NCBI RefSeq assembly: GCF_034120055.1
Contig: NZ_CP139368.1
Location: 3,472,001 to 3,536,000, forward strand
Direction of reading: 5' to 3'
DNA length: 64,000 nucleotides
From: Microbacterium rhizosphaerae
GTDB taxonomy: Bacteria > Actinomycetota > Actinomycetes > Actinomycetales > Microbacteriaceae
In this document: positions 1 through 64,000 of the stretch, in pieces
Position numbering within the stretch: position 1 is the stretch's first letter
How the letters are laid out: each line of letters starts with the position of its first letter
Notes under the pieces: generated by a model
What the model saw: only the letters and a program-made list of their open reading frames with translations
Told to the model about the DNA's origin: nothing
Databases searched by the model: none
Program-made: the position numbers and the translations under genes

Positions 1-3000
1 CCCGGCCGTAGATGCCGGAGGTGATGCCCGCCGGGGGGGCCGGCTGGGTGAACTGCTGCGAGACCGCGCTGCTGTCGCCGTAGGAGCCGCCCACCGTCGA
101 GTTCGACTGCGAGGCACCCGACGTCACGCGGAAGCGGTAGTCGTCGTCGGCGTTTTGCCACCGGCTGGTGTCGAGGTTCGGCGTCTGGTCGGCGTCGGCG
201 ATCGCGACGAGTGCGCGGTAGTGGTGGCCGCCGAAGGTGACATAGGCGTTGGCGGCGTAGGCGCCGTGCAGCACGAACGCGGTCGAGGTGTCGGTCGGGG
301 CGCCGCCCAGGGCGGACTTCCAGCCCTGGGTGCCGCCGCCCGATGCCGTGTCGTCGGCGACCTGCTGGCCGCTGTCGCTGCCGCCGCCGTCCGTGGCCGT
401 CTGCGGGTGGTCCTCGTGCCAGGTGGCGCCCTCGACCGGCGCCACGCCGGTGGAGTTCTGCTTGGCGATCCAGGTGTGTCCGCCCGGCGTGGTGACGACA
501 TCGCCGGTCGAGTAGTGCTCCGTCGGGCTCCAGGCTCCGCGCTGGGGACCCGTCGCATCCGACGAGTACGACGACGTCGGTGCGGTGCCGATGGACCACA
601 CCGAGACGGCGCCCGCGGCACCCACGAACCCGCCGCCGACCGACACCGCGTAGGACTGCACGTTCTTGATGCCGAGCGCGGTCACCGACACGTCGTGTCC
701 GGCCCACACATCCGTGCCGACCGCGAGGTACGCGTTGGCGGTGATGGATGCCACGCCGATGTCCACGCCGCCCGCCGCGCCGACGAAGCCGCCCGCGACC
801 CCGCCCGCGAAGGTGAGCGACTCGAACCGGTCGGTGGCCGTCACGATGACGTCCTGCGCGCTGTTGACGCCCGCGACGATCGTGTCGTCGCCCGTCACGA
901 GCGGCGTGCCGTGGTCGTCGCGGTTGACCGTCGTACCGAGGTCGATGAACGCCCTGGTGGTCACCGTGAAGATGTTGACGCCGACGTTGACCGTGACGCC
1001 CACGAACCCGGCGCCGACGCCTGCGACGAGGCCGAACAGCTTCTCGTGGCTGTCCGACTGCACGATGAGTCCGCGACCGGTGCCCTGCGGGAAGCCGCTG
1101 CCCGAGATCGTGCCGCTGTCGACGCCGGAGAGCCCGGCCCCGTTCGCGAGGACGATGACGACGTTGTTCTGGCCGAGGTGCGCATCCGTCGTCTTGTCGA
1201 CGACGGCGACGCCCACGCCGACGCCGACGCCGACGTAGCCGGCGGCGATCGAAGCGGTGATGAGGATGAGCTTCGAGTCGGAGTGGGCGAAGACGCCGAT
1301 GTTGTTCCCCGCGCGCAGCGTCACGCCGTTGCCGGTCGTGGCGTTCGTGTACTCGTGGATGACGCTGACGCCGACCGTGCCGGCCACGCCGACCGTTCCG
1401 CCGCCGGCCGCCGCGTTGACGGAGATGACCGAGTCGAGCGCGTCTGCGTGGATCTCGATGTCGTCCGCCGCATTGACGATCGCGTTGGCCGCGATCGTCG
1501 CGTCGGTGTGCAGCTCCACGACCCGCACCGTGGCGGATGCTCCGACGCCGGCGCTGCCGCTGACGGCGATGGATGCCGCGATCCCGAGGGTGCGGAAGTT
1601 GTTGACGGCCGAGACCAGCACCGACTGGGTCGTCGCGGCGGCCGCGTCGTTCGTCGTGCACGCGACGTCGCCGCAGTTGATCTTCGCGCCGGCGCCGACG
1701 GTCGCGGAGGTGTGGACGGTGACGACCGCGATCGCGCCGGAGATGCTCACGGCGAAAGTTCCGCTGCCGCCCGCGGCGATGCCGATCGAGCCGAGGTAGT
1801 CGGAGTTGGATGCCGTGACCGCGACGCCCGTGAACCCGGGACGCGTGGGCGCGCTGATGGTCTGCGGGCCGAGGTCGGCGGCGGGGCCGGCGGGGAGCAT
1901 GCCCGAGGGCACGAGGCTCTGGGAGCGGCCGCTGCCGGTCGAGGTGAAGTCGATGGGGTTCGACGCCTGCGGGATGTCGCTCGCGGTGTTGCAGTCGCTG
2001 GCCTTGCCCGTCGCCTCGCACTTGGTCTTCACGAGCTGCACGTGGTTCAGATCCACGATGCCGTTCACGTTGCCCGGCGTGAACAGGTAGTACGTCTGGC
2101 CGTCGACGAGTCCGCCGATCGGGGCGCCTCCACCGGCGCTGTAGACGACGGGGTCGCCGTTGTGGAGGGTCATGGGGGTGGTGCCGTCGTCCTTGTACAG
2201 GACGTACGGGAGGACGAGGTAGTCGCCGGCGACGCTGACCGCGTGCTCCGCGGTGAAACGCGGGCTCTGGTCGGCCTTGACGCCGGGGTCGGTGGTCGAG
2301 ACGAACCGCTGGTTCTCGCCCATCTTCGCGCCGGCCGGCAGGAACATCGTGATGTAGCCGCCCTGGCACTGGGGCTCGTCGTAGTTCGGCGCGATCGGGG
2401 GGTCCAGGCCCGAGCACAGGCGGATCTCGGTCGGCGACACCACGAAGACGTAGTAGGTGCCTCCGTCGGTCAGGTTGCCGATCGCCGCGCCGCCGCCGGC
2501 GTCGTAGAGGACCTGCTGGCCGTTCTTGAAGCCGTGGTTGTAGCCGAGGTTGAGGATCGTGTGGTCCGCCTCGAGGCCGGTGCCGTTGATCGGGTCGAGC
2601 GGGCTCGTCGGGTACGGCGTGGGCCAGCCGCCCAGCCGGCCGCGCGGATCGAAGCGGATGTCGACGCCGTTCGTGGCGTAGGTGCCTGCGTTGACGACCG
2701 AGTGGCTGATGTGGCCCGCGAGGGCGAGCGCCGTGATCCTGGCGTTCGCGTCGATGAGCGCCGTGGTGGTCTTCGTGACGACCGGGACGGCGACGCCCGC
2801 GCCGACGGCTCCGGTACCGCCCACCGAGATGTTGCCCGCGATCGAGTACAGGGTCATGGCTTCGTCCGCCGAGACGATCACGTTGCCGCCGGCCCGCACG
2901 TCGGCACCGCTGCCGATCGTCGCGGTCGTGGTGATGGTGACGGCGGGCACGGTGACGTTGACGGTGACCGCGGCGGTGCCGCCGAAGGCCCCGCCCACCG

Positions 3001-6000
3001 AGATGCTCTTGATGTCGTCGCTCGAGATCGCCTGCACGACGACGTCGCCGTTCGCGCGCACCGTGGTGCCCGCGCCGATGGAGGCGGATGTCGTCTTGTG
3101 GATGACCTCGACATCGACGCCCACGCCGACACCCGCCGTGCCGCCGATCGCGAGGATGCCGGCGAGTGCGAGTACGGTCGTGTGGTCGGAGGCCAGGACG
3201 ATCACGTCCTGCGTCAGGCCGGCGGGCGAGTTCGTGCACGAGACCCCCGCGCAGTTGACCTTGGCGTTGGCCCCGATGGATGCGGTGGTGGTGTCGGTGA
3301 GCACATCGACCGTGACCGAGCCGCCGACCCCTGCGGAGTCGCCGCCCGCCCCGCCGACCGCGAGCAGCAGGTAGTCGCCGGTCTGCTCGGCGTTGACGGT
3401 CAGGTCGCCGCCGGCGCGCACGTCGGCGCCGTCGGCGATGGATGCCGTCACGACCGTGTCGCGGACGGCCACGGTGACCGAGGCGCCGACACCGGCGCTG
3501 CTGGTCGAGATCGCGAGGTTGCCGCTCGAGAGCTTGGCCGTCACGGTCTTCTTCGCGTGCACGGTCACATCGCCGGCTACGTCGACGACGGAGTCGCCGA
3601 TGCGCGCGCTCGTCTTCGGTCCGGAGCCCCCCTGACCGGCGACGAAGACGAGCACGGCGCCTGTGGCGGCGACGGAGCCTGCGCTCGCGCCGCCCGCGAT
3701 GGCGAGGACCAGCCAGTCCTCGGCCGAGGTCGCCTCGACGGTGACCGCACCGCCCGCGCGGACGGCGGCGTTGTCACCGATCCACGCGCGGACATCGGAG
3801 TTCGACACCTCCACCACGACGGTGATGCCGACGCTGGCAGAGCTCTTGCTGAGCGACAGCGAGCCGCCCACATCCACGAGCCGGAGGTCGTCCGAGGCCT
3901 TGGCGGCGACCGTCTGACCCGAGCCGCCGACCGCGACCACCTGGTTCACCTGGGCGCCGTCGCCGATCCATGCCCGGGTCGTCACGTTGAGGATGTTGAT
4001 GATGAACGCACCGGTGACCGCGACGCCACCGCTGCTGGCACCGCCTGCGAGCGCCACGTTCGAGAGCTTGAGCCAGTCGACCTTGCCGTCGAGCGGCTTC
4101 GGAACCTTCGGGACGAGCGGGATCAGCTTCGTGTTCGCCGTCAGGGCGATCGCGCCCGAGGCATCTGCGGCGGCGTTCGCGCCCAACGATGCCGACGTCG
4201 TGATCTCGAAGTAGTTCACGACGAACGATCCGCCGATGGCGGCGCCGTCGTTGGTCGAGAGCGCTCCGGCGATCGCGAGCGCCTGGATGCCGAAGTACCG
4301 CTGCGCGTTGATCGTGATGCCGCCGGCGGGCGCGGAAAGGACGGCTCCCGCATCCACCTGCGCGTACGTCTTCAGCAGCAGGATCTGCACGGCTGCACTG
4401 CCCGCGAAGGCCGTGCTCTTGCCACCGCCCGCGGCGAAGCCCCAGACGACGTAGGTGCCGCACTGCAGGGTATCGGCGGCGTCGCACTTTCCGGTCCCCG
4501 CCGCGGGCTGTGTGGCCTCGACAGTGATGCCGGTCTGACCGGTGATGTGCGCACCGGCGCCGACCTGCGCGAGGTTCGTGAGGTCTTGGACGTTGAGGCC
4601 GATCGCGGCGCCGACTTGGGCGCTGTCCGACTTCAGGTTGATGGCCGAGCCCATCGAGAAGGCGTTGGCCGTGGCATCCCACGAGCTGCGGACCACGACG
4701 GTGCCCGTCGTGGCGATCACGGTGGTGCCGGCGGCGATGCGCGCCGTGCTCGTCGCGGAAAGCCAGTTCACCGCGACGGCGGCGGCGACGCCCGTCGAGC
4801 CGCTGCCGGTGCCCGACTGGCTGCCGGAGGTCGAACTCGCACCGTTGGCGCCGTTGGAGCCGTTCGTGCCGCCGTTGGACGACGGCATCCCCGACGTCGC
4901 GCCACCCGTGCCCTGCGTGTTGGGGTTCTTGTTGTCGGAACCGGTGACCTGGTCCTTCGACTCCTTGTCGCCCGACTTGCCGCCTTCGTCGGCGCCCGAC
5001 GCGCTCGCCGTCGACGTGGCTTCGGTGTGCGTGAGCGAGGTCGCGATCACCGAGACCGCGGTGCCCGTGACCGAACGGGCGATCTCGGCGAGGGTCGCCC
5101 AGCCGATGATCACGTTGACGGCGAGGTCGACGCCGATCGCGGCCTTCTTGCCCGCGGCCTTGGCGTCGCCGGTGGTCTTGACGCGCAGCTGGTGGTCTGC
5201 AGTGACCTTGACCTCACCGGTGTTCGAGAGCGCGGCGCCTGTGCCGATGCGCGCGGTCACAGTGTCGTCGACGCTGACGACGAGCGGCACGACGGGGGTG
5301 ATGGCGACGGATCCGCTGGATGCCGTGCCGCCCTTCGCGGTGGTCGCCATCTCGCGCTGACCCCACGCCTGCACCGTGAGCCCCGCCCCGCCGGTGAAGG
5401 CTGCGCCGTCGGCGATCTCGGCGCGGACGCTGCTGCCGTCGATGACCTGCAGGGCGAAGGATGCGCCGACCCCCACCGCGTTGCCGACCTTGGCCGAGGC
5501 GGTCGCGGTGGCCGAGTCGTACTCGATGCTGCGCGCCGTGACCTCGGCGCCCTTGCCGCCGGCGCCGGTGAGCGTGACGTGGGCGCCGTTGGGCACGAGC
5601 GCCTCGGTCGTGTTGCTCAGGATGTTGAGCGCCAGGGCGCCCGCGACGCCGACGCTCGTCGCGTCGCTCGAGCCCGCGTACGCCGTGGCGACGATCTCGT
5701 GCTCCGGGAACCGGATCAGCTCGTCCGTCGTCGGCGAGGCCGGATACGTGTCGGTGGCGACGACGGTGGCCCCGGGCTGGACGACCCACTGGTGGCTGCC
5801 GTTGCGCTTGTAGAACCCGACCACGTTCGAGCCGTCCGCGGTGGTGAGGTGGAACCACGTGTTCTCGGCGATCTCGTCGGTCGGCAGCTCGGACTTCGTC
5901 TCAGCCGTGAACTTGGTGACGAACGTCCACGTGGAGCCCGCCTTCTTCCAGACGCTGCCGGCCGGGTGGCCGTCCTTGGCGAAGGTCAGCAGGTAGTAGC

Positions 6001-9000
6001 CGTCCGTCGCCGCGTCGGCGGGCAACTCGTCGACGGTGCCCTGGAGAGCCGCGTCGTCCTGGATCGTCCAGCTGGAGCCGTCGAAGGTGTAGGTTCCGTT
6101 GTGATCGGACCCGTCGGTCGTCTTGACGAAGTAGATGTCGTCCTTCGACGGTCCGGGCAGCTGCTCGCCGGACTCGACGATCTCCCAGTCGGAGCCCGTC
6201 CAGTGGCGCACCACATCGCTGTCGTCGGTCGTCTTCATGGTGGCGATGACCGCGAGACCTGCGGCGTTGATCGTGCTCGCCCCGGTCGTCGCCCGGTTGA
6301 CGATGGTGACCTTCTGCACCGCGACGCCCGCGCCGATGCCCACGGACGCCTTCGTCGCCGAGTCGCCGCGGGCGGTGGCCGTGGCATCCGTGTTCGCCTG
6401 CGACTTCAGGGTGACCACGTCGCCCGACGTGATCGTGATGCCGTCTGCCAGCCATGCCTTCGAGGTGGTGGCGACCACGTTGATCGCGATGGCGCCGGCG
6501 ATCGAGAGGGATGCGCCGCCGTTGTCGTTCGTGGCCGCCTTCGGCGTCGACGACGTGCTCGATCCGGTGCCGGTCTCGGACTGCTTCTGGCTGGAGGCCT
6601 TCGAGAGGTTGTCGTCCGCCTTCTTGTTGACATCCTTGCCGCCGGCGTCCTTGCCCTCGGACTTGTCGGCGCCCTTCGCGGCGGCCTTGGCGGTGGTCTC
6701 GACCTTCACGGCCTGGTCGGCCTGGAAGGCGACGGCCCCGGTGGCGGTGATGCTCCGCGCGCTGCCGGAGTCGGCGACGATGTCGTCGAGGACGGCCAGG
6801 GCGAGCGAGATGCCGAATCCGGCGGTGTCGCCGACGGTCGCCGAGCCTTCTGCCGTGGTGGTCGCGGTGACGGTCTGGGAGGCCGTGGCGGTGACGCTCG
6901 CGGCGGTGAGCGCGGAGGCGGCTGCGCCGATCGACGCGCTCGAGTGGAGGGTGGCAAGGGTGATGGCGACCGCGGGAACGATCGTGACGGATCCGGACTT
7001 GCCTCCGGCGGTGGCCTCCGTCGTGAGCGTGACGACCTGCGTCGCCGTGAGGCTCACTGCACCGGCTCCGGTGAGCGGGGGCCCGCGCGTCGGGTCGGCG
7101 ACCTGCTGGATCCCGGCGTACACGATCTGCGTCACCAGGGTGAGGGCGAAGGATGCGCCGATCCCGACGGTCGCGTCGCCGTCCTGGGTCGCCTTGCCGG
7201 AGGCCTTGCCGCCGCTCTTGGACTGGGCGGTCATCGACACCGCGCCACCGCCGGCGATCGCGACGCCCGGCGGGATCGGTGCGGGCCCCACGGCCGGGTC
7301 GGAACGCAGGTCAGCGCGAGTCTGCTCATCGACGATGTCGAGGGCGAACGCGCCCGCGAGGCCGAGGGTGCCGCCGGTGTTGCCGGCGCCCGCCTCCGCC
7401 GTCGCCTGGAACGCGTGCGCGTCGTCGGCCCCGACGGTCTTGACCGTCGCGCTGAGGGTCAGCGCATGGGCCTGCACCGAGGCTCCGATGCCCACCTCGG
7501 CGAGGTTGCGCAGCATGACCTTCGTGACCGCGAGCGCCGCGCCGATGCCGATCGACGTCGAGTTCGTCGCCGTGCCCTTCGCGGAGGACGAGGCATCCGT
7601 GTTGTTCGTCGTCGTCAGCAGCAGAGCGCCCGTCGTCACGATGTGCGCGCCGTCGGCGACGATGGCCGTCGTCCAGGACTTCACCAGGTCGAACGCGATC
7701 GCAGCGGCGACCGAGAGAGTCGCTCCGCTCTCGTCCTGCGCCTTGGGCGTGTCCGTGCCGCCGCCCGCGCCGCCCTTCGTCTTGCTCGACGCGTTCTTGA
7801 GCTTGTCGTCGGACTTCGTGTTCGCGTCCTTGCCCGTCGTGTCGCCGTTCGTGTCCGGCGCGCCCTGGGCACTCGCCTCGGCGGTCGTCGAGGTCGTCGA
7901 GGTGCCGTCGGCGCGCATCGAGATGTCGCCGCCGGCGGTGACGTCGCGGTTGAGCGACGAGTCGGATTCGTGGTCGGCGGAGGTCAGCGCGAACGAGATC
8001 GTCGCGGCGAGCGTCGCACCCGAACCAGCGGTCGTCGCGCCCTTGGCCGTGGTCGTCGCCTTCGCCGTCTGGTCGGCGTGGGCGGTCAGTCCGCCGCCGA
8101 GCGTCAGCGCGGTGGCTCCGGAGAGGACGGATGCCGTGGTCTTGACGTTGTGGATGGCGATGCTCGCGACGCCCGTGAGCGTCGCGGTGGTGCCGCCGTC
8201 GGCGCCACCCGTCGTCTCGGTGGTGGCCTCGTCGGCGCCGGTCGCGGTGAGGGTCAGTGCAGCGATGCCCGCCGGCGCCGCGTCCGCGTCGACATCGGCG
8301 TCGACCAGCGTCGTCACCAGCGTCAGGGCGACGGATGCGCCCGCGCCGACAGCACCGGTGCCATCCGACTTGGCCGTGGCCGACGCGTGGCTCTTGGAGC
8401 TGCCGCGTGCACTGAGGGCGACGTTCTTGCCGTGGTACTGGCCGGTGCCGCGCAGGTAGGCCTGCGTGGTCGAGTCGATCTTGTTGACGGCGAGGGACCC
8501 GGCGATCGTGACGGTTCCCGAGCCCTTCTTGCCGGAGGTGGCGGTGGCGTTGTAGGTCGAGTCCCCGGTCGCGGGGTTGGATGCCGAGATGTCGACGCCG
8601 CCGGTCGCGGCGATGTCGGCCGCTTGCGCGAAGGCCTGCGTGAGGGCCGAGATGATGTTGATCGCGATGCCGATGCCGAGCCCGAACCCGGTGCTGCCAC
8701 CGGTGCCGTCGGTCGTCCCGCCGTCGGCGGTCGTCGCGACGGTGTTGGTGCCGGCCGCGTGGATCTGCACGGCCCCGGCGCTCGAGATGAGGGCGCCGAC
8801 GATGCGGGCGATCGTGGTGGCCGTGAGGACCGCGACGGCGAGCGCGCCGGCTACGCCGATCGATCCGTCGGACGTGTTCGCCTGCCCGTTGGCACGGCTC
8901 GGGTCGTTCGCGTCCTTCTCGTTCTGCGTCGCACCGCCCTTGCCGGCAGTGGCGCCCGGCGTGATCGTCGACGACTGGGTCGCGGTCACGGCGACGGACG

Positions 9001-10849
9001 ACCCGGTGGTCGCCGTCGTGCTGGTGCTGTCGACCGCGGCGGTCGTCGTCTGGTCGAGGTGCAGCACCGCGATGCCGGCACCGCTCGTCGCGTCCTTCGC
9101 ATCCGCCATCCCGATGAGGGTCGCGGTGTTCGTCGCGAGGATCGACAGTGCCCCACCCGCTGCGATGCGGGCCGTGCCGGCCAGCGTGGCGAGGGCCCCC
9201 GCGGTGACGGTGACGATGGCGACGGCGGCGTCGAAGCTGCTCGCGCTGGTGTTGCCCCCGGTCGAGCCGCCTTCATCCTTGCTGCTGTCGGATCCGACGT
9301 TCGCCTCGGCATCCACCGTCGAGGTCGCCGATACGGTCGTCGCACCGCTCGAGGTGATGACCGCGTTCCCGTCGACGAGTGCCGAGGCCTCCGAGTCGAC
9401 GATGGCGAGATCGCCGTACTTCTTGTTCAGAACGAACTTTCCGACCGTCGAGGACGCCGTCAGAGTCGCGTCCCCGTTGGTCGCGGTGATCACGGTGCCT
9501 GTGCCCGCGTGAACGCTGGCGTTCGATGTGACGTTCACGGCGTAGGCAGTCGCGTGGCCGGCGTCGGGAGTGACGGATGCCGCGGCATTCAACGTGACCG
9601 AATCGGCGGTGAGCGTCGAGCCCGTGACCTCGATGGTGGCGACCGCGCAGTGCGTGACCAGCGACGCCAGGCACGTCAGCGACGGGGCCCCGGTGATGTC
9701 CTCGGCGGCCTCGAGGTCGATGGCGCTTGCGGCGATCGTGATGCCCGGGGCGACGGTGATCTCCTCGAAGGAGGCGAAGAGCGCCGCCAGCGCGAGGGTC
9801 ACGTTCGTCGTGATCGTGAGCTTGTCGTGGCCCTTGCCGCCGAGCAGGCGCAGGTGTGTTCCGGCCGCCGTCGGGCCGTTGAACGACGTCTGCTCGAACG
9901 TGGGGCTCGCGTCGGTGGAGCGCAGCCGCAGCTGCGCGCCGTCCGCCTCGAGCACCGCGTTGTCATCGCTGTCGCTGAGGGTGAACTCGACGTCGCCGCC
10001 GCTGCCCGTGTCCGTGATGGGCTCGATGTTGGCGTACGTGATCGCCGTCGCGCCGATGTTGAGGACTCCCGAGTGTCCGTCGGCCGGCTGGGACGACAGG
10101 CCCGAGCCTCCCTGCGTCTTCAGGGTGTCGAAGCCGTCGGCACCGTCGAACGAGATCGCGATCGCCGGCGCTGCGCCCTCGAACACGATCGTGAGGGTGT
10201 CATCGCCGCCGGTGCCCACGACGTCGATGCGCGTCACATCGACGAGGTTCCGGGTCTCGCCGTCGAACGTCGCCGTGCCGTCCGCGTGGACGACGAGCGT
10301 CGCGTTCGCGGAGGTCATCTGGATGACCCACGGCGCGGGCGCGGGAGCCGCCGGCGCCGGTGCGCTCGAGTCGACGGGAGCCGGTCCGGGGTCGGCCGGA
10401 GCGGGCGCAGGAGCCGGGTCCGACGGAGCAGGGGCGGGCGCGGGAGCCGGGTCCGACGGAGCGGGAGCCGGGTCGGTGGGAGCCGGAGCGGGGTCGGTCG
10501 GAGTCGGTGCGGGGTCGCTCGTCACGATCGTCGGATCGCTGGGCGCCGTGGGATCGGTCGGCGCGGCCGACGGGTCCGAGCCGACGTCGAACGGGTGGAC
10601 GTCCAGGAAGGCGGCCTCGCCGACGACATCGCCGACGGGAGCGCCGTGCGGAGCCGCATCGGCGGCCGGAAGCGAGAGGTCCGGCTGCGCGGCCGCGGGT
10701 GCGGCCTGCGCGCTGACGGGGGTCGCGCCGAGAATCGTCGCGGTGTTGGGCGCCATCGCCGTCACGGCGAGCGCCACCGACGTGACCATGGTCACGGCGG
10801 CGAACCACCCCGTCCCACGGCCGCGTCCCCACACGGTCCCAGCGTTCAA
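1..10849 (-). CDS. Giant secreted beta-strand-repeat adhesin-like protein (C-terminus beyond window)
   Basis: The frame is open from a TTG at 10849 to the window edge, 3616 codons. An in-frame TGA lies at 10858-10856, so the start is this TTG (GAGG just upstream) or the GTG at 10834. Residues 1-49 are a signal peptide ending VSAQA. A Pro/Ala-rich linker follows (about 96-175), then thousands of residues of repeats of the kind VTVxA..A.IG.GA.V.AGGDV.V with Gly/Ala/Val-rich strands, as in very large filamentous adhesins. Embedded modules are three LP..G.Y-type units (about 1553-1717), two NG..V.Y.AGGG..IG.L.DG..YYV units (2769-2806, 2893-2945) and two CBM5/12-like units with spaced Trp residues (about 3440-3480, 3525-3567). 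Ser/Asp/Lys/Gly-rich linkers interrupt the repeats. A surface or matrix adhesin is my inference. The anchor lies outside the window. No internal stop was found. Confidence 0.85.
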   Translation of the reverse strand, partial: MNAGTVWGRGRGTGWFAAVTMVTSVALAVTAMAPNTATILGATPVSAQAAPAAAQPDLSLPAADAAPHGAPVGDVVGEAAFLDVHPFDVGSDPSAAPTDPTAPSDPTIVTSDPAPTPTDPAPAPTDPAPAPSDPAPAPAPAPSDPAPAPAPADPGPAPVDSSAPAPAAPAPAPWVIQMTSANATLVVHADGTATFDGETRNLVDVTRIDVVGTGGDDTLTIVFEGAAPAIAISFDGADGFDTLKTQGGSGLSSQPADGHSGVLNIGATAITYANIEPITDTGSGGDVEFTLSDSDDNAVLEADGAQLRLRSTDASPTFEQTSFNGPTAAGTHLRLLGGKGHDKLTITTNVTLALAALFASFEEITVAPGITIAASAIDLEAAEDITGAPSLTCLASLVTHCAVATIEVTGSTLTADSVTLNAAASVTPDAGHATAYAVNVTSNASVHAGTGTVITATNGDATLTASSTVGKFVLNKKYGDLAIVDSEASALVDGNAVITSSGATTVSATSTVDAEANVGSDSSKDEGGSTGGNTSASSFDAAVAIVTVTAGALATLAGTARIAAGGALSILATNTATLIGMADAKDATSGAGIAVLHLDQTTTAAVDSTSTTATTGSSVAVTATQSSTITPGATAGKGGATQNEKDANDPSRANGQANTSDGSIGVAGALAVAVLTATTIARIVGALISSAGAVQIHAAGTNTVATTADGGTTDGTGGSTGFGLGIGIAINIISALTQAFAQAADIAATGGVDISASNPATGDSTYNATATSGKKGSGTVTIAGSLAVNKIDSTTQAYLRGTGQYHGKNVALSARGSSKSHASATAKSDGTGAVGAGASVALTLVTTLVDADVDADAAPAGIAALTLTATGADEATTETTGGADGGTTATLTGVASIAIHNVKTTASVLSGATALTLGGGLTAHADQTAKATTTAKGATTAGSGATLAATISFALTSADHESDSSLNRDVTAGGDISMRADGTSTTSTTAEASAQGAPDTNGDTTGKDANTKSDDKLKNASSKTKGGAGGGTDTPKAQDESGATLSVAAAIAFDLVKSWTTAIVADGAHIVTTGALLLTTTNNTDASSSAKGTATNSTSIGIGAALAVTKVMLRNLAEVGIGASVQAHALTLSATVKTVGADDAHAFQATAEAGAGNTGGTLGLAGAFALDIVDEQTRADLRSDPAVGPAPIPPGVAIAGGGAVSMTAQSKSGGKASGKATQDGDATVGIGASFALTLVTQIVYAGIQQVADPTRGPPLTGAGAVSLTATQVVTLTTEATAGGKSGSVTIVPAVAITLATLHSSASIGAAASALTAASVTATASQTVTATTTAEGSATVGDTAGFGISLALAVLDDIVADSGSARSITATGAVAFQADQAVKVETTAKAAAKGADKSEGKDAGGKDVNKKADDNLSKASSQKQSETGTGSSTSSTPKAATNDNGGASLSIAGAIAINVVATTSKAWLADGITITSGDVVTLKSQANTDATATARGDSATKASVGIGAGVAVQKVTIVNRATTGASTINAAGLAVIATMKTTDDSDVVRHWTGSDWEIVESGEQLPGPSKDDIYFVKTTDGSDHNGTYTFDGSSWTIQDDAALQGTVDELPADAATDGYYLLTFAKDGHPAGSVWKKAGSTWTFVTKFTAETKSELPTDEIAENTWFHLTTADGSNVVGFYKRNGSHQWVVQPGATVVATDTYPASPTTDELIRFPEHEIVATAYAGSSDATSVGVAGALALNILSNTTEALVPNGAHVTLTGAGGKGAEVTARSIEYDSATATASAKVGNAVGVGASFALQVIDGSSVRAEIADGAAFTGGAGLTVQAWGQREMATTAKGGTASSGSVAITPVVPLVVSVDDTVTARIGTGAALSNTGEVKVTADHQLRVKTTGDAKAAGKKAAIGVDLAVNVIIGWATLAEIARSVTGTAVSVIATSLTHTEATSTASASGADEGGKSGDKESKDQVTGSDNKNPNTQGTGGATSGMPSSNGGTNGSNGANGASSTSGSQSGTGSGSTGVAAAVAVNWLSATSTARIAAGTTVIATTGTVVVRSSWDATANAFSMGSAINLKSDSAQVGAAIGLNVQDLTNLAQVGAGAHITGQTGITVEATQPAAGTGKCDAADTLQCGTYVVWGFAAGGGKSTAFAGSAAVQILLLKTYAQVDAGAVLSAPAGGITINAQRYFGIQALAIAGALSTNDGAAIGGSFVVNYFEITTSASLGANAAADASGAIALTANTKLIPLVPKVPKPLDGKVDWLKLSNVALAGGASSGGVAVTGAFIINILNVTTRAWIGDGAQVNQVVAVGGSGQTVAAKASDDLRLVDVGGSLSLSKSSASVGITVVVEVSNSDVRAWIGDNAAVRAGGAVTVEATSAEDWLVLAIAGGASAGSVAATGAVLVFVAGQGGSGPKTSARIGDSVVDVAGDVTVHAKKTVTAKLSSGNLAISTSSAGVGASVTVAVRDTVVTASIADGADVRAGGDLTVNAEQTGDYLLLAVGGAGGDSAGVGGSVTVDVLTDTTTASIGANAKVNCAGVSCTNSPAGLTQDVIVLASDHTTVLALAGILAIGGTAGVGVGVDVEVIHKTTSASIGAGTTVRANGDVVVQAISSDDIKSISVGGAFGGTAAVTVNVTVPAVTITTTATIGSGADVRAGGNVIVSADEAMTLYSIAGNISVGGTGAVGAGVAVPVVTKTTTALIDANARITALALAGHISHSVVNAGTYATNGVDIRFDPRGRLGGWPTPYPTSPLDPINGTGLEADHTILNLGYNHGFKNGQQVLYDAGGGAAIGNLTDGGTYYVFVVSPTEIRLCSGLDPPIAPNYDEPQCQGGYITMFLPAGAKMGENQRFVSTTDPGVKADQSPRFTAEHAVSVAGDYLVLPYVLYKDDGTTPMTLHNGDPVVYSAGGGAPIGGLVDGQTYYLFTPGNVNGIVDLNHVQLVKTKCEATGKASDCNTASDIPQASNPIDFTSTGSGRSQSLVPSGMLPAGPAADLGPQTISAPTRPGFTGVAVTASNSDYLGSIGIAAGGSGTFAVSISGAIAVVTVHTSATVGAGAKINCGDVACTTNDAAAATTQSVLVSAVNNFRTLGIAASIAVSGSAGVGASATVRVVELHTDATIAANAIVNAADDIEIHADALDSVISVNAAAGGGTVGVAGTVGVSVIHEYTNATTGNGVTLRAGNNIGVFAHSDSKLILITASIAAGYVGVGVGVGVAVVDKTTDAHLGQNNVVIVLANGAGLSGVDSGTISGSGFPQGTGRGLIVQSDSHEKLFGLVAGVGAGFVGVTVNVGVNIFTVTTRAFIDLGTTVNRDDHGTPLVTGDDTIVAGVNSAQDVIVTATDRFESLTFAGGVAGGFVGAAGGVDIGVASITANAYLAVGTDVWAGHDVSVTALGIKNVQSYAVSVGGGFVGAAGAVSVWSIGTAPTSSYSSDATGPQRGAWSPTEHYSTGDVVTTPGGHTWIAKQNSTGVAPVEGATWHEDHPQTATDGGGSDSGQQVADDTASGGGTQGWKSALGGAPTDTSTAFVLHGAYAANAYVTFGGHHYRALVAIADADQTPNLDTSRWQNADDDYRFRVTSGASQSNSTVGGSYGDSSAVSQQFTQPAPPAGITSGIYGR

Positions 10850-10990
10850 AGTTCCTCACCCGTCGGTACGAGAATCCGAAAATCCGTACGACGACGCGAG
10901 AAGCATCTGACCAGGTCAGCTCCCCCAAGCTTCACGGTCGGCGTCTGCTCATACCCCCAGCGGACGGATGAGCGGAACGATCCGAGGCCG

Positions 10991-11020
10991 AAGGTAGCCC
11001 GCGCGTCACGCGGACGTCAA
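10991..11020 (-). promoter_or_regulatory. Promoter of the giant adhesin-like gene
   Basis: Reading the minus strand, a -35 box TTGACG (11020-11015) is followed by an 18-bp spacer and a -10 box TACCTT (10996-10991). Transcription would start near 10984, leaving about 135 nt of leader before the TTG start. This contrasts with the leaderless style of many neighbours. Confidence 0.55.
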
Positions 11021-11065
11021 GGGCTTTCATCAGCGGATCTGGGTGAACACTCAGGAAAGAGCGAC

Positions 11066-11081
11066 ATGCCGAACCCGGCAT
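11066..11081 (-). terminator. Hairpin after ccsB
   Basis: ATGCCG, loop AACC, CGGCAT forms a 6-bp stem about 20 bases past the ccsB stop codon. There is no clear T tract. It is a plausible end of the cytochrome c operon transcript. Confidence 0.4.
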
Positions 11082-11100
11082 ACGGGCTCTGACCGGGGAT

Positions 11101-12162
11101 TTACTGCAGGCCGCTGTAGACGTGCAGGCCCTTGAAGAACATGTTAACAATGGTGAAGTTGAACATGACGGCGGCGAAGCCGACGATCGACAGCCAGGCC
11201 GATCGGGTGCCCCGCCAGCCCCGGGTGGCACGGGCGTGGATGTAGCCCGCGTACAGCACCCAGATGACGAAGGTCCACACTTCCTTGGTGTCGAAGCCCC
11301 AGTACCGACCCCACGCGTCATTCGCCCAGATCGATCCGGCGATGAGCGTGAAGGTCCAGCCGATGAAGCCGATGATCGCGAAACGGTAGGCGAGCGATTC
11401 GAGCGCGTCCGCCCCGGGCAGGGTGCGGAGGAAGCCCGGGCCCGTCTTGACCGGCTTCGCGTCCGGTCCGGCCGCGGACTCCTCGATGATCTTGCGCTCC
11501 CGCCGCGCCTGCATGAGCTGCGCGACCGACAGGCCGAACGCGATCGCGAACAGGGCCGTCGACAGCGATGCGACGAACACGTGGATGACGAGCCACACGC
11601 TCTTGAGCGGGTCCATCAGCGGGGTGATCGGCACGTAGAAGCCGACCATCGCGCCGCCCATGAGCAGCACGACCAGACCCGTGATGAAAGCGCCGAGGAA
11701 TCGCAGGTCGTAGCGGATCAGCACGATCAGATACACGAAGACGATCAGCATCGTCCCCGTGAGCGAGAACTCGTACATGTTCGACCACGGGACGCGTCCC
11801 GCGGCGATGCCGCGAGTGACATCGGCGCCGATGTGGAAGAGCAGGCCCAGGACGACCAGCGACGTGGCGATGCGGGCCCAGACCGGCCGCGAGCGCTCCG
11901 CGATGGGCGCGTGCAGCTCCTTCTCCGCGGCGCGCTCCTCGGCGCGCATGACGGATGCCGCGTCCCCGGAGGCGGTCGTCGAACCGCCGGCGGCGCCCGC
12001 GGCGACGAGTTCCCGGGCAGCCTCGCGCTCCGCCGCATCCTTCGCCTCGATCGCGAGCGCCGAGCGCTTCGACAGATCGATCGCGTATGCGATGAAGGCG
12101 AGGGCGTAGATCGCGACGGCCGTCCAGACGAGCAGGATCGAGATCGAGTCGAGCGAGGGCAT
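11101..12162 (-). CDS. ccsB: Cytochrome c biogenesis protein CcsB (ResC), System II heme handling
   Basis: 353 residues. With ResB it forms the System II cytochrome c synthetase, which moves heme across the membrane and attaches it to CXXCH motifs of apocytochromes. Several hydrophobic spans are visible: one at the N-terminus, a cluster in the middle and more towards the C-terminus. The tryptophan-rich heme-handling signature WGRYWGFDTKEVW lies near the C-terminus. A charged, Ala-rich cytoplasmic insert follows the first span (roughly residues 30-90). The ATG start sits 9 bases downstream of the resB stop. It is the last gene of a five-gene operon. No missing key residue was noticed. Confidence 0.93.
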   Translation of the reverse strand: MPSLDSISILLVWTAVAIYALAFIAYAIDLSKRSALAIEAKDAAEREAARELVAAGAAGGSTTASGDAASVMRAEERAAEKELHAPIAERSRPVWARIATSLVVLGLLFHIGADVTRGIAAGRVPWSNMYEFSLTGTMLIVFVYLIVLIRYDLRFLGAFITGLVVLLMGGAMVGFYVPITPLMDPLKSVWLVIHVFVASLSTALFAIAFGLSVAQLMQARRERKIIEESAAGPDAKPVKTGPGFLRTLPGADALESLAYRFAIIGFIGWTFTLIAGSIWANDAWGRYWGFDTKEVWTFVIWVLYAGYIHARATRGWRGTRSAWLSIVGFAAVMFNFTIVNMFFKGLHVYSGLQ

Positions 12163-12171
12163 GAGGTCAGT

Positions 12172-13923
12172 CTACGCCCGGTTTTCCGGGGCTCCGGAGG
12201 CGGTGGCGATCGTCCCCGCCGCCTCGGCGCGCAGCGCCTCGGCGTGCCTGTCCGCGACGGTGTCGACGGCCGCGCCGAGAGTCGGGTCCTCGCCGCGTGC
12301 GAGCCCCGCATACTCGAGCCGCACGGCTGCTGCATCCGGCCGGGCCTTCACCCACATGCGCCGGCGCGGCACGAACAGGGCGACCACGAGCCCCGCGACC
12401 GCGAAGGCGGCGAACAGCAGCACCCAGGGTCCTGCGGCGTCGTGGTGGATCGACAGCGACACGAAGCGCTTCACCGACTGGCTGCCGTCGCTCGAGCCCG
12501 CGGGCGACATGTCGTCGAACGTGATCGTGCCCATCCCCTTCGGCAGCGATGCCGTCTTGCCGGGCTCGAGCTCGATCGAGTCGACGCCGGTCTTCCCGCC
12601 GGTCAGCTGCGTCATGCCGGTCTGGTCGAGTGCGTAGACCGAGCGGGGCGTGCCGTTGTCGATGCCGAGGTCGCCGCCGTACACGTTGAGGGTCAGCACC
12701 GGATTCACGAGCGCGGGATAGGCCGACGTGAACGCCCCGGTGCTCATCTTGACGCTCGTCGGGTAGAAGAAGCCCACGAGCCCGAGCTGCTCGGGCAGAC
12801 CGTCCGGGATCTTGATGACGCCGAGCGACGTCAGGTTCGCGTCCTGCGGCAGGAACGGGATCGAGTCGTGGAAGACGATGTCGCCCTTCGCGTTGCGCAC
12901 CGTCACGGTCGGGGCATAGCCGTTTCCGAGCAGGTAGACGCGGTCGCCCGCGAGCTCGAGGGGGTGGTTCACGCGCACCTCGTCGCTGTGCGGCTGGCCG
13001 CCCTCCATCTGGGTCGTGACGTGGGCGACGAAGTCGCCGGCCTGCCCCGATCCGGGCTTGCCGTACGGCTGGTACGTGACGTCGAACTTCTTGAGCGACA
13101 GCGTGTAGGGGATCAGCGTGTCCGAGTTGACGAAGCGTCCCGGGTTGAACGAGTCGAAGTCGGTGAGTGCGTCGACGAAGGTCTGTCCCTCGACCACGAC
13201 GCGCTGGCCGGTGTACGTGAGTCCGCCCCCGATGCCGACGGCCAGCAGCACGCCGACGAGGGATGCATGGAACACGAGGTTGCCGGTCTCGCGCAGGTAG
13301 CCGCGCTCGGCCGAGACCGAGAACACGCCCCGGCCGTCGTAGCGCTCGACCCGGTAGCCGGCGCGCCGCAGCTGCTGCTGCGCGACGTCGATCGCATGCT
13401 CGGCGGCGATCGCGGCATCCGTTCCCGGTGCGAGGTCGACGACCTCCTCGCGGTGATCGGCCAGCCGCGAGAGGCGCGCCGGCGTGCGCGGCGGCCGTGC
13501 GCGCAGAGCCTGCCAGTGGTGCCGAGTGCGCGGGATCACGCACCCGATGAGCGAAATGAACAGCAGGATGTAGATCGCCGAGAACCAGGCCGACGTGTAC
13601 ACGTCGAACATCTGCATGTGGTCGAGGATCGGGAAGAGCGTGGGGTTGTCCTGCTTCCACTGCACGACGCCGTTCGGGTCGGCGCTGCGCTGCGGCACGA
13701 TCGATCCGGGCACCGCGGCGATGGCGAGCAGGAGCAGCAGCACGAGCGCGGTGCGCATGCTCGTGAGCTGACGCCAGCCCCACCGCATCCACCCCGCGAA
13801 GCCGAGCTTCGGGGAGGTCACCGAGTCGTCGATCTCGATGCCGTCGATCGCGTCGGACGGCCGGAGCGGGTCGGAGTCGGCGCCCGAGCTCGTCGACGGC
13901 TCGTCAGAGCGGAAGCGGGACAC
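12172..13923 (-). CDS. resB: Cytochrome c biogenesis protein ResB (Ccs1)
   Basis: 583 residues, GTG start overlapping the end of ccdA by 20 bases, so translation is probably coupled. ResB partners CcsB in heme delivery and ligation. The layout is family-typical: two membrane spans in the first 130 residues, a third near 210-235 (RETGNLVFHASLVGVLLAVG), a large extracytoplasmic domain of about 250 residues, and a last span near 490-520 followed by a basic tail. The N-terminus contains PSTSSGA, encoded by a sequence resembling the dispersed repeat seen in ccdA. Position and topology agree with the usual actinobacterial ResA-CcdA-ResB-CcsB cluster. Confidence 0.93.
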   Translation of the reverse strand: MSRFRSDEPSTSSGADSDPLRPSDAIDGIEIDDSVTSPKLGFAGWMRWGWRQLTSMRTALVLLLLLAIAAVPGSIVPQRSADPNGVVQWKQDNPTLFPILDHMQMFDVYTSAWFSAIYILLFISLIGCVIPRTRHHWQALRARPPRTPARLSRLADHREEVVDLAPGTDAAIAAEHAIDVAQQQLRRAGYRVERYDGRGVFSVSAERGYLRETGNLVFHASLVGVLLAVGIGGGLTYTGQRVVVEGQTFVDALTDFDSFNPGRFVNSDTLIPYTLSLKKFDVTYQPYGKPGSGQAGDFVAHVTTQMEGGQPHSDEVRVNHPLELAGDRVYLLGNGYAPTVTVRNAKGDIVFHDSIPFLPQDANLTSLGVIKIPDGLPEQLGLVGFFYPTSVKMSTGAFTSAYPALVNPVLTLNVYGGDLGIDNGTPRSVYALDQTGMTQLTGGKTGVDSIELEPGKTASLPKGMGTITFDDMSPAGSSDGSQSVKRFVSLSIHHDAAGPWVLLFAAFAVAGLVVALFVPRRRMWVKARPDAAAVRLEYAGLARGEDPTLGAAVDTVADRHAEALRAEAAGTIATASGAPENRA

Positions 13924-14683
13924 TGCCGATCACCCCTTGCAGTTGAGACATGAACGCGGTCCACACGCCGGTCACCATCAGTACGCCGAGGGCGACCAGA
14001 AGCGCACCCCCGATGAGGTTGACTGCGCGGATGTGACGGCGCAGGAAGGTCAGCGAGCGGGTCGCCCACCCGAATCCGAGCGCGATGAGGACGAACGGGA
14101 TGCCGAGCCCCAGCGAGTAGGCGAGACCGAGGAGCGCACCGCGCAGCGGGTCGGCCGCGTTCCACGAGAGGGCCATGATGGCGCCCAGTGTGGGGCCGAT
14201 GCAGGGGGTCCAGCCGATGCCGAGCGCGAGGCCGAGCAGCGGGGCGCCGACGAGGCCGATCTCGCCCCGCACCTGCGGGTGGACCGTCCGCTGCGCGAAC
14301 CCGAACAGGCCGATGAACACGAGGCCGAGCACGATCACGGCGACGCCGAGGATGCGCGTGATGATGTCCGAGTACAGCTGGAGGAACTGGCCGACCGTCC
14401 CACCCAGGATCGTCATCGAGACGAACACGACCGTGAACCCGGCGATGAACAGCAGCACGCCGAGCAGCAGACGCCGGCGCGCAGGCATCCCCGTCTCGGT
14501 CGCCGCGTCCATGGTCCCCGAGCCTGTCGAGGGGCGGGTCTGGACTGCGCCGCCGATGTAGCCCAGGTACCCCGGAACGAGGGGCAGCACGCACGGCGAG
14601 AGGAACGAGAGCAGGCCCGCCGCGAGCGCGATCGGCAGGGCGAGCCACAGGGCCCCATCGGCGATGAGGCCGCTGATGTTCAC
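13904..14683 (-). CDS. ccdA: CcdA-type thiol-disulfide transporter
   Basis: 259 residues, GTG start overlapping the resA stop (GTGA). CcdA passes reducing power from cytoplasmic thioredoxin across the membrane to the lipoprotein ResA, which reduces apocytochrome heme-binding cysteines. Six hydrophobic segments are visible, with the two signature cysteines in LSPCVLPLVPGYLG near the N-terminus and GWTPCIGPTLGA in the middle. The loop after the first span carries RPSTGSGT, encoded by a copy of a dispersed repeat (14515-14535), so part of this loop looks like inserted repeat DNA. The role is secure from sequence and context. Confidence 0.93.
   Translation of the reverse strand: MNISGLIADGALWLALPIALAAGLLSFLSPCVLPLVPGYLGYIGGAVQTRPSTGSGTMDAATETGMPARRRLLLGVLLFIAGFTVVFVSMTILGGTVGQFLQLYSDIITRILGVAVIVLGLVFIGLFGFAQRTVHPQVRGEIGLVGAPLLGLALGIGWTPCIGPTLGAIMALSWNAADPLRGALLGLAYSLGLGIPFVLIALGFGWATRSLTFLRRHIRAVNLIGGALLVALGVLMVTGVWTAFMSQLQGVIGSVPLPL
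14515..14535. repeat. Dispersed CCCC..GAGCCTGTCGA..GGGG repeat inside ccdA
   Basis: The plus strand reads TCCCCGAGCCTGTCGAGGGG with short complementary ends (CCCC/GGGG). The same element, in the form CCCTGAGCCCGTCGAAGGG, ends the tandem array at 37764, and a degenerate copy lies in aspS at 20569-20587. In ccdA it is read in frame as PSTGSGT. Similar short dispersed repeats are common in Microbacterium-type genomes, from general knowledge. Confidence 0.55.
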
Positions 14684-15297
14684 GAATTCTCCGTGAGGAC
14701 CGTGCTCACGATCGACGTCAGGATCGACGGATCCGGAAGCTCGCCGATGATACGGGCGGCCACGCGCCCGTGCTTGTCGAGCACGATCGTCGTCGGCGTC
14801 GCGCTGAGCGGCGTCGCCTGGGAGAAGTCGAACTTCACCTGGCCGTCATCCACCGCGATGATGCTCGGGTACGCGACCTTGTAGGTCTTCGCGAACGACG
14901 CGGAGGTCGCGGCCTGATCGCGCGTGTTGACGCCGAGGAACGACACCCTCTTGCCGCTCAGCTCCGTGAGCGCCTTGTCGAGACGCGGCGCCTCCGCGCG
15001 GCACGGGCCGCACGCGGCGTACCAGAAGTTGACGACCAGCACGTCGCCGCTGTAGTCGCCGCTGGAGACCCTCTTGCCCTCGTCGGTGGTGCCGGCGAAG
15101 ACGACGGGCGCCCCGCGGTCCGCCGGTGCGATCTCCTTCGTCTGGAAGTCGCCGGCCACATAGCCCTTGTTGTCGCCGCTCTTGTACTGGGCCGCGAGCG
15201 GGTTGTCGGACGTGCACGCGGCCAGACCGCCGACCAGCAGGAGGGCGAGCGCGGCGGATGCCGCGACCCTCGCCCTGCGTGACCCGAACCTGCTCAT
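14680..15297 (-). CDS. resA: ResA/TlpA-like thioredoxin lipoprotein
   Basis: 205 residues. It is an extracytoplasmic thiol-disulfide oxidoreductase that reduces apocytochrome c cysteines before heme attachment and is itself reduced by CcdA. The N-terminus is a lipoprotein signal: Arg-rich start, hydrophobic core, lipobox LAAC at about residue 28. The thioredoxin active site is WYAACGPCRAEAP, near residue 96. The later TPTTIVLDKHGRV contains the cis-Pro region. The ATG at 15297 is chosen because it gives this signal peptide and overlaps the upstream stop by ATGA. It is second in the operon. Confidence 0.93.
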   Translation of the reverse strand: MSRFGSRRARVAASAALALLLVGGLAACTSDNPLAAQYKSGDNKGYVAGDFQTKEIAPADRGAPVVFAGTTDEGKRVSSGDYSGDVLVVNFWYAACGPCRAEAPRLDKALTELSGKRVSFLGVNTRDQAATSASFAKTYKVAYPSIIAVDDGQVKFDFSQATPLSATPTTIVLDKHGRVAARIIGELPDPSILTSIVSTVLTENS

Positions 15298-15923
15298 ACC
15301 GCCCCCACATCCACGGCACCCGCGGTGACCGCGGGTTCTGCGTAGCCGACCTCGACCCAGTGGTCGGGACCGCCTTCGAAACTCGTGACGCTCGAGAGCG
15401 CGCACCGCCTCTTCGCGGGATTGTGCTTGAGCGGCTCGCCGGCGATGGCGAGGTGGGTGATCCAGATGGGCAGCTGATGGGAGACGACGATCACGTCGCC
15501 GTGACGGGTGCGGGTCCACGCATCCGCCATCGCCGCGCGCATGCGGGCGACGACTTCGGCGTACGGCTCGCCCCAGCTCGGGACGGACGGCCGCAGGAGG
15601 TGATGCCAGTTGAGCGGGTTCGCGACGGCGAGCTTCATGCGCTTGCCCTCGAAGACGTTGGTGGGCTCGATCACCCGGTCGTCGACGACGGGCTCGATGC
15701 CGAAGATCTCGACGAAGGGCTCCATGGACTCCCGGGTACGCTGCAGCGGCGAGCAGACGAGAGCTCCGACAGGGCGCTCGAGGCTCTTCATGTAGTCGGC
15801 CGTCTGCCGGGCCATCCGTCGTCCCTCGACGCTCAGCCGGAACTCGGCGAGTCGCCCGTAGAGCACGCGGTCGGGGTTGTGGACCTCCCCATGACGCACG
15901 AGATGGAGGCGATCGGCGGGCAC
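15294..15923 (-). CDS. Histidine phosphatase (phosphoglycerate mutase-like) family protein
   Basis: 209 residues, first gene of the cytochrome c operon. The phosphohistidine motif LVRHGEVHNPDRV opens the protein, and the second catalytic His lies in VVSHQLPIW. The fold is the histidine phosphatase superfamily. The substrate is unknown, and sequence alone does not support glycolytic mutase activity. Such a gene commonly leads this cluster in actinobacteria, but its link to cytochrome maturation is not established. The GTG start at 15923 has a minus-strand TAGACT box at 15935-15930 with a 6-base gap, so the mRNA is probably leaderless. Confidence 0.88.
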   Translation of the reverse strand: MPADRLHLVRHGEVHNPDRVLYGRLAEFRLSVEGRRMARQTADYMKSLERPVGALVCSPLQRTRESMEPFVEIFGIEPVVDDRVIEPTNVFEGKRMKLAVANPLNWHHLLRPSVPSWGEPYAEVVARMRAAMADAWTRTRHGDVIVVSHQLPIWITHLAIAGEPLKHNPAKRRCALSSVTSFEGGPDHWVEVGYAEPAVTAGAVDVGAV

Positions 15924-16136
15924 GACCCCAGTCTACGTGGGAGGGTTCTGTGGGCAGGCTGAGCGTGCACCGGTCCACGTGCTCCGGATGCGGCGGGGAT
16001 CCCCTGAGCGTTGCCTGACCGGCCGCGTGCCGACGGGTTCCGCGGAGCCCGATCGCGCGCATAATGGCGCAGAGGGGTGCATCCCGAGGGCGCCGTCCCG
16101 GCTCGGGAGAGCCGTCGAGGAGAAGAGGTGATCGTC

Positions 16137-16691
16137 GTGCGGAGAATCGTCGGGTGGCTGACCGCGGTCGTCGGCGTCATCTTCCTCGGCGGAGTGGTCG
16201 CCGGGATCGTGCAGACCTCGGCGTCGGCCAATCCGTGCCCGGACGTGCCGCCGACGACGATCGGCGCGATCGACGTCCCCCGTGGGCCGGTGGCCGGCTA
16301 CTGCCAGTCCGAGCTCGTGAACGCGGCCAAGATCATGACCGCGGCGCGCGACATGGGCATCGGCACGCGCACCCAGACCGTCGGGGTCATGACCGCGATC
16401 GGCGAGTCCAAGCTGCGGAACCTCGACTACGGCGACGCGGCGGGGCCCGACAGCCGCGGCGTGTTCCAGCAGCGCGACAACGGCGCGTGGGGCACGCTCT
16501 CGCAGCGCATGGACCCCTACATCGCGGCACGCACCTTCTTCACGAAGCTCACGAAGGTCCCGGGCTGGCAGACGATGGATCCGACGGCGCTCGCGCACAC
16601 CGTTCAGGTGAACCAGGATGCCGGGTACTACAGCCAGTTCTGGAGCCAGGCGCAGCGGATCGTCGCGACGCTGGCGCCGTCCTCGCACTGA
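16137..16691 (+). CDS. Secreted lysozyme-like (transglycosylase-fold) protein
   Basis: 184 residues from the GTG at 16137, preceded by GAGGTG with about 6 bases of spacing (the GTG at 16128 is also possible). A basic start and hydrophobic core ending TSASA form a signal peptide. The mature part carries QTVGVMTAIGESKL, with a Glu placed like the catalytic Glu of lysozyme-like folds, then SRGVFQQR..WGT and AARTFFTKL, a pattern seen in actinobacterial cell-wall proteins of this type. Peptidoglycan binding or cleavage is inferred. A CATAAT -10 box at 16060-16065 would give about 65 nt of leader. Upstream, 15924-16136 has no other gene. Confidence 0.7.
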   Translation: MRRIVGWLTAVVGVIFLGGVVAGIVQTSASANPCPDVPPTTIGAIDVPRGPVAGYCQSELVNAAKIMTAARDMGIGTRTQTVGVMTAIGESKLRNLDYGDAAGPDSRGVFQQRDNGAWGTLSQRMDPYIAARTFFTKLTKVPGWQTMDPTALAHTVQVNQDAGYYSQFWSQAQRIVATLAPSSH

Positions 16692-16695
16692 CACG

Positions 16696-17454
16696 TCAGG
16701 AGCTGAAGCCCCCGTCGCTGTGGATCAGCTGCCCGGTGACCCATTCCGCCTCGTCGGACAGCAGGAAGCGGACGAGCCGCGCCGTGTCGCCCGGCACGCC
16801 GAGGCGACCGGTCGGCTGACGGGCGAGGAGGGCCTCGCGGGTCGACGCATCCATCCAGCCGGTGTCGACGGGGCCGGGATCGACGAGGTTCGCGGTGATC
16901 GCCTGCGGTCCGAGCTCGACCGCCGCCGCCCGCACGATGCGGTCGAGCGCGCCCTTGCTCGAGCCGTACGGGAGGTTGTGCGCGACGTGATCGCTCGTGA
17001 GCGCCACGATGCGGCCCCCGGATGACGGCACCTGCGCCGCGAACGCGCGGATCAGCAGCCACGCGGCACGCACGTTGACCGCGAAGTGCCGGTCGAAGCT
17101 CTCGACCGTCGTGTCGGCGATGGATGAGTCCACACTCTCCGAGTGCGAGAGCACGAGCCCGCGCACCGGACCGAGGGAGGCGGAGGCCTCGGCCAGCACC
17201 CGGTCGGGCGTCGCCGGGTCCGCGAGGTCGGTCTCGATGCGCAGCCAGCGCGCACCCCGATGTGCGAGCTGAGCCGCGAGGGCGTTCGCGCCTTCCTCGG
17301 GGTCCGCACCGAGCGGGACGCGCGTCTCGTACGCGGTCCATGTCGTGAAGGCGACATCCCACCCGTCGTCCGCCAGCGCGAGGGCGATCGCGTTCGCGAT
17401 GCTGTTGGCGCGTCCGGCTCCGGTCAGGACGACAGCCCTGCGCTCCGCGGTCAT
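16696..17454 (-). CDS. SDR family oxidoreductase
   Basis: 252 residues. It is a short-chain dehydrogenase/reductase, NAD(P)-dependent. The cofactor loop appears as VVLTGAGRANSIANAIA, a variant of TGxxxGxG. The catalytic pair is in PYGSSKGAL (Y-x3-K), with the Ser before it in ALTSDHVAHN. The NVRAAW segment and the C-terminal VTGQLIHSDGGFSS (usually IxVDGG) are typical. The substrate is not predictable. The ATG at 17454 lacks a strong ribosome site. It is divergent from the ArsR gene at 17608, so the shared 150-bp gap may co-regulate both. Confidence 0.85.
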   Translation of the reverse strand: MTAERRAVVLTGAGRANSIANAIALALADDGWDVAFTTWTAYETRVPLGADPEEGANALAAQLAHRGARWLRIETDLADPATPDRVLAEASASLGPVRGLVLSHSESVDSSIADTTVESFDRHFAVNVRAAWLLIRAFAAQVPSSGGRIVALTSDHVAHNLPYGSSKGALDRIVRAAAVELGPQAITANLVDPGPVDTGWMDASTREALLARQPTGRLGVPGDTARLVRFLLSDEAEWVTGQLIHSDGGFSS

Positions 17455-17570
17455 CGGCTGCTGCTTCGCCGCGCGGTGGATCGAGCCGACGGGGAGGCTG
17501 ACGTCATGCCCCCAGTCTGGCGCACGGACGGACTCCCGGCTCGGAGCGTCGAGGCGACCCGGGGGGCCTC

Positions 17571-17600
17571 TTGACACGTGACCAAATGGTCACCTATCCT
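17571..17600 (+). promoter_or_regulatory. arsR promoter with embedded operator palindrome
   Basis: -35 TTGACA (17571-17576), 18-bp spacer, -10 TATCCT (17595-17600), ATG at 17608, so the transcript should start at or next to the start codon. A perfect inverted repeat GTGACCA-AA-TGGTCAC (17578-17593) fills the spacer, where a bound ArsR dimer would block RNA polymerase. Confidence 0.7.
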
Positions 17601-17607
17601 GGCGGCA

Positions 17608-17925
17608 ATGGACGACGACGCGGTGTTCAAGGCTCTCGCCGATCCGACCCGCCGCCACCTGCTCGACCGGCTGTTCGAGAAGGGCGGACGCACGCAGACC
17701 GAGCTCGAGTCCGACCTGCCGCTCACACGCTTCGGCGTCGCGAAGCACCTCCGGATCCTCGAGGCGGCCGGCCTCGTCGTCGTCCGCAGATCCGGAAGGG
17801 AGAAGCTGCACTACCTCAATCCCGTGCCGATCCGCGTCATCCACGACCGCTGGATCGACAAGTACACGGTCGGGCCCGCCTCCGCGCTCTCCGACCTCAG
17901 ATCACGGCTGGAGGAATCCGAATGA
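17608..17925 (+). CDS. ArsR-family transcriptional regulator
   Basis: 105 residues from the ATG at 17608. The winged HTH is clear: VFKALADPTRRHLLDRLFEKGGRTQTELESDLPLTR... followed by the recognition region FGVAKHLRILEAAGLV and a wing ending GREKLHYLN. No metal-binding Cys cluster is visible, so this is the ArsR subtype usually paired with an AHSA1-type protein rather than a metal sensor. The operator palindrome between its -35 and -10 boxes suggests autorepression. It overlaps the downstream SRPBCC gene by ATGA, forming a two-gene operon. Confidence 0.9.
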   Translation: MDDDAVFKALADPTRRHLLDRLFEKGGRTQTELESDLPLTRFGVAKHLRILEAAGLVVVRRSGREKLHYLNPVPIRVIHDRWIDKYTVGPASALSDLRSRLEESE

Positions 17926-18404
17926 GCAATGATGCGATGAGCATCCACCCCGACGCAGCCCGCGAGGCCGTCCAGGTCTACCAGATCTTCATCAAGGCGA
18001 CGCCGCAGGCGATCTGGGATGCGATCACCAGACCCGAGTTCACCGCGCAGTACTTCTACGGCTCGCGCGTCGAGACGACCGCGGAGGTCGGCACGCCCTT
18101 CCGCTACCGCGCCCCGGACGGCGAGACGCTGTGGGGCGACGAGACCGTCTTCGAGTCGGATCCGCCGCGCCGGCTCGTCGTCGGCTGGCGGTCGCTGTAC
18201 GACGAGCAGGCGGCGGCCGAGCCGGCGAGCCGCATCACGTGGGAGATCGAACCCCAGGACGGCGGGTTCTGCCTCCTGACCGCGACGCACGACCATCTCG
18301 AGCAGTCGCCGATCACCGCGCACAACGTCGCCGGGGCGGGCTGGATGATGGTGCTCAGCGGCCTCAAGTCCGTCCTCGAGACCGGCAGCGGACTGGCCGC
18401 CTGA
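17922..18404 (+). CDS. SRPBCC (AHSA1-like) domain protein
   Basis: 160 residues, translated through an ATGA overlap with arsR. It has the START-like SRPBCC fold of the AHSA1 group: the N-terminal YQIFIKATPQAIWDAITRPEF strand-helix start, the central GTPFRYRAPDG segment, and the C-terminal long helix GAGWMMVLSGLKSVLETG. These proteins bind small hydrophobic ligands, and the ligand here is unknown. ArsR-AHSA1 operons are widespread in actinobacteria and often act as a paired repressor and effector or detoxification module. Confidence 0.87.
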   Translation: MSNDAMSIHPDAAREAVQVYQIFIKATPQAIWDAITRPEFTAQYFYGSRVETTAEVGTPFRYRAPDGETLWGDETVFESDPPRRLVVGWRSLYDEQAAAEPASRITWEIEPQDGGFCLLTATHDHLEQSPITAHNVAGAGWMMVLSGLKSVLETGSGLAA

Positions 18405-18416
18405 AGGACGAGCGAT

Positions 18417-18446
18417 GGATGCCGCGGGCACCGGCCCGCGGCATCC
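18417..18446. terminator. Bidirectional terminator hairpin
   Basis: GGATGCCGCGGGC, loop ACCG, GCCCGCGGCATCC: a perfect 13-bp stem between the converging SRPBCC gene and the epoxide hydrolase remnant. It would end transcription from both sides. Confidence 0.75.
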
Positions 18447-18463
18447 CGATCACTCCCGAGACG

Positions 18464-19360
18464 TCACGCCGACCGCAGCCCGGCGAAGAACGCGCGGATG
18501 TCGCCGGCGACCAGGTCGGGCCGCTCGAGGGCGGCGAAGTGGCCACCCTCCTCGAAGCGGCTCCAGTGGACGATGTCGTCGTTGTCCCGCTCGGCGAAGA
18601 CGCGGATGGTCTGGAAGTCGTCCGCGAAGACGGCGACACCGGTGGGCGCGTGGTTCACCTGCGGCTCGGCGCCCGACCGCGCGTTGTCGAAGTAGCTGCG
18701 GCTCATGCCGGCCGCGGCGTTGGCGAACCAGTTCACCGAGACTTCGAGCAGGATCTTCTCCGGCGGCACGAGCGACGTCCCGTTGCCGAACGAGTTGAAC
18801 AGCTCGCTGTACGCGAGAAGCCCCACCGGCGAGTCGCTCAGGCCGACGGCCACCGTCTGCGGCCGCGAGGCGTTCATCGTGTTATAGCCCCCGACCGACT
18901 GGAACCACTGCATGTGCTCGAGTCCGGCGTAGTCCTGCGGAGTCAGGCGCTCGAACTCGGCCGGGTCGCCCGACGGGAACGAGAACAGCTGCAGGACGTG
19001 CAGGCCGAGGAAGCCCTCGGGGTGCAGCAGCCCGAGTTCGCGGGCGACCATCGCGCCGTTGTCCGAGCCGTGGATGCCGTAGCGGTCGTACCCGAGCCCG
19101 CGCATCAGGGTGTCATAGGCCTGCGCCACGCGCCCCGTGGTCCATCCGCCGTCTGCCACCGGCTGGGAGAACCCGTAGCCAGGGGCATCGGGGATGACGA
19201 CGTCGAACGCGTCCTCGGCGCGGCCGCCGTGCGCGACGGGATCGACGAGCCGGTCGATGACGTCGAGATAGTCCACCGACGAGCCCGGATACGTGTGGGC
19301 GAGCAGGAGGGGCGTCGCTTCGGGGTGGGCGGAGCGGACGTGGATGAAGTGGACCGGGCC
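18464..19360 (-). pseudogene. Epoxide hydrolase-like alpha/beta hydrolase, 5' end deleted
   Basis: About 300 residues match the catalytic domain of epoxide hydrolases: FIHVRSAHPEATPLLLAHTYPG (HGWPG in most members, with His-x-x-Pro for the oxyanion hole), nucleophile Asp in IHGSDNGAMVARE, and the catalytic His in EEGGHFAALE. Homology begins abruptly at GPVHFIH (about 19360). The usual N-terminal domain of 80-90 residues is absent because the sequence beyond it codes for the opposite-strand WYL regulator. The frame stays open to 19465 but reads antisense to the regulator, with no start codon near the homology boundary. I call it a truncated gene that is probably not functional. An in-frame short hydrolase cannot be excluded. 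Confidence 0.7.
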
Positions 19361-20315
19361 GACCGCCCGTCGGCTCGCCCTCCTCGGCCTGCTGCAGACG
19401 GGTCGCGAGCGCTCCGGACGCGAGCTCGCCGAGCGGCTGGGCGTCACCGCGCGCACGATCCGCACCGATGTCGACCGGCTGCGCGAACTGGGCTATCCCG
19501 TGCACGGACTCCGCGGCAACGTCGGCGGGTACCGGCTCGGCGCGGGCGGAACGCTGCCCCCGCTCCTCCTGGACGACGAGGAGGCCGTCGCGGTCACGAT
19601 CGGCCTGCAGGTCGCCGCCGGCATCGCCGGCATCGAGGACACCGGAGCACGCGCGCTCGCGAAGATCGAGCAGGTGCTCCCGGCCCACCTGCGCCCGATC
19701 GTCGACGCGCTCGGCTCGACCATCGATCGCGGGCAGGAGAACACCGGCACCGACGCTCCCGACCCGCAGGTCGATGCGGAGGTGCTGCGTGAGGTGGCCG
19801 CCGCGATCCGCGACGTCGAGTGGCTGCGCTTCGACTACGCCGACGTGCCGCGTCTCGTCGAGCCCTACCGCCTTCTCAGCTGGCAGCGGCGCTGGCACCT
19901 GGTCGCCCGAAATCCGCGGGACGACTCATGGGGCACGTACCGGGTGGACTGGATGTCGCTGCGGATGCCGACCCGCCGCAGGTTCTCGCCTCAGCCCCTC
20001 CCCGGCGGCGACTACACGGCGTTCGCCATGCGTACCATCGCCGCGAGCGGGTGGGCCGTGCACGCGCGGCTGCGGATCGACGCATCCGCCCAGACCGTGC
20101 TCGACCGCATCAACCCGAGCGTCGGCGTCGTCGAGCCCATCGACTCCGAGACGTGCGTGCTCGTCACCGGGGCGGACAGCCTCGACACCGTCGCCGCGTA
20201 CATCGGGATGCTGATGATGGACTTCACCGTCGAGTCCCCGCCCGAGCTCGTCCCCCGACTGCAGGTGCTCTCGGAGCGGTATGCGAGAGCGGTCGCCGCA
20301 TCCGCCGTCACCTGA
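19344..20315 (+). CDS. WYL-domain (YafY-type) transcriptional regulator
   Basis: 323 residues from the ATG at 19344, GGAG about 9 bases upstream. The N-terminal HTH is TARRLALLGLLQ..RSGRELAERLGVTARTIRTDVDRLRELGYPV. The C-terminal part (about 130-300) is a WYL-type domain with WHLVARNPRDDSWGTYRVDWM, then the WCX extension. Such regulators often sit beside epoxide hydrolases. Here the first codons (MKWTG) are antisense to hydrolase sequence, so a deletion has fused the two genes head to head and the start codon may be newly acquired. It is probably functional because the HTH is intact. Confidence 0.85.
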   Translation: MKWTGPTARRLALLGLLQTGRERSGRELAERLGVTARTIRTDVDRLRELGYPVHGLRGNVGGYRLGAGGTLPPLLLDDEEAVAVTIGLQVAAGIAGIEDTGARALAKIEQVLPAHLRPIVDALGSTIDRGQENTGTDAPDPQVDAEVLREVAAAIRDVEWLRFDYADVPRLVEPYRLLSWQRRWHLVARNPRDDSWGTYRVDWMSLRMPTRRRFSPQPLPGGDYTAFAMRTIAASGWAVHARLRIDASAQTVLDRINPSVGVVEPIDSETCVLVTGADSLDTVAAYIGMLMMDFTVESPPELVPRLQVLSERYARAVAASAVT

Positions 20316-20386
20316 TGGCACGAGCCCGGGTCACGGCATCCCGCCGCCGCAAAGGGCCGCAAGCCCACACCGTAGACTGTTCCCTC

Positions 20387-21742
<1,356 letters not shown>

Positions 21743-21803
21743 TCTCCGAGGACGCCCTCGCCGAAGGGTCCCTTCCGCCTGTCCCGGTCGATCGCTAGCG
21801 TGA

Positions 21804-21825
21804 GCGTCGGTGCGCGCACCGACGC
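21804..21825 (+). promoter_or_regulatory. 22-bp perfect palindrome in the leader of the YegP-like gene
   Basis: GCGTCGGTGCG is followed directly by its exact inverted copy. It lies downstream of a possible -10 box TAGCGT (21796-21801) and before the ribosome site of the next gene. It could be an mRNA hairpin (9-bp stem, 4-base loop) or a regulator site. Confidence 0.45.
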
Positions 21826-21848
21826 ATCGCAGCGACGAAGGGAAGAGC

Positions 21849-22031
21849 ATGGCCGGTAAGTTCGAACTCTGGGTCGACAAGGGCGGCGACTGGCGTTTCA
21901 ACCTGAAGGCGAGCAACGGCCAGGTGATCGCCACCAGCCAGGGCTACTCCTCGAAAGCCAGCGCCGTCAACGGCATCGAGTCGGTCAAGGCCAACGCGCC
22001 CGGAGCCGAGGTCGTCGAGATCGAGAAATAG
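21849..22031 (+). CDS. YegP/DUF1508 single-repeat protein
   Basis: 60 residues, ATG at 21849 after AGGGAAG. It is one copy of the DUF1508 (YegP) repeat: GKFELWVDKGGDWRFNLKA.NGQVIA.SQGY.SKA....GI.SVK. YegP has two such repeats and this protein has one, the common short form in actinobacteria. The function is unknown, and the small alpha/beta fold is often induced by stress. It stands alone between a hairpin-bearing leader and a strong terminator. Confidence 0.85.
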   Translation: MAGKFELWVDKGGDWRFNLKASNGQVIATSQGYSSKASAVNGIESVKANAPGAEVVEIEK

Positions 22032-22041
22032 GTTTCACAAC

Positions 22042-22069
22042 GAACGGCCCCCGTCCTCGGGGGCCGTTC
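22042..22069. terminator. Strong bidirectional terminator
   Basis: GAACGGCCCCCG, loop TCCT, CGGGGGCCGTTC: a perfect 12-bp stem just past the YegP-like gene, followed by TCGTGTG. It faces the converging Dabb gene and probably serves both. Confidence 0.8.
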
Positions 22070-22082
22070 TCGTGTGCGACGG

Positions 22083-22379
22083 TCAGAGCTCGAAGTCGAC
22101 GGCGACCCGGTCGCTGACCACGCTGCGAACGTACGCGACGACCTCCTGATGGACCGGATGCGTCTGATACGCGTCGAGGGCCTGGGCATCCTCGAAGTCG
22201 GCGACCAGGGCGACGTCCCAGTTGCCGTCGATCACGTTCGGACCGACGCTGAGCGCGCCGATCGAGGGGACCACTCCCACGAGCGCGCGCAGTCGATCCG
22301 AGATCTCGCGGGCGTGCGCGTCGCGGGTCTCCGGGTCGGATGCCGCGACCTTCCACGCGACGACGTGCCTCAGGGCCAT
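22083..22379 (-). CDS. Dabb-family (stress-responsive A/B barrel) protein
   Basis: 98 residues, ATG at 22379 preceded by AAGGAGG. It is a dimeric alpha/beta-barrel (Dabb) domain: ALRHVVAWKV at the start, the central GPNVIDGNWDVALVADFEDAQALDAYQTHPVHQEV, and VAVDFEL at the end. This domain family includes stress proteins and small cyclases or decarboxylases, so the activity cannot be predicted. It overlaps the upstream glutaredoxin gene by 10 bases, so the pair is an operon. Confidence 0.88.
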   Translation of the reverse strand: MALRHVVAWKVAASDPETRDAHAREISDRLRALVGVVPSIGALSVGPNVIDGNWDVALVADFEDAQALDAYQTHPVHQEVVAYVRSVVSDRVAVDFEL

Positions 22380-22657
22380 GATGCCTCCTTCGGGGCGGAG
22401 AGGCGCGGGGCCTCCTCGAGCGCGGTGCGCAGGCGTGCCGCATCCAGTCGCCAGTGCGCGTGCAGGCGGTCGTCGATCAGGACGACCGGGATCTTCTCCC
22501 ACCACAGGTCGTAGAGGGCGGGGTCGTCGAGGATCGACGTCTCGACGATCTCGACGTCGGCTTCCTCGGGAAGCTCCGCGACGACCTGCTCGACGATCTC
22601 GTGCGCGACATCGCAGAGGTGGCAGTCGGGTTTGCCGATCAGGGTGAGGGTCGTCAC
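22370..22657 (-). CDS. Glutaredoxin-family thiol protein
   Basis: 95 residues with a GTG start. TLTLIGKPDCHLCDVAHEIVEQV carries a CHLC active site, the CxxC of the small glutaredoxin-like (DUF836) proteins, and IPVVLIDDRL holds the cis-Pro. A role in thiol-disulfide exchange in the cytoplasm is inferred. The minus-strand TAGGAT box (22669-22664) ends 6 bases before the GTG, which fits a leaderless message. Confidence 0.88.
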   Translation of the reverse strand: MTTLTLIGKPDCHLCDVAHEIVEQVVAELPEEADVEIVETSILDDPALYDLWWEKIPVVLIDDRLHAHWRLDAARLRTALEEAPRLSAPKEASWP

Positions 22658-22690
22658 CGGTCCATCCTACGAGCGGCTCCGGGCTTCGGG

Positions 22691-22984
22691 TCAGTGCTCG
22701 ACGGCGTAGCCGGCCTCGATCCACGCCCGCGTGCCGCCGTCGACGTTCACGGCCTCGTGACCGCGCGCCTCCAGCACCTGAGCGACGCGTGCCGAGCGGC
22801 CGCCGATCTCGCAGATGACGTCGAACTCGCCCTCGGGCAGCAAGTGCAGCTGCTCGCCCAGCGTGGACATCGGCAGGTTGACGGCGCCGGGGACGTGTCC
22901 GGCGCGGAACTCGTGCTCCTCGCGAACGTCGACGAGGGGGATGTCGGCGCGCTCACGCCGCTGCTGAACGGTGATCGACTTCAT
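22691..22984 (-). CDS. Rhodanese-like domain protein
   Basis: 97 residues from the ATG at 22984 with GGAGG 6 bases upstream (an upstream TTG or GTG would add residues without a better site). It is a single rhodanese domain: PLVDVREEHEFRAGHVPGAVNLPM and the active-site loop VICEIGGRSARVA with Cys as the sulfur-carrying residue, then GHEAVNVDGGTRAWIEAGYAV. It probably moves sulfane sulfur, partner unknown. It lies downstream of bS22 past a hairpin. Confidence 0.88.
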   Translation of the reverse strand: MKSITVQQRRERADIPLVDVREEHEFRAGHVPGAVNLPMSTLGEQLHLLPEGEFDVICEIGGRSARVAQVLEARGHEAVNVDGGTRAWIEAGYAVEH

Positions 22985-23011
22985 GGGTTCCTCCGGGATG
23001 CGAGTGGGAAA

Positions 23012-23046
23012 CACGAAGCGCCCATCCGGACGGACAGGCGCTTGTG
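23012..23046 (-). terminator. Terminator hairpin after the bS22 gene
   Basis: CACGAAGCGCC pairs with GGCGCTTGTG across a 14-base loop, one mismatch in the stem. It follows the bS22 stop on the minus strand and separates it from the rhodanese gene. Confidence 0.55.
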
Positions 23047-23056
23047 TCGGAGCCGC

Positions 23057-23155
23057 TTACTTCTTGTTGCGGCGCTGGTGGCGAGTCTTGCGAAGCAGCT
23101 TGCGGTGCTTCTTCTTCGCCATGCGCTTGCGGCGCTTCTTGATGACAGAACCCAC
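23057..23155 (-). CDS. Small ribosomal protein bS22 (AURKAIP1/COX24 domain)
   Basis: 32 residues, GTG at 23155 with GAGGT about 6 bases upstream and a TAA stop at 23057. The protein starts GSVIKKRRKRMAKKKHRKLL and ends NKK, with over half of the residues Lys or Arg. This is the tiny actinobacterial ribosomal protein bS22, conserved near the decoding region of mycobacterial ribosomes. It is too short for most gene callers. Its neighbour 100 bases upstream is a BldC-like regulator, a usual actinobacterial arrangement. Confidence 0.9.
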   Translation of the reverse strand: MGSVIKKRRKRMAKKKHRKLLRKTRHQRRNKK

Positions 23156-23260
23156 GGAAAACCTCACAATGTCGGGGTCTGGACGCGACATCGGACGCGT
23201 CCGGGATCGGGCAAAGGAAAAAAATGCCTCGGACCAGTCTAGCCGACGTCGGCCCCGGCC

Positions 23261-23452
23261 TCAGCCGACATCGGCGATGGGCCGTTGGAGGGCCTCCGTG
23301 ACGGCGGCCTCCGGCACCCGGTAGCTCCGCCCGAAGCGCACCGCGGGCAGCTCGCCCGCATGGATGAGGCGGTACACCGTCATCTTCGAGACGCGCATGA
23401 GCTCGGCGACTTCGGCGACCGTCAGAAAGCGCACGTCCGGCAGCTCGGCCAT
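23261..23452 (-). CDS. BldC-like small MerR-type HTH protein
   Basis: 63 residues from the ATG at 23452, preceded by GGAGG. It is a lone winged helix of the excisionase/BldC type: RFLTVAEVAELMRVSKMTVYRLIHAGELPAVRFGRSYRVPEAAV. In Streptomyces BldC binds direct repeats and controls development. In non-sporulating relatives the conserved protein beside bS22 is a general DNA-binding regulator of unknown targets. It is not evidence for a prophage, since no integrase is near. Confidence 0.88.
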   Translation of the reverse strand: MAELPDVRFLTVAEVAELMRVSKMTVYRLIHAGELPAVRFGRSYRVPEAAVTEALQRPIADVG

Positions 23453-23545
23453 TGGTCCTCCGCGTATCCCCAGGCGATGTATCTCCATACTGTAGGGCCC
23501 GCGCGGGACGGGTGTAAACCCATGTGGCTTCTGTGATTGCCGTGA

Positions 23546-24481
23546 CTATGCGCGCCCGCGCTCCTTGGCCTCGCGCTGCCGTGCGCGCTCGCGGGCCTCC
23601 CTCAGGCCGGCCCGCTCCTCGCGGCGTGCCGCGCGCAGCAGCTTCTCGGCCTCGCGCACCTTCTTCTGCGACTCGCGGTACCTCTTGTCGGCCAGCACCT
23701 CGGGCGCCTCGGGGGGCGGCGGCGGCTTCGGGGGGACGTACGTCCCTGCCGCGAGTGCATCCAGGTGCGCGGCGATGCCGTCCACGATGACGCCGAGCCC
23801 GAACCGGAAGGGATCCGTGCCGGACGACAGCACCCCGGCCGCGACCGCACGGTGCAGCGACGGGTACGCGTCGGCGGTGACGAGCCGGGCGAGCAGGTCG
23901 TCTTCGGCGTGGCTCACCTCGTCCAGATCGCGACCGGATGCCGCGGCCCGGCGGGACATCCCCGCGATCACGGTCGCATTCCAGTGCGCGTAGCCGGTGA
24001 GGAGCAGCGTGAGCGAGAGGCGGGCGTCGTCGTCGAGAGGCGTGCCGTCGAAGACCTGGATGCCGGCATCCATCCACGCGGCGGAATTCGGGGTCGCGGT
24101 GACCCCGGTGATCGGGATCTCGATGACCCACGTGTGGGCGAGGTAGGAGCGCATGAGCGCGTCGTGGAACGCGACGACCCGCTCCCGCCACCCCTCCCCC
24201 TCGATCGCCGGCGGAGCGCCGATGGCGGACTCCTGCATCAGCAGGATCAGGTCGTCCTTCGCGCTGATGTAGCGGTAGAGCGACATCGGCGTGTAGCCGA
24301 GGCGCGCGGCGACCGCGGCCATCGAGACGGCCCCGAGACCGTCGGCGTCGGCGAGCTCGACCGCCGCGTCCACGATGCCCTCCACGCTCATCTCGCGCTT
24401 GGGCCCGCGCTGCGGACTCGCAGCGACCCCCCACGCGAGGGCGATCCCGCGCGGAAGGTCGTCGGCATCGGACTCGGTCAT
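23546..24481 (-). CDS. TetR-family repressor of the DrrAB exporter
   Basis: 311 residues. The N-terminal HTH is SVEGIVDAAVELADADGLGAVSMAAVAARLGYTPMSLYRYISAKDDLI, and the ligand domain is of the TetR_C (tetracyclin-repressor-like) class. The last 60 residues are a Pro run then a highly charged helix (KRYRESQKKVREAEKLLRAAR...) not needed for the fold. The ATG at 24481 is chosen because a minus-strand TAGGAT box (24494-24489) lies 7 bases before it. An ATG at 24490 is the alternative. It is divergent from the ABC genes, with repeated operator half-sites between. Confidence 0.88.
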   Translation of the reverse strand: MTESDADDLPRGIALAWGVAASPQRGPKREMSVEGIVDAAVELADADGLGAVSMAAVAARLGYTPMSLYRYISAKDDLILLMQESAIGAPPAIEGEGWRERVVAFHDALMRSYLAHTWVIEIPITGVTATPNSAAWMDAGIQVFDGTPLDDDARLSLTLLLTGYAHWNATVIAGMSRRAAASGRDLDEVSHAEDDLLARLVTADAYPSLHRAVAAGVLSSGTDPFRFGLGVIVDGIAAHLDALAAGTYVPPKPPPPPEAPEVLADKRYRESQKKVREAEKLLRAARREERAGLREARERARQREAKERGRA

Positions 24482-24498
24482 GCTCGCCATCCTAGGGT

Positions 24499-24552
24499 TG
24501 TGTACGTCGTAAACAGTATGTTACCGTCATAAACAGTTTCGGTCGTATACAG
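24499..24552. promoter_or_regulatory. TetR operator region with three half-site repeats
   Basis: Three copies of GTCRTAWACAG lie at 24506-24516, 24526-24536 and 24542-24552. The first is completed to a near-perfect 17-bp palindrome TGTGTACG-T-CGTAAACA (24499-24515). The array covers the promoters of both tetR and the exporter. Confidence 0.65.
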
Positions 24553-24565
24553 AAAGGATGCCGAG

Positions 24566-25465
24566 ATGACTCCCGCCATCGACGTGCGAGATCTGCATGT
24601 CTCCTACGGTGCGAACACCGTGCTCTCCGGACTCGACCTCACGGTCGCCCCCGGTGAGGTGTTCGCCCTCCTCGGCCCGAACGGGGCCGGCAAGACCACC
24701 ACGATCTCCGTGCTCACGACGCTCTCGGCACCGACGGCCGGTTCCGCGACGGTCGCGGGCTTCGACGTCGCGACGGATGCGGTCGAGGTGCAGCGGCGCA
24801 TCGCCCTCACCGGCCAGAGCGCGGCGGTCGACGACATGCTGACCGCCACCGAGAACCTCGTGATGCTCGGCCGCCTCTCGGGCCTCTCTCCGCGCGAGGC
24901 ACGCGAGCGCGCCGGCGCGCTGCTCGAGCAGTTCTCGCTGACCGATGCCGCATCGCGGCGCGTCAAGACGTTCTCCGGCGGGATGCGGCGGCGCCTCGAC
25001 CTGGCGCTCAGCTTCGTCGTGGTGCCCGAGGTGCTCTTCCTGGACGAGCCCACGACCGGCGTCGACCCGCGCAGCCGCCTCGAGCTGTGGGACGTGATCC
25101 GCGGGCTGGCCGACCTCGGCACCACGGTGTTCCTCACCACGCAGTACCTGGAGGAGGCCGACCTCCTCGCCGATCGCGTGGCGATCCTCGACGGCGGCCG
25201 GATCGTCGAGACGGGGACGCCCGCGCAGCTCAAGGCCCGGGTCGGCTCCGACACCCTCGTGCTGCTCGGCGCCGACGGCAAGCCCGTCGAGGAGTTCCCC
25301 ACCGACGGCACGGTCGCGGACCTCCGCCGCGCCCTCGACGCGATCGACGCGCGGGATGCGGGCGCCTCCGTGGCGCTGCGCCGACCCACGCTCGACGATG
25401 TCTTCCTCGCCCTGACCGACACGCAGGCCCAGAGGGCCGACCGCATCCCGCAGGAGATCGCATGA
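24566..25465 (+). CDS. DrrA-type ABC exporter ATP-binding protein
   Basis: 299 residues, ATG after AAGGA. It has a Walker A GPNGAGKTT near residue 38, Q-loop LTGQSAAVDD, ABC signature FSGGMRRRLDLA and Walker B VLFLDEPTTGVD. The switch His is replaced by Gln in TTQYLEEAD, as is normal in the daunorubicin-resistance (DrrA) subfamily. It powers export of a hydrophobic drug or lipid through the permease encoded next, which overlaps by ATGA. TetR operators lie directly upstream, so induction by a TetR ligand is likely. The substrate is unknown. Confidence 0.93.
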   Translation: MTPAIDVRDLHVSYGANTVLSGLDLTVAPGEVFALLGPNGAGKTTTISVLTTLSAPTAGSATVAGFDVATDAVEVQRRIALTGQSAAVDDMLTATENLVMLGRLSGLSPREARERAGALLEQFSLTDAASRRVKTFSGGMRRRLDLALSFVVVPEVLFLDEPTTGVDPRSRLELWDVIRGLADLGTTVFLTTQYLEEADLLADRVAILDGGRIVETGTPAQLKARVGSDTLVLLGADGKPVEEFPTDGTVADLRRALDAIDARDAGASVALRRPTLDDVFLALTDTQAQRADRIPQEIA

Positions 25466-26283
25466 CCGCCGCAGTCGTCCCCGCCCCCGTCCCCGCATCC
25501 CTCACCCGGGCTCTGCCACGCCCGCGTCTGCGAGGTGTGACGGCGGAGCGCGTGTTCGTCCGGCGCAGCCTCACGCAGTGCCTGCGCGACACCGAGTCGC
25601 TGAGCATGTCGATCATGCTGCCCGTGATGCTCATGCTGCTGTTCACCTACGTGTTCGGCGGCGCCCTCGAGTCCGACGGCAGCTACGTCGACTACGTCGT
25701 GCCCGGCATCATCCTGCTGTGCGCCGGCTTCGGCGCCGCGACGACCGCCACCTACGTCGCGCAGGACATGACGACGGGCATCATCGACCGCTTCCGCACG
25801 ATGCCGCTGCGCGCCGGAGCCGTGCTCACCGGGCACGTCGTCGCGAGCCTGGCGAGAAACCTGGTCGCCACCGCGGTGGTCATCGGGGTCGCTCTGCTCG
25901 TCGGCTTCCGCCCGACCGCGAACCTCTGGGAGTGGATCGCGGCCGCGGGCATGATCGTGCTCTACATCCTCGCCATCACGTACCTCTTCGCCGCGATCGG
26001 CCTCGCGGCCGGCAGCCCGGAGGCAGCGAGCGGATACGGGTTCATCCTGCTGTTCCTGCCCTACCTGTCGAGCGCGTTCGTGCCTGTGGACACGATGCCG
26101 TCGTGGCTGCAGTGGGTGGCGCAGAACCAGCCCATCACGCCGATCATCGAGACGCTCCGGGGACTGCTCATGGGCACGCACCTGGGCACCGAGCCGCTGT
26201 GGGCGATCGGCTGGACGGTGCTGATCATCGCCGTCTCGGCCGTGTGGGGCGCGTGGCTGTTCGGCAGGCGCCGCACGCACTGA
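25462..26283 (+). CDS. DrrB-type ABC-2 permease
   Basis: 273 residues with six hydrophobic segments after a cytoplasmic N-terminus, the ABC-2 membrane subunit layout. The segment MTTGIIDRFRTMPLRAGAVLTGHVVASL matches the conserved cytoplasmic loop of DrrB-like proteins, and IETLRGLLMG is the usual near-C-terminal signature. It pairs with the ATP-binding protein through a 4-base overlap. Confidence 0.92.
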   Translation: MTAAVVPAPVPASLTRALPRPRLRGVTAERVFVRRSLTQCLRDTESLSMSIMLPVMLMLLFTYVFGGALESDGSYVDYVVPGIILLCAGFGAATTATYVAQDMTTGIIDRFRTMPLRAGAVLTGHVVASLARNLVATAVVIGVALLVGFRPTANLWEWIAAAGMIVLYILAITYLFAAIGLAAGSPEAASGYGFILLFLPYLSSAFVPVDTMPSWLQWVAQNQPITPIIETLRGLLMGTHLGTEPLWAIGWTVLIIAVSAVWGAWLFGRRRTH

Positions 26284-26292
26284 GCGGCGCTG

Positions 26293-26313
26293 CCGACCGC
26301 CGGCTACGGTCGG
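26293..26313. terminator. Hairpin between drrB-like and arsR-like genes
   Basis: CCGACCG, loop CCGGCTA, CGGTCGG. The stem covers the stop codon of the converging ArsR gene and lies 10 bases past the permease stop. Confidence 0.5.
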
Positions 26314-26717
26314 CCGGGCAGCTTGCGGAAGGCGGACGCCACAGCGTGCTTCGCCGACGCGGCGGCCCGGCCGACCACTTCCGCGGCGTGCGCGGCCGGC
26401 TCGGGCAGGGTCGAGTCGAGCGCCGCGGCGACGACCTCCGCCTCGTCGACCACGAACGGCATCAGCCAGTCGTCCACCTCGTCGAGGGGTCCGGGCACGA
26501 GGCTGTACAGGCGGTGCTGGCCCTCCTCGCGCACCGACACGAGCTCGGCCTCGCGCAGCACCTTCAGATGCTTCGAGACCGTCGGCTGGCTGACCCCGAG
26601 TTCGAGCACGATGTGCGACACGCTCGTGCCGTCGTCGCCGGCGTTCGCACGTTCGAGAAGGTAGCGCAGGATGTCGCGCCGCGTACCGTCTGCGATCACG
26701 TCGAAGATGTCGGCCAT
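26304..26717 (-). CDS. ArsR-family regulator with extended C-terminus
   Basis: 137 residues. The winged HTH is MADIFDVIADGTRRDILRYLLER..SVSHIVLELGVSQPTVSKHLKVLREAELVSVREEGQHRLYSLV. No Cys is present, so it is not a metal sensor. The C-terminal 40 residues are Ala-rich and helical. A minus-strand TAGTCT box (26729-26724) lies 6 bases before the ATG (leaderless). It is divergent from the K+ uptake genes, with only 42 bp between start codons, so it may control them, but no operator was found. Confidence 0.86.
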   Translation of the reverse strand: MADIFDVIADGTRRDILRYLLERANAGDDGTSVSHIVLELGVSQPTVSKHLKVLREAELVSVREEGQHRLYSLVPGPLDEVDDWLMPFVVDEAEVVAAALDSTLPEPAAHAAEVVGRAAASAKHAVASAFRKLPGRP

Positions 26718-26723
26718 GTGCTC

Positions 26724-26753
26724 AGACTAGCCGCGCACCCATCCGAGTACCAT
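26724..26753. promoter_or_regulatory. Divergent leaderless -10 boxes, arsR-like / ktrB
   Basis: Minus-strand TAGTCT (26729-26724) is 6 bases from the arsR-like ATG. Plus-strand TACCAT (26748-26753) is 6 bases from the ktrB GTG. Each promoter's -35 region must lie inside the opposite gene or its start. Confidence 0.55.
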
Positions 26754-26759
26754 GACGGC

Positions 26760-28202
26760 GTGGCGCGTCCGGACAGCAGCGGGGCTCGGGGCGGGCGGCC
26801 CCGGCGCTGGGTCGTCACGGCCGGCGCCGGCATCCGGGATCTCGCCACGTCGTCTCCCTCGCGCTTCGCCGTGATCGTCTTCGCGCTCCTGATCGGAGTG
26901 TTCACCGTGCTGTTCTCGCTGCCGATCTCGGCGGCGGATCACCAGGTCACGCCGTTCGCGGATGCGCTGTTCACGGCCGTCTCGACGATCTGCGTGACGG
27001 GCCTGTCGACCGTCGACATGTACACGCACTGGTCGCCGTTCGGGCACGTCGTCACCTACATCGGCGTGAACGTCGGCGCCATGGGCGTCCTGACCCTCGC
27101 CTCGATCCTGGGTCTCGTCATCTCGAAGCGCCTCGGGCTGCGCGCCAAGCTCATCGCGGCCGGCGACACCAACCCGATGCGCGCGCACGGCGGTCCGGTC
27201 AACGAGGGTCAGGCCGTTCGGCTCGGCGAGGTCGGCCAGCTGCTGGTCACCGTCGCGCTGTCGACGCTCGTGATCGAGGCCGCCCTCACGGCCCTGCTGT
27301 ATCCCGCGCTGCTCGTCGCCGGCGTCGATCCGATCGACTCGCTGTGGCAGGCGCCGTACTACGCCGCGATGGCCTTCACCAACACGGGCTTCACGCCGAA
27401 CAGCGCAGGCCTCGCGCCGTACATCGACCAGTACTTCCTGCTGTCCGTGCTCATGATCGGCGTGTTCCTCGGACAGCTGGGCTTCCCCGTCATCCTCACC
27501 CTCTACCGGCGGCGCTGGCGCACCCGGCTGTGGTCGCTGCACGCGAAGCTCACGATCATCACGACGACGCTGCTGTTCGTCGCAGGCGGGCTCGCCTTCC
27601 TCGGGCTGGAGTACGACAACCCGGCGACCTTCGGTCCCATGAACCCGGTCGAGGCGGCGTTCCAGGCCTTCTTCCTGTCGGCCATGACGCGCTCGGGCGG
27701 CTTCTCGACGATCGACATCGGCCAGCTGCACGGCTCGTCGCTCGTCGTCGGATCGATGCTCATGTTCATCGGCGGCGGCTCGGCCTCGACGGCCGGCGGC
27801 ATCAAGGTGACGACCTTCGCCGTGCTGGCGCTCGCCGTGTGGTCGGAGGCGAAGGGGCGGCCGTCCGTGCAGGCGTTCGGTCGCCGCATCCCGAGCGACG
27901 TCCAGCGCGTGGGTCTCTCCGTCGTCGCGTGGGGCGCCACGATCGTCGCCGTCTCGACGATCACGATCGCGCAGATCACGCAGGCGCCCATCCAGGACGT
28001 GATCTTCGACGTCATCTCCGGCTTCGGCACCGTCGGACTGTCGACCGGCCTCACGGCGAACATGCCCGATCTCGCCGTCTACGTCCTGGCCGCCACGATG
28101 TTCGCGGGGCGCGTTGGTACAGTGACACTCGCTGCGGCCGTGGCCGCGTCGAACCGAGCGCAGCTCTACTCGCTGCCCGTGGAAAGGCCGATCGTTGGTT
28201 GA
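26760..28202 (+). CDS. ktrB: KtrB/TrkH-type K+ channel-transporter subunit
   Basis: 480 residues, GTG start chosen from the -10 box 6 bases upstream and an otherwise missing ribosome site. It is a membrane K+ uptake subunit with four pore loops whose filter residues are visible in order: VTGLST, NTGFTP, SGGFST and TVGLST, each with the central Gly. The gating-loop region SASTAGGIKVTTF is typical. It works with the cytoplasmic NAD/nucleotide-binding KtrA protein encoded next, whose start overlaps this gene by 8 bases. TrkH is an alternative family name. Confidence 0.92.
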   Translation: MARPDSSGARGGRPRRWVVTAGAGIRDLATSSPSRFAVIVFALLIGVFTVLFSLPISAADHQVTPFADALFTAVSTICVTGLSTVDMYTHWSPFGHVVTYIGVNVGAMGVLTLASILGLVISKRLGLRAKLIAAGDTNPMRAHGGPVNEGQAVRLGEVGQLLVTVALSTLVIEAALTALLYPALLVAGVDPIDSLWQAPYYAAMAFTNTGFTPNSAGLAPYIDQYFLLSVLMIGVFLGQLGFPVILTLYRRRWRTRLWSLHAKLTIITTTLLFVAGGLAFLGLEYDNPATFGPMNPVEAAFQAFFLSAMTRSGGFSTIDIGQLHGSSLVVGSMLMFIGGGSASTAGGIKVTTFAVLALAVWSEAKGRPSVQAFGRRIPSDVQRVGLSVVAWGATIVAVSTITIAQITQAPIQDVIFDVISGFGTVGLSTGLTANMPDLAVYVLAATMFAGRVGTVTLAAAVAASNRAQLYSLPVERPIVG

Positions 28203-28866
28203 CCGTCTGCGCAGTGACGCGCCCGTCCTGGTGATCGGGCTCGGCCGCTTCGGCGCCGCGTGCGCGGGAGAGCTCGACCGCCTCGACCGCGAGGTGCTGG
28301 CGATCGACGACAGCCTCGAGCTCGTGCAGAAGTGGTCGGAGCGGGTGACCCACGCGGTGCAGGCCGACGCGCGCAACGTCGAGGCGCTCAAGCAGATCGG
28401 CGCCCAGGACTTCGAGGTCGCCGTCGTCGCGGTCGGCTCGATGATCGAGGCATCCATCCTCATCACGGCCAACCTGGTCGACCTGCGGGTGCCGCAGATC
28501 TGGGCGAAGGCGGTCAGCCAGTCGCACGGCAAGATCCTCGCGCGCATCGGCGCGAACCACGTCATCTACCCGGAACGCGAGGCGGGCGAGCGTGTCGCGC
28601 ACCTGGTGAGCGGACGGATGCTGGACTTCATCCGGTTCGACGACGACTTCGCCCTCGCCAAGATGTATCCGCCGAAGTTCCTCCGCGGCGTGGGCCTCGG
28701 CCAGTCCGGCGTGCGCTCGAAGTACAACGTCACGATCGTCGGCGTGAAGAGCCCGGGCAGACCGTTCCGCTACGCGGAGGCCGACACGGTCGTGACCAAC
28801 CACGACCTCATCATCGTGTCGGGCACCAACAGCGACATCGAGCGCTTCGCCGATCTCGACCGCTGA
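28195..28866 (+). CDS. ktrA: KtrA/TrkA-type regulatory subunit of K+ uptake
   Basis: 223 residues, TTG start with GGAAAGG upstream. A Rossmann RCK_N domain (VLVIGLGRFGAACAGELDRL, with GxGxxG and acidic residue in LAIDDS) is followed by an RCK_C (TrkA_C) domain from about residue 140. The single-RCK length fits KtrA rather than the double-length TrkA. It binds ATP/ADP or NAD and gates KtrB. It is translationally coupled to ktrB and converges on proC with a 9-base gap. Confidence 0.92.
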   Translation: MVDRLRSDAPVLVIGLGRFGAACAGELDRLDREVLAIDDSLELVQKWSERVTHAVQADARNVEALKQIGAQDFEVAVVAVGSMIEASILITANLVDLRVPQIWAKAVSQSHGKILARIGANHVIYPEREAGERVAHLVSGRMLDFIRFDDDFALAKMYPPKFLRGVGLGQSGVRSKYNVTIVGVKSPGRPFRYAEADTVVTNHDLIIVSGTNSDIERFADLDR

Positions 28867-28875
28867 CGGCCGGCC

Positions 28876-29712
28876 TCAGCCGCCGGCGGCCAGCTCCTTC
28901 GCGCGGGCCAGCGCCGCATCCGTCGCCTTCGCGAACACAGCGTCGAGCGTCGCCTCCTGCAGCACCGCGATGGCACGCTCCGTCGTGCCCTTCGGGCTCG
29001 TGACGCGGCGGCGCAGCTCCGCGGGGTCCTCCCCCGTCGCCTCGAGCAGGTAGGCGGCGCCGATGAAGGTCTGCTCCACCATCGTGCGCGCCTCCGAGGG
29101 CGCGAAGCCCTTGCCGATCGCGGCCTTCGTGAGCTCCTCCATGAGCAGGTAGACGTACGCGGGGCCCGAGCCCGAGATCGTCGAGAGGGCGTCGATCTGC
29201 GCCTCGGGCACCTCGACGACCGTCCCCACGGTCTCGAAGAGCCGCCGCACGAGCGCGACATCGTCCGCGGACGCCGTCGACCCGGCCGCGAGCCCGGTCA
29301 CGGCGCGTCCGACGAGGGCCGGCGTGTTCGGCATCGACCGCAGCACCGGGATGCCCTCGCCGAGGATCCCCTCGAACGTCGCGATCGTCACGCCCGCGGC
29401 GATGCTCACGACGACCGTTCCCGGACGCAGGCGGGGCGCGATCTCGCGCAAGAGGTCGGGCACCATGACCGGCTTCACCCCGATGAGAACGACATCGGCG
29501 GATGCCGCGGCATCCCCGTTGGCACCCGGATCCGACTCGAGCGCCACGCTCGTGACCCCGTCCAGGCCGGAGAGGCCGTCGGCCTTGGCGGCCGTGCGGT
29601 TGGTCACGGTGACTCCGCCGCCGAGTCCGGAGGCGACGATCCCCTGGAGGATGGCGCCGCCCATCGAGCCGGCACCGAGGATCGCGACGGGAGGGAGGGT
29701 GTCTGCGGGCAT
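28876..29712 (-). CDS. proC: Pyrroline-5-carboxylate reductase
   Basis: 278 residues. It makes proline from P5C with NAD(P)H, the last step of proline synthesis. The N-terminal Rossmann start is VAILGAGSMGGAILQGI. The signature ISGSGPAYVYLLMEELTKAAIGKG lies in the C-terminal helical domain, with TSPKGTTERAI after it. The ATG at 29712 is preferred over that at 29721 because a minus-strand TAGGAT box (29725-29720) ends 7 bases before it. Length and motifs are normal. Confidence 0.94.
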   Translation of the reverse strand: MPADTLPPVAILGAGSMGGAILQGIVASGLGGGVTVTNRTAAKADGLSGLDGVTSVALESDPGANGDAAASADVVLIGVKPVMVPDLLREIAPRLRPGTVVVSIAAGVTIATFEGILGEGIPVLRSMPNTPALVGRAVTGLAAGSTASADDVALVRRLFETVGTVVEVPEAQIDALSTISGSGPAYVYLLMEELTKAAIGKGFAPSEARTMVEQTFIGAAYLLEATGEDPAELRRRVTSPKGTTERAIAVLQEATLDAVFAKATDAALARAKELAAGG

Positions 29713-29771
29713 GCCCGACATCCTACGGCGGGGGCGACAGAGGGATGCCGCGGCTTCCCTAGACTCGTTCC

Positions 29772-30737
29772 ATGAGTGCTTCCGGCGGCGGCAAGGCGAT
29801 CCTGGCAGCGTTCCTCGCGAACATCGGCATCGCGGTGGCGAAGATCATCGCGTGGCTCCTCTCCGGCTCCGCCGCGATGATGGCCGAGGCCATCCACTCG
29901 CTCGCGGACAGCGGCAACCAGGTGCTGCTCATGTTCGGCGGGCGCCGCTCGCGTCGTGCGGCCGACCGCGAGCACCCGTTCGGCTACGGCCGCGAGCGCT
30001 ACATCTACGCGTTCCTCGTGTCGATCATCCTGTTCTCGGTCGGCGGTCTGTTCTCGATCTACGAAGGCATCGACAAGATCATCCACCCCCACTCGCTGGA
30101 GAACTGGTGGATCCCGATCGCGGTGCTCGTCGTCGCGATCATCCTCGAGTCGTTCTCGCTGCGCACGGCCGTGAAGGAATCCAACACGCATCGCGCCGAC
30201 GGCGAGTCGTGGTTCGCGTTCATCCGCCACGCGAAGGCGCCGGAGCTGCCCGTCGTGCTGCTCGAGGACGTCGCCGCCCTCACCGGCCTCGTCTTCGCCT
30301 TCCTCGGCGTCGGGCTCACCGTCATCACCGGCAACTCGCTGTTCGACGCCCTCGGCACGCTCTTCATCGGCGCGCTGCTGGTTCTCGTCGCGATCGTCCT
30401 CGGCATCGAGACGAAGAGCCTGCTGGTCGGCGAGGGCGCCGGCGAGCAGGACCGCGCCCGCATCGAGGACGCCATCCTCGTCGGCGACGAGGTGCACAAG
30501 CTCATCCACATGAAGACGCTCTACCTGGGCCCCGACGAGTTGATGGTGGCCGCGAAGCTCGGCTTCGCCGCCGACCGCAGCCTCAGCGCGGTCGCTGCGG
30601 ACATCGACGCGGCGGAGGCGCGCATCCGTGAAGCCGTCCCGGCCGCTCGTGTGATCTACCTCGAGCCGGACGTCTACCGTCCGGGCCTGGATCCCACCCC
30701 CTCGACCGACGCCTTCGTCGTGAAATCGGAGAACTGA
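29772..30737 (+). CDS. Cation diffusion facilitator (Zn2+-type) transporter
   Basis: 321 residues, ATG at 29772 with TAGACT 6 bases upstream (leaderless). It is a CDF/SLC30 protein: TM2 site AEAIHSLADSGNQ keeps the HxxxD pair, while TM5 shows LLEDVAALTG with Glu-Asp instead of HxxxD, as in the SLC30A9-like branch. The HPFGYGRERYIYAF motif sits in the first cytoplasmic loop, and a C-terminal cytoplasmic domain ends the protein. Export or exchange of divalent metal is likely, and the metal cannot be named with certainty. Confidence 0.9.
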   Translation: MSASGGGKAILAAFLANIGIAVAKIIAWLLSGSAAMMAEAIHSLADSGNQVLLMFGGRRSRRAADREHPFGYGRERYIYAFLVSIILFSVGGLFSIYEGIDKIIHPHSLENWWIPIAVLVVAIILESFSLRTAVKESNTHRADGESWFAFIRHAKAPELPVVLLEDVAALTGLVFAFLGVGLTVITGNSLFDALGTLFIGALLVLVAIVLGIETKSLLVGEGAGEQDRARIEDAILVGDEVHKLIHMKTLYLGPDELMVAAKLGFAADRSLSAVAADIDAAEARIREAVPAARVIYLEPDVYRPGLDPTPSTDAFVVKSEN

Positions 30738-30743
30738 GAGCCG

Positions 30744-31655
30744 ATGGAGCACTGCCTGTTCACCGAGCCGCAGCAGGGATTCCGATACGACGAGCAGCTG
30801 GCTTTCGCGCGGGCGGGCGAGGATGCCGGGTTCCACGGCTTCTTCCGCTCCGACCACTACATGCGCATGGGTCCGGGCGACCCGCATCCGGGGCCCACCG
30901 ATGCGTGGACGACGCTGGCGGGGCTCGCGCGCGAGACGTCGCGCATCCGCCTGGGCACGCTCGTCTCGTCGGTGACCTACCGGGTGCCGGGGATCCTCGC
31001 GATCCAGGTCGCGCAGGTCGACGCCATGTCCGGCGGTCGCGCCGAGCTGGGCCTGGGCACCGGCTGGTTCGAGCAGGAGCACCGGGCGTACGGCATCCCG
31101 TTCCCGTCGAGGCGGTTCGACATCCTCGAGGAGCAGCTGGCGATCGTCACCGGGCTGTGGGGCGCCGAGGGCACTTTCTCGTTCGAGGGCGAGCACTACA
31201 CGCTCGAGGACTCCCCTGCGCTGCCCAAGCCCGTGCAGGAGCGCGTGCCGGTGATCGTCGGCGGCAACGGTCCGCAGCGGACTCCGGCCCTCGCTGCGCG
31301 CTACGCGACCGAGTACAACATCGGATTCCAGCCCGAGGAGGTCATCGCCGCGGCGTTCGACCGCGTGCGGGCCGCCTGCGCGGCGATCGGACGCGATCCC
31401 GAGACGCTCAAGCTCTCGGTCGCGCTGCCGACGCTCGCGGCGCCGGACGAGGCGATCCTGACGCGTCGTGCGGGCGCGCTGGGGAGGCCGCTCGACTCCT
31501 TCCGCAACGGCGTCAACATCGCCGGCGACGCCGACGTGATCCGCGAGAAGGTCGCGCGACTGGAGGCGCTCGGCGCACAGCGGGTGTACTTCCAGCTCAT
31601 GGATGTCCGTGACCTCGAGCAGGTCGCCTACCTCGGCGAGGCGCTCGCCGGCTGA
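30744..31655 (+). CDS. LLM-class F420-dependent oxidoreductase
   Basis: 303 residues, ATG 6 bases after the CDF stop. It has the luciferase-like TIM barrel: FRSDHYMRMG, LGTLVSSVTYRVPGILA, the cofactor-binding ELGLGTGWFEQEH.AYGIPFPS and VPVIVGGNGPQRT. The family uses F420 or FMN. The GTGWFEQEH motif is typical of the actinobacterial F420 branch. The substrate is unknown. It is probably co-transcribed with the CDF gene, without an obvious functional link. Confidence 0.9.
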   Translation: MEHCLFTEPQQGFRYDEQLAFARAGEDAGFHGFFRSDHYMRMGPGDPHPGPTDAWTTLAGLARETSRIRLGTLVSSVTYRVPGILAIQVAQVDAMSGGRAELGLGTGWFEQEHRAYGIPFPSRRFDILEEQLAIVTGLWGAEGTFSFEGEHYTLEDSPALPKPVQERVPVIVGGNGPQRTPALAARYATEYNIGFQPEEVIAAAFDRVRAACAAIGRDPETLKLSVALPTLAAPDEAILTRRAGALGRPLDSFRNGVNIAGDADVIREKVARLEALGAQRVYFQLMDVRDLEQVAYLGEALAG

Positions 31656-31688
31656 GCCCGGGTGGTCGCCCGCTGAACCCGGCGGCGG

Positions 31689-32141
31689 TCATCGGCGGTC
31701 GGTGAAGAACTCCTGCAGGAGCCTGGTCGCGGCCTCTTCGGCGACGCCGCCGACGACCTCGGCCCGATACGGCAGCCGGCGATCGCGGACCACGTCGTAG
31801 ACGGAGCCGGCGGCGCCGGCCTTGTCGTCCCACGCGCCGAACACGAGCCGTGAGATGCGGGCCTGCAGGAGCGCACCCGCGCACATGAGGCAGGGTTCGA
31901 GCGTGACCACGAGCGTGCAGCCCTCGAGGTTCCAGGTGCCGAGGGATGCCGCGGCCTCCCGCAGCGCGACGACCTCCGCGTGCGCCGTGGGGTCGCCGGT
32001 GACCTCGCGCACGTTGCGACCCTCGCCGACGACGGCGCCGGCGGCATCCAGCACCACGGCGCCCACCGGCACATCCCCTGAGGCGCCGGCGTCGCGCGCG
32101 AGGGCGAGGGCGCGATCCATGGCAGTGGAATCGGTCACCAT
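31689..32141 (-). CDS. tadA: tRNA-specific adenosine deaminase
   Basis: 150 residues from the ATG at 32141. It deaminates A34 to inosine in tRNA(Arg). The zinc and catalytic residues are in DPTAHAEVVALREAA (HAE) and TLEPCLMCAGALL (PCxxC), with VPVGAVVLD before and LVFGAWDDKAGAAGSVYDV after. The minus-strand TACGGT box (32153-32148) is 6 bases before the start, so the mRNA should be leaderless. It is divergent from upp with 31 bp between start codons. Confidence 0.93.
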   Translation of the reverse strand: MVTDSTAMDRALALARDAGASGDVPVGAVVLDAAGAVVGEGRNVREVTGDPTAHAEVVALREAAASLGTWNLEGCTLVVTLEPCLMCAGALLQARISRLVFGAWDDKAGAAGSVYDVVRDRRLPYRAEVVGGVAEEAATRLLQEFFTDRR

Positions 32142-32147
32142 GCTCCG

Positions 32148-32166
32148 ACCGTAGCGCCGATACCCT
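32148..32166. promoter_or_regulatory. Back-to-back leaderless -10 boxes, tadA / upp
   Basis: Minus TACGGT (32153-32148) and plus TACCCT (32161-32166), each 6 bases from its start codon, only 7 bp apart. Both -35 regions would have to lie in the opposite transcript. Confidence 0.6.
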
Positions 32167-32172
32167 GTGCGT

Positions 32173-32805
32173 ATGCGCGTCCACATCGCCGACCACCCCC
32201 TCATCACCCACAAGCTCACGGTGCTGCGCGACCAGCGCACGCCGTCGCCGGTGTTCCGCCAGCTCACCGAGGAGCTCGTGACCCTGCTCGCCTACGAGGC
32301 GACACGCAACGTGCGGGTCACGCCGGTGGACATCCAGACGCCCGTGACCGCGACGACCGGCGTGCGCATCGGGGAACCGCGGCCGCTGGTCGTCCCTATC
32401 CTGCGGGCGGGACTCGGGATGCTCGAGGGCATGGTCAAGCTCCTCCCGACCGCGGAGGTCGGCTTCCTCGGGATGGTGCGCAACGAGGAGACGCTCGAGC
32501 CGTCGACGTACGCGGAGCGCCTGCCCGACGATCTCAGCGACCGCCAGTGCTTCGTGCTCGACCCGATGCTGGCCACCGGCGGATCGCTCGGCGCCGCCAT
32601 CGATTTCCTCTTCAAGCGAGGCGCTCAGGATGTCACGGCCATCTGCATCCTCGGCGCGCCCGAGGGTATCGCCGCCATCGAGCGGCAGGTCGGCGACCGC
32701 GACGTGACGCTCGTCCTGGGCGCTCGCGACGAGCGCCTCAACGAGAAGGGCTACATCGTGCCCGGGCTCGGCGACGCAGGCGACCGTCTCTACGGCACCG
32801 TCTGA
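32173..32805 (+). CDS. upp: Uracil phosphoribosyltransferase
   Basis: 210 residues. It makes UMP from uracil and PRPP in pyrimidine salvage. [25 protein letters not shown] is the usual N-terminus. The PRPP loop is [16 protein letters not shown], and the uracil-binding C-terminus ends [12 protein letters not shown]. The ATG at 32173 is chosen because TACCCT ends exactly 6 bases upstream. A GTG at 32167 lies in frame but would fall at or before the transcript start. The 3' end overlaps the converging decarboxylase gene by 16 bases. Confidence 0.95.
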
Positions 32806-34025
32806 GGCGGGGGCTGCAGCACCGGCGCGATCGGCACGGTCGCAACGGGCGCCGGCCGGTCGGCGAGCACGGCGATCGGCGTCGGCGGTCGGCCGTTGAA
32901 CCGGGACGACGTGACGCTGGTGTACGCCCCCATCACCGGGCTGACGAGCAGGTCGCCGGGTGCGAGTTCCGGCAGGTCGAGCTCGCGACCGATGACGTCG
33001 GACGAGTCGCAGGTGGGCCCGGCGACGGTCGCGATCATGCGCGCTCCCGCGTCCCGAGCCGCGAGGTCGCGCACGGCGAACACCGGCGGGTGGACATCCT
33101 CGGTGAGCACGTTGGAGTACGAGCCGTACAGCCCGTCGTCCACGTAGTACCAGCGGCCGTCGGGCCGGTCGGCGACCCCGACGACGCTCGTGACGAGCGT
33201 CATGGCCTCGGCGACCATGATCCGCCCGGGTTCCGCGATGATGTCGAGCTCGTGGGCGCGGGGCTCGAGCAGCGGGCGGATGGCGGCGGCCACCTCCTCC
33301 AGTGTCGCGACCGGCGCGTCGTAGGCCACGGGGAACCCGCCGCCGATGTCGAGCACGTCGAAGCGCACCGGCAGGGCGCGCTCGAGCTCGTCCATCAGGT
33401 CGAGCGTCTGCGCCACGGCGCCGGCGAACCGCCGGGCGTCATCGAGCTGGCTGCCGACATGGAAGCTGAAGCCGGCGATCGGCACGCCGACTGTGAGCGC
33501 ATGCTCGACGAGAGCGCGGGCCGCGGACGGCGCGACCCCGAACTTGCTCGACAGGTCGCTGCCCGCGTGCGGGCTGCGGTACGCGAGCCGGACCAGCAGC
33601 CGCACACCCTCGGCTCCGCGGAACTTCTCGAGCTCGCACACGCTGTCGACGACGAAGGTGCGGATGCCGGCATCCATCGCCCGTTCGATCTCCTCGGGCT
33701 TCTTGACCGGATGCGTGTCGATGATCTGCCCCGGCTCGACGCCGCGGGCCAGCACGCCGGCGAGCTCCTCGCTCGTGGCGATGTCGAATCCGCCGCCCTC
33801 GTCGCTCAGGGCGTCGATGACCGCGGGATGCGCGAGCGCCTTGACCGCGTAGTGGAAGCGCACGAACGGCAGGGCGGCACGCAGCCGGCGGTGCTGGAGG
33901 CGCACGCGCTGCGGATCCAGGACGAGCAGCGGCGTGCCGAACTCGGTGAGGGCCTGGGCCGACCTGTGGAGGACGGCGGCCGCCTCACGCCGGCGCACGG
34001 CGAGCAGGCACTCGTGGCCGTTCAC
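32790..34025 (-). CDS. Type III PLP-dependent decarboxylase (ornithine/diamino acid type)
   Basis: 411 residues, GTG at 34025 with GGAGG 7 bases upstream. It has the alanine-racemase-like barrel of fold III decarboxylases: PLP Lys in [13 protein letters not shown], His in GFSFHVGSQ, Gly-rich loop DIGGGFPV, phosphate site [10 protein letters not shown], substrate and dimer residues [13 protein letters not shown] and the catalytic Cys motif [10 protein letters not shown]. The probable product is putrescine or a related polyamine, but ornithine, lysine or a carboxy-polyamine as substrate cannot be separated by eye. A Pro-rich tail ends the protein. Confidence 0.87.
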
Positions 34026-34128
34026 GATGCCGCCTCCGCGGCGGGCGATGTGCGCATCGCGTCTCCTCTGATCGCGCCGACTCGCGGCGATATCGAGGAG
34101 AGTGGATGCGCGCACCCTCTGATACGGG

Positions 34129-34428
34129 TCAGGGAGTGGCGCGGCGGCCGGTCTCCTGCTCCCAGAACTCGAGCTGCTGCGTGAGCGCCTTCGCCAGCTC
34201 GAACACCTGCTCGGGCGGGATGCGGATGCGGCTCACGACCCGCGCCGGGACGACGGCGACCCGTTCGCCGTCGCTCGTGTCCTGCTCCCGCGGCGGCTGG
34301 GCCAGCGTGACGAAGTCCATCACGAAGACCGCAGGCGTGTGCCACACGTTCGCGAAGTCGGCGTAGTTCCCCGCCACCACCTCCGGCGGGAGGTCGATCT
34401 CGAACTGCGGGGGAAGCTCGTCTGGCAT
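34129..34428 (-). CDS. DUF3467 family protein
   Basis: 99 residues, ATG with GAGGAG upstream. The sequence LPPEVVAGNYADFANVWHTPAVFVMDFVTL... VVSRIRIPPEQVFELAKALTQQLEFWE matches the small DUF3467 family, conserved in bacteria without known function. The pattern of a beta strand pair, then helix, is visible. It lies upstream of the decarboxylase in the same direction with a gap of about 100 bases, so co-transcription is possible. Confidence 0.85.
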   Translation of the reverse strand: MPDELPPQFEIDLPPEVVAGNYADFANVWHTPAVFVMDFVTLAQPPREQDTSDGERVAVVPARVVSRIRIPPEQVFELAKALTQQLEFWEQETGRRATP

Positions 34429-34492
34429 GGCCGCTCCTCGGGGCTGCGCTGCACGTGACCCAACGCCAATTCGGATCGTCGGTCTCGAGAGT

Positions 34493-37400
34493 CTACGCGG
34501 GAAGGGTGACGCCGAGGTGGAGCGATGTCGCGGCCTCCGCGGCCCCCGTGGCGTCCTCGTCGACGAGTCTCGCGAACCCGCTCAGGCGTGCCACGCCGTC
34601 GGGTGTGCGCGGCAGGTCGTCGAGGATCCCGGGCGCGTACACGACGTAGGCCGTGTGCTTCGCGCGTGAGATCGCGACGTTGATGCGATTGCGAAGGAGC
34701 AGGAACTCGAGGCCGCGCGGCGCATCCCGCCCGCTCGAGGCGGCGAGCGAGAGGATCGCGACCGCCGCCTCCTGTCCCTGGAATCGGTCGACCGTGCCGA
34801 CCGGCACATCGCCGAATCCGGCGGCGGCGAGAGCCTGCTCCACGAGCACCTGCTGAGCGTTGTACGGCGTGACGACGATCACGTCGCTCGAGGCCAGCGG
34901 CCGCGGCGGCAACGCGCCGTCATCGGAGACGTCCGTCCAGGCGCGCCCGACGACCGAGCGCACGAGCTCGACGACGACGGCCGCCTCCTCCGGCGACGCG
35001 GTGGAGTTGCCGTGGTGGCGCACCGGCACCGGAATCACGCCCGGCTCGATGCCCTCGAGGCTCCGCAGGGCGGTGCACGGGTGCGCCTCGAGCTCGCCGT
35101 CGTATGACAGGCGCGACACGGCTTCGGCGACGGCGGGATGCATGCGGCGCGACTGCGGGAGGAAGAATCCTTCGTCCGGCGCGACCACGTCGGCGCCGTC
35201 CATCACCCAGCCGAGCGCCGACGTGTCGACGGGGGCCGGATGCGTCCCCTGGCTGACCTGTGGCAGCTGCTGCGGGTCTCCGAGCAGGAGCAGTCGCTTC
35301 GCGGCGAGCGAGACCGCGATCGTCGAGGCCAGCGAGAACTGCCCGGCCTCGTCGATCACGAGGAGGTCGAGACTTCCCCGCGGGATGCGACCCTCGTGCG
35401 CGAAGTCCCAGGCGGTGCCGCCGACGACGAACCCCGTCGCCGCACGCTCTTCGGCGAAGGCGCGGATGCCGTTCTTCTGCAGAGGGGTGAACGACAGCGG
35501 TGCGTCCCCCTCGGCCCGCGCCGATTTCGGCGCCTTGCCGACGAGCCCCGCGTCGAGGCCCGCCGCCACCACGCGGTCGAGGAGGTTCTCGACCACGGCG
35601 TGCGACTGCGCGACGACGCCGATGCGGTACTGCCGCTCGGCGACGAGCCGCGCGATCACGTGCGAGCCGACGTAGGTCTTGCCCGTGCCGGGAGGACCCT
35701 GCACCGGCAGGTAGCTGTGGTCGAGGTCGGCGACGGCCTCGACGATCGCATCGACTCCGGCCGTGCCGCCGTCGTACGCCGTGGCGCGGAAGCCGCCGCT
35801 TCGGGTTCGCGGAGGCCGGCGCAGGAGGATGTCGGTCGCCGGGTCGAACGGCAGCGCGGGCGCGGACTGGATGAGCGTGTCCGCCCACGCGTCGATGGCC
35901 TTCTGCTGGTTGAGCGCCTGGGGCGGGGCCGCGGGTGCGAGGGCGACGGGAAGGTCGCTCCACGTCTCGCCGTCGACGGCGAACTCCTCGACGACCGCCC
36001 CGTCGTCGAGCTCCTCGACCACGGTGACGCCGTGTGCCGCGTGGATCCAGCGGGGCGACGCATCCACGAAGAACGGCGCAGGAAGCTCGTAGACCGCGAA
36101 CGGATTCACCCCCTCGCGCAGCTGCGTGCCCGGTGCGAGCTCGCCGCGCAGCTCGACGATCCGTCGCAGCGCGCGCGACCGGCCCTCGTCAGGAACGTGC
36201 CAGTCGGTCACCACGCGGCTGCGCGCCGCGTCCACGGCGAGCGTGTCGCGCGTCTCCTCCCACACCGACAGCGGCTCGCGGAGGCGCTGGAAGTGGCTCG
36301 CCCAGAACGTCTTCGCCTCGCGCGGGTAGTAGTCGATCGCGGCGGCCGCAAGCTTCAGCGCCTGCGCCTCGCGCTCATCCGCCGACAGCGCCATGGTCTC
36401 GAGGAAGCCGGCGTGCGGCGACGGCTCGTACACGCGCTCGGCCGCATCGACGTCTCCGGCGGGACGCAGGCCCGCCTCGCGGGCGCGATCGACGAGCCAG
36501 TCGCGCAGACGGCGGGTCGAGACGCAGTCGTAGCGGTTGTAGTCGGCCAGGTCGTCGAGGATCACCTGGGCCGCCGCATCCTGCCCGTTCTCGCCCAGAG
36601 CGCGCGCCTCGACGTAGCGCTCGATCGACACATCGCCCTTCTGGACGTCGCTCGTGCGCACCTCGTCGCCCATGTAGAGCGGCTCGAGCTTCTTGATCGA
36701 GTACGAACGCGATCCGACGCGCAGCGCGCGACGCACCACCGGGTAGAGGTCGACGAAGACCCCCTCGCGCAGCAGCCGGTCGATGTCGCGCTCGCACACC
36801 CCGTGCCGGGCGGCCATCGCCACCAGGTGTGCCGTCTCGTACGGCGCGTAGTGGTAGATGTGCATGCCGGGATGCTGCTGCCGCCGCAGATTCACGATCT
36901 CGACGAAGGTCTCGAGCGCCGTCTTCTCGTCGGCGAACGTGTGCGCCCACAGCGCCGTGTACTGCTCACGCATGTCGACCCACCCGAAGAGGTAGTCGAT
37001 GCCCCACACCGCGGGGTCGCTCTCGGTGTAGAGCGGGTCGCCCTCGAAGTCGAAGAAGATGTCGCCGTGGTCGGGACGCGGCAGCGCGCCCAGGGCCTGC
37101 GGCAGCACGACCTCGTACGTGGGGGCGATCGCATCGGTCGCCTCGGACCGCAGCTGCAGGCGCGCCTGCGTCCGGAGCATCGCGAACGTGTCGGGGTTCA
37201 TGCGCTCGGGTCCGGCGGGAGCGTCCGCGAGCGCGTCGATCGTCGTGATGCCCGCGTCGCGCAGGCGCGCGCGCTGCACCGGGCGCATGCCCGCCACGAG
37301 CAGGAGGTCACGGGATGCCTCGACCTCCGCCTCGCACGTCGCGCAGCGTCCGCACGCGACGACGCCCAGCTCGCCGCGCTCGTCGGCCCACGCGATCGGC

Positions 37401-38164
37401 GGGTAGTGCGCACCGAGGTCGATGCGGCGATCCGCGATGAGGGCGCGCAGACGGGCGCGCCGCAGCCGGAAGGTCGGCAGCAGGTCGTCGACCTCGTGGA
37501 CGCTCGTGGTGCCGTCGCCGAGGAGGAGCTCGACCCTGTCGGCGCGTGGCACGCCGAGGCGATCGAGCTGGTCGACGTAGGCCGCGAGCTGCATCAGCGC
37601 CGTCACCCGCGCATGACGGGCGAGCTTGGAATCCTGGACCACCCACCGCGGCCCGGTCTGCGAGCCCGCCCCGGTCCCTGAGCCCGCCCCGGTCTGCGAG
37701 CCCGTCCCGGTCCCTGAGCCCACCCCGGTCCCTGAGCCCACCCCGGTCCCTGAGCCCACCCCGGTCCCTGAGCCCGTCGAAGGGTCGCGCACGAGGAAGT
37801 CGGCGAAGCCGACGAACTCCGGTGTCGCGAACGCCGCCTGGTAGACGACGGCGGCATCGGAGGCGAGCGCCGCATCCGTCAGACGCACCGCGAGGTCGAG
37901 GGCCTCGGCATCCGACGAGCGCGTCTGCGGGATCTCGATCACGCGGTCGCCGAACTCGGTCTCGTAGCGGGCGAGCACCCGCCGCTCGTGCGCGTCGCCG
38001 AGACGGCCGGCGCGGGCGAGCGTCGCATCCTCCGGATCCTCCACCGGGGCGACGCGCCCGAGCTTCGCGTCGATCGCGCGCAGCCAAGCGAACTCGCACT
38101 CCGCGGCGGCCTTGAGGTCGCTCGCGCTCCACACGATCCGGCGGTCGGCCTCGATGTATCTCAC
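34493..38164 (-). CDS. TM0106-type RecB-like nuclease fused to a superfamily 1 helicase
   Basis: 1223 residues with a GTG start. The first half is a TM0106/RecB-like nuclease: N-terminal KAAAECEFAWLRAID, a Cys cluster CGRCATCEAEVEASRDLLLV (candidate Fe-S ligands), helix-hairpin-helix-like region (ALRDAGITTIDALADAPAGP), then DIFFDFEGDP and YHYAPYETAHL with DEDDh/RNase-H-like acidic residues. The second half is a DNA2/NAM7-type helicase with Walker A GPPGTGKTYVG near residue 826, DEAGQF Walker B, GDPQQLPQ and a C-terminal VDRFQGQEA. It probably processes DNA or RNA ends in repair. Residues 128-170 are a Gly/Ser/Thr insert from an 18-bp tandem repeat. A minus TACTGT box (38176-38171) is 6 bases before the start. 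Confidence 0.85.
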   Translation of the reverse strand: MRYIEADRRIVWSASDLKAAAECEFAWLRAIDAKLGRVAPVEDPEDATLARAGRLGDAHERRVLARYETEFGDRVIEIPQTRSSDAEALDLAVRLTDAALASDAAVVYQAAFATPEFVGFADFLVRDPSTGSGTGVGSGTGVGSGTGVGSGTGTGSQTGAGSGTGAGSQTGPRWVVQDSKLARHARVTALMQLAAYVDQLDRLGVPRADRVELLLGDGTTSVHEVDDLLPTFRLRRARLRALIADRRIDLGAHYPPIAWADERGELGVVACGRCATCEAEVEASRDLLLVAGMRPVQRARLRDAGITTIDALADAPAGPERMNPDTFAMLRTQARLQLRSEATDAIAPTYEVVLPQALGALPRPDHGDIFFDFEGDPLYTESDPAVWGIDYLFGWVDMREQYTALWAHTFADEKTALETFVEIVNLRRQQHPGMHIYHYAPYETAHLVAMAARHGVCERDIDRLLREGVFVDLYPVVRRALRVGSRSYSIKKLEPLYMGDEVRTSDVQKGDVSIERYVEARALGENGQDAAAQVILDDLADYNRYDCVSTRRLRDWLVDRAREAGLRPAGDVDAAERVYEPSPHAGFLETMALSADEREAQALKLAAAAIDYYPREAKTFWASHFQRLREPLSVWEETRDTLAVDAARSRVVTDWHVPDEGRSRALRRIVELRGELAPGTQLREGVNPFAVYELPAPFFVDASPRWIHAAHGVTVVEELDDGAVVEEFAVDGETWSDLPVALAPAAPPQALNQQKAIDAWADTLIQSAPALPFDPATDILLRRPPRTRSGGFRATAYDGGTAGVDAIVEAVADLDHSYLPVQGPPGTGKTYVGSHVIARLVAERQYRIGVVAQSHAVVENLLDRVVAAGLDAGLVGKAPKSARAEGDAPLSFTPLQKNGIRAFAEERAATGFVVGGTAWDFAHEGRIPRGSLDLLVIDEAGQFSLASTIAVSLAAKRLLLLGDPQQLPQVSQGTHPAPVDTSALGWVMDGADVVAPDEGFFLPQSRRMHPAVAEAVSRLSYDGELEAHPCTALRSLEGIEPGVIPVPVRHHGNSTASPEEAAVVVELVRSVVGRAWTDVSDDGALPPRPLASSDVIVVTPYNAQQVLVEQALAAAGFGDVPVGTVDRFQGQEAAVAILSLAASSGRDAPRGLEFLLLRNRINVAISRAKHTAYVVYAPGILDDLPRTPDGVARLSGFARLVDEDATGAAEAATSLHLGVTLPA
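37656..37781. repeat. 18-bp tandem repeat, seven units, inside the helicase gene
   Basis: Units of GTCCCTGAGCCCACCCCG (variants with GTCTGCGAG and CGCCCCG) begin at 37656 and run to 37781. The last unit continues as CCCTGAGCCCGTCGAAGGG, the dispersed repeat also seen in ccdA. On the coding strand the array reads as Gly-Ser-Gly-Thr-Gly-Val type hexapeptides, keeping frame because 18 is divisible by three. This is not a CRISPR array. Confidence 0.9.
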
Positions 38165-38249
38165 GCTTCGACAGTATCCGGGGTGGCGGACACGGTCGCC
38201 GCGCGGCGGTGCCCGGCGGGGCGTCCGGCGGGAATGCCAGACTGGACGG

Positions 38250-40304
38250 ATGAGCCTCGCGTACGAGAGCGCCTACCGGCACGGGTTCGCCCGCGTCGCG
38301 GCCTGCACGATCCCCGTCGCGATCGCGGACCCCGCGACGAACGCCGACGCCGTGCTCGCGGTCGCGCGGGAGTGCGATGCGGATGCCGTGGCCGTCGCCG
38401 TGTTCCCGGAGCTGTGCCTGACCGGCTACTCGATCGAGGACCTCTTCCTGCAGGACGTCGTGATCGATGCCACGGTGGCCGCGATCGAGCGCCTGGTCGT
38501 CGCATCCACGGAACTGCTTCCGGTGCTCGTGGTCGGCGCCCCGCTGCGACATCGCAATCGCCTGTACAACTGCGCGGTCGTCATCCATCGCGGCGAGATC
38601 CTCGGCGTCGCGCCGAAGTCGTACCTGCCCACCTACCGGGAGTTCTACGAGCGGCGCTGGTTCGCGCCAGGAGACGACCTGGCGGGCGACGACATCACGA
38701 TCGGCGAGCGGCAGGCGCCGTTCGGCCCCGACCTCCTGTTCCGTGCGCGGGATGTCCCGGGGCTCGTCGTCCACGTCGAGGTGTGCGAGGACATGTGGGT
38801 CCCGGTTCCGCCGTCCTCAACTGCGGCTCTCGCGGGCGCCACCGTGCTCGTGAACATCTCCGGCAGCCCCATCACGATCGCACGCGCCGACGACCGCGCC
38901 CTCCTGTGCCGCGCGCAGTCGCTTCGCGCGAACGCCGCCTATGTCTACGCGGCGGCGGGCCTCGGCGAATCGACGAACGACGTCTCGTGGGACGGCCAGA
39001 CCATGGTCTTCGAGGCCGGCCGGCTGCTCGCCGAGTCGGAGCGCTTCCCCGACGGCCCGCGCCGCTCGGTCGCGGACGTGGATCTCGACCTGCTGCGGCA
39101 GGAGCGCATCCGCACGGGAACCTTCGACGACAACCGCCGCACGATCCGTCCCGAGACCCGCACCGTGCACTTCCGCCTCGACCCGCCCACGGGCGACGTC
39201 GGACTGCGGCGGCGCCTCGACCGGTTCCCGTTCGTGCCCGACGACCCGGCCCGTCTCGCGCAGGACTGCTACGAGGCGTTCAACATCCAGGTCTCGGGAC
39301 TCCTGCAGCGCATGCGCGCGATCGGCAACCCGAAGCCCGTCATCGGAGTGTCCGGCGGCCTCGACTCGACCCACGCGCTGCTGGTCGTCGCCCGCGCGAT
39401 GGACCGCCTCGGCCGGCCGCGCAGCGACATCCTGGCGTACACGATGCCCGGCTTCGCGACCTCGTCGCACACGAAGTCGAACGCCATCGCCCTGGCCGAG
39501 GCCATGGGAGCGACCATCGAGACGATCGACATCACGGAGCCGGCGACCGCGATCCTGCACGGCATCCACCATCCGTACGCCGGCGGCGAACCGGTGTACG
39601 ACGTGACGTTCGAGAACGTGCAGGCCGGCGTGCGAACCGACCTGCTGTTCCGCCTGGCGAACCAGAACGGCGGGATCGTCATCGGCACGTCCGATCTCTC
39701 CGAGCTCGCGCTCGGGTGGGCGACCTACGGCGTCGGCGACCACATGAGCCACTACGGTGTGAACGCCGGCGTGCCGAAGACGCTGATCCAGCACATCATC
39801 CGGTGGGTCGTCGCGCATCGCGAGGGCGTCTCGGACGAGGCCGCCGCCGTGCTGCAGTCGGTGCTCGACACGGAGATCAGCCCCGAGCTCGTGCCCCCGG
39901 GTCCGGACGGCGCCGTGCAGTCCACGGAGCAGTCGATCGGTCCGTACGCACTGCACGACTTCACGCTGTTCCACGTGCTGCGCCGGGGCTACCGGCCGTC
40001 GAAGATCGCCTTCCTCGCCGAGCACGCGTGGCGGGATGCCACCTCCGGCGACTGGCCCCCCGGCTACCCGGAGAAGGACCACCGCGCGTACGACCGCGCC
40101 GAGATCGTCGAGTGGATGCGGGTCTTCCTCCGCCGCTTCTTCGGCTTCGCGCAGTTCAAGCGCTCAGCCGTGCCGAACGCCCCGAAGGTGTCGCCGGCCG
40201 GCTCGCTGTCGCCACGCGGCGACTGGCGTGCGCCCTCGGACGGCAACGCGCGGGCCTGGCTGGCCGAGCTCGACGGCATTCCCGCCGACGTCCCGACCGT
40301 CTGA
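38250..40304 (+). CDS. nadE: Glutamine-dependent NAD+ synthetase
   Basis: 684 residues. It amidates nicotinate adenine dinucleotide to NAD+, using ammonia from glutamine. The N-terminal nitrilase-type glutaminase shows the Glu-Lys-Cys triad in VFPELCLTGYS, APKSYLPTYREFYE and VHVEVCEDMW (Cys near residue 178). The C-terminal synthetase has the P-loop-like GVSGGLDSTHAL near residue 368, then SSHTKSNA and IGTSDLSELALGWATYG. The ATG at 38250 is chosen because CAGACT (38238-38243) ends 6 bases upstream, giving a probable leaderless mRNA. Its start is 85 bp from the divergent helicase gene. Confidence 0.95.
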   Translation: MSLAYESAYRHGFARVAACTIPVAIADPATNADAVLAVARECDADAVAVAVFPELCLTGYSIEDLFLQDVVIDATVAAIERLVVASTELLPVLVVGAPLRHRNRLYNCAVVIHRGEILGVAPKSYLPTYREFYERRWFAPGDDLAGDDITIGERQAPFGPDLLFRARDVPGLVVHVEVCEDMWVPVPPSSTAALAGATVLVNISGSPITIARADDRALLCRAQSLRANAAYVYAAAGLGESTNDVSWDGQTMVFEAGRLLAESERFPDGPRRSVADVDLDLLRQERIRTGTFDDNRRTIRPETRTVHFRLDPPTGDVGLRRRLDRFPFVPDDPARLAQDCYEAFNIQVSGLLQRMRAIGNPKPVIGVSGGLDSTHALLVVARAMDRLGRPRSDILAYTMPGFATSSHTKSNAIALAEAMGATIETIDITEPATAILHGIHHPYAGGEPVYDVTFENVQAGVRTDLLFRLANQNGGIVIGTSDLSELALGWATYGVGDHMSHYGVNAGVPKTLIQHIIRWVVAHREGVSDEAAAVLQSVLDTEISPELVPPGPDGAVQSTEQSIGPYALHDFTLFHVLRRGYRPSKIAFLAEHAWRDATSGDWPPGYPEKDHRAYDRAEIVEWMRVFLRRFFGFAQFKRSAVPNAPKVSPAGSLSPRGDWRAPSDGNARAWLAELDGIPADVPTV

Positions 40305-40374
40305 CCGGTAGCCGCTCGGCGCGGACCGCGCAAGACCCCGGGCGGCGACGGCGCGCGGGTGCAAGACTGGCCGC

Positions 40375-41808
40375 ATGGCGCGGAGTGCGACGGTCGTCGG
40401 CAGCGGCCCCAACGGACTGGCCGCAGCGGTCGCCCTCGCCCGCGCCGGATACCGGGTGCGGGTGCTCGAGGCGCAGCAGACCGCAGGCGGCGGCGTGCTC
40501 ACCAAGGGTCTGACGCTCCCCGGATTCCGGCACGACGTGTGCTCCGCCGTGCACCCCGCGGCGCACAGCTCGCCCTTCTTCCGCGCCTTCGGTCTCGACC
40601 GCATCGAGTGGATCCGGCCGGAGATATCGTTCGCACATCCGCTCGACGACGGCCGGGCGGCCATCGCGTGGCGCGACCTCGACCGCACCGCCGACGGCCT
40701 CGGCGCGGACGGCAGGGCATGGCGCTCCGTGATGCGCCCCCTGAACCGCGACCTCGAGGGAGTCGTCGATTTCACGGGCCATCAGCTGCTGCGGATGCCC
40801 CGGCATCCCCTCACGGCCGCGAGATTCGGGATGCGGGCACTCGAAGTGGGCACCCCCGCCATCCGGGGGACGTTCCGCACCGAAGAGGGCGCGGCCCTGT
40901 ACGCCGGCGTGGCCGCGCACGCGAATACCCGACTGATCTCGCTGGCGGCCTCGGGAGCGGCGCTGCTGCTCCTCGCGCACGCCCACTCGACAGGCTGGCC
41001 GTACCCCCGCGGCGGCGCGCAGGCGATCGCCGACGCGCTGATCGCCGACCTGCGCGCACACGGCGGCGACGTCGAGACCGGCCGGGATGTGCGCTCGCTC
41101 GCCGAGGTGAGAGACGACCTCGTCCTGCTCGACACCTCGCCGCGACTCCTGCTCACCGACCCCGACCTGCCCTCCGACTACGCACGGTCGCTCAGCCGGT
41201 ACCGCTACGGCCCGGCCGTCGCCAAGGTCGACTTCGCCCTGGACGGGCCGGTGCCGTGGTCGAATCCGGAGGTGGCGGCATCCCCCACCGTGCACGTCGG
41301 AGGCACGCTCGACGAGATCGAGGCGAGCGAGAGCGCGGTCGCCCACGGCCGCGTGACCGGGCAGCCGTACGTGCTCGTCGTGCAGCCATCCGTGCTGGAC
41401 CCGACGCGCGCACCCGAGGGCTCGGCGACGCTGTGGGCGTACATCCACGTGCCGCTGAACTCCCGGCTCGACCCGACGGAGCTCGTACTGACGCAGCTGG
41501 AGCGGTTCGCGCCCGGCATCCGCGACCGGGTGATCGCGGTGCACGCGACGTCCGCGGCGGACCGCGCGCAGCGCAATCCCGGAGAGATCGGCGGCGACAT
41601 CCTCGGCGGGTCGTTCACCCTCGCCCAGGCGCTGCGCCGTCCGGTCGTCTCGCGCACCCCGTGGCGCACCCCCCTGCCCGGCGTCTACCTGGCGTCGGCG
41701 TCCACGCCCCCCGGACCCGGCGTGAACGGACTCGCCGGCTGGCACGCGGCACGGCAGGCGCTGCACGACGCGGGCATCAAGGTCGAGCTCGGGGACCTCT
41801 TCGGGTGA
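40375..41808 (+). CDS. FAD-dependent oxidoreductase, phytoene-desaturase/PYROXD2-like
   Basis: 477 residues. An N-terminal dinucleotide site (TVVGSGPNGLAAAVALARAGYRVRVLEAQQTAGGG) and the C-terminal PGVYLASASTPPGPGVNGLAGWHAA define the amine oxidase/phytoene dehydrogenase-like family, close to the PYROXD2-type group. The substrate is unknown, and carotenoid genes are not nearby. A weak AAGACT box (40363-40368) ends 6 bases before the ATG. The next gene begins 4 bases after its stop, so the two are probably co-transcribed. Confidence 0.85.
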   Translation: MARSATVVGSGPNGLAAAVALARAGYRVRVLEAQQTAGGGVLTKGLTLPGFRHDVCSAVHPAAHSSPFFRAFGLDRIEWIRPEISFAHPLDDGRAAIAWRDLDRTADGLGADGRAWRSVMRPLNRDLEGVVDFTGHQLLRMPRHPLTAARFGMRALEVGTPAIRGTFRTEEGAALYAGVAAHANTRLISLAASGAALLLLAHAHSTGWPYPRGGAQAIADALIADLRAHGGDVETGRDVRSLAEVRDDLVLLDTSPRLLLTDPDLPSDYARSLSRYRYGPAVAKVDFALDGPVPWSNPEVAASPTVHVGGTLDEIEASESAVAHGRVTGQPYVLVVQPSVLDPTRAPEGSATLWAYIHVPLNSRLDPTELVLTQLERFAPGIRDRVIAVHATSAADRAQRNPGEIGGDILGGSFTLAQALRRPVVSRTPWRTPLPGVYLASASTPPGPGVNGLAGWHAARQALHDAGIKVELGDLFG

Positions 41809-41812
41809 CGTC

Positions 41813-43273
41813 ATGGACGGTTTCGCGGCAGTCGACTTCGGGTTCTCGCGCGAGGTGCTGCAGCGCGGCATCGCGGTGCTCTACATCGTCGCGTTCGTGT
41901 CGTCGTGGAACCAGTTCCCGGCGCTCCTGGGCGAGAAGGGTCTGCTGCCGGCGCCGCGCCTGCTGAGCTGGGTGCACTCCCGCACACGCGCCGGGAGGAT
42001 CCTGAACCCCACCCTCTTCCGCTTCGTCCGGTTCACCGACCGCCGCCTGCGCGCGCTGTGCGCGGCCGGGGTGGTCATCGCGGCGGCGCTGGCTCTCGGC
42101 ATCCCTCAGCTCGGACCCGCCTGGGTGCCGATGCTGTGCTTCCTCGCCATCTACCTCGGGTACATGTCGATCGTCTCGATCGGGCAGACGTTCTACGGCT
42201 TCGGCTGGGAGATGCTGCTGCTCGAGGCGGGATTCCTCGCCGCGTTCCTCGGCGGCCGCGAGCAGGCGCCGCCGACCGTGGTGATCGTGCTGTTCTGGTG
42301 GCTCGTCTTCCGGCTGGAGTTCGGCGCCGGGATGATCAAGATCCGCGGGGGCAGGGAATGGCGCGACCTCACGGCGCTCACCTACCATCACGAGACGCAG
42401 CCGATGCCCGGTCCCCTCAGCCGGCAGGCGCACCTGCTGCCGCGGTGGTTCCACCAGGGCGAGGTGCTCGGAAACCACGTCGCGCAGCTCGTCGTGCCGT
42501 GGTTCCTGTTCGCGCCGATCCTCGGCCTGGTGGTGCCGGGACCGTGGCCCGCGATCGTCGGGGATGTCGCCGCAGCCATCGTCATCGCCACCCAGCTGTG
42601 GCTCATCGTCACGGGCAACTTCGCGTGGCTGAACTGGACGACGGTCGTCCTCGCGTTCTCGGCCGTGTCGGCGCCGGTGCCGTTCTTCCGATCCGCGGGC
42701 GCGCTGCCGATCTGGTGGATCGTGGTGACCTCCGCGGTCTTCCTGCTGTACGCGGTGCTCAGCTGGTGGCCCGCGCGGAACCTGCTGTCGCGCCGGCAGC
42801 TCATGAACGCCAGCTTCAACCGCTGGCAGCTGGCCAACGCGTACGGCGCCTTCGGCACGGTCACGAAGGAGCGCGTCGAGATCGTCGTCGAGGGGACGCT
42901 CGACAGCGATCCGGATGCCGCGACCTGGGTCGAGTACGACTTCAAGGGCAAGCCCGGGGATGTGCGCCGCCTCCCGCCGCAGGTCGCCCCTTACCACCTG
43001 CGGCTGGACTGGCTCATGTGGTTCCTGCCGCTCGGCGGCTGGCGTCGGCTCGACGAGCCCTGGTTCGAGGCCTTCCTCGGCGCCCTGCTGGCGGCCGATG
43101 CGCCGACCCTCAGACTGCTCGCGCGGGATCCGTTCCACGGCGAGCGGCCGCAGCTCGTCCGCGCCGTCGCCTACCGGTATCGATTCACGACGCACGCCGA
43201 GTACCGTCGCGACCGGGTGCGGTGGGACCGCACGCGCCTAGGCACGGTGGTCGGGCCGGCGCGGCTGCGCTGA
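41813..43273 (+). CDS. Lipase maturation factor (LMF1-like) family membrane protein
   Basis: 486 residues. Many membrane spans run from residue 15 to about 310 (LYIVAFVSSWNQFPALLGEKGLLP near the start, with LLEAGFLAAFLGG and FRLEFGAGMIKIRGGREWRDLTAL in the middle). A soluble C-terminal domain begins near FGTVTKERVEIVVEGTLD and includes WVEYDFKGKPGDVRRLPPQVAPYHLRLDWLMWF, a hallmark of this family. In animals LMF1 folds lipases in the ER. The bacterial role is unknown. The GDSL esterase gene next to it on the other strand is a tempting but unproven client. Confidence 0.87.
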   Translation: MDGFAAVDFGFSREVLQRGIAVLYIVAFVSSWNQFPALLGEKGLLPAPRLLSWVHSRTRAGRILNPTLFRFVRFTDRRLRALCAAGVVIAAALALGIPQLGPAWVPMLCFLAIYLGYMSIVSIGQTFYGFGWEMLLLEAGFLAAFLGGREQAPPTVVIVLFWWLVFRLEFGAGMIKIRGGREWRDLTALTYHHETQPMPGPLSRQAHLLPRWFHQGEVLGNHVAQLVVPWFLFAPILGLVVPGPWPAIVGDVAAAIVIATQLWLIVTGNFAWLNWTTVVLAFSAVSAPVPFFRSAGALPIWWIVVTSAVFLLYAVLSWWPARNLLSRRQLMNASFNRWQLANAYGAFGTVTKERVEIVVEGTLDSDPDAATWVEYDFKGKPGDVRRLPPQVAPYHLRLDWLMWFLPLGGWRRLDEPWFEAFLGALLAADAPTLRLLARDPFHGERPQLVRAVAYRYRFTTHAEYRRDRVRWDRTRLGTVVGPARLR

Positions 43274-43290
43274 CCCGGTTCAGGCCGGAG

Positions 43291-44127
43291 TCACGAAGCC
43301 CACTGGGAGGCGGCCCACGTGATCGCCGCGAGATGCCCCTGGCCGATCAGCGACGGGTGGAAGTAGTCGCGCGTGGAGATGTCGGACGACGTGAACGGGT
43401 AGTTGTAGACCGTGTTGGCGTCGAAGCGGCAGTTCGCGACCGCGGCGCACTCGGCGGCGAGGGCGGCGTTGTACGCCACGACCTGCGCCTCCACGGCATT
43501 GCGGCGGGCCACGTCTGCGGCTGCCGTGCTCGTCGGGTTGGCGAGCATCGACTTGCACGTGCCGAACAGCGCCCACCAGAAGCGGGCGGTCGCGTTGTTC
43601 TTGCTGAGGTTGTACATCCGCAGCAGGCTCGGAACGCTGGCGACGAAGATCTGCGGGTGCGCCGCGCTGTTCGCCAGCGTCGCGAGGGCGTTGTGGACGT
43701 TGGCCTGATAGGTCGCCGTCGGCGTCATGCCGGCGACGGTCGACGTGCACGCGTCGTTCGCGCCCATCTCGATCGTGACGTACTGCGCGCCCTGGCTCAC
43801 CGCTTTGGCCGCCTGGCCGGGAAGCTGGGCGGACGCATTGCCCGACACCGCGTCGTTGTAGCCGACGAGCGCCGCGTTCCTCGCCTTCAGCCGCACGTAA
43901 TGCGACTGCACCGATGCGGTGGTGCCGGTGGACCAGCTGTTGGCGGGACACGACGTCAGCGCGCTGCACGTCATGGCTGCCTGCGTGATGGAGTCGCCGA
44001 GCGCGGCCATCGTCGAGGGCGGCGGTGCGGTCGTCACCGTCGCGGAGGCGGACGAGGCCGCGAAGAGCGTCCCCGCCGCGAGGGCGGTGGCGGCGGTGAA
44101 CGAAGCGACGACTCGCAAGATGCGCAT
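43291..44127 (-). CDS. Secreted SGNH/GDSL-type hydrolase
   Basis: 278 residues, ATG at 44127 with GGAG 6-7 bases upstream. A signal peptide ending SASSASA is followed by block I ALGDSITQA (nucleophile Ser), oxyanion Gly and Asn in VSGNAS and EMGANDAC, and the C-terminal Asp/His pair in DYFHPSLIGQGH. Several cysteines in the mature part (ALTSCPA, GTCKSM, AECAAVANCRF) suggest disulfides, as expected for an exported esterase or lipase. A 14-bp palindrome sits upstream (44166-44179). Confidence 0.88.
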   Translation of the reverse strand: MRILRVVASFTAATALAAGTLFAASSASATVTTAPPPSTMAALGDSITQAAMTCSALTSCPANSWSTGTTASVQSHYVRLKARNAALVGYNDAVSGNASAQLPGQAAKAVSQGAQYVTIEMGANDACTSTVAGMTPTATYQANVHNALATLANSAAHPQIFVASVPSLLRMYNLSKNNATARFWWALFGTCKSMLANPTSTAAADVARRNAVEAQVVAYNAALAAECAAVANCRFDANTVYNYPFTSSDISTRDYFHPSLIGQGHLAAITWAASQWAS

Positions 44128-44165
44128 GATGACTCCCCAGTGAGCGATGCGGACTGCGCCGCACA

Positions 44166-44179
44166 ATACACCCGTGTAT
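44166..44179. promoter_or_regulatory. Palindrome upstream of the GDSL hydrolase gene
   Basis: ATACAC-CC-GTGTAT, perfect 6-bp arms with a 2-bp spacer, about 40 bp upstream of the start codon and overlapping a minus-strand TATTGT -10 candidate. It is possibly an operator. No regulator gene is adjacent. Confidence 0.4.
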
Positions 44180-44220
44180 CGGCCGGCGACAGAGGGGATG
44201 CGAGCGTCCGTGCCGCCCGA

Positions 44221-47200
44221 TCAGCCGGGGATGGCGACGCCTTGCAGGATGCGGCTCGGCCCCTGGGGCGTGGCCTCGACCTGCAGCTGCGCCGGGATCT
44301 GCTCCTTCATCGTCTCGACGTGGCTGATGATGCCGACCGTCCGGCCGCCCTGGCGCAGCTCGTCGAGGGTGCGCATCGCGAGGTCGAGGGTCTCGGTGTC
44401 GAGGGAGCCGAAGCCCTCGTCGATGAAGAGCGTGTCGAGACGGATGCCGCCGGCATTCGCGGTGACCGCCTCCGCGAGCCCCAGGGCGAGGGCGAGCGAG
44501 GCGAGGAACGTCTCGCCTCCCGACAGCGACTGCGGCGACCGCGCGTGCCCCGTGAACGAGTCCATGACCTCGAGCCCGAGGCCGGACGCCGTGCGCCGGC
44601 GGGCGAGCGCGTCGGTGTGCTGCAGCCGGTACCGTCCCGCCGACATCTCCGCGAGCCGCAGGTTGGCGCGCTCGACGATCTCCTCGAGCTCGGCGGCGAG
44701 CACGAACGTCTCGAGCGTCATGAGGTGCGTGTTCGGCGGACGACCGGCGACCGTGTGCGCCAGCCGCTGCACCACGGTGTGCCGCTCGGCGAGGTCGGCG
44801 GTGGCCGCGTGCGCGGCGTCCGCCCGCTGCACGAGATCGGTGAGCGCTGCCGCCGTCTGCTTCGCCTCGGCGGCCGCCGCGACGGCGAGATTCCACGCCT
44901 CGCGCGCATCCGCCACGGCCTGCGCGGACGCCGGCTCGTCGAGCTCGGAGCCGTCGTCGGCGGCGAGATCGAGCTCGAGCTGCAGCAGCCGCTCCTTCTC
45001 GGACGCGAGGGCGATCTCGTGGGCGCGGATGCGGGCGGCCAGGGCCGCTCGCACGGCCTCGTCGAGCAGCGCGGCCCGCACGGCGGCGGCCCGCTCCTGC
45101 GCGTCGGCACCGGAGCCGCCGAAGACGGATGCGTCGATCCGCCCGTCGCGCTCACGCGATGCGGCGGCGAGCTCGGCGGTCGCGAGCGCCCGCGCATCGA
45201 GCGCGGCGATGAGGGCGCGAGCCGCATCCCGCTCCGCCGTCGCGGCCGCGATCCGCTCGGAGACGCTCGGGGCGTCGCCGCGCGCGTCCTGCACCGTCTG
45301 CTCGGCGTGCTGCGCCCGCGACCGCGCAGTCGCCGCCTGCGCCGTCGCCTCGGTCATCAGCCGTGCGGCCTCCGCCCGCTCCGCCTCCGCCGCGGCGTCG
45401 CGCGTGACCAGGTCGGCGCGCTCGAGGACGAGGCGATCCCGCAGTTCTCGTGCCGCAACGGCGGCCTGGAGCGCCTGGATCCGGTCGGCCCGACGCAGCT
45501 CGAGCGCGGCGATCGGCTCGCCGCCCGCTCGCGCCGAGGCCTCGGCATGAGCCGCACGAGCCTCGCGCGCCGCCGTCGCGGCGACGCCCTCGGCGCGGGC
45601 CGCGGCATCCCTCGCCTCCTCGGCGCCGGCGATCTCGGCGTCGGTGACGGGCTCGGCGCCGGCCACCGGCACGGCAGGCTGCGGATGCTCGGGCGATCCG
45701 CACACCGCGCACGGCTCGCCGGCGACGAGGGCGCCGGCGAGCTCGGCCGCGTGCCCGGCGAGCCTGCGGCGCAGGAGGGCGGCGAGCGCCGCGGCGGCGC
45801 TCTGGGTCGCCTCGATGCGGGTCGTGTACGACCGCTCGGCCGCGAGCAGTGCGGTCGCGAGCGACTCGGCCTCCCGCGCAGCCGTCAGCCGCGCCTCGAG
45901 CTCGGCGAGGGCGGCCTCGGTCGGAGCCACTCCCGCGGCCGTCTCGGCGAGCCGGGCGATGCCGGCGTCGAGCTCGGCAAGGCGAGCCGGTACGGCGGCA
46001 CGCCGCTCGTCGATCGCCGCGATGAGCGTCTCGCCTGCCGCGACCGCCTCGGCTGCCGCTCGTGCGTCCGCCCGGATGTCGTCGAGCTCGCGCTCCACTC
46101 CGAGCGCGGCGTCCCACAGGGCGATCCGACCCGTCAGCAGATCGGCGTGCGTACGGAGCCCGTCGGTGTCGGCGGTATTCAGCCCATCCGCCTCGACTCC
46201 CGCAGCGGCTTCCCAGACGCGGGATGCCTCGGCCAGCGCCGCCTCGGCGGCGCCGTGGGCGCGATCTGCCCGCCCGACGGCGGCGAGCACATCGCGCAGC
46301 TCCTCGGCGCGGTCGGCCCGTTCGAGCACGGACCGGTCAGCTGCGATCGCGGGCCCCTGCTCCTCGATCGACGCGAGCGCGGTGCGCGACCGATCGCGAG
46401 CGGCGCGCGACTGCAGCCGCAGTTGCAGGGCGGCGTGCGCAGCCGAGGCCCGTTCGAACGCCGCGCCGGCGGCATCCCGCGCGTGTGCGGCCGTCTCGGC
46501 GCGGTACGCCCCGCGAGCCACCGCCCGCAGCACGAGGTCCAGGCGCTCGGCCGGATCGGCGGGCGTCGACTCGTCGCCGTCCGAAGGCGGATCGCCGAGG
46601 CCCCGATCCGCGACGAGCCCCTCCACCTGATCCAGGAGCATGCCCACGAGAGCGCCGCCCTCGCCGAGCGCGCGCTCCGCGGCGCGGCGACGGTCCTCCA
46701 GCGCCTGCTGGTACTGCTCGTAGCGGCGCGTGCCGAAGAGGGTGCGCAGCAGAGTCTGCCGCTCGTCGTTCTTGGCCAGGAGGAACTGCTGGAACCGCCC
46801 CTGCGCCAGGAGGATGACCTGCAGGAACTGGTCACGGGTGAGGCCGAGGATCTCGTCCAGCGCGAGGCCCACGTCGCGCGGACCGGAGGCCCGCGTCATC
46901 CACTCCCCGCCGCCCCACTCGTCGAGTCGGGCGCGCTGTCCCTCGGTCGTGACGCCTTCGCCGCGGCGCTTCGGCCTCTGGTACTCCGGCGAGCGGGACA
47001 CGCGCCACCGACCGCTCGCGACCTCGAAGTCGAGCACGACCTCGCTGGGGTCGTCGGGGTCGCAGTGGTCGCTGCGCAGGCGCTTGTCGCCGTCGGCGTA
47101 CCGCGGCACCGACCCGTAGAGCGCGAAGCACACGCCGTCGAGGACGCTCGACTTCCCGGCGCCGGTGCGGCCGGTCAGCAGGAACAGGCCGTCGTCCGCG

Positions 47201-47274
47201 AACGCGTCGAAGTCGACGGTCTGACGCTCGCGGAAAGGCCCGAAGCCCTCGAGTTCGACGCGATGCAGCTTCAC
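44221..47274 (-). CDS. sbcC: Exonuclease subunit SbcC (SMC-type ATPase)
   Basis: 1017 residues, GTG start overlapping the sbcD stop (GTGA). It is an SMC/Rad50-like ATPase of the SbcCD nuclease that opens DNA hairpins and blocked ends. The N-terminal Walker A is LLTGRTGAGKSSVLDGVCFALYG, two long Ala/Arg/Glu-rich coiled-coil stretches flank a zinc hook PCAVCGSPEHP near residue 524, and the C-terminus has the signature SLSGGETFLASLALALGLAEAV with Walker B TLFIDEGFGSLD. Length is normal for SbcC. Confidence 0.95.
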   Translation of the reverse strand: MKLHRVELEGFGPFRERQTVDFDAFADDGLFLLTGRTGAGKSSVLDGVCFALYGSVPRYADGDKRLRSDHCDPDDPSEVVLDFEVASGRWRVSRSPEYQRPKRRGEGVTTEGQRARLDEWGGGEWMTRASGPRDVGLALDEILGLTRDQFLQVILLAQGRFQQFLLAKNDERQTLLRTLFGTRRYEQYQQALEDRRRAAERALGEGGALVGMLLDQVEGLVADRGLGDPPSDGDESTPADPAERLDLVLRAVARGAYRAETAAHARDAAGAAFERASAAHAALQLRLQSRAARDRSRTALASIEEQGPAIAADRSVLERADRAEELRDVLAAVGRADRAHGAAEAALAEASRVWEAAAGVEADGLNTADTDGLRTHADLLTGRIALWDAALGVERELDDIRADARAAAEAVAAGETLIAAIDERRAAVPARLAELDAGIARLAETAAGVAPTEAALAELEARLTAAREAESLATALLAAERSYTTRIEATQSAAAALAALLRRRLAGHAAELAGALVAGEPCAVCGSPEHPQPAVPVAGAEPVTDAEIAGAEEARDAAARAEGVAATAAREARAAHAEASARAGGEPIAALELRRADRIQALQAAVAARELRDRLVLERADLVTRDAAAEAERAEAARLMTEATAQAATARSRAQHAEQTVQDARGDAPSVSERIAAATAERDAARALIAALDARALATAELAAASRERDGRIDASVFGGSGADAQERAAAVRAALLDEAVRAALAARIRAHEIALASEKERLLQLELDLAADDGSELDEPASAQAVADAREAWNLAVAAAAEAKQTAAALTDLVQRADAAHAATADLAERHTVVQRLAHTVAGRPPNTHLMTLETFVLAAELEEIVERANLRLAEMSAGRYRLQHTDALARRRTASGLGLEVMDSFTGHARSPQSLSGGETFLASLALALGLAEAVTANAGGIRLDTLFIDEGFGSLDTETLDLAMRTLDELRQGGRTVGIISHVETMKEQIPAQLQVEATPQGPSRILQGVAIPG

Positions 47275-48425
47275 GCCGACGCCTCCGCGACCACGCGCTC
47301 ATCGATGATCTCGCGGATGAGCTCGCGCTCGGCATCCGTGGCACCCTCGCCCGCTCGCACATGCTCGAGGAACGCCTCGACCAGGTCGGCATCGCTGCGG
47401 GCGCGGCTCACCCGCTCGGCGTACGAAGAGCGGCCGTCGGACGCCCGCGCCGGCGGCGTATGCGCGACCATCGCGCAGAACGGGAAGCGCTTCTGCAGCG
47501 CGCGCATGGGCTCGAGACGCGGCGTCGCATCCGTGTACTCCGCGGCCACCCACGCGGTCTCGTACTCGGCGTAGGCCGGGTCGGAGAGCAGGGCGTCGAA
47601 GGTGTCGTGCAGCGTCTTCAGCGGCCGCGGGACGGGAAGCTCGAGCCACTCCGCGGCCGCGAGGCCGGCGGCATCCAGCGTCACGAGCCACGACCCGCGC
47701 GGCTTGGACTGCTCGCCGAAGCTGTAGTGCAGCGGCGCGCCGGCGTACCGGACGCGTTCGGACAGCTGCTGCCGCCCGTGGATGTGTCCGAGGGCGACGT
47801 AGTCCGGTCCGTCGAAGACGCTCAGCGGGACGACATCCAGCGTGCCCTGGCGGATCTCGCGCTCGACGCCCGGGGTCGCCTCGACGCCCGCGGCGAAGCA
47901 GTGCGCGATCGCGACCGAGCGACCGGCGCGCGAGGCGAGGTCGGCGCGCACGAGTCCCATGGCGTGTGCCATCGTCTGCGCCTGCGTGCGCAGGCCTGCG
48001 TCGGGCCACACGCTCCGCACGATCGCGGGCTCGAGATACGGGATGCCGTAGAACCTGACCGGGCCGTCGGCATCCGAGATCTCGATCGCCTCGCCCACCG
48101 CACGGGCGTCGGTCAGGACGTGGATGCCGTCCCGCAGCAGCCTCGCCTGGAACCCGAGCCGCGCGGCGGAGTCGTGGTTGCCACTGGTCACGATGACGTG
48201 CGCGCCGGCGTCGCGCAGGGCCGCGAGGGTGTCGGTCAGGAGCGTGTAGCAGGCGGGCGCCGGAGCGGCCGAGTCGAAGACGTCGCCCGCGACGAGCACG
48301 ACGTCGACGTCGTGCTGCCGGACCTGCGCCGTGAGCGCCTCGAGCACGCCGCGCAGCGCATCGAGCGTCGCGTGGCCGTGGAAGGTCCGCCCGATGTGCC
48401 AGTCGCCGGTATGCAGGATCCGCAT
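47271..48425 (-). CDS. sbcD: Exonuclease subunit SbcD (Mre11-like)
   Basis: 384 residues from the ATG at 48425. It is a metallophosphoesterase nuclease. The motifs are in order: ILHTGDWHIGR, VVLVAGDVFDSAAP, VIVTSGNHDSAAR, AHCFAAG and YVALGHIHGRQ. It forms a complex with SbcC, encoded immediately downstream. A minus-strand TACCGT box (48438-48433) ends 7 bases before the ATG, supporting this start over an ATG at 48455. Confidence 0.95.
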   Translation of the reverse strand: MRILHTGDWHIGRTFHGHATLDALRGVLEALTAQVRQHDVDVVLVAGDVFDSAAPAPACYTLLTDTLAALRDAGAHVIVTSGNHDSAARLGFQARLLRDGIHVLTDARAVGEAIEISDADGPVRFYGIPYLEPAIVRSVWPDAGLRTQAQTMAHAMGLVRADLASRAGRSVAIAHCFAAGVEATPGVEREIRQGTLDVVPLSVFDGPDYVALGHIHGRQQLSERVRYAGAPLHYSFGEQSKPRGSWLVTLDAAGLAAAEWLELPVPRPLKTLHDTFDALLSDPAYAEYETAWVAAEYTDATPRLEPMRALQKRFPFCAMVAHTPPARASDGRSSYAERVSRARSDADLVEAFLEHVRAGEGATDAERELIREIIDERVVAEASA

Positions 48426-48488
48426 GTGATCCACGGTATGGGCGGTGTCCGACATCGCCCCGGCGACAGGCGGGGAACCGCGAGAGCG

Positions 48489-48785
48489 CTACGCCTGGGC
48501 GGCCACCGGTCGCGGCGCGTAGCGGCCCGAGCGCTCCGCGCGGGCGCGCGCCTTCGCGGCCTCCTCCTCGCGGTTCTTCGGCGGTGCGACGGCCACGAGA
48601 TCCTCGAGCAGATGGTGGGTCACATGCGCGATCTCGGCCACGGCGTGGTCGAAGGCGGCCTGGTTGGCCTTGGAGGGCTTGGTCGTCCCGGCGATCTTGC
48701 GGACGTACTGCAGAGCCGCCGCGTGGACCTCGTCATCGGTCGCTGCCGGCTCGAAATTGTGGAGTGTGTGGATGTTGCGGCACAT
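48489..48785 (-). CDS. DUF2277 family protein
   Basis: 98 residues. The start MCRNIHTLHNFEPAATDDEVHAAALQYVRKIAG matches DUF2277, a small conserved family in actinobacteria and proteobacteria with no known function. The MCRNI start with a near-terminal Cys is its hallmark. The tail is Arg/Ala-rich. A minus-strand TAGCCT box (48797-48792) lies 6 bases before the ATG (leaderless). Confidence 0.88.
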   Translation of the reverse strand: MCRNIHTLHNFEPAATDDEVHAAALQYVRKIAGTTKPSKANQAAFDHAVAEIAHVTHHLLEDLVAVAPPKNREEEAAKARARAERSGRYAPRPVAAQA

Positions 48786-48898
48786 GCGTCGAGGCTACGC
48801 TCGCGGCGGGCTGAAGGGGGCCTTGGAAGACCCTGGGAATGTCCGACCCCCCTCGTAGCTTGAGATACAGCAGATCACGCAAGATCCAGGGAGACATG

Positions 48899-49126
48899 AT
48901 GTTCGAGCTGTACGGGGTCGACGTCCGATTCCACCGCGAGTCAGAGATCCGCGACCACGATTTCCACATCGCCGAGCAGCGCGCGCTGCGCCTCGTGCCG
49001 GAGATCGTCCGGCGCATGCACACGTGCGCCGGCGTCGTTCGCAGCGCGCTGCGCGCGAGCGAAGGTGCCTGGGCACGTCCCATCGGCATCAACTCCGGTC
49101 GCGCCCGTCGCTCCGTGATGTCGTAG
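48899..49126 (+). CDS. Small hypothetical protein, 75 residues
   Basis: The ATG at 48899 has GGGAG 5 bases upstream. The ATG at 48896 is in frame but too close to that site. The protein is basic and helical: FELYGVDVRFHRESEIRDHDFHIAEQ, RALRLVPEIVRRMHTCAGVV and an Arg/Ser-rich tail. I recognise no family. An upstream palindrome was not seen. Codon use (GC-rich third positions) and the ribosome site support expression. It lies alone between two minus-strand genes. Confidence 0.6.
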   Translation: MFELYGVDVRFHRESEIRDHDFHIAEQRALRLVPEIVRRMHTCAGVVRSALRASEGAWARPIGINSGRARRSVMS

Positions 49127-49137
49127 GGCGCGGGAGG

Positions 49138-49437
49138 CTACGCCGTCCGGCGTTCGTGCAGGATGCCCGCCCGCTCCGGGTGGGCGTCGAACCAGTCGGA
49201 GACGTACCAGCACATGGGGATGATCTCGCGGTCGCCTGCCTCTTCGAGGTGGGCGACCGCGCGTTCCACCAGCTCACCGGCGTACCCGTGTCCGCGGAAG
49301 GTCGGGATGGTGAACGCGCGAGTCATGACGACGGTTCGCCCGTCGTCCCGGTAGTCGAGCACGCTGACCAGGTCGTCCCCGTCGTGCAGCGTGTAGCGCG
49401 ACGCATCCTTCTCGTCCGTGAATCGAAACGGTGCCAC
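49138..49437 (-). CDS. Small GNAT-like (YjdJ-type) acetyltransferase
   Basis: 99 residues with a GTG start. It is the short GNAT-like fold of the YjdJ/DUF-type: LVSVLDYRDDGRTVVMTRAFTIPTFRGHGYAGELVERAVAHLEEAG, where RGHGYAGEL is the acetyl-CoA loop, then IIPMCWYVSDWFDAHPE. The substrate is unknown. The minus-strand TAGTCT box (49449-49444) ends 6 bases before the GTG. Confidence 0.87.
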   Translation of the reverse strand: MAPFRFTDEKDASRYTLHDGDDLVSVLDYRDDGRTVVMTRAFTIPTFRGHGYAGELVERAVAHLEEAGDREIIPMCWYVSDWFDAHPERAGILHERRTA

Positions 49438-49460
49438 GGCGTCAGACTAACCCGGCGCCG

Positions 49461-49476
49461 ACGGCCCGCGGGCCGT
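49461..49476. terminator. Terminator of the sugar operon
   Basis: ACGGCCCG-CGGGCCGT, a perfect 16-bp palindrome directly after the GH1 stop codon (49477-49479 on the minus strand). Confidence 0.55.
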
Positions 49477-50874
49477 TCACACCGGGAGCGCAGGTTCCAG
49501 TGAGCGGGTTCGGATGAGCTCGGCGTACCAGCGCGCGCTGTCCTTCGGCAGCCGCTCGAGCGTGTCGAAATCCACCCGCACGATGCCGAACCGCTTCGCG
49601 TAGCCATAGCCCCACTCGAAGTTGTCGAGCAGCGACCACACGAAGTATCCGCGCAGATCGACGCCGGCCTCCATCGCGGCGTGCGCCGCCGCGAAGTGCC
49701 GCCGCAGATAGTCGACGCGCAGCTCGTCGTGAACCTTGCCGTCCGCGGACACGTCGTCGTCGAAGGCCGCGCCGTTCTCGGTCACCATGAGAGTCTGCTC
49801 GGGAAACTGCTCCTTCAGAGAGACCAGCAACTCGGTGAGCCCTTCGGGTGCGATGTTCCACCCCATCGCCGTGTACGGCCCCGGCTGCTCGACGAACTCG
49901 ACGACCGAGTCGCTGCCCGGCCAGGCCGTGCCGCCGGCGGCTTTGTGCCCATCGGCGTGCTGCATCTCGCCCGTGCCGTCCCACAGCCGGACGGTGGCCG
50001 TCGAGTAGTAGTTCACCCCCAGCACGTCGAGCGGCTGCCGGATGTCGCGCAGGTCGCCGTCCTCGACGAAGCCCCAGTCGGTGACGGATGCCGTGTCGGC
50101 GATGAGGTCCGCGGGATAGGCGCCGCGCAGCATCGGTCCGGTGAAGGCGCGGTTGGCCAGCGCGTCGATGCGGCGCACCGCATCCTCCGATCCCTCGCCG
50201 GCCCCGCGCAGCACGTGGAAGTTGAGCGTGACCGACACGTCCGCATCCGACGCGGCGCGCAGCGCCTGCACCGCACGACCGTGCGCGAGGTTGAGGTGGT
50301 GCACCGCCGCGAGTGCGGCCGCCGGCTCGGTGCGCCCGGGGGCGTGGCCGCCCTGGCCGTAGCCGAGGTAGGCCGAGCACCACGGCTCGTTGAGCGTGCC
50401 CCACATCGCGACGCGATCGCCGAGCGCCTCGGCGACGATCCGGGCGTAATCGGCGAACGCCGCCACGGTCCCCCGGGACGCCCAGCCGCCCTCGTCCTCC
50501 AGGACCTGCGGGAGGTCCCAGTGGTAGAGGGTCGCGACCGGCGCGATGCCGCGCTCGAGCATCCCATCGACCAGACGGGAGTAGAAGTCGAGCCCTGCCT
50601 GATTCACGGCGCCGCGCCCGGTCGGCACGATGCGCGGCCACGCGATCGAGAAGCGGTAGGCCTGGAGGCCGAGCCCGGCCATGAGGTCGATGTCGCTCTC
50701 CCACCGGTGGTAGTGGTCGCAGGCGATGTCGCCGGTGTCGCCGTTCCACGTCTTGCCGGGCGTGTGCGAGAACGTGTCCCAGATCGACGGGCCGCGCCCG
50801 TCGGCACCGGCCGCGCCCTCCACCTGATAGGCGGCCGTGGCCGATCCGAACAGGAACGATTCCGGGAACCTCAT
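49477..50874 (-). CDS. GH1 beta-glucosidase
   Basis: 465 residues, ATG at 50874 with GGAGGT 6 bases upstream and ATGA overlap with the GH31 gene. It has the GH1 fold: [27 protein letters not shown] at the start, the acid/base Glu in [15 protein letters not shown] (about residue 160) and the nucleophile Glu in [13 protein letters not shown] (about 363), ending with [27 protein letters not shown]. No signal peptide, so it acts in the cytoplasm on imported beta-glucosides. It is last in the operon. Confidence 0.95.
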
Positions 50875-53087
50875 CCGGTGACCTCCGCACGGTCGATGTC
50901 GAACGTCTCCACGCGTCCGTCCGGCGTGGTCACCGTCACGGTAGCGGTGCCGGTGCCGCCGCGGAAGACCCGCATCCGGAGCCCGTCCAGGTAGTCGTAG
51001 TCGGGACGGTCGTCGCGCGCACCCCACGGGAGCACGGCTCCGGGGCGCGCATACAGGGGCAGCGAGTCGAACCCGTGCCGCTCCGTGCGCCATGCACCGC
51101 CGGTGACGACCTCACCGCTCAGCAGATGCGTCCACTCCCCCGCGGGCAGGTAGAACGACACGTCCCCGGTGGCCGAGAAGACCGGCGCGACCAGCAGGTC
51201 GGGGCCGAGCATGTACTGGCGGTCGAGGTGTCCGGTGGCCGGGTCATCCGGGAACTCCAGCACCATGGGCCGCATCAGCGGGATGCCGGTCCGGGATGCC
51301 TCGATCCCCTGCTGGTACAGGTACGGCATGAGCCGCATCTTCAGGTGCGTGAAGACGCGGGTGACCTCCACGGCCTCCTCGTCGAACTGCCACGGCACGC
51401 GGTACGACTGCGATCCGTGGAATCGGCTGTGGCTGGAGAGCAGGCCGAAGGCCGTCCACCGCTTGTACACACCGGCATCCGGGGTCCCCTCGAAGCCGCC
51501 GATGTCGTGGCTCCAGTGCGCGAACCCGCTGAGGGCGAGCGAGAGCCCGCCGCGCAGCGTCTCGGCCATGGACGGGAAGGTGGATGTCGAGTCCCCGCCC
51601 CAGTGCACCGGCATGGTCTGGCCGCCCGCCGTCGCCGAGCGCGCGAACAGCACGGCGTCGCCCTCGCCGCGGGCGTCGACCAGCACGTCGTGCACCGCCC
51701 GGTTGTAGAGCTGGGCGTACAGGTTGTGCATGCGAGCGGGGTCGGAGCCGTCGGCCCACACGACGTCGGTCGGGATCCGCTCGCCGAAGTCGGTCTTGAA
51801 GCAGTCCACGCCCTGGTCGAGGAGAGCCCGCAGCTGCGACTGGTACCACGCGGCGGCATCCGGGTTCGTGAAGTCGACGAGCCCCATGCCGGCCTGCCAG
51901 AGGTCCCACTGCCACACCGATCCGTCAGCGCGCTTCACGAGGAAGCCCTGCTCTGCCGCCCGGGCGAACAGCGGCGAGCGCTGCGCGATGTACGGGTTGA
52001 TCCACACGCACACCCGAAGGTCCTTGGCGTGCAGGCGCGCCAGCATGCCGTCCGGGTCCGGGAAGACCCGCGGATCCCACTCGAAGTCGCACCAGTTGAA
52101 CTCGCGCATCCAGAAGCAATCGAAGTGGAACACCGAGACCGGGAGCTCGCGGCGGGCCATCTCGTCGATGAACGACGTGACGGTCGCCTCGTCGTAGTCC
52201 GTCGTGAACGAGGTGGAGAGCCAGAGCCCGTACGACCACGCGGGGACGACCGGCGGCCGGCCGGTGAGCGCCGTGTAGCGCGACAGGACGTCCTTCGGCG
52301 TCGGTCCGGCGATGACGAAGTACTCCAGCACCTCGCCCGGCACCGAGAACTGCACGCGCTCGACGGCCTCGGATCCCACCTCGAACGAGACATGGCCCGG
52401 GTCGTTCACGAGCACGCCGTACCCGCGGGACGAGAGGTAGAACGGCACGCTTTTGTACGCCTGCTCGCTCGAGGTGCCGCCGTCCGCGTTCCAGATCTCG
52501 ATGCTCTGGCCGTTCTTGACGAGCGGACCGAAGCGCTCGCCGAGCCCGTAGACGAGCTCGCCGACACCGAGATCCAGCTGCTCGTGGATGAACGTCGATT
52601 CCCGCGGGATGCCGTTGTCCGCGCGGTCGTTGCCGATCACGCCGTGGTCCACCGCGGCGTCGGGGTCGAGCCGCAGATAGCCCGCTGCGCGGGGGCCGCT
52701 GCCGGTGATCCGCTCACCGTCGACCTCGAACGACAGGTCCCAGGGAGCGCCGTCCGCGATCCGCGCCGTGAGGGGCCCGGTGCTCAGCATCCCACCGCCC
52801 TCCGTGAGGGATGCCGACCCGACCGGCCCCTCGTCGGCGACGGCGAAGCCGCCGTGCCAGGCACGGCCCTCGTGGTGCGCGATGCGCACCCGCACGACCC
52901 CCTCCACAGGCGACGACAGCGTCACGGTCAGGACCGGTCGGTTGAGGGTGTCGCCCCGGCCGCGGATGACGGCGGTGGGCGCGGTCACGCGGAGTACGGC
53001 ATCCGTCGCCTCGACGTCGTGCGCCTCCTGCGCGTAGAGCGCCGTCACGCCCGGGCGGACCTGCCAGTATCCATCGGTGAACTTCAT
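50871..53087 (-). CDS. yicI: GH31 alpha-xylosidase (YicI-like)
   Basis: 738 residues. It releases alpha-linked xylose from isoprimeverose and xyloglucan fragments. The nucleophile Asp is in [16 protein letters not shown] (about residue 433), and the acid Asp is in [25 protein letters not shown] (about 499). [24 protein letters not shown] and [24 protein letters not shown] follow the YicI pattern closely. No signal peptide. The ATG at 53087 shares one base with the permease stop codon (TAATG). Alpha-glucosidase activity is the main alternative but the YicI-type motifs favour xylosidase. Confidence 0.92.
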
Positions 53088-53998
53088 TACTTGACTGCTC
53101 CTGCGGTGATGCCGCGCGTGAGGGTGCGCTGGAAGATGAGGAAGAACAGCAGGGTCGGGATGACGCCGAGGAGCGCGGACGCGCTCGTCGTGGTGACGTC
53201 CATCAGCCGGTCGCCCTGCAGCACGCTGATCGCGACGGGGACGGTCTGGTTCGCGTTGGAGACCAGGAAGGTCAGTGGGATCAAGAACTCGTTCCACGTC
53301 CAGATGAAGAAGAAGATGAGCAGCACCGACAGCGTCGGACGGCTGATCGGGAAGATCACGCGCCACAGCGTCTGCCAGCGGCTCGCGCCGTCGATCGCCG
53401 CGGCCTCGAGCACCTCCTTCGGGAATGTGCCGTACACGCTCGAGAGCAGGTAGGTGCCGAAGGCGGCCTGGATGACGGTGAACACGATGATCACCGACCA
53501 CACGTTGTTGTACAGACCGACCGCCTTGAACATGTAGTACAGGGGGTACAGCAGCGCCTCCTGCGGCAGCAGGTTCGCGAGGAGGAAGAGGAGCACGACC
53601 CACGTGCGGCCGCGCACGCGGCCGATCCCGATCGCGAAGGCGTTCAGCACCGACAGCAGCACCGCGAGGACCGCGACGGCGCCCGAGATGAACACCGAGT
53701 TCCACACCTTCTCGGGGAAGTTCACGCGCTCCCAGAACTTCTGGATGCCCTCGAAGTACAGGTGCGTGGGCGGCACGAGCGGGCCGCTCGCCGCGTACTC
53801 CGCCGGCGACTTGAACGAGTTGATGAGGATCAGGTAGAACGGCGCGACGATCACGACGCCGGCGGCGATCGCGAACAGGAGCATGAGCCAGTCGATCGTC
53901 CGGCGCTTGCCGCTCGCCCCGCCGGGACGCGGGCGGCGGATCTTCACGGGGGCCGCGACCGGCGGGGCGGTCCGTTCCACGGTGGCGGTGGCGGTCAT
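53087..53998 (-). CDS. Sugar ABC transporter permease (MalG-like)
   Basis: 303 residues, ATG at 53998 overlapping the other permease (ATGA). Six membrane spans are visible, with the EAA loop EAAAIDGASRWQTLWRVIFPISRPTL typical of carbohydrate importers (CUT1 family). A Pro-rich basic N-terminus precedes the first span. It needs an ATP-binding protein, and none is encoded here, so a shared MsiK-type ATPase elsewhere is expected, as is common in actinobacteria. Confidence 0.93.
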   Translation of the reverse strand: MTATATVERTAPPVAAPVKIRRPRPGGASGKRRTIDWLMLLFAIAAGVVIVAPFYLILINSFKSPAEYAASGPLVPPTHLYFEGIQKFWERVNFPEKVWNSVFISGAVAVLAVLLSVLNAFAIGIGRVRGRTWVVLLFLLANLLPQEALLYPLYYMFKAVGLYNNVWSVIIVFTVIQAAFGTYLLSSVYGTFPKEVLEAAAIDGASRWQTLWRVIFPISRPTLSVLLIFFFIWTWNEFLIPLTFLVSNANQTVPVAISVLQGDRLMDVTTTSASALLGVIPTLLFFLIFQRTLTRGITAGAVK

Positions 53999-54984
53999 CG
54001 CTGGCCCTCCCTCTCCTTGCGTTCTGCGTGGTTCTGCGCGACGACGAACAGGATCGCGACGGCCGCGATCACGATCGTGAGCGCCGTGGCGATGGTCGCG
54101 CCGTATCCGACCTGCTGCGCCTGGAAGAACTCGCTGTAGGCGTAGTACGCCGGCACGATCGTCGACGTGCCGGGGCCGCCGCGCGTCAGCACGTAGACCG
54201 GCCCGAAGACCTTCAGCGCGGCGATCGTGCAGGTCAGGGCGACGACGAAGATCTCGGGCCGGATGCTCGTCACCGTGATGGCGCGGAAACGCTGCCACCA
54301 GTTCGCGCCGTCGATCTCGGAGGCCTCGTACAGCTCGGGGTCGACCCGCTGCAGGGCGGCCATGAAGACGACGATGGGGTAGCCGATCTGCACCCACACC
54401 ATGACGGCCATGATCGAGGGGAGCGCCGTCTGCGGGTTGCCGAGCCAGTCATGCGCGAGGAACCCGAGCCCGATGTTCTCGAGCATCGTGTTGAGGGCGC
54501 CGTCCTCCGGCCGCAGGATCCAGCCGATCACGATGCCGGCGATCGCCGCGGGCAGCAGCTGGGGCAGGTAGTACGTCGCGCGGAGGAAGCTCGCGGTGCG
54601 GCCGCCGAACCTGCGCCCGACGAGGTCGAACAGCAGGGCGGCCAGGATGAGGCCGATCACCGTCGGGATGATCACCATCGCGACGATCATCCACACGCTG
54701 TTCTGGAACGACGTCCAGAACTTCTCGTCCGCGAGCAGGTGCTGCCAGTTCTTCAAGCCGATCCAGCGAGGCGGACGGATGCCGCGCCACATCGTGAAGG
54801 TCAGGTAGACGTTCCACGCGAGCGGGACGATCACGATGAGCGTCAGCAGCACGAAGCCGGGAAGGAGGTACAGCCAGTAGCCGCGTGCGCCGTGACGGCC
54901 GCGGTGCGGGATGAGAGGCTCGTCGGCCGTTCGTGCGGCGCGTGCCGGGCGCCGCTCGCGGCGCACGAAGGGGACGGTGGTCAT
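53995..54984 (-). CDS. Sugar ABC transporter permease (MalF-like)
   Basis: 329 residues. The long N-terminal Arg-rich region is followed by spans starting at YWLYLLPGFVLLTLIVIVPL. The EAA loop is YEASEIDGANWWQRFRAITVTSIRPEI. It is the partner of the MalG-like permease and lies downstream of the binding-protein gene with a strong intercistronic hairpin between (55019-55054), which may lower its level relative to the binding protein. Confidence 0.93.
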   Translation of the reverse strand: MTTVPFVRRERRPARAARTADEPLIPHRGRHGARGYWLYLLPGFVLLTLIVIVPLAWNVYLTFTMWRGIRPPRWIGLKNWQHLLADEKFWTSFQNSVWMIVAMVIIPTVIGLILAALLFDLVGRRFGGRTASFLRATYYLPQLLPAAIAGIVIGWILRPEDGALNTMLENIGLGFLAHDWLGNPQTALPSIMAVMVWVQIGYPIVVFMAALQRVDPELYEASEIDGANWWQRFRAITVTSIRPEIFVVALTCTIAALKVFGPVYVLTRGGPGTSTIVPAYYAYSEFFQAQQVGYGATIATALTIVIAAVAILFVVAQNHAERKEREGQR

Positions 54985-55018
54985 GTCGGTTCCTTGCGTC
55001 GATTCCTGTGTCGTGGGC

Positions 55019-55054
55019 CGTCCGGGGCGGGGTGAGGAGCACCCGCCCCGGACG
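55019..55054 (-). promoter_or_regulatory. Intercistronic hairpin between binding-protein and permease genes
   Basis: CGTCCGGGGCGGG (55019-55031) pairs exactly with CCCGCCCCGGACG (55042-55054), 13 bp with a 10-base loop. It sits between the ABC binding protein (stop 55061) and the first permease (start 54984). It probably stabilises the upstream message or partially terminates transcription. Confidence 0.6.
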
Positions 55055-55060
55055 GAGTCG

Positions 55061-56383
55061 TCACTTCAGGGTGGAGACGTACGACTCGTACTCGTCGCCG
55101 AGCGACTTCTGCACCTGGGCCGGCGTCGAGGTGCCGTTCACGAGGTTCTGGAACTGCGCGACGAGGGTGTCGTAGAAGGTCGGCGTGGGCCAGTCGGGGT
55201 AGAACGACAGGCCGTCCTGCTTCGTGATGTCGGTGAACGCGGAGATGAGCTCCTTGCTCTTGGCATCCGTGATGTCCGACGCGTCGGCCGCGACGGGAAC
55301 GCCGCCGTTGTTGCCGATGACCGCCTGGATCTGCGGGCTCATCGTGACGTCGATGAACTTCTCCGCGAGGTCCTTGTTCTTCGAGTTCTCGGGGACGACC
55401 CAGAGGTTGCCCGACGAGCCGAGGCTCAGGGTGCTGCCCGGGAAGGGGAAGATGCCCCAGTCGTAGCCCTTGATCTCGTTGACGAAGCGGCCGTACCACC
55501 AGCTGCCGGAGACGAACATCGGGTACTTGCCCGCGATGAACGCCGTCCCGGCGTCCTCGGCCTTCATGCCGGCGACGTCCTTGGAGATGTAGCCCTTCTG
55601 CTCGTACTCCTTGAGCGTGTCGGTGGCGTACGAGATAGCCTCGCCCTTCCAGTCGACGGGCTTCTTGTACAGCTGGTAGTCGTTCACGAACTTCCGGTCG
55701 GCCTTGCTCAGGGCGAGCTGGTACCAGAGCTGTCCGAGCGGATACTCGGCTCCGGCCTCCGCGAGCGGCGTGACGCCCTTGGCGACGAACGCATCCATGA
55801 CCTTGACGAAGTCGTCGTACGTCTTCGGGACCTCCAGTCCCGCATCCTGGAACATCTTCTTGTTGTAGTAGACGGTGACGAATTCGCCGTAGTTGGGGAC
55901 GCCGTACCAGTCGCCGGAGCCCATGATGCCGTTCTCGTCGTACTTCGCCGTCGTCTGCAGCGACGGCGCGAGCTTCTTGTCCCACCCGTACTTCTTGACG
56001 GCGTCGTCGAGGTTCGCGAGCAGCCCCTGGCTGGCGAGCAGGCCCGCCGTGGCGTTGCCCTTGTTGTACTCGAGGATGTCGGGCGCCTGGTCGGAGTTCA
56101 GCACCTGGCTCGCCGTGGAGCGGATCTGCTCGAAGCCCTTGGCCTCGAAGCGGACCTTGGCGCCGGTCTCCTTCTCGAACGTCTTGATGGCCTGGTCCCA
56201 CGCCTTGCCCATGGCGCCGTCGGCGCTCTCGTAGTGCCACAGCGTGAGGGTGCGGCCTTTGCCGCTCGTCGGCTCGGTGTCGCTCGCGTTCGCTCCGCCG
56301 GAGCAGGCGGCCAGCGCCACCGCTGCGACCGCGAGGGTGGCCGCGGCGAGGAGGCGCCGCTTCCTGGGGTGTTGCTGTGCCAT
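55061..56383 (-). CDS. Sugar ABC transporter substrate-binding lipoprotein
   Basis: 440 residues, ATG at 56383 preceded by AAAGGAG. A basic start, a hydrophobic core and lipobox LAACSGG (Cys about residue 27) show a membrane-anchored extracytoplasmic binding protein. The body is a family 1 carbohydrate-binding protein: TLTLWHYESADGAMGKAWDQA, APDILEYNKGNA, VPNYGEFVTVYYNKKMFQDAGLEVPKTYDDF and YPMFVSGSWWYG. The ligand is probably a xylose-containing oligosaccharide by context. Paired LacI operators lie upstream. Confidence 0.93.
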   Translation of the reverse strand: MAQQHPRKRRLLAAATLAVAAVALAACSGGANASDTEPTSGKGRTLTLWHYESADGAMGKAWDQAIKTFEKETGAKVRFEAKGFEQIRSTASQVLNSDQAPDILEYNKGNATAGLLASQGLLANLDDAVKKYGWDKKLAPSLQTTAKYDENGIMGSGDWYGVPNYGEFVTVYYNKKMFQDAGLEVPKTYDDFVKVMDAFVAKGVTPLAEAGAEYPLGQLWYQLALSKADRKFVNDYQLYKKPVDWKGEAISYATDTLKEYEQKGYISKDVAGMKAEDAGTAFIAGKYPMFVSGSWWYGRFVNEIKGYDWGIFPFPGSTLSLGSSGNLWVVPENSKNKDLAEKFIDVTMSPQIQAVIGNNGGVPVAADASDITDAKSKELISAFTDITKQDGLSFYPDWPTPTFYDTLVAQFQNLVNGTSTPAQVQKSLGDEYESYVSTLK

Positions 56384-56443
56384 CGTCGGCACTCCTTTCT
56401 GTTCCCGTCGGAACGGGGTGTTCAGGTGGGGGATGTGAAGTTG

Positions 56444-56480
56444 TCGAAGCGCTTCGATAAGCGTCGTGGCGAAACGCTTC
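56444..56480. promoter_or_regulatory. LacI operators before the binding-protein gene
   Basis: A perfect 14-bp site TCGAAGC-GCTTCGA (56444-56457) and a second, weaker site GAAAC-GCTTC (56471-56480), centres 25 bp apart. The palindrome matches the sites before lacI. Confidence 0.75.
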
Positions 56481-56495
56481 CCGGGGCGGTTCGGA

Positions 56496-57512
56496 TCAGC
56501 CCCCGGGCGGAGCTGCGACCGAGCCGCGGTCGAGGTAGTGCGGGGGGAGGAGGTGCAGGCCCGGCTGCTGAGCACCCTCCTCGACAGCTGCGAGCGCCAG
56601 CTCGACGGCGAGGTCGCAGGACTCCTGGGCGACGAGCGGGACGCTGTCGATCGGGGTCGGCAGCGTGTCGGGATCGAGCGAGTTCGCCAGCGCGATGATC
56701 GACACATTCGCCGGGACCCGCAGTCCGTGGCGTCCCAGCTCGTCCATGACCGTCGTGAGCACCTCGGCCGGCGAGTGCACCGCGATGGCGGTGACGCCGG
56801 AGGCGACGAGGTCGCGCACGATGCTGCGCACCCGCGCAAGGTCGGGCGTCTCGACGCCGCTCGCCCGGAAGGCGTGCGCGAGGCCTCGCTCCTCGGCGCG
56901 CCGGGCGTAGGCGGACCGGACGCGCGGCGGGAAGTTGGACTTCTCGTATCCGACGGCGGGGAAGCCGATGAGCGCGATCGAGCCGTGGCCGGCGTCCGCG
57001 AATCGATCGACGGCGAGGGATGCCGCGGCCTCGAAGTCGAGGTCGACGCAGACGAGTCCCTCGCGGTCGTCGGGAACGCCGATGAACACCGTCGGCAGGT
57101 CGATCTGTCGCGCGATCCCGACCCGCTCGTCGTCGGGCGCGACGTCGAGGACGAGCACGCCGTCGACGAGGCCGCTGGACGCGACGCGGCGCATGCCCGC
57201 GGACGCCTCCTCCTCCGTCAGCAGGAGGATGTCGTATTCGCTGCGCCGCGCGGCGATCGAGGTCGCGAGCACGAAGGCCATGTGCGTCGGCGCGTGCGTG
57301 TCGGGACGGAACGGCTCGGTGAGCGCGAAGATGTTCGTCCGCCGCCCCGCGAGCATGCGGGCGCCGGCGTTGGGCCGGTAATCGAGGTCGCGCACGGCGG
57401 CCTCGACGCGCTGACGCGTCGCGACAGACACCGGCCGCTTGCCGCTGAGGGCATACGACACGGTGCTGATGGAGACGCCGGCGGCCTTGGCCACCTCGTC
57501 GATCTTCGCCAT
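56496..57512 (-). CDS. LacI-family repressor of the sugar operon
   Basis: 338 residues, ATG after AAGGGAG. The LacI-type HTH is KIDEVAKAAGVSISTVSYALSGKRPVSVATRQRVEAAVRDLDYRPNAGARMLAG with the minor-groove hinge helix at its end, then a periplasmic-binding-like effector domain (VDGVLVLDVAPDDER, IDLPTVFIGVPDD, ESCDLAVELALAAVEEGAQ). It has two operators in its own promoter and two before the ABC genes, so it should repress itself and the operon until a sugar (perhaps isoprimeverose or xylose) is present. Confidence 0.92.
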   Translation of the reverse strand: MAKIDEVAKAAGVSISTVSYALSGKRPVSVATRQRVEAAVRDLDYRPNAGARMLAGRRTNIFALTEPFRPDTHAPTHMAFVLATSIAARRSEYDILLLTEEEASAGMRRVASSGLVDGVLVLDVAPDDERVGIARQIDLPTVFIGVPDDREGLVCVDLDFEAAASLAVDRFADAGHGSIALIGFPAVGYEKSNFPPRVRSAYARRAEERGLAHAFRASGVETPDLARVRSIVRDLVASGVTAIAVHSPAEVLTTVMDELGRHGLRVPANVSIIALANSLDPDTLPTPIDSVPLVAQESCDLAVELALAAVEEGAQQPGLHLLPPHYLDRGSVAAPPGG

Positions 57513-57543
57513 CGGACTCCCTTGTCATTCCGCCGGATGTAGC

Positions 57544-57575
57544 TGTCGAAGCGCTTAGACGGAAACGCTTCGACA
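57544..57575. promoter_or_regulatory. LacI operators before lacI
   Basis: TGTCGAAGCG (57544-57553) and its exact inverted copy CGCTTCGACA (57566-57575) enclose two overlapping operator-like palindromes with centres 14 bp apart (57552/3 and 57566/7). Autoregulation is likely. Confidence 0.75.
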
Positions 57576-57681
57576 CGAAGATAGATCAGGTTCCGGCGAA
57601 GCGCAAGCGATTTGTGGGACCAGCCAACAATTTCCCTCGACGGGCCATCCCGCGCACGATTTGCGCGGGATGTGGACGAAT

Positions 57682-57760
57682 ATGACGTCATCGTCATACT
57701 TCGTCATGGACACTCGACGTCTCCGTGTGCTATTTGACGCTCGCCGTCATGATCCGTCAT
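57682..57760. repeat. CGTCAT box cluster upstream of the leader peptide
   Basis: CGTCAT occurs at 57686, 57692, 57702, 57745 and 57755. The first forms the perfect 10-bp palindrome ATGACGTCAT (57682-57691). Spacings of 6, 10, 43 and 10 bp suggest a regulator contacting one face of the helix. The last box overlaps the -10 region. Confidence 0.6.
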
Positions 57761-57763
57761 AAT
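57734..57763 (+). promoter_or_regulatory. Strong leaderless promoter of the Cys-rich leader peptide
   Basis: -35 TTGACG (57734-57739), 18-bp spacer, -10 CATAAT (57758-57763), ATG at 57771, 7 bases downstream. It is one of the best promoter matches in the window. Confidence 0.7.
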
Positions 57764-57770
57764 CGGCTCC

Positions 57771-57872
57771 ATGACTGACAACGCACGCCATCTGTCCGCC
57801 TGGGAGGCGAACGGGGCTGCCGGCTGCATGATGGCCGGCCGTGTTGTCATGTGCTGTCGAATGTGCAGCTGA
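57771..57872 (+). CDS. Putative Cys-rich leader peptide, 33 residues
   Basis: A short frame begins with the ATG at 57771, placed exactly where the strong upstream promoter should start transcription, and ends with TGA at 57870-57872. The sequence begins MTDNARHLSAWEANGAAG and ends CMMAGRVVMCCRMCS, so four of the last fifteen residues are Cys and Met is also frequent. Nothing here looks like a conserved domain. Its position, 200 bases upstream of a winged-helix gene with hairpins between, fits a leader peptide whose translation senses cysteine or sulfur supply. Leader peptides rich in Cys are known in actinobacterial sulfur regulation, but this one is assigned only by inspection. Confidence 0.55.
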   Translation: MTDNARHLSAWEANGAAGCMMAGRVVMCCRMCS

Positions 57873-58076
57873 GACGGTGACCACCGCCGGGCTCCCGCGC
57901 CGCGTCTGACCTGACGCTTCGAGCTACTCGGCGCCGAGCCCCCGAGACACCGGGATCCCGCGCTTACCCGCGCGCCCGCGTTGCCTCGCACCCGCCCTCG
58001 ATTCCGATACCTCGAGGGCCGCGCTCACAGCACGCGAACCCGACAATCGGGTTCCGCCCTTAAGGACAGCACTCCA
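57873..58076 (+). ncRNA. Structured leader RNA between the Cys-rich peptide and the winged-helix gene
   Basis: 204 bases with two clear hairpins: GCCCTCGA (57994-58001) with TCGAGGGC (58012-58019), 8 bp, and GAACCCGA, loop CAA, TCGGGTTC (58036-58054), 8 bp. The second is just before the ribosome site AAGGA (58063-58067). There is no T tract, so it would act on translation or through Rho rather than as a plain terminator. I see no known riboswitch consensus. Confidence 0.45.
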
Positions 58077-58883
58077 ATGACTACCGTTCTCGACGCTCCC
58101 GTCCGCACCGCGACATCGCCCGCTCCCGCCAATCCGGCGGAGGGCCTGCGCGCCTACGCCGCCCTGACCGCTGCGACACAGGGACCCACCGCCGCCCAGC
58201 AGCTCGCCGCCGCACGCGCCGCTGCCGCTCAGGAGGCTGCCGCTCCGGCCGCTCCCCGCGCCGGCCGCACCCTCCCCGCGGGCACCGCCCCGCGCGGCTT
58301 CGCCCTCTACGTCGGCATCGACGAGGCCAAGGCCGCGGCATCCGGTGTCTCCCTCGGCGTCCTCGTCGACGCCCTGCGCCGTACGCTCGCCGAGCTCGCG
58401 CCCGCGGCCGAGACCTACGCGACGGTCGCCCTCGCCCCGGCCGGCGCCGGCGGACGCGACGTCGACGTCGTCCGCCTCGCCCTGCACGAGCCGAGCGCCG
58501 TGGCCCGCACGAAGCCCGAGCCGGAGCCGGAGATCGAGACCTCCCCTGGCGTCATCGTCGACATCTCGCGCAAGCGCGTCGTGATCGACGGCGAGTCGGC
58601 CGCCTTCACCTTCAAGGAGTTCGAGCTCCTGCAGTACCTGGTGCTGCGCGAGGGTCGCACGATCGAGCGGGCCGAGCTCGTTTCGTCGCTGTGGCAGGGC
58701 TCGACCGACGACGACGCTCCGGGCGAGCGCACCATCGACGTGCACGTGCGGCGCCTGCGCGCCAAGCTCGGCCGCTACGAGGACATCGTCCGCACCGTGC
58801 GCGGTGTCGGCTACCGCTTCGACCGGCACGCGGACGTCGTCATCCGCTACGGTCACGGCACGCCGTCGCCGGACCGCTTCTGA
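58077..58883 (+). CDS. Orphan OmpR-type winged-helix regulator without receiver domain
   Basis: 268 residues, ATG at 58077 with AAGGA about 9 bases upstream. Residues 1-75 are Ala/Pro-rich and probably disordered. A middle domain (about 80-165) begins RGFALYVGIDEAKAAASGVSLGVLVDALRRTLAEL and is not a phosphoreceiver: the conserved Asp/Lys set is absent. The C-terminus (about 175-255) is an OmpR/PhoB DNA-binding domain, VDISRKRVVIDGESAAFTFKEFELLQYLVLREGRTIERAELVSSLW... RTIDVHVRRLRAKLG..DIVRTVRGVGYRFD. Regulation is likely by amount or ligand rather than phosphorylation, and the upstream leader is a candidate control. Confidence 0.85.
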   Translation: MTTVLDAPVRTATSPAPANPAEGLRAYAALTAATQGPTAAQQLAAARAAAAQEAAAPAAPRAGRTLPAGTAPRGFALYVGIDEAKAAASGVSLGVLVDALRRTLAELAPAAETYATVALAPAGAGGRDVDVVRLALHEPSAVARTKPEPEPEIETSPGVIVDISRKRVVIDGESAAFTFKEFELLQYLVLREGRTIERAELVSSLWQGSTDDDAPGERTIDVHVRRLRAKLGRYEDIVRTVRGVGYRFDRHADVVIRYGHGTPSPDRF

Positions 58884-58956
58884 CCTGCCGCCCTCCCCTT
58901 CGGGCCGGGCACGTCCGGTCCGGTCGCGTGTCGCGGCGCGCGCGTAGGGTGAGGGC

Positions 58957-59943
58957 ATGACGTCGACACTCCCGCCGCGCGTGCCGCGACCGCTCGGCGC
59001 GCGGAGGGATGCGGTCGTCGTTCCGGCCGGGAAGCCCGTCGAGACGGGGTACCGGCCGACGGGACCCGTGGATGTGCGCAGCACGCTGCTGGCCCATCGA
59101 CGAGGGCCCGGCGATCCGACGATGCTGGAGGATGCCGGCATCATCTGGCGCGCCGCACGGACTCCGGGCGGCATCGCCACGCTCGCGATCACGATGTCGA
59201 GCAGCTCGGTCCGCGCCGTCGCCTGGGGACCCGGGGCCGAGTGGACGATCGCTCAGGTGCCGGCGCTGTGCGGCGCCGACGACGATGCGACGGGCTTCGA
59301 CGCGTCGCTGCATCCCCTGATCGCCGAGGCCCACCGCCGCAATCCGGGCCTGCGGATCGGGCGCACCGACCTCCTCTTCGACGCCCTCGCCGGCTCGATC
59401 ATGGAGCAGAAGGTGACCGGGCTGCAGGCGTTCGGCGCGTGGCGGCGCATCCTGCAGTGGTGCGGCGAGCGCGCACCAGGACCGACGCCGCGTCCGATGT
59501 TCGCACCCCCGCCGATCGACGGCTGGCGCAGCATCCCCTCCTGGACCTGGCACCGCGCCGGGCTGGAACCGCCGCAGTCCCGCACGATCGTGGCCGCCGC
59601 CTCGCGCGGGCGGTCCATCGAGCGCGCGATGGCCGGAGTCACGGACGGCGACGATCGCGACCGCATCCTCACCAGCCTGCAGGGCGTCGGGCTGTGGACG
59701 GCTGCGGAGACGCGCATCCGTGCCTATGGCGACCCGGACGCGGTGAGCGTCGGCGACTACCATCTCGCCCACGAGGTCGGCTACGCGTTGACCGGATCGC
59801 GCACGGACGACGACGGGATGCTGGCGCTCCTGGCGCCCTGGGCGGGCCAGCGTCAACGGGTCATCCGCCTCATCGGGCGTGCCGGAGCGCGCGAGGCGCG
59901 ACGCGGGCCGCGCCTGCATCCCGAGGATCACCGCAGCCGCTGA
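58957..59943 (+). CDS. AlkA-like DNA-3-methyladenine glycosylase (HhH-GPD)
   Basis: 328 residues, ATG at 58957 with TAGGGT (58945-58950) 6 bases upstream (leaderless). It is base excision repair glycosylase-like: RTDLLFDALAGSIMEQKVTGLQAFGAWRRI and the helix-hairpin-helix with catalytic Asp in LTSLQGVGLWTAAETRIRAYGDPDAVSVGDYHLAHEVGYAL. The N-terminal 100 residues carry the extra domain of the AlkA group. It probably removes alkylated purines. The C-terminal tail is Arg/His-rich. Confidence 0.9.
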   Translation: MTSTLPPRVPRPLGARRDAVVVPAGKPVETGYRPTGPVDVRSTLLAHRRGPGDPTMLEDAGIIWRAARTPGGIATLAITMSSSSVRAVAWGPGAEWTIAQVPALCGADDDATGFDASLHPLIAEAHRRNPGLRIGRTDLLFDALAGSIMEQKVTGLQAFGAWRRILQWCGERAPGPTPRPMFAPPPIDGWRSIPSWTWHRAGLEPPQSRTIVAAASRGRSIERAMAGVTDGDDRDRILTSLQGVGLWTAAETRIRAYGDPDAVSVGDYHLAHEVGYALTGSRTDDDGMLALLAPWAGQRQRVIRLIGRAGAREARRGPRLHPEDHRSR

Positions 59944-60055
59944 GCGCCGGAATCCGTCCCGTCACACGCCCCGTTGCGCATGTCGGAACCCCTCGGCACA
60001 CTGGGCCATGCGCCCGTCGTACGGGTGCACCCTCCGACACTCAAGGAGCACTTCC

Positions 60056-60475
60056 GTGGCCATCCTCAACCCCTACCTCTCATTCAAGAACAACGCCCGC
60101 GAGGCGATGGAGTTCTACCAGTCGGTGTTCGGCGGCACGCTCGACGTGTCGACGTTCGGCGACATCCCCGGCATGGCCGAGGACCCGGCCGAGGCCGACC
60201 TCGTGATGCACTCGCAGCTCACAACGAGCGACGGCTTCACGATCATGGGCTCCGACACGCCAGACCGCATGCCCTACAGCGCGCCCGCGGGCGTGACGAT
60301 GTCGATCAGCGGCGACGAGGAGTCGAAGCTCGAGGGCTTCTGGAACGCTCTCGCCGACGGTGGCCAGATCACGATGCCTCTGGACACCCCGCCCTGGGGC
60401 GGCAAGTTCGGCATGCTCGTCGACCGCTTCGGCGTGCCGTGGATGGTGAACGTCAACGCCGCGCCCGCGGCGTGA
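60056..60475 (+). CDS. VOC/PhnB-like (glyoxalase fold) protein
   Basis: 139 residues, GTG at 60056 after AAGGAG. It has the PhnB-like vicinal oxygen chelate fold: ILNPYLSFKNNAREAMEFYQSVFGGTLDVSTFGDIPGMAED..ADLVMHSQLTTSDGFTIMGSDTP and DPPWGGKFGMLVDRFGVPWMVN-type ending. No clear metal-ligand set as in true glyoxalases. Function unknown, and the family is common in actinobacteria. Confidence 0.87.
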   Translation: MAILNPYLSFKNNAREAMEFYQSVFGGTLDVSTFGDIPGMAEDPAEADLVMHSQLTTSDGFTIMGSDTPDRMPYSAPAGVTMSISGDEESKLEGFWNALADGGQITMPLDTPPWGGKFGMLVDRFGVPWMVNVNAAPAA

Positions 60476-60520
60476 GCAGTGCCTGAGCGGCGTGGGCCGG
60501 GGTCTGGATAGTCTCGTCGT

Positions 60521-60775
60521 ATGACGTACTCTCCGGGCTCCGGGCCCTCGCCGACCGGTTGGCCGCGCGGGCGCAAGCAGTGGATCTTCGGCACGATCGT
60601 GCTCATCGGCCTCGGAGCGCTCGTCGGGTTGCTGCTCGGGAACATCTGGATCGGGCTGCTGCTGGCCGCCGTCGTGTCGATCGGCTGGATCATGGCCTAC
60701 GAGTCGTCGCGCGGCCGCAACGTCGGCATGCACGAGCACGGCGACGACGGCGACGACAACGGCGCGCGGCTGTGA
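60521..60775 (+). CDS. Small two-span membrane protein
   Basis: 84 residues, ATG at 60521 with TAGTCT (60509-60514) 6 bases upstream. A Gly/Pro-rich start precedes two hydrophobic segments (WIFGTIVLIGLGALVGLLLG and IWIGLLLAAVVSIGWIMAY), and the tail is acidic (DDGDDNGARL). No family recognised. It overlaps the next gene by GTGA, so the two are translationally coupled. Confidence 0.7.
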   Translation: MTYSPGSGPSPTGWPRGRKQWIFGTIVLIGLGALVGLLLGNIWIGLLLAAVVSIGWIMAYESSRGRNVGMHEHGDDGDDNGARL

Positions 60776-61533
60776 CGGCTCTCCGCATCGCCGTGGCCGG
60801 CGGTCGCGGCGAGATGGGCGGGCTCGTCTCGGCGATCGCGGCAGCGCGCGGGCACGAGGTCGTCTCGCTCAGCCGACGCGACGGCGTGGATCTGTTGACC
60901 GGCGCGGGTGCCGCGGAGGCCCTGGCGGGCGTCGACACGGTGGTCGACGTGCTCAACGGCGCGGGCACCGGCACGACCGAGGGGTCGCGGACCTTCTTCG
61001 GCACCACCACGAAGACGCTCCTGGCCGCCGAGAAGGCCGCTGGCGTCCGGCACCACCTCGCGATGTCGATCGTCGGCATCGACCGGGCGCCCTACGACCA
61101 CTACGCGGGCAAGGTCCTGCAGGAACAGCTGATCGCCGACGGCGATGTGCCGTGGACGATCCAGCGCTCGACGCAGTGGCACTCGTTCCCGCGCTACATC
61201 TACCCCCGGCTGAAGATGGGGCCGATCCGGGTCGCCCCGCGCGCGCGCATGCAACCGGTCGATCCGGCGGAGGTGGCCGAGCGGCTCGTGGATGCGGTCG
61301 AGCACGGACCAGCGGGCCGCGCGACCGATCTCGGCGGTCCCGAGGAGTTGAACCTCGCCGACATGGTGCGCATCTACGCGCGCGCGATCGGCGACCGAGG
61401 GTGGATGCCGACCGTCTCGCAGCCCGGCGACATCGGCCGCGCCGCGCGCAGCGGCGTGCTGCTGCCGGGCCCGGACGCCGACCTCGGCACGCGAACCTAC
61501 ACCGAGTGGATCGCGGCGGTCGTCGCGCGCTGA
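60772..61533 (+). CDS. NAD(P)-binding, atypical SDR/NmrA-like protein
   Basis: 253 residues, GTG at 60772 overlapping the preceding stop. The Rossmann start is LRIAVAGGRGEMGGLVSAIAAARGHEVVSLSRRDG, and the body follows the NmrA/SDR5-like pattern (HHLAMSIVGIDRAPYDHYAGKVLQEQLIADGDVPWTIQRSTQWH, then DPAEVAERLVDAVEHGPAGRATDLGGPEEL). It is probably a redox sensor or reductase. Coupled to a small membrane protein, role unknown. Confidence 0.85.
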   Translation: MTALRIAVAGGRGEMGGLVSAIAAARGHEVVSLSRRDGVDLLTGAGAAEALAGVDTVVDVLNGAGTGTTEGSRTFFGTTTKTLLAAEKAAGVRHHLAMSIVGIDRAPYDHYAGKVLQEQLIADGDVPWTIQRSTQWHSFPRYIYPRLKMGPIRVAPRARMQPVDPAEVAERLVDAVEHGPAGRATDLGGPEELNLADMVRIYARAIGDRGWMPTVSQPGDIGRAARSGVLLPGPDADLGTRTYTEWIAAVVAR

Positions 61534-61540
61534 CGCCGGC

Positions 61541-62722
61541 TCACGACATCCATCGCGCCGCCGTCTGCAGCGGAAAGCGCAGCAGATCGCGGTAGGCGAG
61601 CTCGGCCGCGCCGACGAGCAGCCGGTCGACGCCGAGCATCGCGGGACGGATCTCGAGGTCCTCGCCGTTCGCCGGCATGGACTGGGCGCGCACCTGTTCG
61701 AGCAGGTCGCCGGGAGCCTCGGTGGCCAGCGTCGAGAGGAATCCGCCGAGCACGACGACGGACGGGTTGAGCACGTTGACGGCGTTCCCGAGCGCGTGGG
61801 CGAGGATACGCGACTGCCGCGCCAGCTCGGCCGCGACGGCGGGATCGTCGGAGGCGGCGATCGCCGCAGCCAGAGCGGGCTCGTCGACATGGGAGATGCC
61901 GAGCATCGCGAGGACGCGGTCGCGATTGACCTCGTCCTCGAGCACGCCGCCGGGAGCGCGGCGGTCGTCGTGCTCGCCCATGCCGGGGCGGTTCTGGCCG
62001 AACTCGCCCGCGTATCCCGCGGCGCCGGAGACCGGCATCCCGTGCACGATCAGTCCGCCGCCGATACCGCTCGCGCTGTCGAGGTACACCACGTCGTCGA
62101 CGCCGCGGGCGGCGCCGTAGAGGTGCTCGGCGAGGGCGCCGAGACTCGCGTCGTTGCCGACATGGGCCGCCAGTCCGCTCGCTGCGGCGACGAGGTCGCG
62201 CAGCGGCGCGTCCCGCCAGCCGAGGTGCGGCGCCTGGCGTACGAGACCGTCCGCGGCCCGCACGAGTCCAGGCACCGCGATGCCGACCCCGACGATCCGG
62301 TGCCCGACGAGCTCGTCGGAGGCCCAGCTGCGCACCCGCTCGCCGATGAGGTCGGCGGTCGCCTGCGGGCTGAGCGGGCCGTCCACGGCGATGCGCTCGC
62401 GCACGGCGACGGTCTGGTCGAGCCGGATCGCGCCGAGGGTGATCGCATCCACCTCCGTGTTCGCCGCGATCGCGACGACCGTGGGGTTCACGGAGGCCAT
62501 CGGCGAGGGGCGACCGACGCGCTTGGTGGGCTCGGGCGCGCTCTCGTCCACGAGCCCGAGGTCGAGCAGCTCTGCCACGAGGCTCGCCGTCGTCGAGCGG
62601 TTCAGACCGGTGCGCTCGGTGAGCGCGGCGCGCGATTGCGGACCGTCGAGGTGCACGATCTGCAGCACCCGGCCGAGGTTCGCCTCGCGCGCACCCAGCG
62701 CCGCATCCATCGTCCCCGTCAT
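61541..62722 (-). CDS. ROK-family transcriptional regulator, XylR-like
   Basis: 393 residues. The N-terminal HTH is [44 protein letters not shown], then a ROK sugar-kinase-like domain: [71 protein letters not shown] and [12 protein letters not shown]. The usual Cys-based zinc-binding site of bacterial ROK proteins (CxCGxxGC) is not present here, being replaced by [11 protein letters not shown]. It is divergent from xylA, so control by xylose is expected. A minus-strand TACAGT box (62734-62729) ends 6 bases before the ATG. Confidence 0.9.
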
Positions 62723-62762
62723 CCCCTCACTGTATCGAGATGCTGTACGACCGCACCATATA

Positions 62763-62779
62763 TGTTGTATGCTTCAACA
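62763..62779. promoter_or_regulatory. Candidate XylR operator between ROK gene and xylA
   Basis: TGTTG-TATGCTT-CAACA, 5-bp inverted arms with a 7-bp spacer, AT-rich against the surrounding GC background, in the shared gap and 30 bp upstream of the xylA start. Confidence 0.4.
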
Positions 62780-62808
62780 AATACTATTCGACGAGGAACA
62801 GGAAGACC

Positions 62809-64000
62809 ATGCCCATCCCCATGCCCACACGCGACGACAAGTTCTCCTTCGGCCTCTGGACCATCGGCTACAACGGCGCCGACCCCTTCGGCGGCCCGAC
62901 CCGCCCGCCGCTCGACGTCGTGCACGCGGTCGAGAAGCTCTCCGAGCTCGGCGCATACGGACTCACCTTCCACGACGACGACCTCTTCGCATTCGGATCG
63001 ACGGATGCCGAGCGCCAGACGCAGATCGACCGGCTCAAGGGTGCGCTCGCCGACACCGGCCTCATCGTGCCGATGGTGACCACGAACCTCTTCTCCCCGC
63101 CGGTGTTCAAGGACGGCGGCTTCACCTCCAACGACCGTCAGGTGCGCCGCTTCGCGCTGCGCAAGGTCCTGCGCAACCTCGACCTCGCCGCCGAGCTCGG
63201 CGCCAAGACCTTCGTCATGTGGGGCGGCCGCGAGGGCGCAGAGTACGACGCGGCCAAGGACATCCGCGCCGCGCTCGAGCGCTACCGCGAGGCCGTGAAC
63301 CTCCTCGGCCAGTACGTGACCGACAAGGGCTACGACATCCGCTTCGCGATCGAGCCGAAGCCGAACGAGCCCCGCGGCGACATCCTGCTGCCGACCGTGG
63401 GTCACGCCCTCGCCTTCATCGACTCGCTCGAGCGTCCCGAGCTGGTCGGACTGAACCCCGAGGTCGGCCACGAGCAGATGGCCGGTCTGAACTTCGCCGC
63501 CGGCATCGCCCAGGCGCTGTACCACGACAAGCTCTTCCACATCGACCTCAACGGACAGCGCGGCATCAAGTACGACCAGGACCTCGTGTTCGGCCACGGC
63601 GACCTGCACAACGCGTTCGCGCTCGTCGACCTGCTCGAGAACGGCGGCCCGGACGGCGGCCAGGCCTACACCGGCCCGCGCCACTTCGACTACAAGCCGT
63701 CGCGCACCGAGGACGAGAGCGGCGTGTGGGACTCCGCCGCCGCGAACATGCGGATGTACCTGCTGCTGAAGGAGCGCGCACAGGCCTTCCGCGCCGACCC
63801 TGAGGTGCAGGAGGCGCTCGCGGCCTCCCGCGTCGCGGAGCTGCGCACGACGACGCTCGCCGAGGGCGAGTCGTACGACGACCTGCTCGCCGACCGCTCG
63901 GCGTTCGAGAACTTCGACCCGAGCCAGTACTTCGGCGGCAAGGGCTTCGGATTCGTGCGCCTGCAGCAGCTCGCGAGCGAGCACCTCATGGGCGCTCGCT
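62809..64000 (+). CDS. xylA: Xylose isomerase (stop codon at window edge)
   Basis: The frame gives 397 residues to base 63999 and ends EHLMGAR, the usual C-terminus of actinobacterial xylose isomerases, so only the stop codon is missing. It converts D-xylose to D-xylulose with Mg2+ or Mn2+. Motifs are [16 protein letters not shown] near the start, [13 protein letters not shown], the metal-ligand segment [38 protein letters not shown] and [24 protein letters not shown]. The ATG at 62809 has GGAAG just upstream. It is divergent from the ROK gene. Confidence 0.95.

Follow-up and report, generated by a model that had tools for sequence, protein, structure and literature searches.

The window that we analyzed is a 64,000-nucleotide stretch of DNA from Microbacterium rhizosphaerae. 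It contains a short frame with a cysteine-rich end and, on the same strand, the gene for an orphan winged-helix regulator (Table 1). A preliminary description of this DNA had proposed that the strongest promoter of the region starts transcription at the ATG of a 33-residue, cysteine-rich leader frame. We found the frame as described, and the region 56800-59500 has just one match to a consensus (sigma-70-like) promoter, as compared to 0.1 in shuffled sequences. The leader's ATG lies 7 nt past the -10 box of this promoter. From this geometry, we infer that the transcript starts at the ATG, and the frame is probably translated from the transcript's first codon, without a ribosome-binding site. 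On the other strand, and divergent from the leader, is a LacI-type regulator (56499-57512), adjoined by frames resembling sugar transport genes at 53-56 kb.

Table 1. Features of the leader and regulator locus, in coordinates of the window
Feature	Position	Strand	Details
Candidate operator 1	57692..57707	+	CGTCATACTTCGTCAT, direct repeat CGTCAT-N4-CGTCAT
Leader promoter	-35: 57734-57739; -10: 57758-57763	+	TTGACG, 18-nt spacer, CATAAT
Candidate operator 2	57745..57760	+	CGTCATGATCCGTCAT, in the -35/-10 spacer, overlaps the -10 box
Leader frame	57771..57872	+	MTDNARHLSAWEANGAAGCMMAGRVVMCCRMCS*, 33 codons, end MCCRMCS
Local hairpin in the coding part of the leader	57792..57814	+	Codons TCC GCC ... 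GAG GCG AAC; predicted in the fold of the window
Cys/Met tract	57849..57866	+	ATG TGC TGT CGA ATG TGC (Met-Cys-Cys-Arg-Met-Cys)
Hairpin with 8-bp stem	57994..58019	+	GCCCTCGA 57994-58001 / TCGAGGGC 58012-58019
Second, alternative complement of the Cys codons	58027..58033	+	ACAGCAC, ~50 nt before the regulator's ATG
Hairpin ahead of the ribosome site	58036..58054	+	GAACCCGA 58036-58043 / TCGGGTTC 58047-58054
Shine-Dalgarno of the regulator	58062..58066	+	AAGGA, from the sequence; relatives similar
Anti-tract	58065..58072	+	GACAGCAC, predicted to pair with 57851-57858 (GTGCTGTC)
Orphan winged-helix regulator	58077..58883	+	268 amino acids, no Cys; Pfam Trans_reg_C

The leader's stop codon and the regulator are separated by 204 nt, with two strong hairpins. 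These had been proposed in the preliminary description, and we found them at exactly the same coordinates, with pair probabilities of 0.91-1.0 except for the two end pairs of the second hairpin (0.54 and 0.75). The hairpin ahead of the ribosome site is also found in relatives, in the forms GAACCC/GGGTTC and GAGCCC/GGGCTC (read by eye and uncounted). Overall, 57771-58106 folds better than 100 of 100 shuffled sequences (z = -3.34). In a search of 57400-58200 against Rfam, there were just two chance-level matches, far under the gathering scores, and Rfam had no match at E = 0.1 for three of the other loci (L085, L181, and L121). The leader peptide did not match any known family.

The regulator's only recognised domain is Trans_reg_C, an OmpR-type winged helix (E = 1.4e-20). 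Pfam recognises no receiver domain, which bears out the earlier claim of an OmpR-type gene without a receiver. In the structure model, the winged helix is mostly well modelled (pLDDT ~90), while the N-terminal half is modelled poorly, and there is no confident receiver fold. The closest solved chains (8hml, 8hig, and 8hih) have generic names only, among the matches listed. The OmpR/PhoB-type orphan regulators, such as GlnR, have the same kind of winged helix. GlnR lacks a working phosphorylation site but retains the receiver fold, whereas the regulator from the window has no receiver that Pfam recognises. We found the regulator in 193 of 199 Microbacteriaceae genomes (E = 1e-45) and in all 61 genomes that we searched from another family. 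We call this family Micrococcaceae because close relatives are named Arthrobacter and Pseudarthrobacter.

Conservation of the leader

To compare leaders, we collected 110 regulator loci: 30 from relatives (including the window's own genome) and 80 from named genomes, nearly all of them Microbacterium and a few under other labels. Two loci with too little upstream DNA (L035 and L087) were left out. We then used an open scan for short frames with at least two cysteines in the last 12 residues. All 108 usable loci have the same leader, with 31-37 residues and CRMC at or near the end; these represent 73 distinct peptides and 76 distinct leader DNAs. In all 108 loci, an xATAAT box ends 6-7 nt ahead of the leader's ATG, with TTGAC or TTGCC ~18 nt upstream of this -10 box. 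The cysteine-rich, MCCRMC-like end is kept and the rest of the peptide varies, which is the pattern that the preliminary description had taken as support for a leader.

Among the 76 distinct leader DNAs, the last two cysteine codons, the CGA, and the ATG are always present, and the first cysteine codon is present in 72; adjacent cysteines (Cys-Cys) also occur in 72 of the 76. The codons of the local hairpin are as constant (TCC, GCC, GAG, and GCG in 76 each, and AAC in 75). The cysteine codons alternate between TGT and TGC, the changes in length are all multiples of three, and the stops TGA, TAA, and TAG are all used. These three patterns argue that the leader is selected as a frame. CGA accounts for just 2.1% of the arginine codons in Microbacterium regulator genes, yet it is constant in the leaders that we read across the Microbacteriaceae, and RNA pairing is a likely reason. 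The window genome has two other matches to TGYTGYCGAATG, which we rejected as further leaders as their host frames are unlike a leader.

Within the wider family, we searched with a profile built from 12 leaders (E = 0.01 or better). It matched 136 of 199 Microbacteriaceae genomes, from 64 of 85 genera, at one place in each. Roughly 58 genomes with the regulator had no match to the leader. We fetched 14 of these and scanned them for short frames with Met/Cys-rich ends, and 13 have an upstream leader that ends in a cysteine cluster, and in most of them the body differs (ends include ...SVLCRMCA, ...SSAMCCRMCA, ...VMCCRMHA, ...DMCACRMCCCC, and ...ACARMCCCN). No such frame was found in the remaining genome (L316). 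CGAATG is present in all 13 of these diverged leaders and in all 47 of the leaders from other genera that we had read earlier. Outside Microbacterium, adjacent cysteine codons are usual, with single-Cys exceptions such as VLCRMCA, VMRCRMCA, and VDMRRMCA. A crude pattern for the -10 box, which is a simple one, matched upstream of 22 of the 47. Wherever we read the flanks, the regulator lies 3' of the leader on the same strand, except at L118, where the contig ends. The family-wide conservation of the frame, together with its fold as compared to shuffled sequences, confirms that the leader is real and not due to chance.

Some members of the family have features of their own. The leader at L321 has a tandem MMPVL repeat (GMMMPVLMMPVLMMPVLMMPVLMMPVRAVACCRMCA), which is an in-frame expansion of the Met part, and three diverged leaders have extra cysteines after Arg-Met (RMCCCC or RMCCCN in L322, L323, and L325; the genome of L323 is 1.4 Mb). 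In many other genera and in the family that we label f7, a gene that we take to encode uracil phosphoribosyltransferase is just upstream of the leader (L144, L117, L128, L133-L136, L148, L149, L151, and L155-L158, among others). It is not beside the Microbacterium leaders that we read.

When run on 198 genomes sampled from across the order, the profile found nothing at E < 0.01 outside the Microbacteriaceae; 11 matches at E = 0.02-0.1 were not accepted as leaders. We also examined 41 Micrococcaceae loci (the best 30 of the 61-genome search and 11 more). In 33 of these, a frame ends with RM and two residues, mostly after two or three cysteines (as in RCCRMHA and MCCCRMQA), and in the other 8, no such frame was found. 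CGAATG is at the expected place in 35 of the 41. In f7, 4 of 7 loci (L304, L306, L310, and L144) have short frames with fewer cysteines (one or two), ending in MPMLCVRDLTC (two loci), MAMPCVRGAH, and AIAMMRCVRGLR.

Two other explanations for this conservation seem far less plausible than a translated leader. First, the conserved element could be a structured RNA or a regulatory 5' end that merely happens to contain the short frame, as CGA, TCC GCC, and GAG GCG are invariant at the nucleotide level and bases of the leader pair downstream (see below). We consider this very unlikely given the length steps of three, the use of all three stops, and the synonymous changes of the cysteine codons; also, the cysteine end persists where most other letters differ. 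Second, the amino acid conservation within the genus could indicate a small working protein, such as a peptide that binds metal or that partners with the regulator. This is hardly credible for a peptide whose length goes from 22 residues up, whose N-terminal part is very variable between genera, which belongs to no known family, and which is present in one copy per genome and adjoins the regulator wherever we read it.

Predicted pairing of the cysteine codons

In mycobacterial leaders, cysteine codons reportedly pair with the downstream ribosome-site region. In the window, a stretch within the Met-Cys-Cys codons that extends to the first base of CGA (57851-57858) is predicted to pair with the anti-tract, which touches the Shine-Dalgarno (SD), with a probability of 0.93-0.95 for each pair. 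This helix is present in both the minimum-energy and the centroid folds. The sister locus L031 carries this complement too, in the corresponding position. Many relatives have their complement at the position of the window's alternative site, for which the window's own pairing probability is just 0.04.

We used ensemble folding to compare the pairing of the Cys-Cys-Arg-Met tract with positions -75 to -20 relative to the regulator's ATG in natural and shuffled spacers. The mean was 0.479 for 95 Microbacterium (0.097 when shuffled; 82 were above), 0.370 for 35 Micrococcaceae (0.074 when shuffled; 32 were above), and 0.265 for 40 loci from the rest of the Microbacteriaceae (0.102 when shuffled; 24 were above), although one of these 40 (L113) comes from Microbacterium too and the start codons of some are doubtful; all of these counts overstate the evidence, because related sequences share ancestry and are not independent. 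Along the leader, pairing peaks at the Cys-Cys-Arg-Met codons. By this measure, the scores of the window's copy and L031 are low (0.07 and 0.04), as their pairing partner is closer to the start of the regulator.

The best complement of the tract starts at -72 to -44 in 57 of 95 Microbacterium relatives, as compared to 46 of 95 for the reversed tract and 6, 15, and 20 for three other stretches of the leader. When leaders were swapped within Microbacterium, pairing favoured the locus's own leader in the TGTTGC group only. A scan of the whole spacer for the longest duplex gave a weak signal (mean z = -0.58). Tests of the tract in single sequences reached p < 0.05 for 20 of 95 Microbacterium and 13 of 34 Micrococcaceae. 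RNAalifold found little in a plain alignment of the 95 leaders because the spacers align badly.

In the Micrococcaceae, the leader's CGAATGC faces a conserved GCATTCG ~45 nt before the regulator's ATG, followed by a small hairpin and then the ribosome site. In an alignment of 34 sequences, this structure is 83.6% paired, versus 24-38% after a shift of 1-3 columns. The base after CGAATG and its partner are C-G in 29 sequences, U-A in 3, and U-G in 2, so they are never unpaired. Just 1 of 500 shuffles reached the covariation score. There are 4 pairs with changes on both sides; 108 of 500 shuffles gave at least as many, and sliding by one column gives 6. The covariation as such is modest.

The Met codons may pair as well. 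For the Met-Met-Met codons of Microbacterium leaders, the predicted pairing with the SD and start region has probabilities of 0.28-0.34, versus at most 0.05 over most of the leader. Elsewhere in the family, the corresponding values (0.10-0.13) are barely above the background, and this pairing is absent in the Micrococcaceae. If the Met codons are masked in the computed Microbacterium folds, then the opening of the stretch from the SD to the AUG rises from 0.473 to 0.579 (up in 43 of 95 and down in 10). In contrast, masking the Cys codons did not increase the mean opening of the SD in the 95 Microbacterium (from 0.382 to 0.388) or in the 35 Micrococcaceae (from 0.373 to 0.281), nor the opening from the SD to the AUG in Microbacterium (from 0.473 to 0.469). 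For the window, masking at three Cys positions changed the opening from the SD to the AUG from 0.48 to 0.51-0.62, and that of the SD alone from 0.58 to 0.40-0.45. On average, the computed folds do not support simple unmasking, in which a ribosome on the Cys codons opens the SD.

There are two further alternatives. One is control at the level of transcription, for instance by Rho-dependent termination in a C-rich spacer, with the leader ribosome shielding or exposing the loading site. This would fit with the ribosome site not opening on average when the Cys codons are masked. Also, no intrinsic terminator was found in this region of the window, and in both families the spacer past the stop is long and, by eye, C-rich. 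We consider transcriptional control to be somewhat unlikely, as the Cys codons are predicted to find their partners mainly close to the ribosome site, which in the window means right next to the SD.

The other alternative is that the nascent peptide itself stalls the ribosome and senses free cysteine or a metal (for example, copper) via its Cys and Met residues, instead of charged tRNA. TnaC and the copper-sensing leader CruR are parallels for this kind of stalling. Cys and Met are thiol and thioether ligands, the last residues of the peptide are the most conserved, Met triplets often occur 12-14 residues from the end, and the f7 tails have M-x-C-x-R-like ends with few cysteines. But the body varies widely in diverged genomes, the tails grow to RMCCCC or shrink to VLCRMCA, and the Met triplet (in Microbacterium) and the CCRM codons coincide with the predicted RNA pairing, so their conservation can be explained without the peptide. 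Overall, sensing by the peptide seems quite unlikely.

The preliminary description had proposed that the two spacer hairpins would be the switch. The hairpins are present, but the hairpins alone are not the best candidate: in our models, the likeliest switch is the long-range helix between the Cys codons and the ribosome-binding region of the regulator.

Candidate binding sites of the regulator

The two candidate operators at the leader's promoter (Table 1) are the only sites in the window that match CGTCAT-N4-CGTCAT within one mismatch. The more general pattern YGTCAY-N4-YGTCAY matches 29 of 96 distinct regions upstream of Microbacterium leaders (0.03 in shuffled sequences) and 5 of 30 regions upstream of serC (0.00 in shuffled sequences), but none of 98 control regions after the regulator. 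The serC regions are from 30 of 39 genomes, and serC was identified by an NCBIfam equivalog above the cut-off. The pattern is upstream of the leader in just 2 of 44 loci from other Microbacteriaceae genera and in none of 41 Micrococcaceae, so this operator is not common to all. It is also found upstream of the four f7 leaders.

Matches near other genes are more scattered. In L278, L293, and L298, YGTCAY-N4-CGTCAY lies ~90-105 nt upstream of a gene for a dicarboxylate/amino-acid symporter (of the DctA/GltP kind), and the 16-mer from L278 and L293 occurs again in G005 and G014. At the symporter gene of the window's genome, there is a half-site only. We did not count a match near genes that we take to encode sulfite reductase and sirohydrochlorin chelatase, as it is at the 3' end of another gene and ~580 nt off. 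We inspected two loci with the recurrent TGTCATGAAGCGTCAC and dropped it because in one of them it precedes what is presumably a ribosomal protein gene.

Two other upstream elements were seen. A long element, TGAGCAATCTGTCACATTYCGTCAT, is present at about -90 to -62 relative to the leader's ATG in many Microbacterium species (by eye), but not in the window's copy; by pattern, its core is at about -75 in 35 of 96 regions, and the element contains an operator-like repeat. Upstream of some Micrococcaceae leaders are TTGTTAC repeats, ~20 bp apart (by eye; for example, L142 and L143), which are a possible operator of another sequence.

The regulator probably binds CGTCAY-N4-CGTCAY sites and probably controls its own promoter, and it may control serC. 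As cysteine takes its carbon from serine, there may be an indirect link through serC from the leader to cysteine metabolism.

Relation to known leaders and proposed mechanism

In mycobacteria, leaderless frames with contiguous cysteine codons are cysteine-responsive attenuators (Canestrari et al. 2020, as cited in PMC9031893, PMC9094748, and PMC13236596). These polycysteine leaders precede cysteine genes, and six were predicted in one genome, according to the account in PMC9094748. The mycobacterial leaders and ours share a frame at the transcript's first codon (here by promoter geometry), adjoining cysteine codons near the end, a downstream gene on the same strand, and pairing of the Cys codons with the region of the downstream ribosome site (reported there, predicted here). 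Ours differs in that there is one per genome and that the downstream gene encodes a transcription factor, not a protein of cysteine or sulfur metabolism. Also, unlike in the mycobacterial leaders, its Cys codons are followed by a conserved Arg(CGA)-Met.

Another similar leader is the metL leader of Streptomyces lividans, a leaderless peptide of 29 residues that ends with ...RCMCRRMCAF and precedes the methionine import operon metNIQ; as described in PMC8079986, it has no typical intrinsic terminator, and its authors class it as methionine-dependent. Its end is much like the ...VMCCRMCA of our leaders, with no likeness seen in the rest of the peptide, and both leaders appear to be leaderless (ours by promoter geometry) and have no typical intrinsic terminator. 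Within the literature that we searched, CMCRRMC occurs only in PMC8079986. Ribosome stalling also induces whiB7/wblC, which drive antibiotic resistance factors, via transcription attenuation (PMC13236596, with Lee et al. 2022 as its reference). There too, an actinobacterial transcription factor gene is under the control of a translated frame upstream of it, but the account in PMC13236596 mentions no Cys tract.

A literature search by title and the start of the abstract, with most subscription papers outside its range, found no earlier description of our leader. The preliminary description had offered it as a candidate for an undescribed control system, which is correct in part: the cysteine-attenuator device is known from mycobacteria, while the family-wide leader and its placement before a transcription factor are new as far as we found. 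With the same scope, what is new is that a regulator is the target, that each genome has one copy, and that the predicted pairing has CGA-ATG as an arm.

Taken together, we think it fairly probable that this frame is translated from a leaderless transcript and serves as a cysteine-codon attenuator of the transcription factor gene that follows, with the sensing of cysteine being the inferred part. If charged Cys-tRNA were short, then ribosomes would wait on the leader's Cys codons and cover them, which would alter the fold around the regulator's start and hence the amount of regulator that is made. By analogy with mycobacteria, it is somewhat more likely that cysteine shortage would raise the regulator than lower it.

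More tentatively, and at a little less than an even chance, the leader and the regulator could form a two-step relay. One Cys/Met leader per genome would sense charged Cys-tRNA and set the level of the receiver-less winged-helix factor, which would then signal to many CGTCAY-N4-CGTCAY promoters, including its own and that of serC. Across two or more families of a single actinobacterial order, the factor would then take its input from the ribosome, in place of the receiver domain that it lacks.

Cysteine-codon leaders were previously known as local brakes on individual cysteine operons. If our reading is true, it would give a first handle on a regulator whose relatives have generic names only, among the matches listed. 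It would also offer a testable reason for the constant but rare arginine codon, with CGA as one arm of an RNA helix. And with one leader before a near-universal orphan regulator, the ribosome would be the input of a whole regulon.
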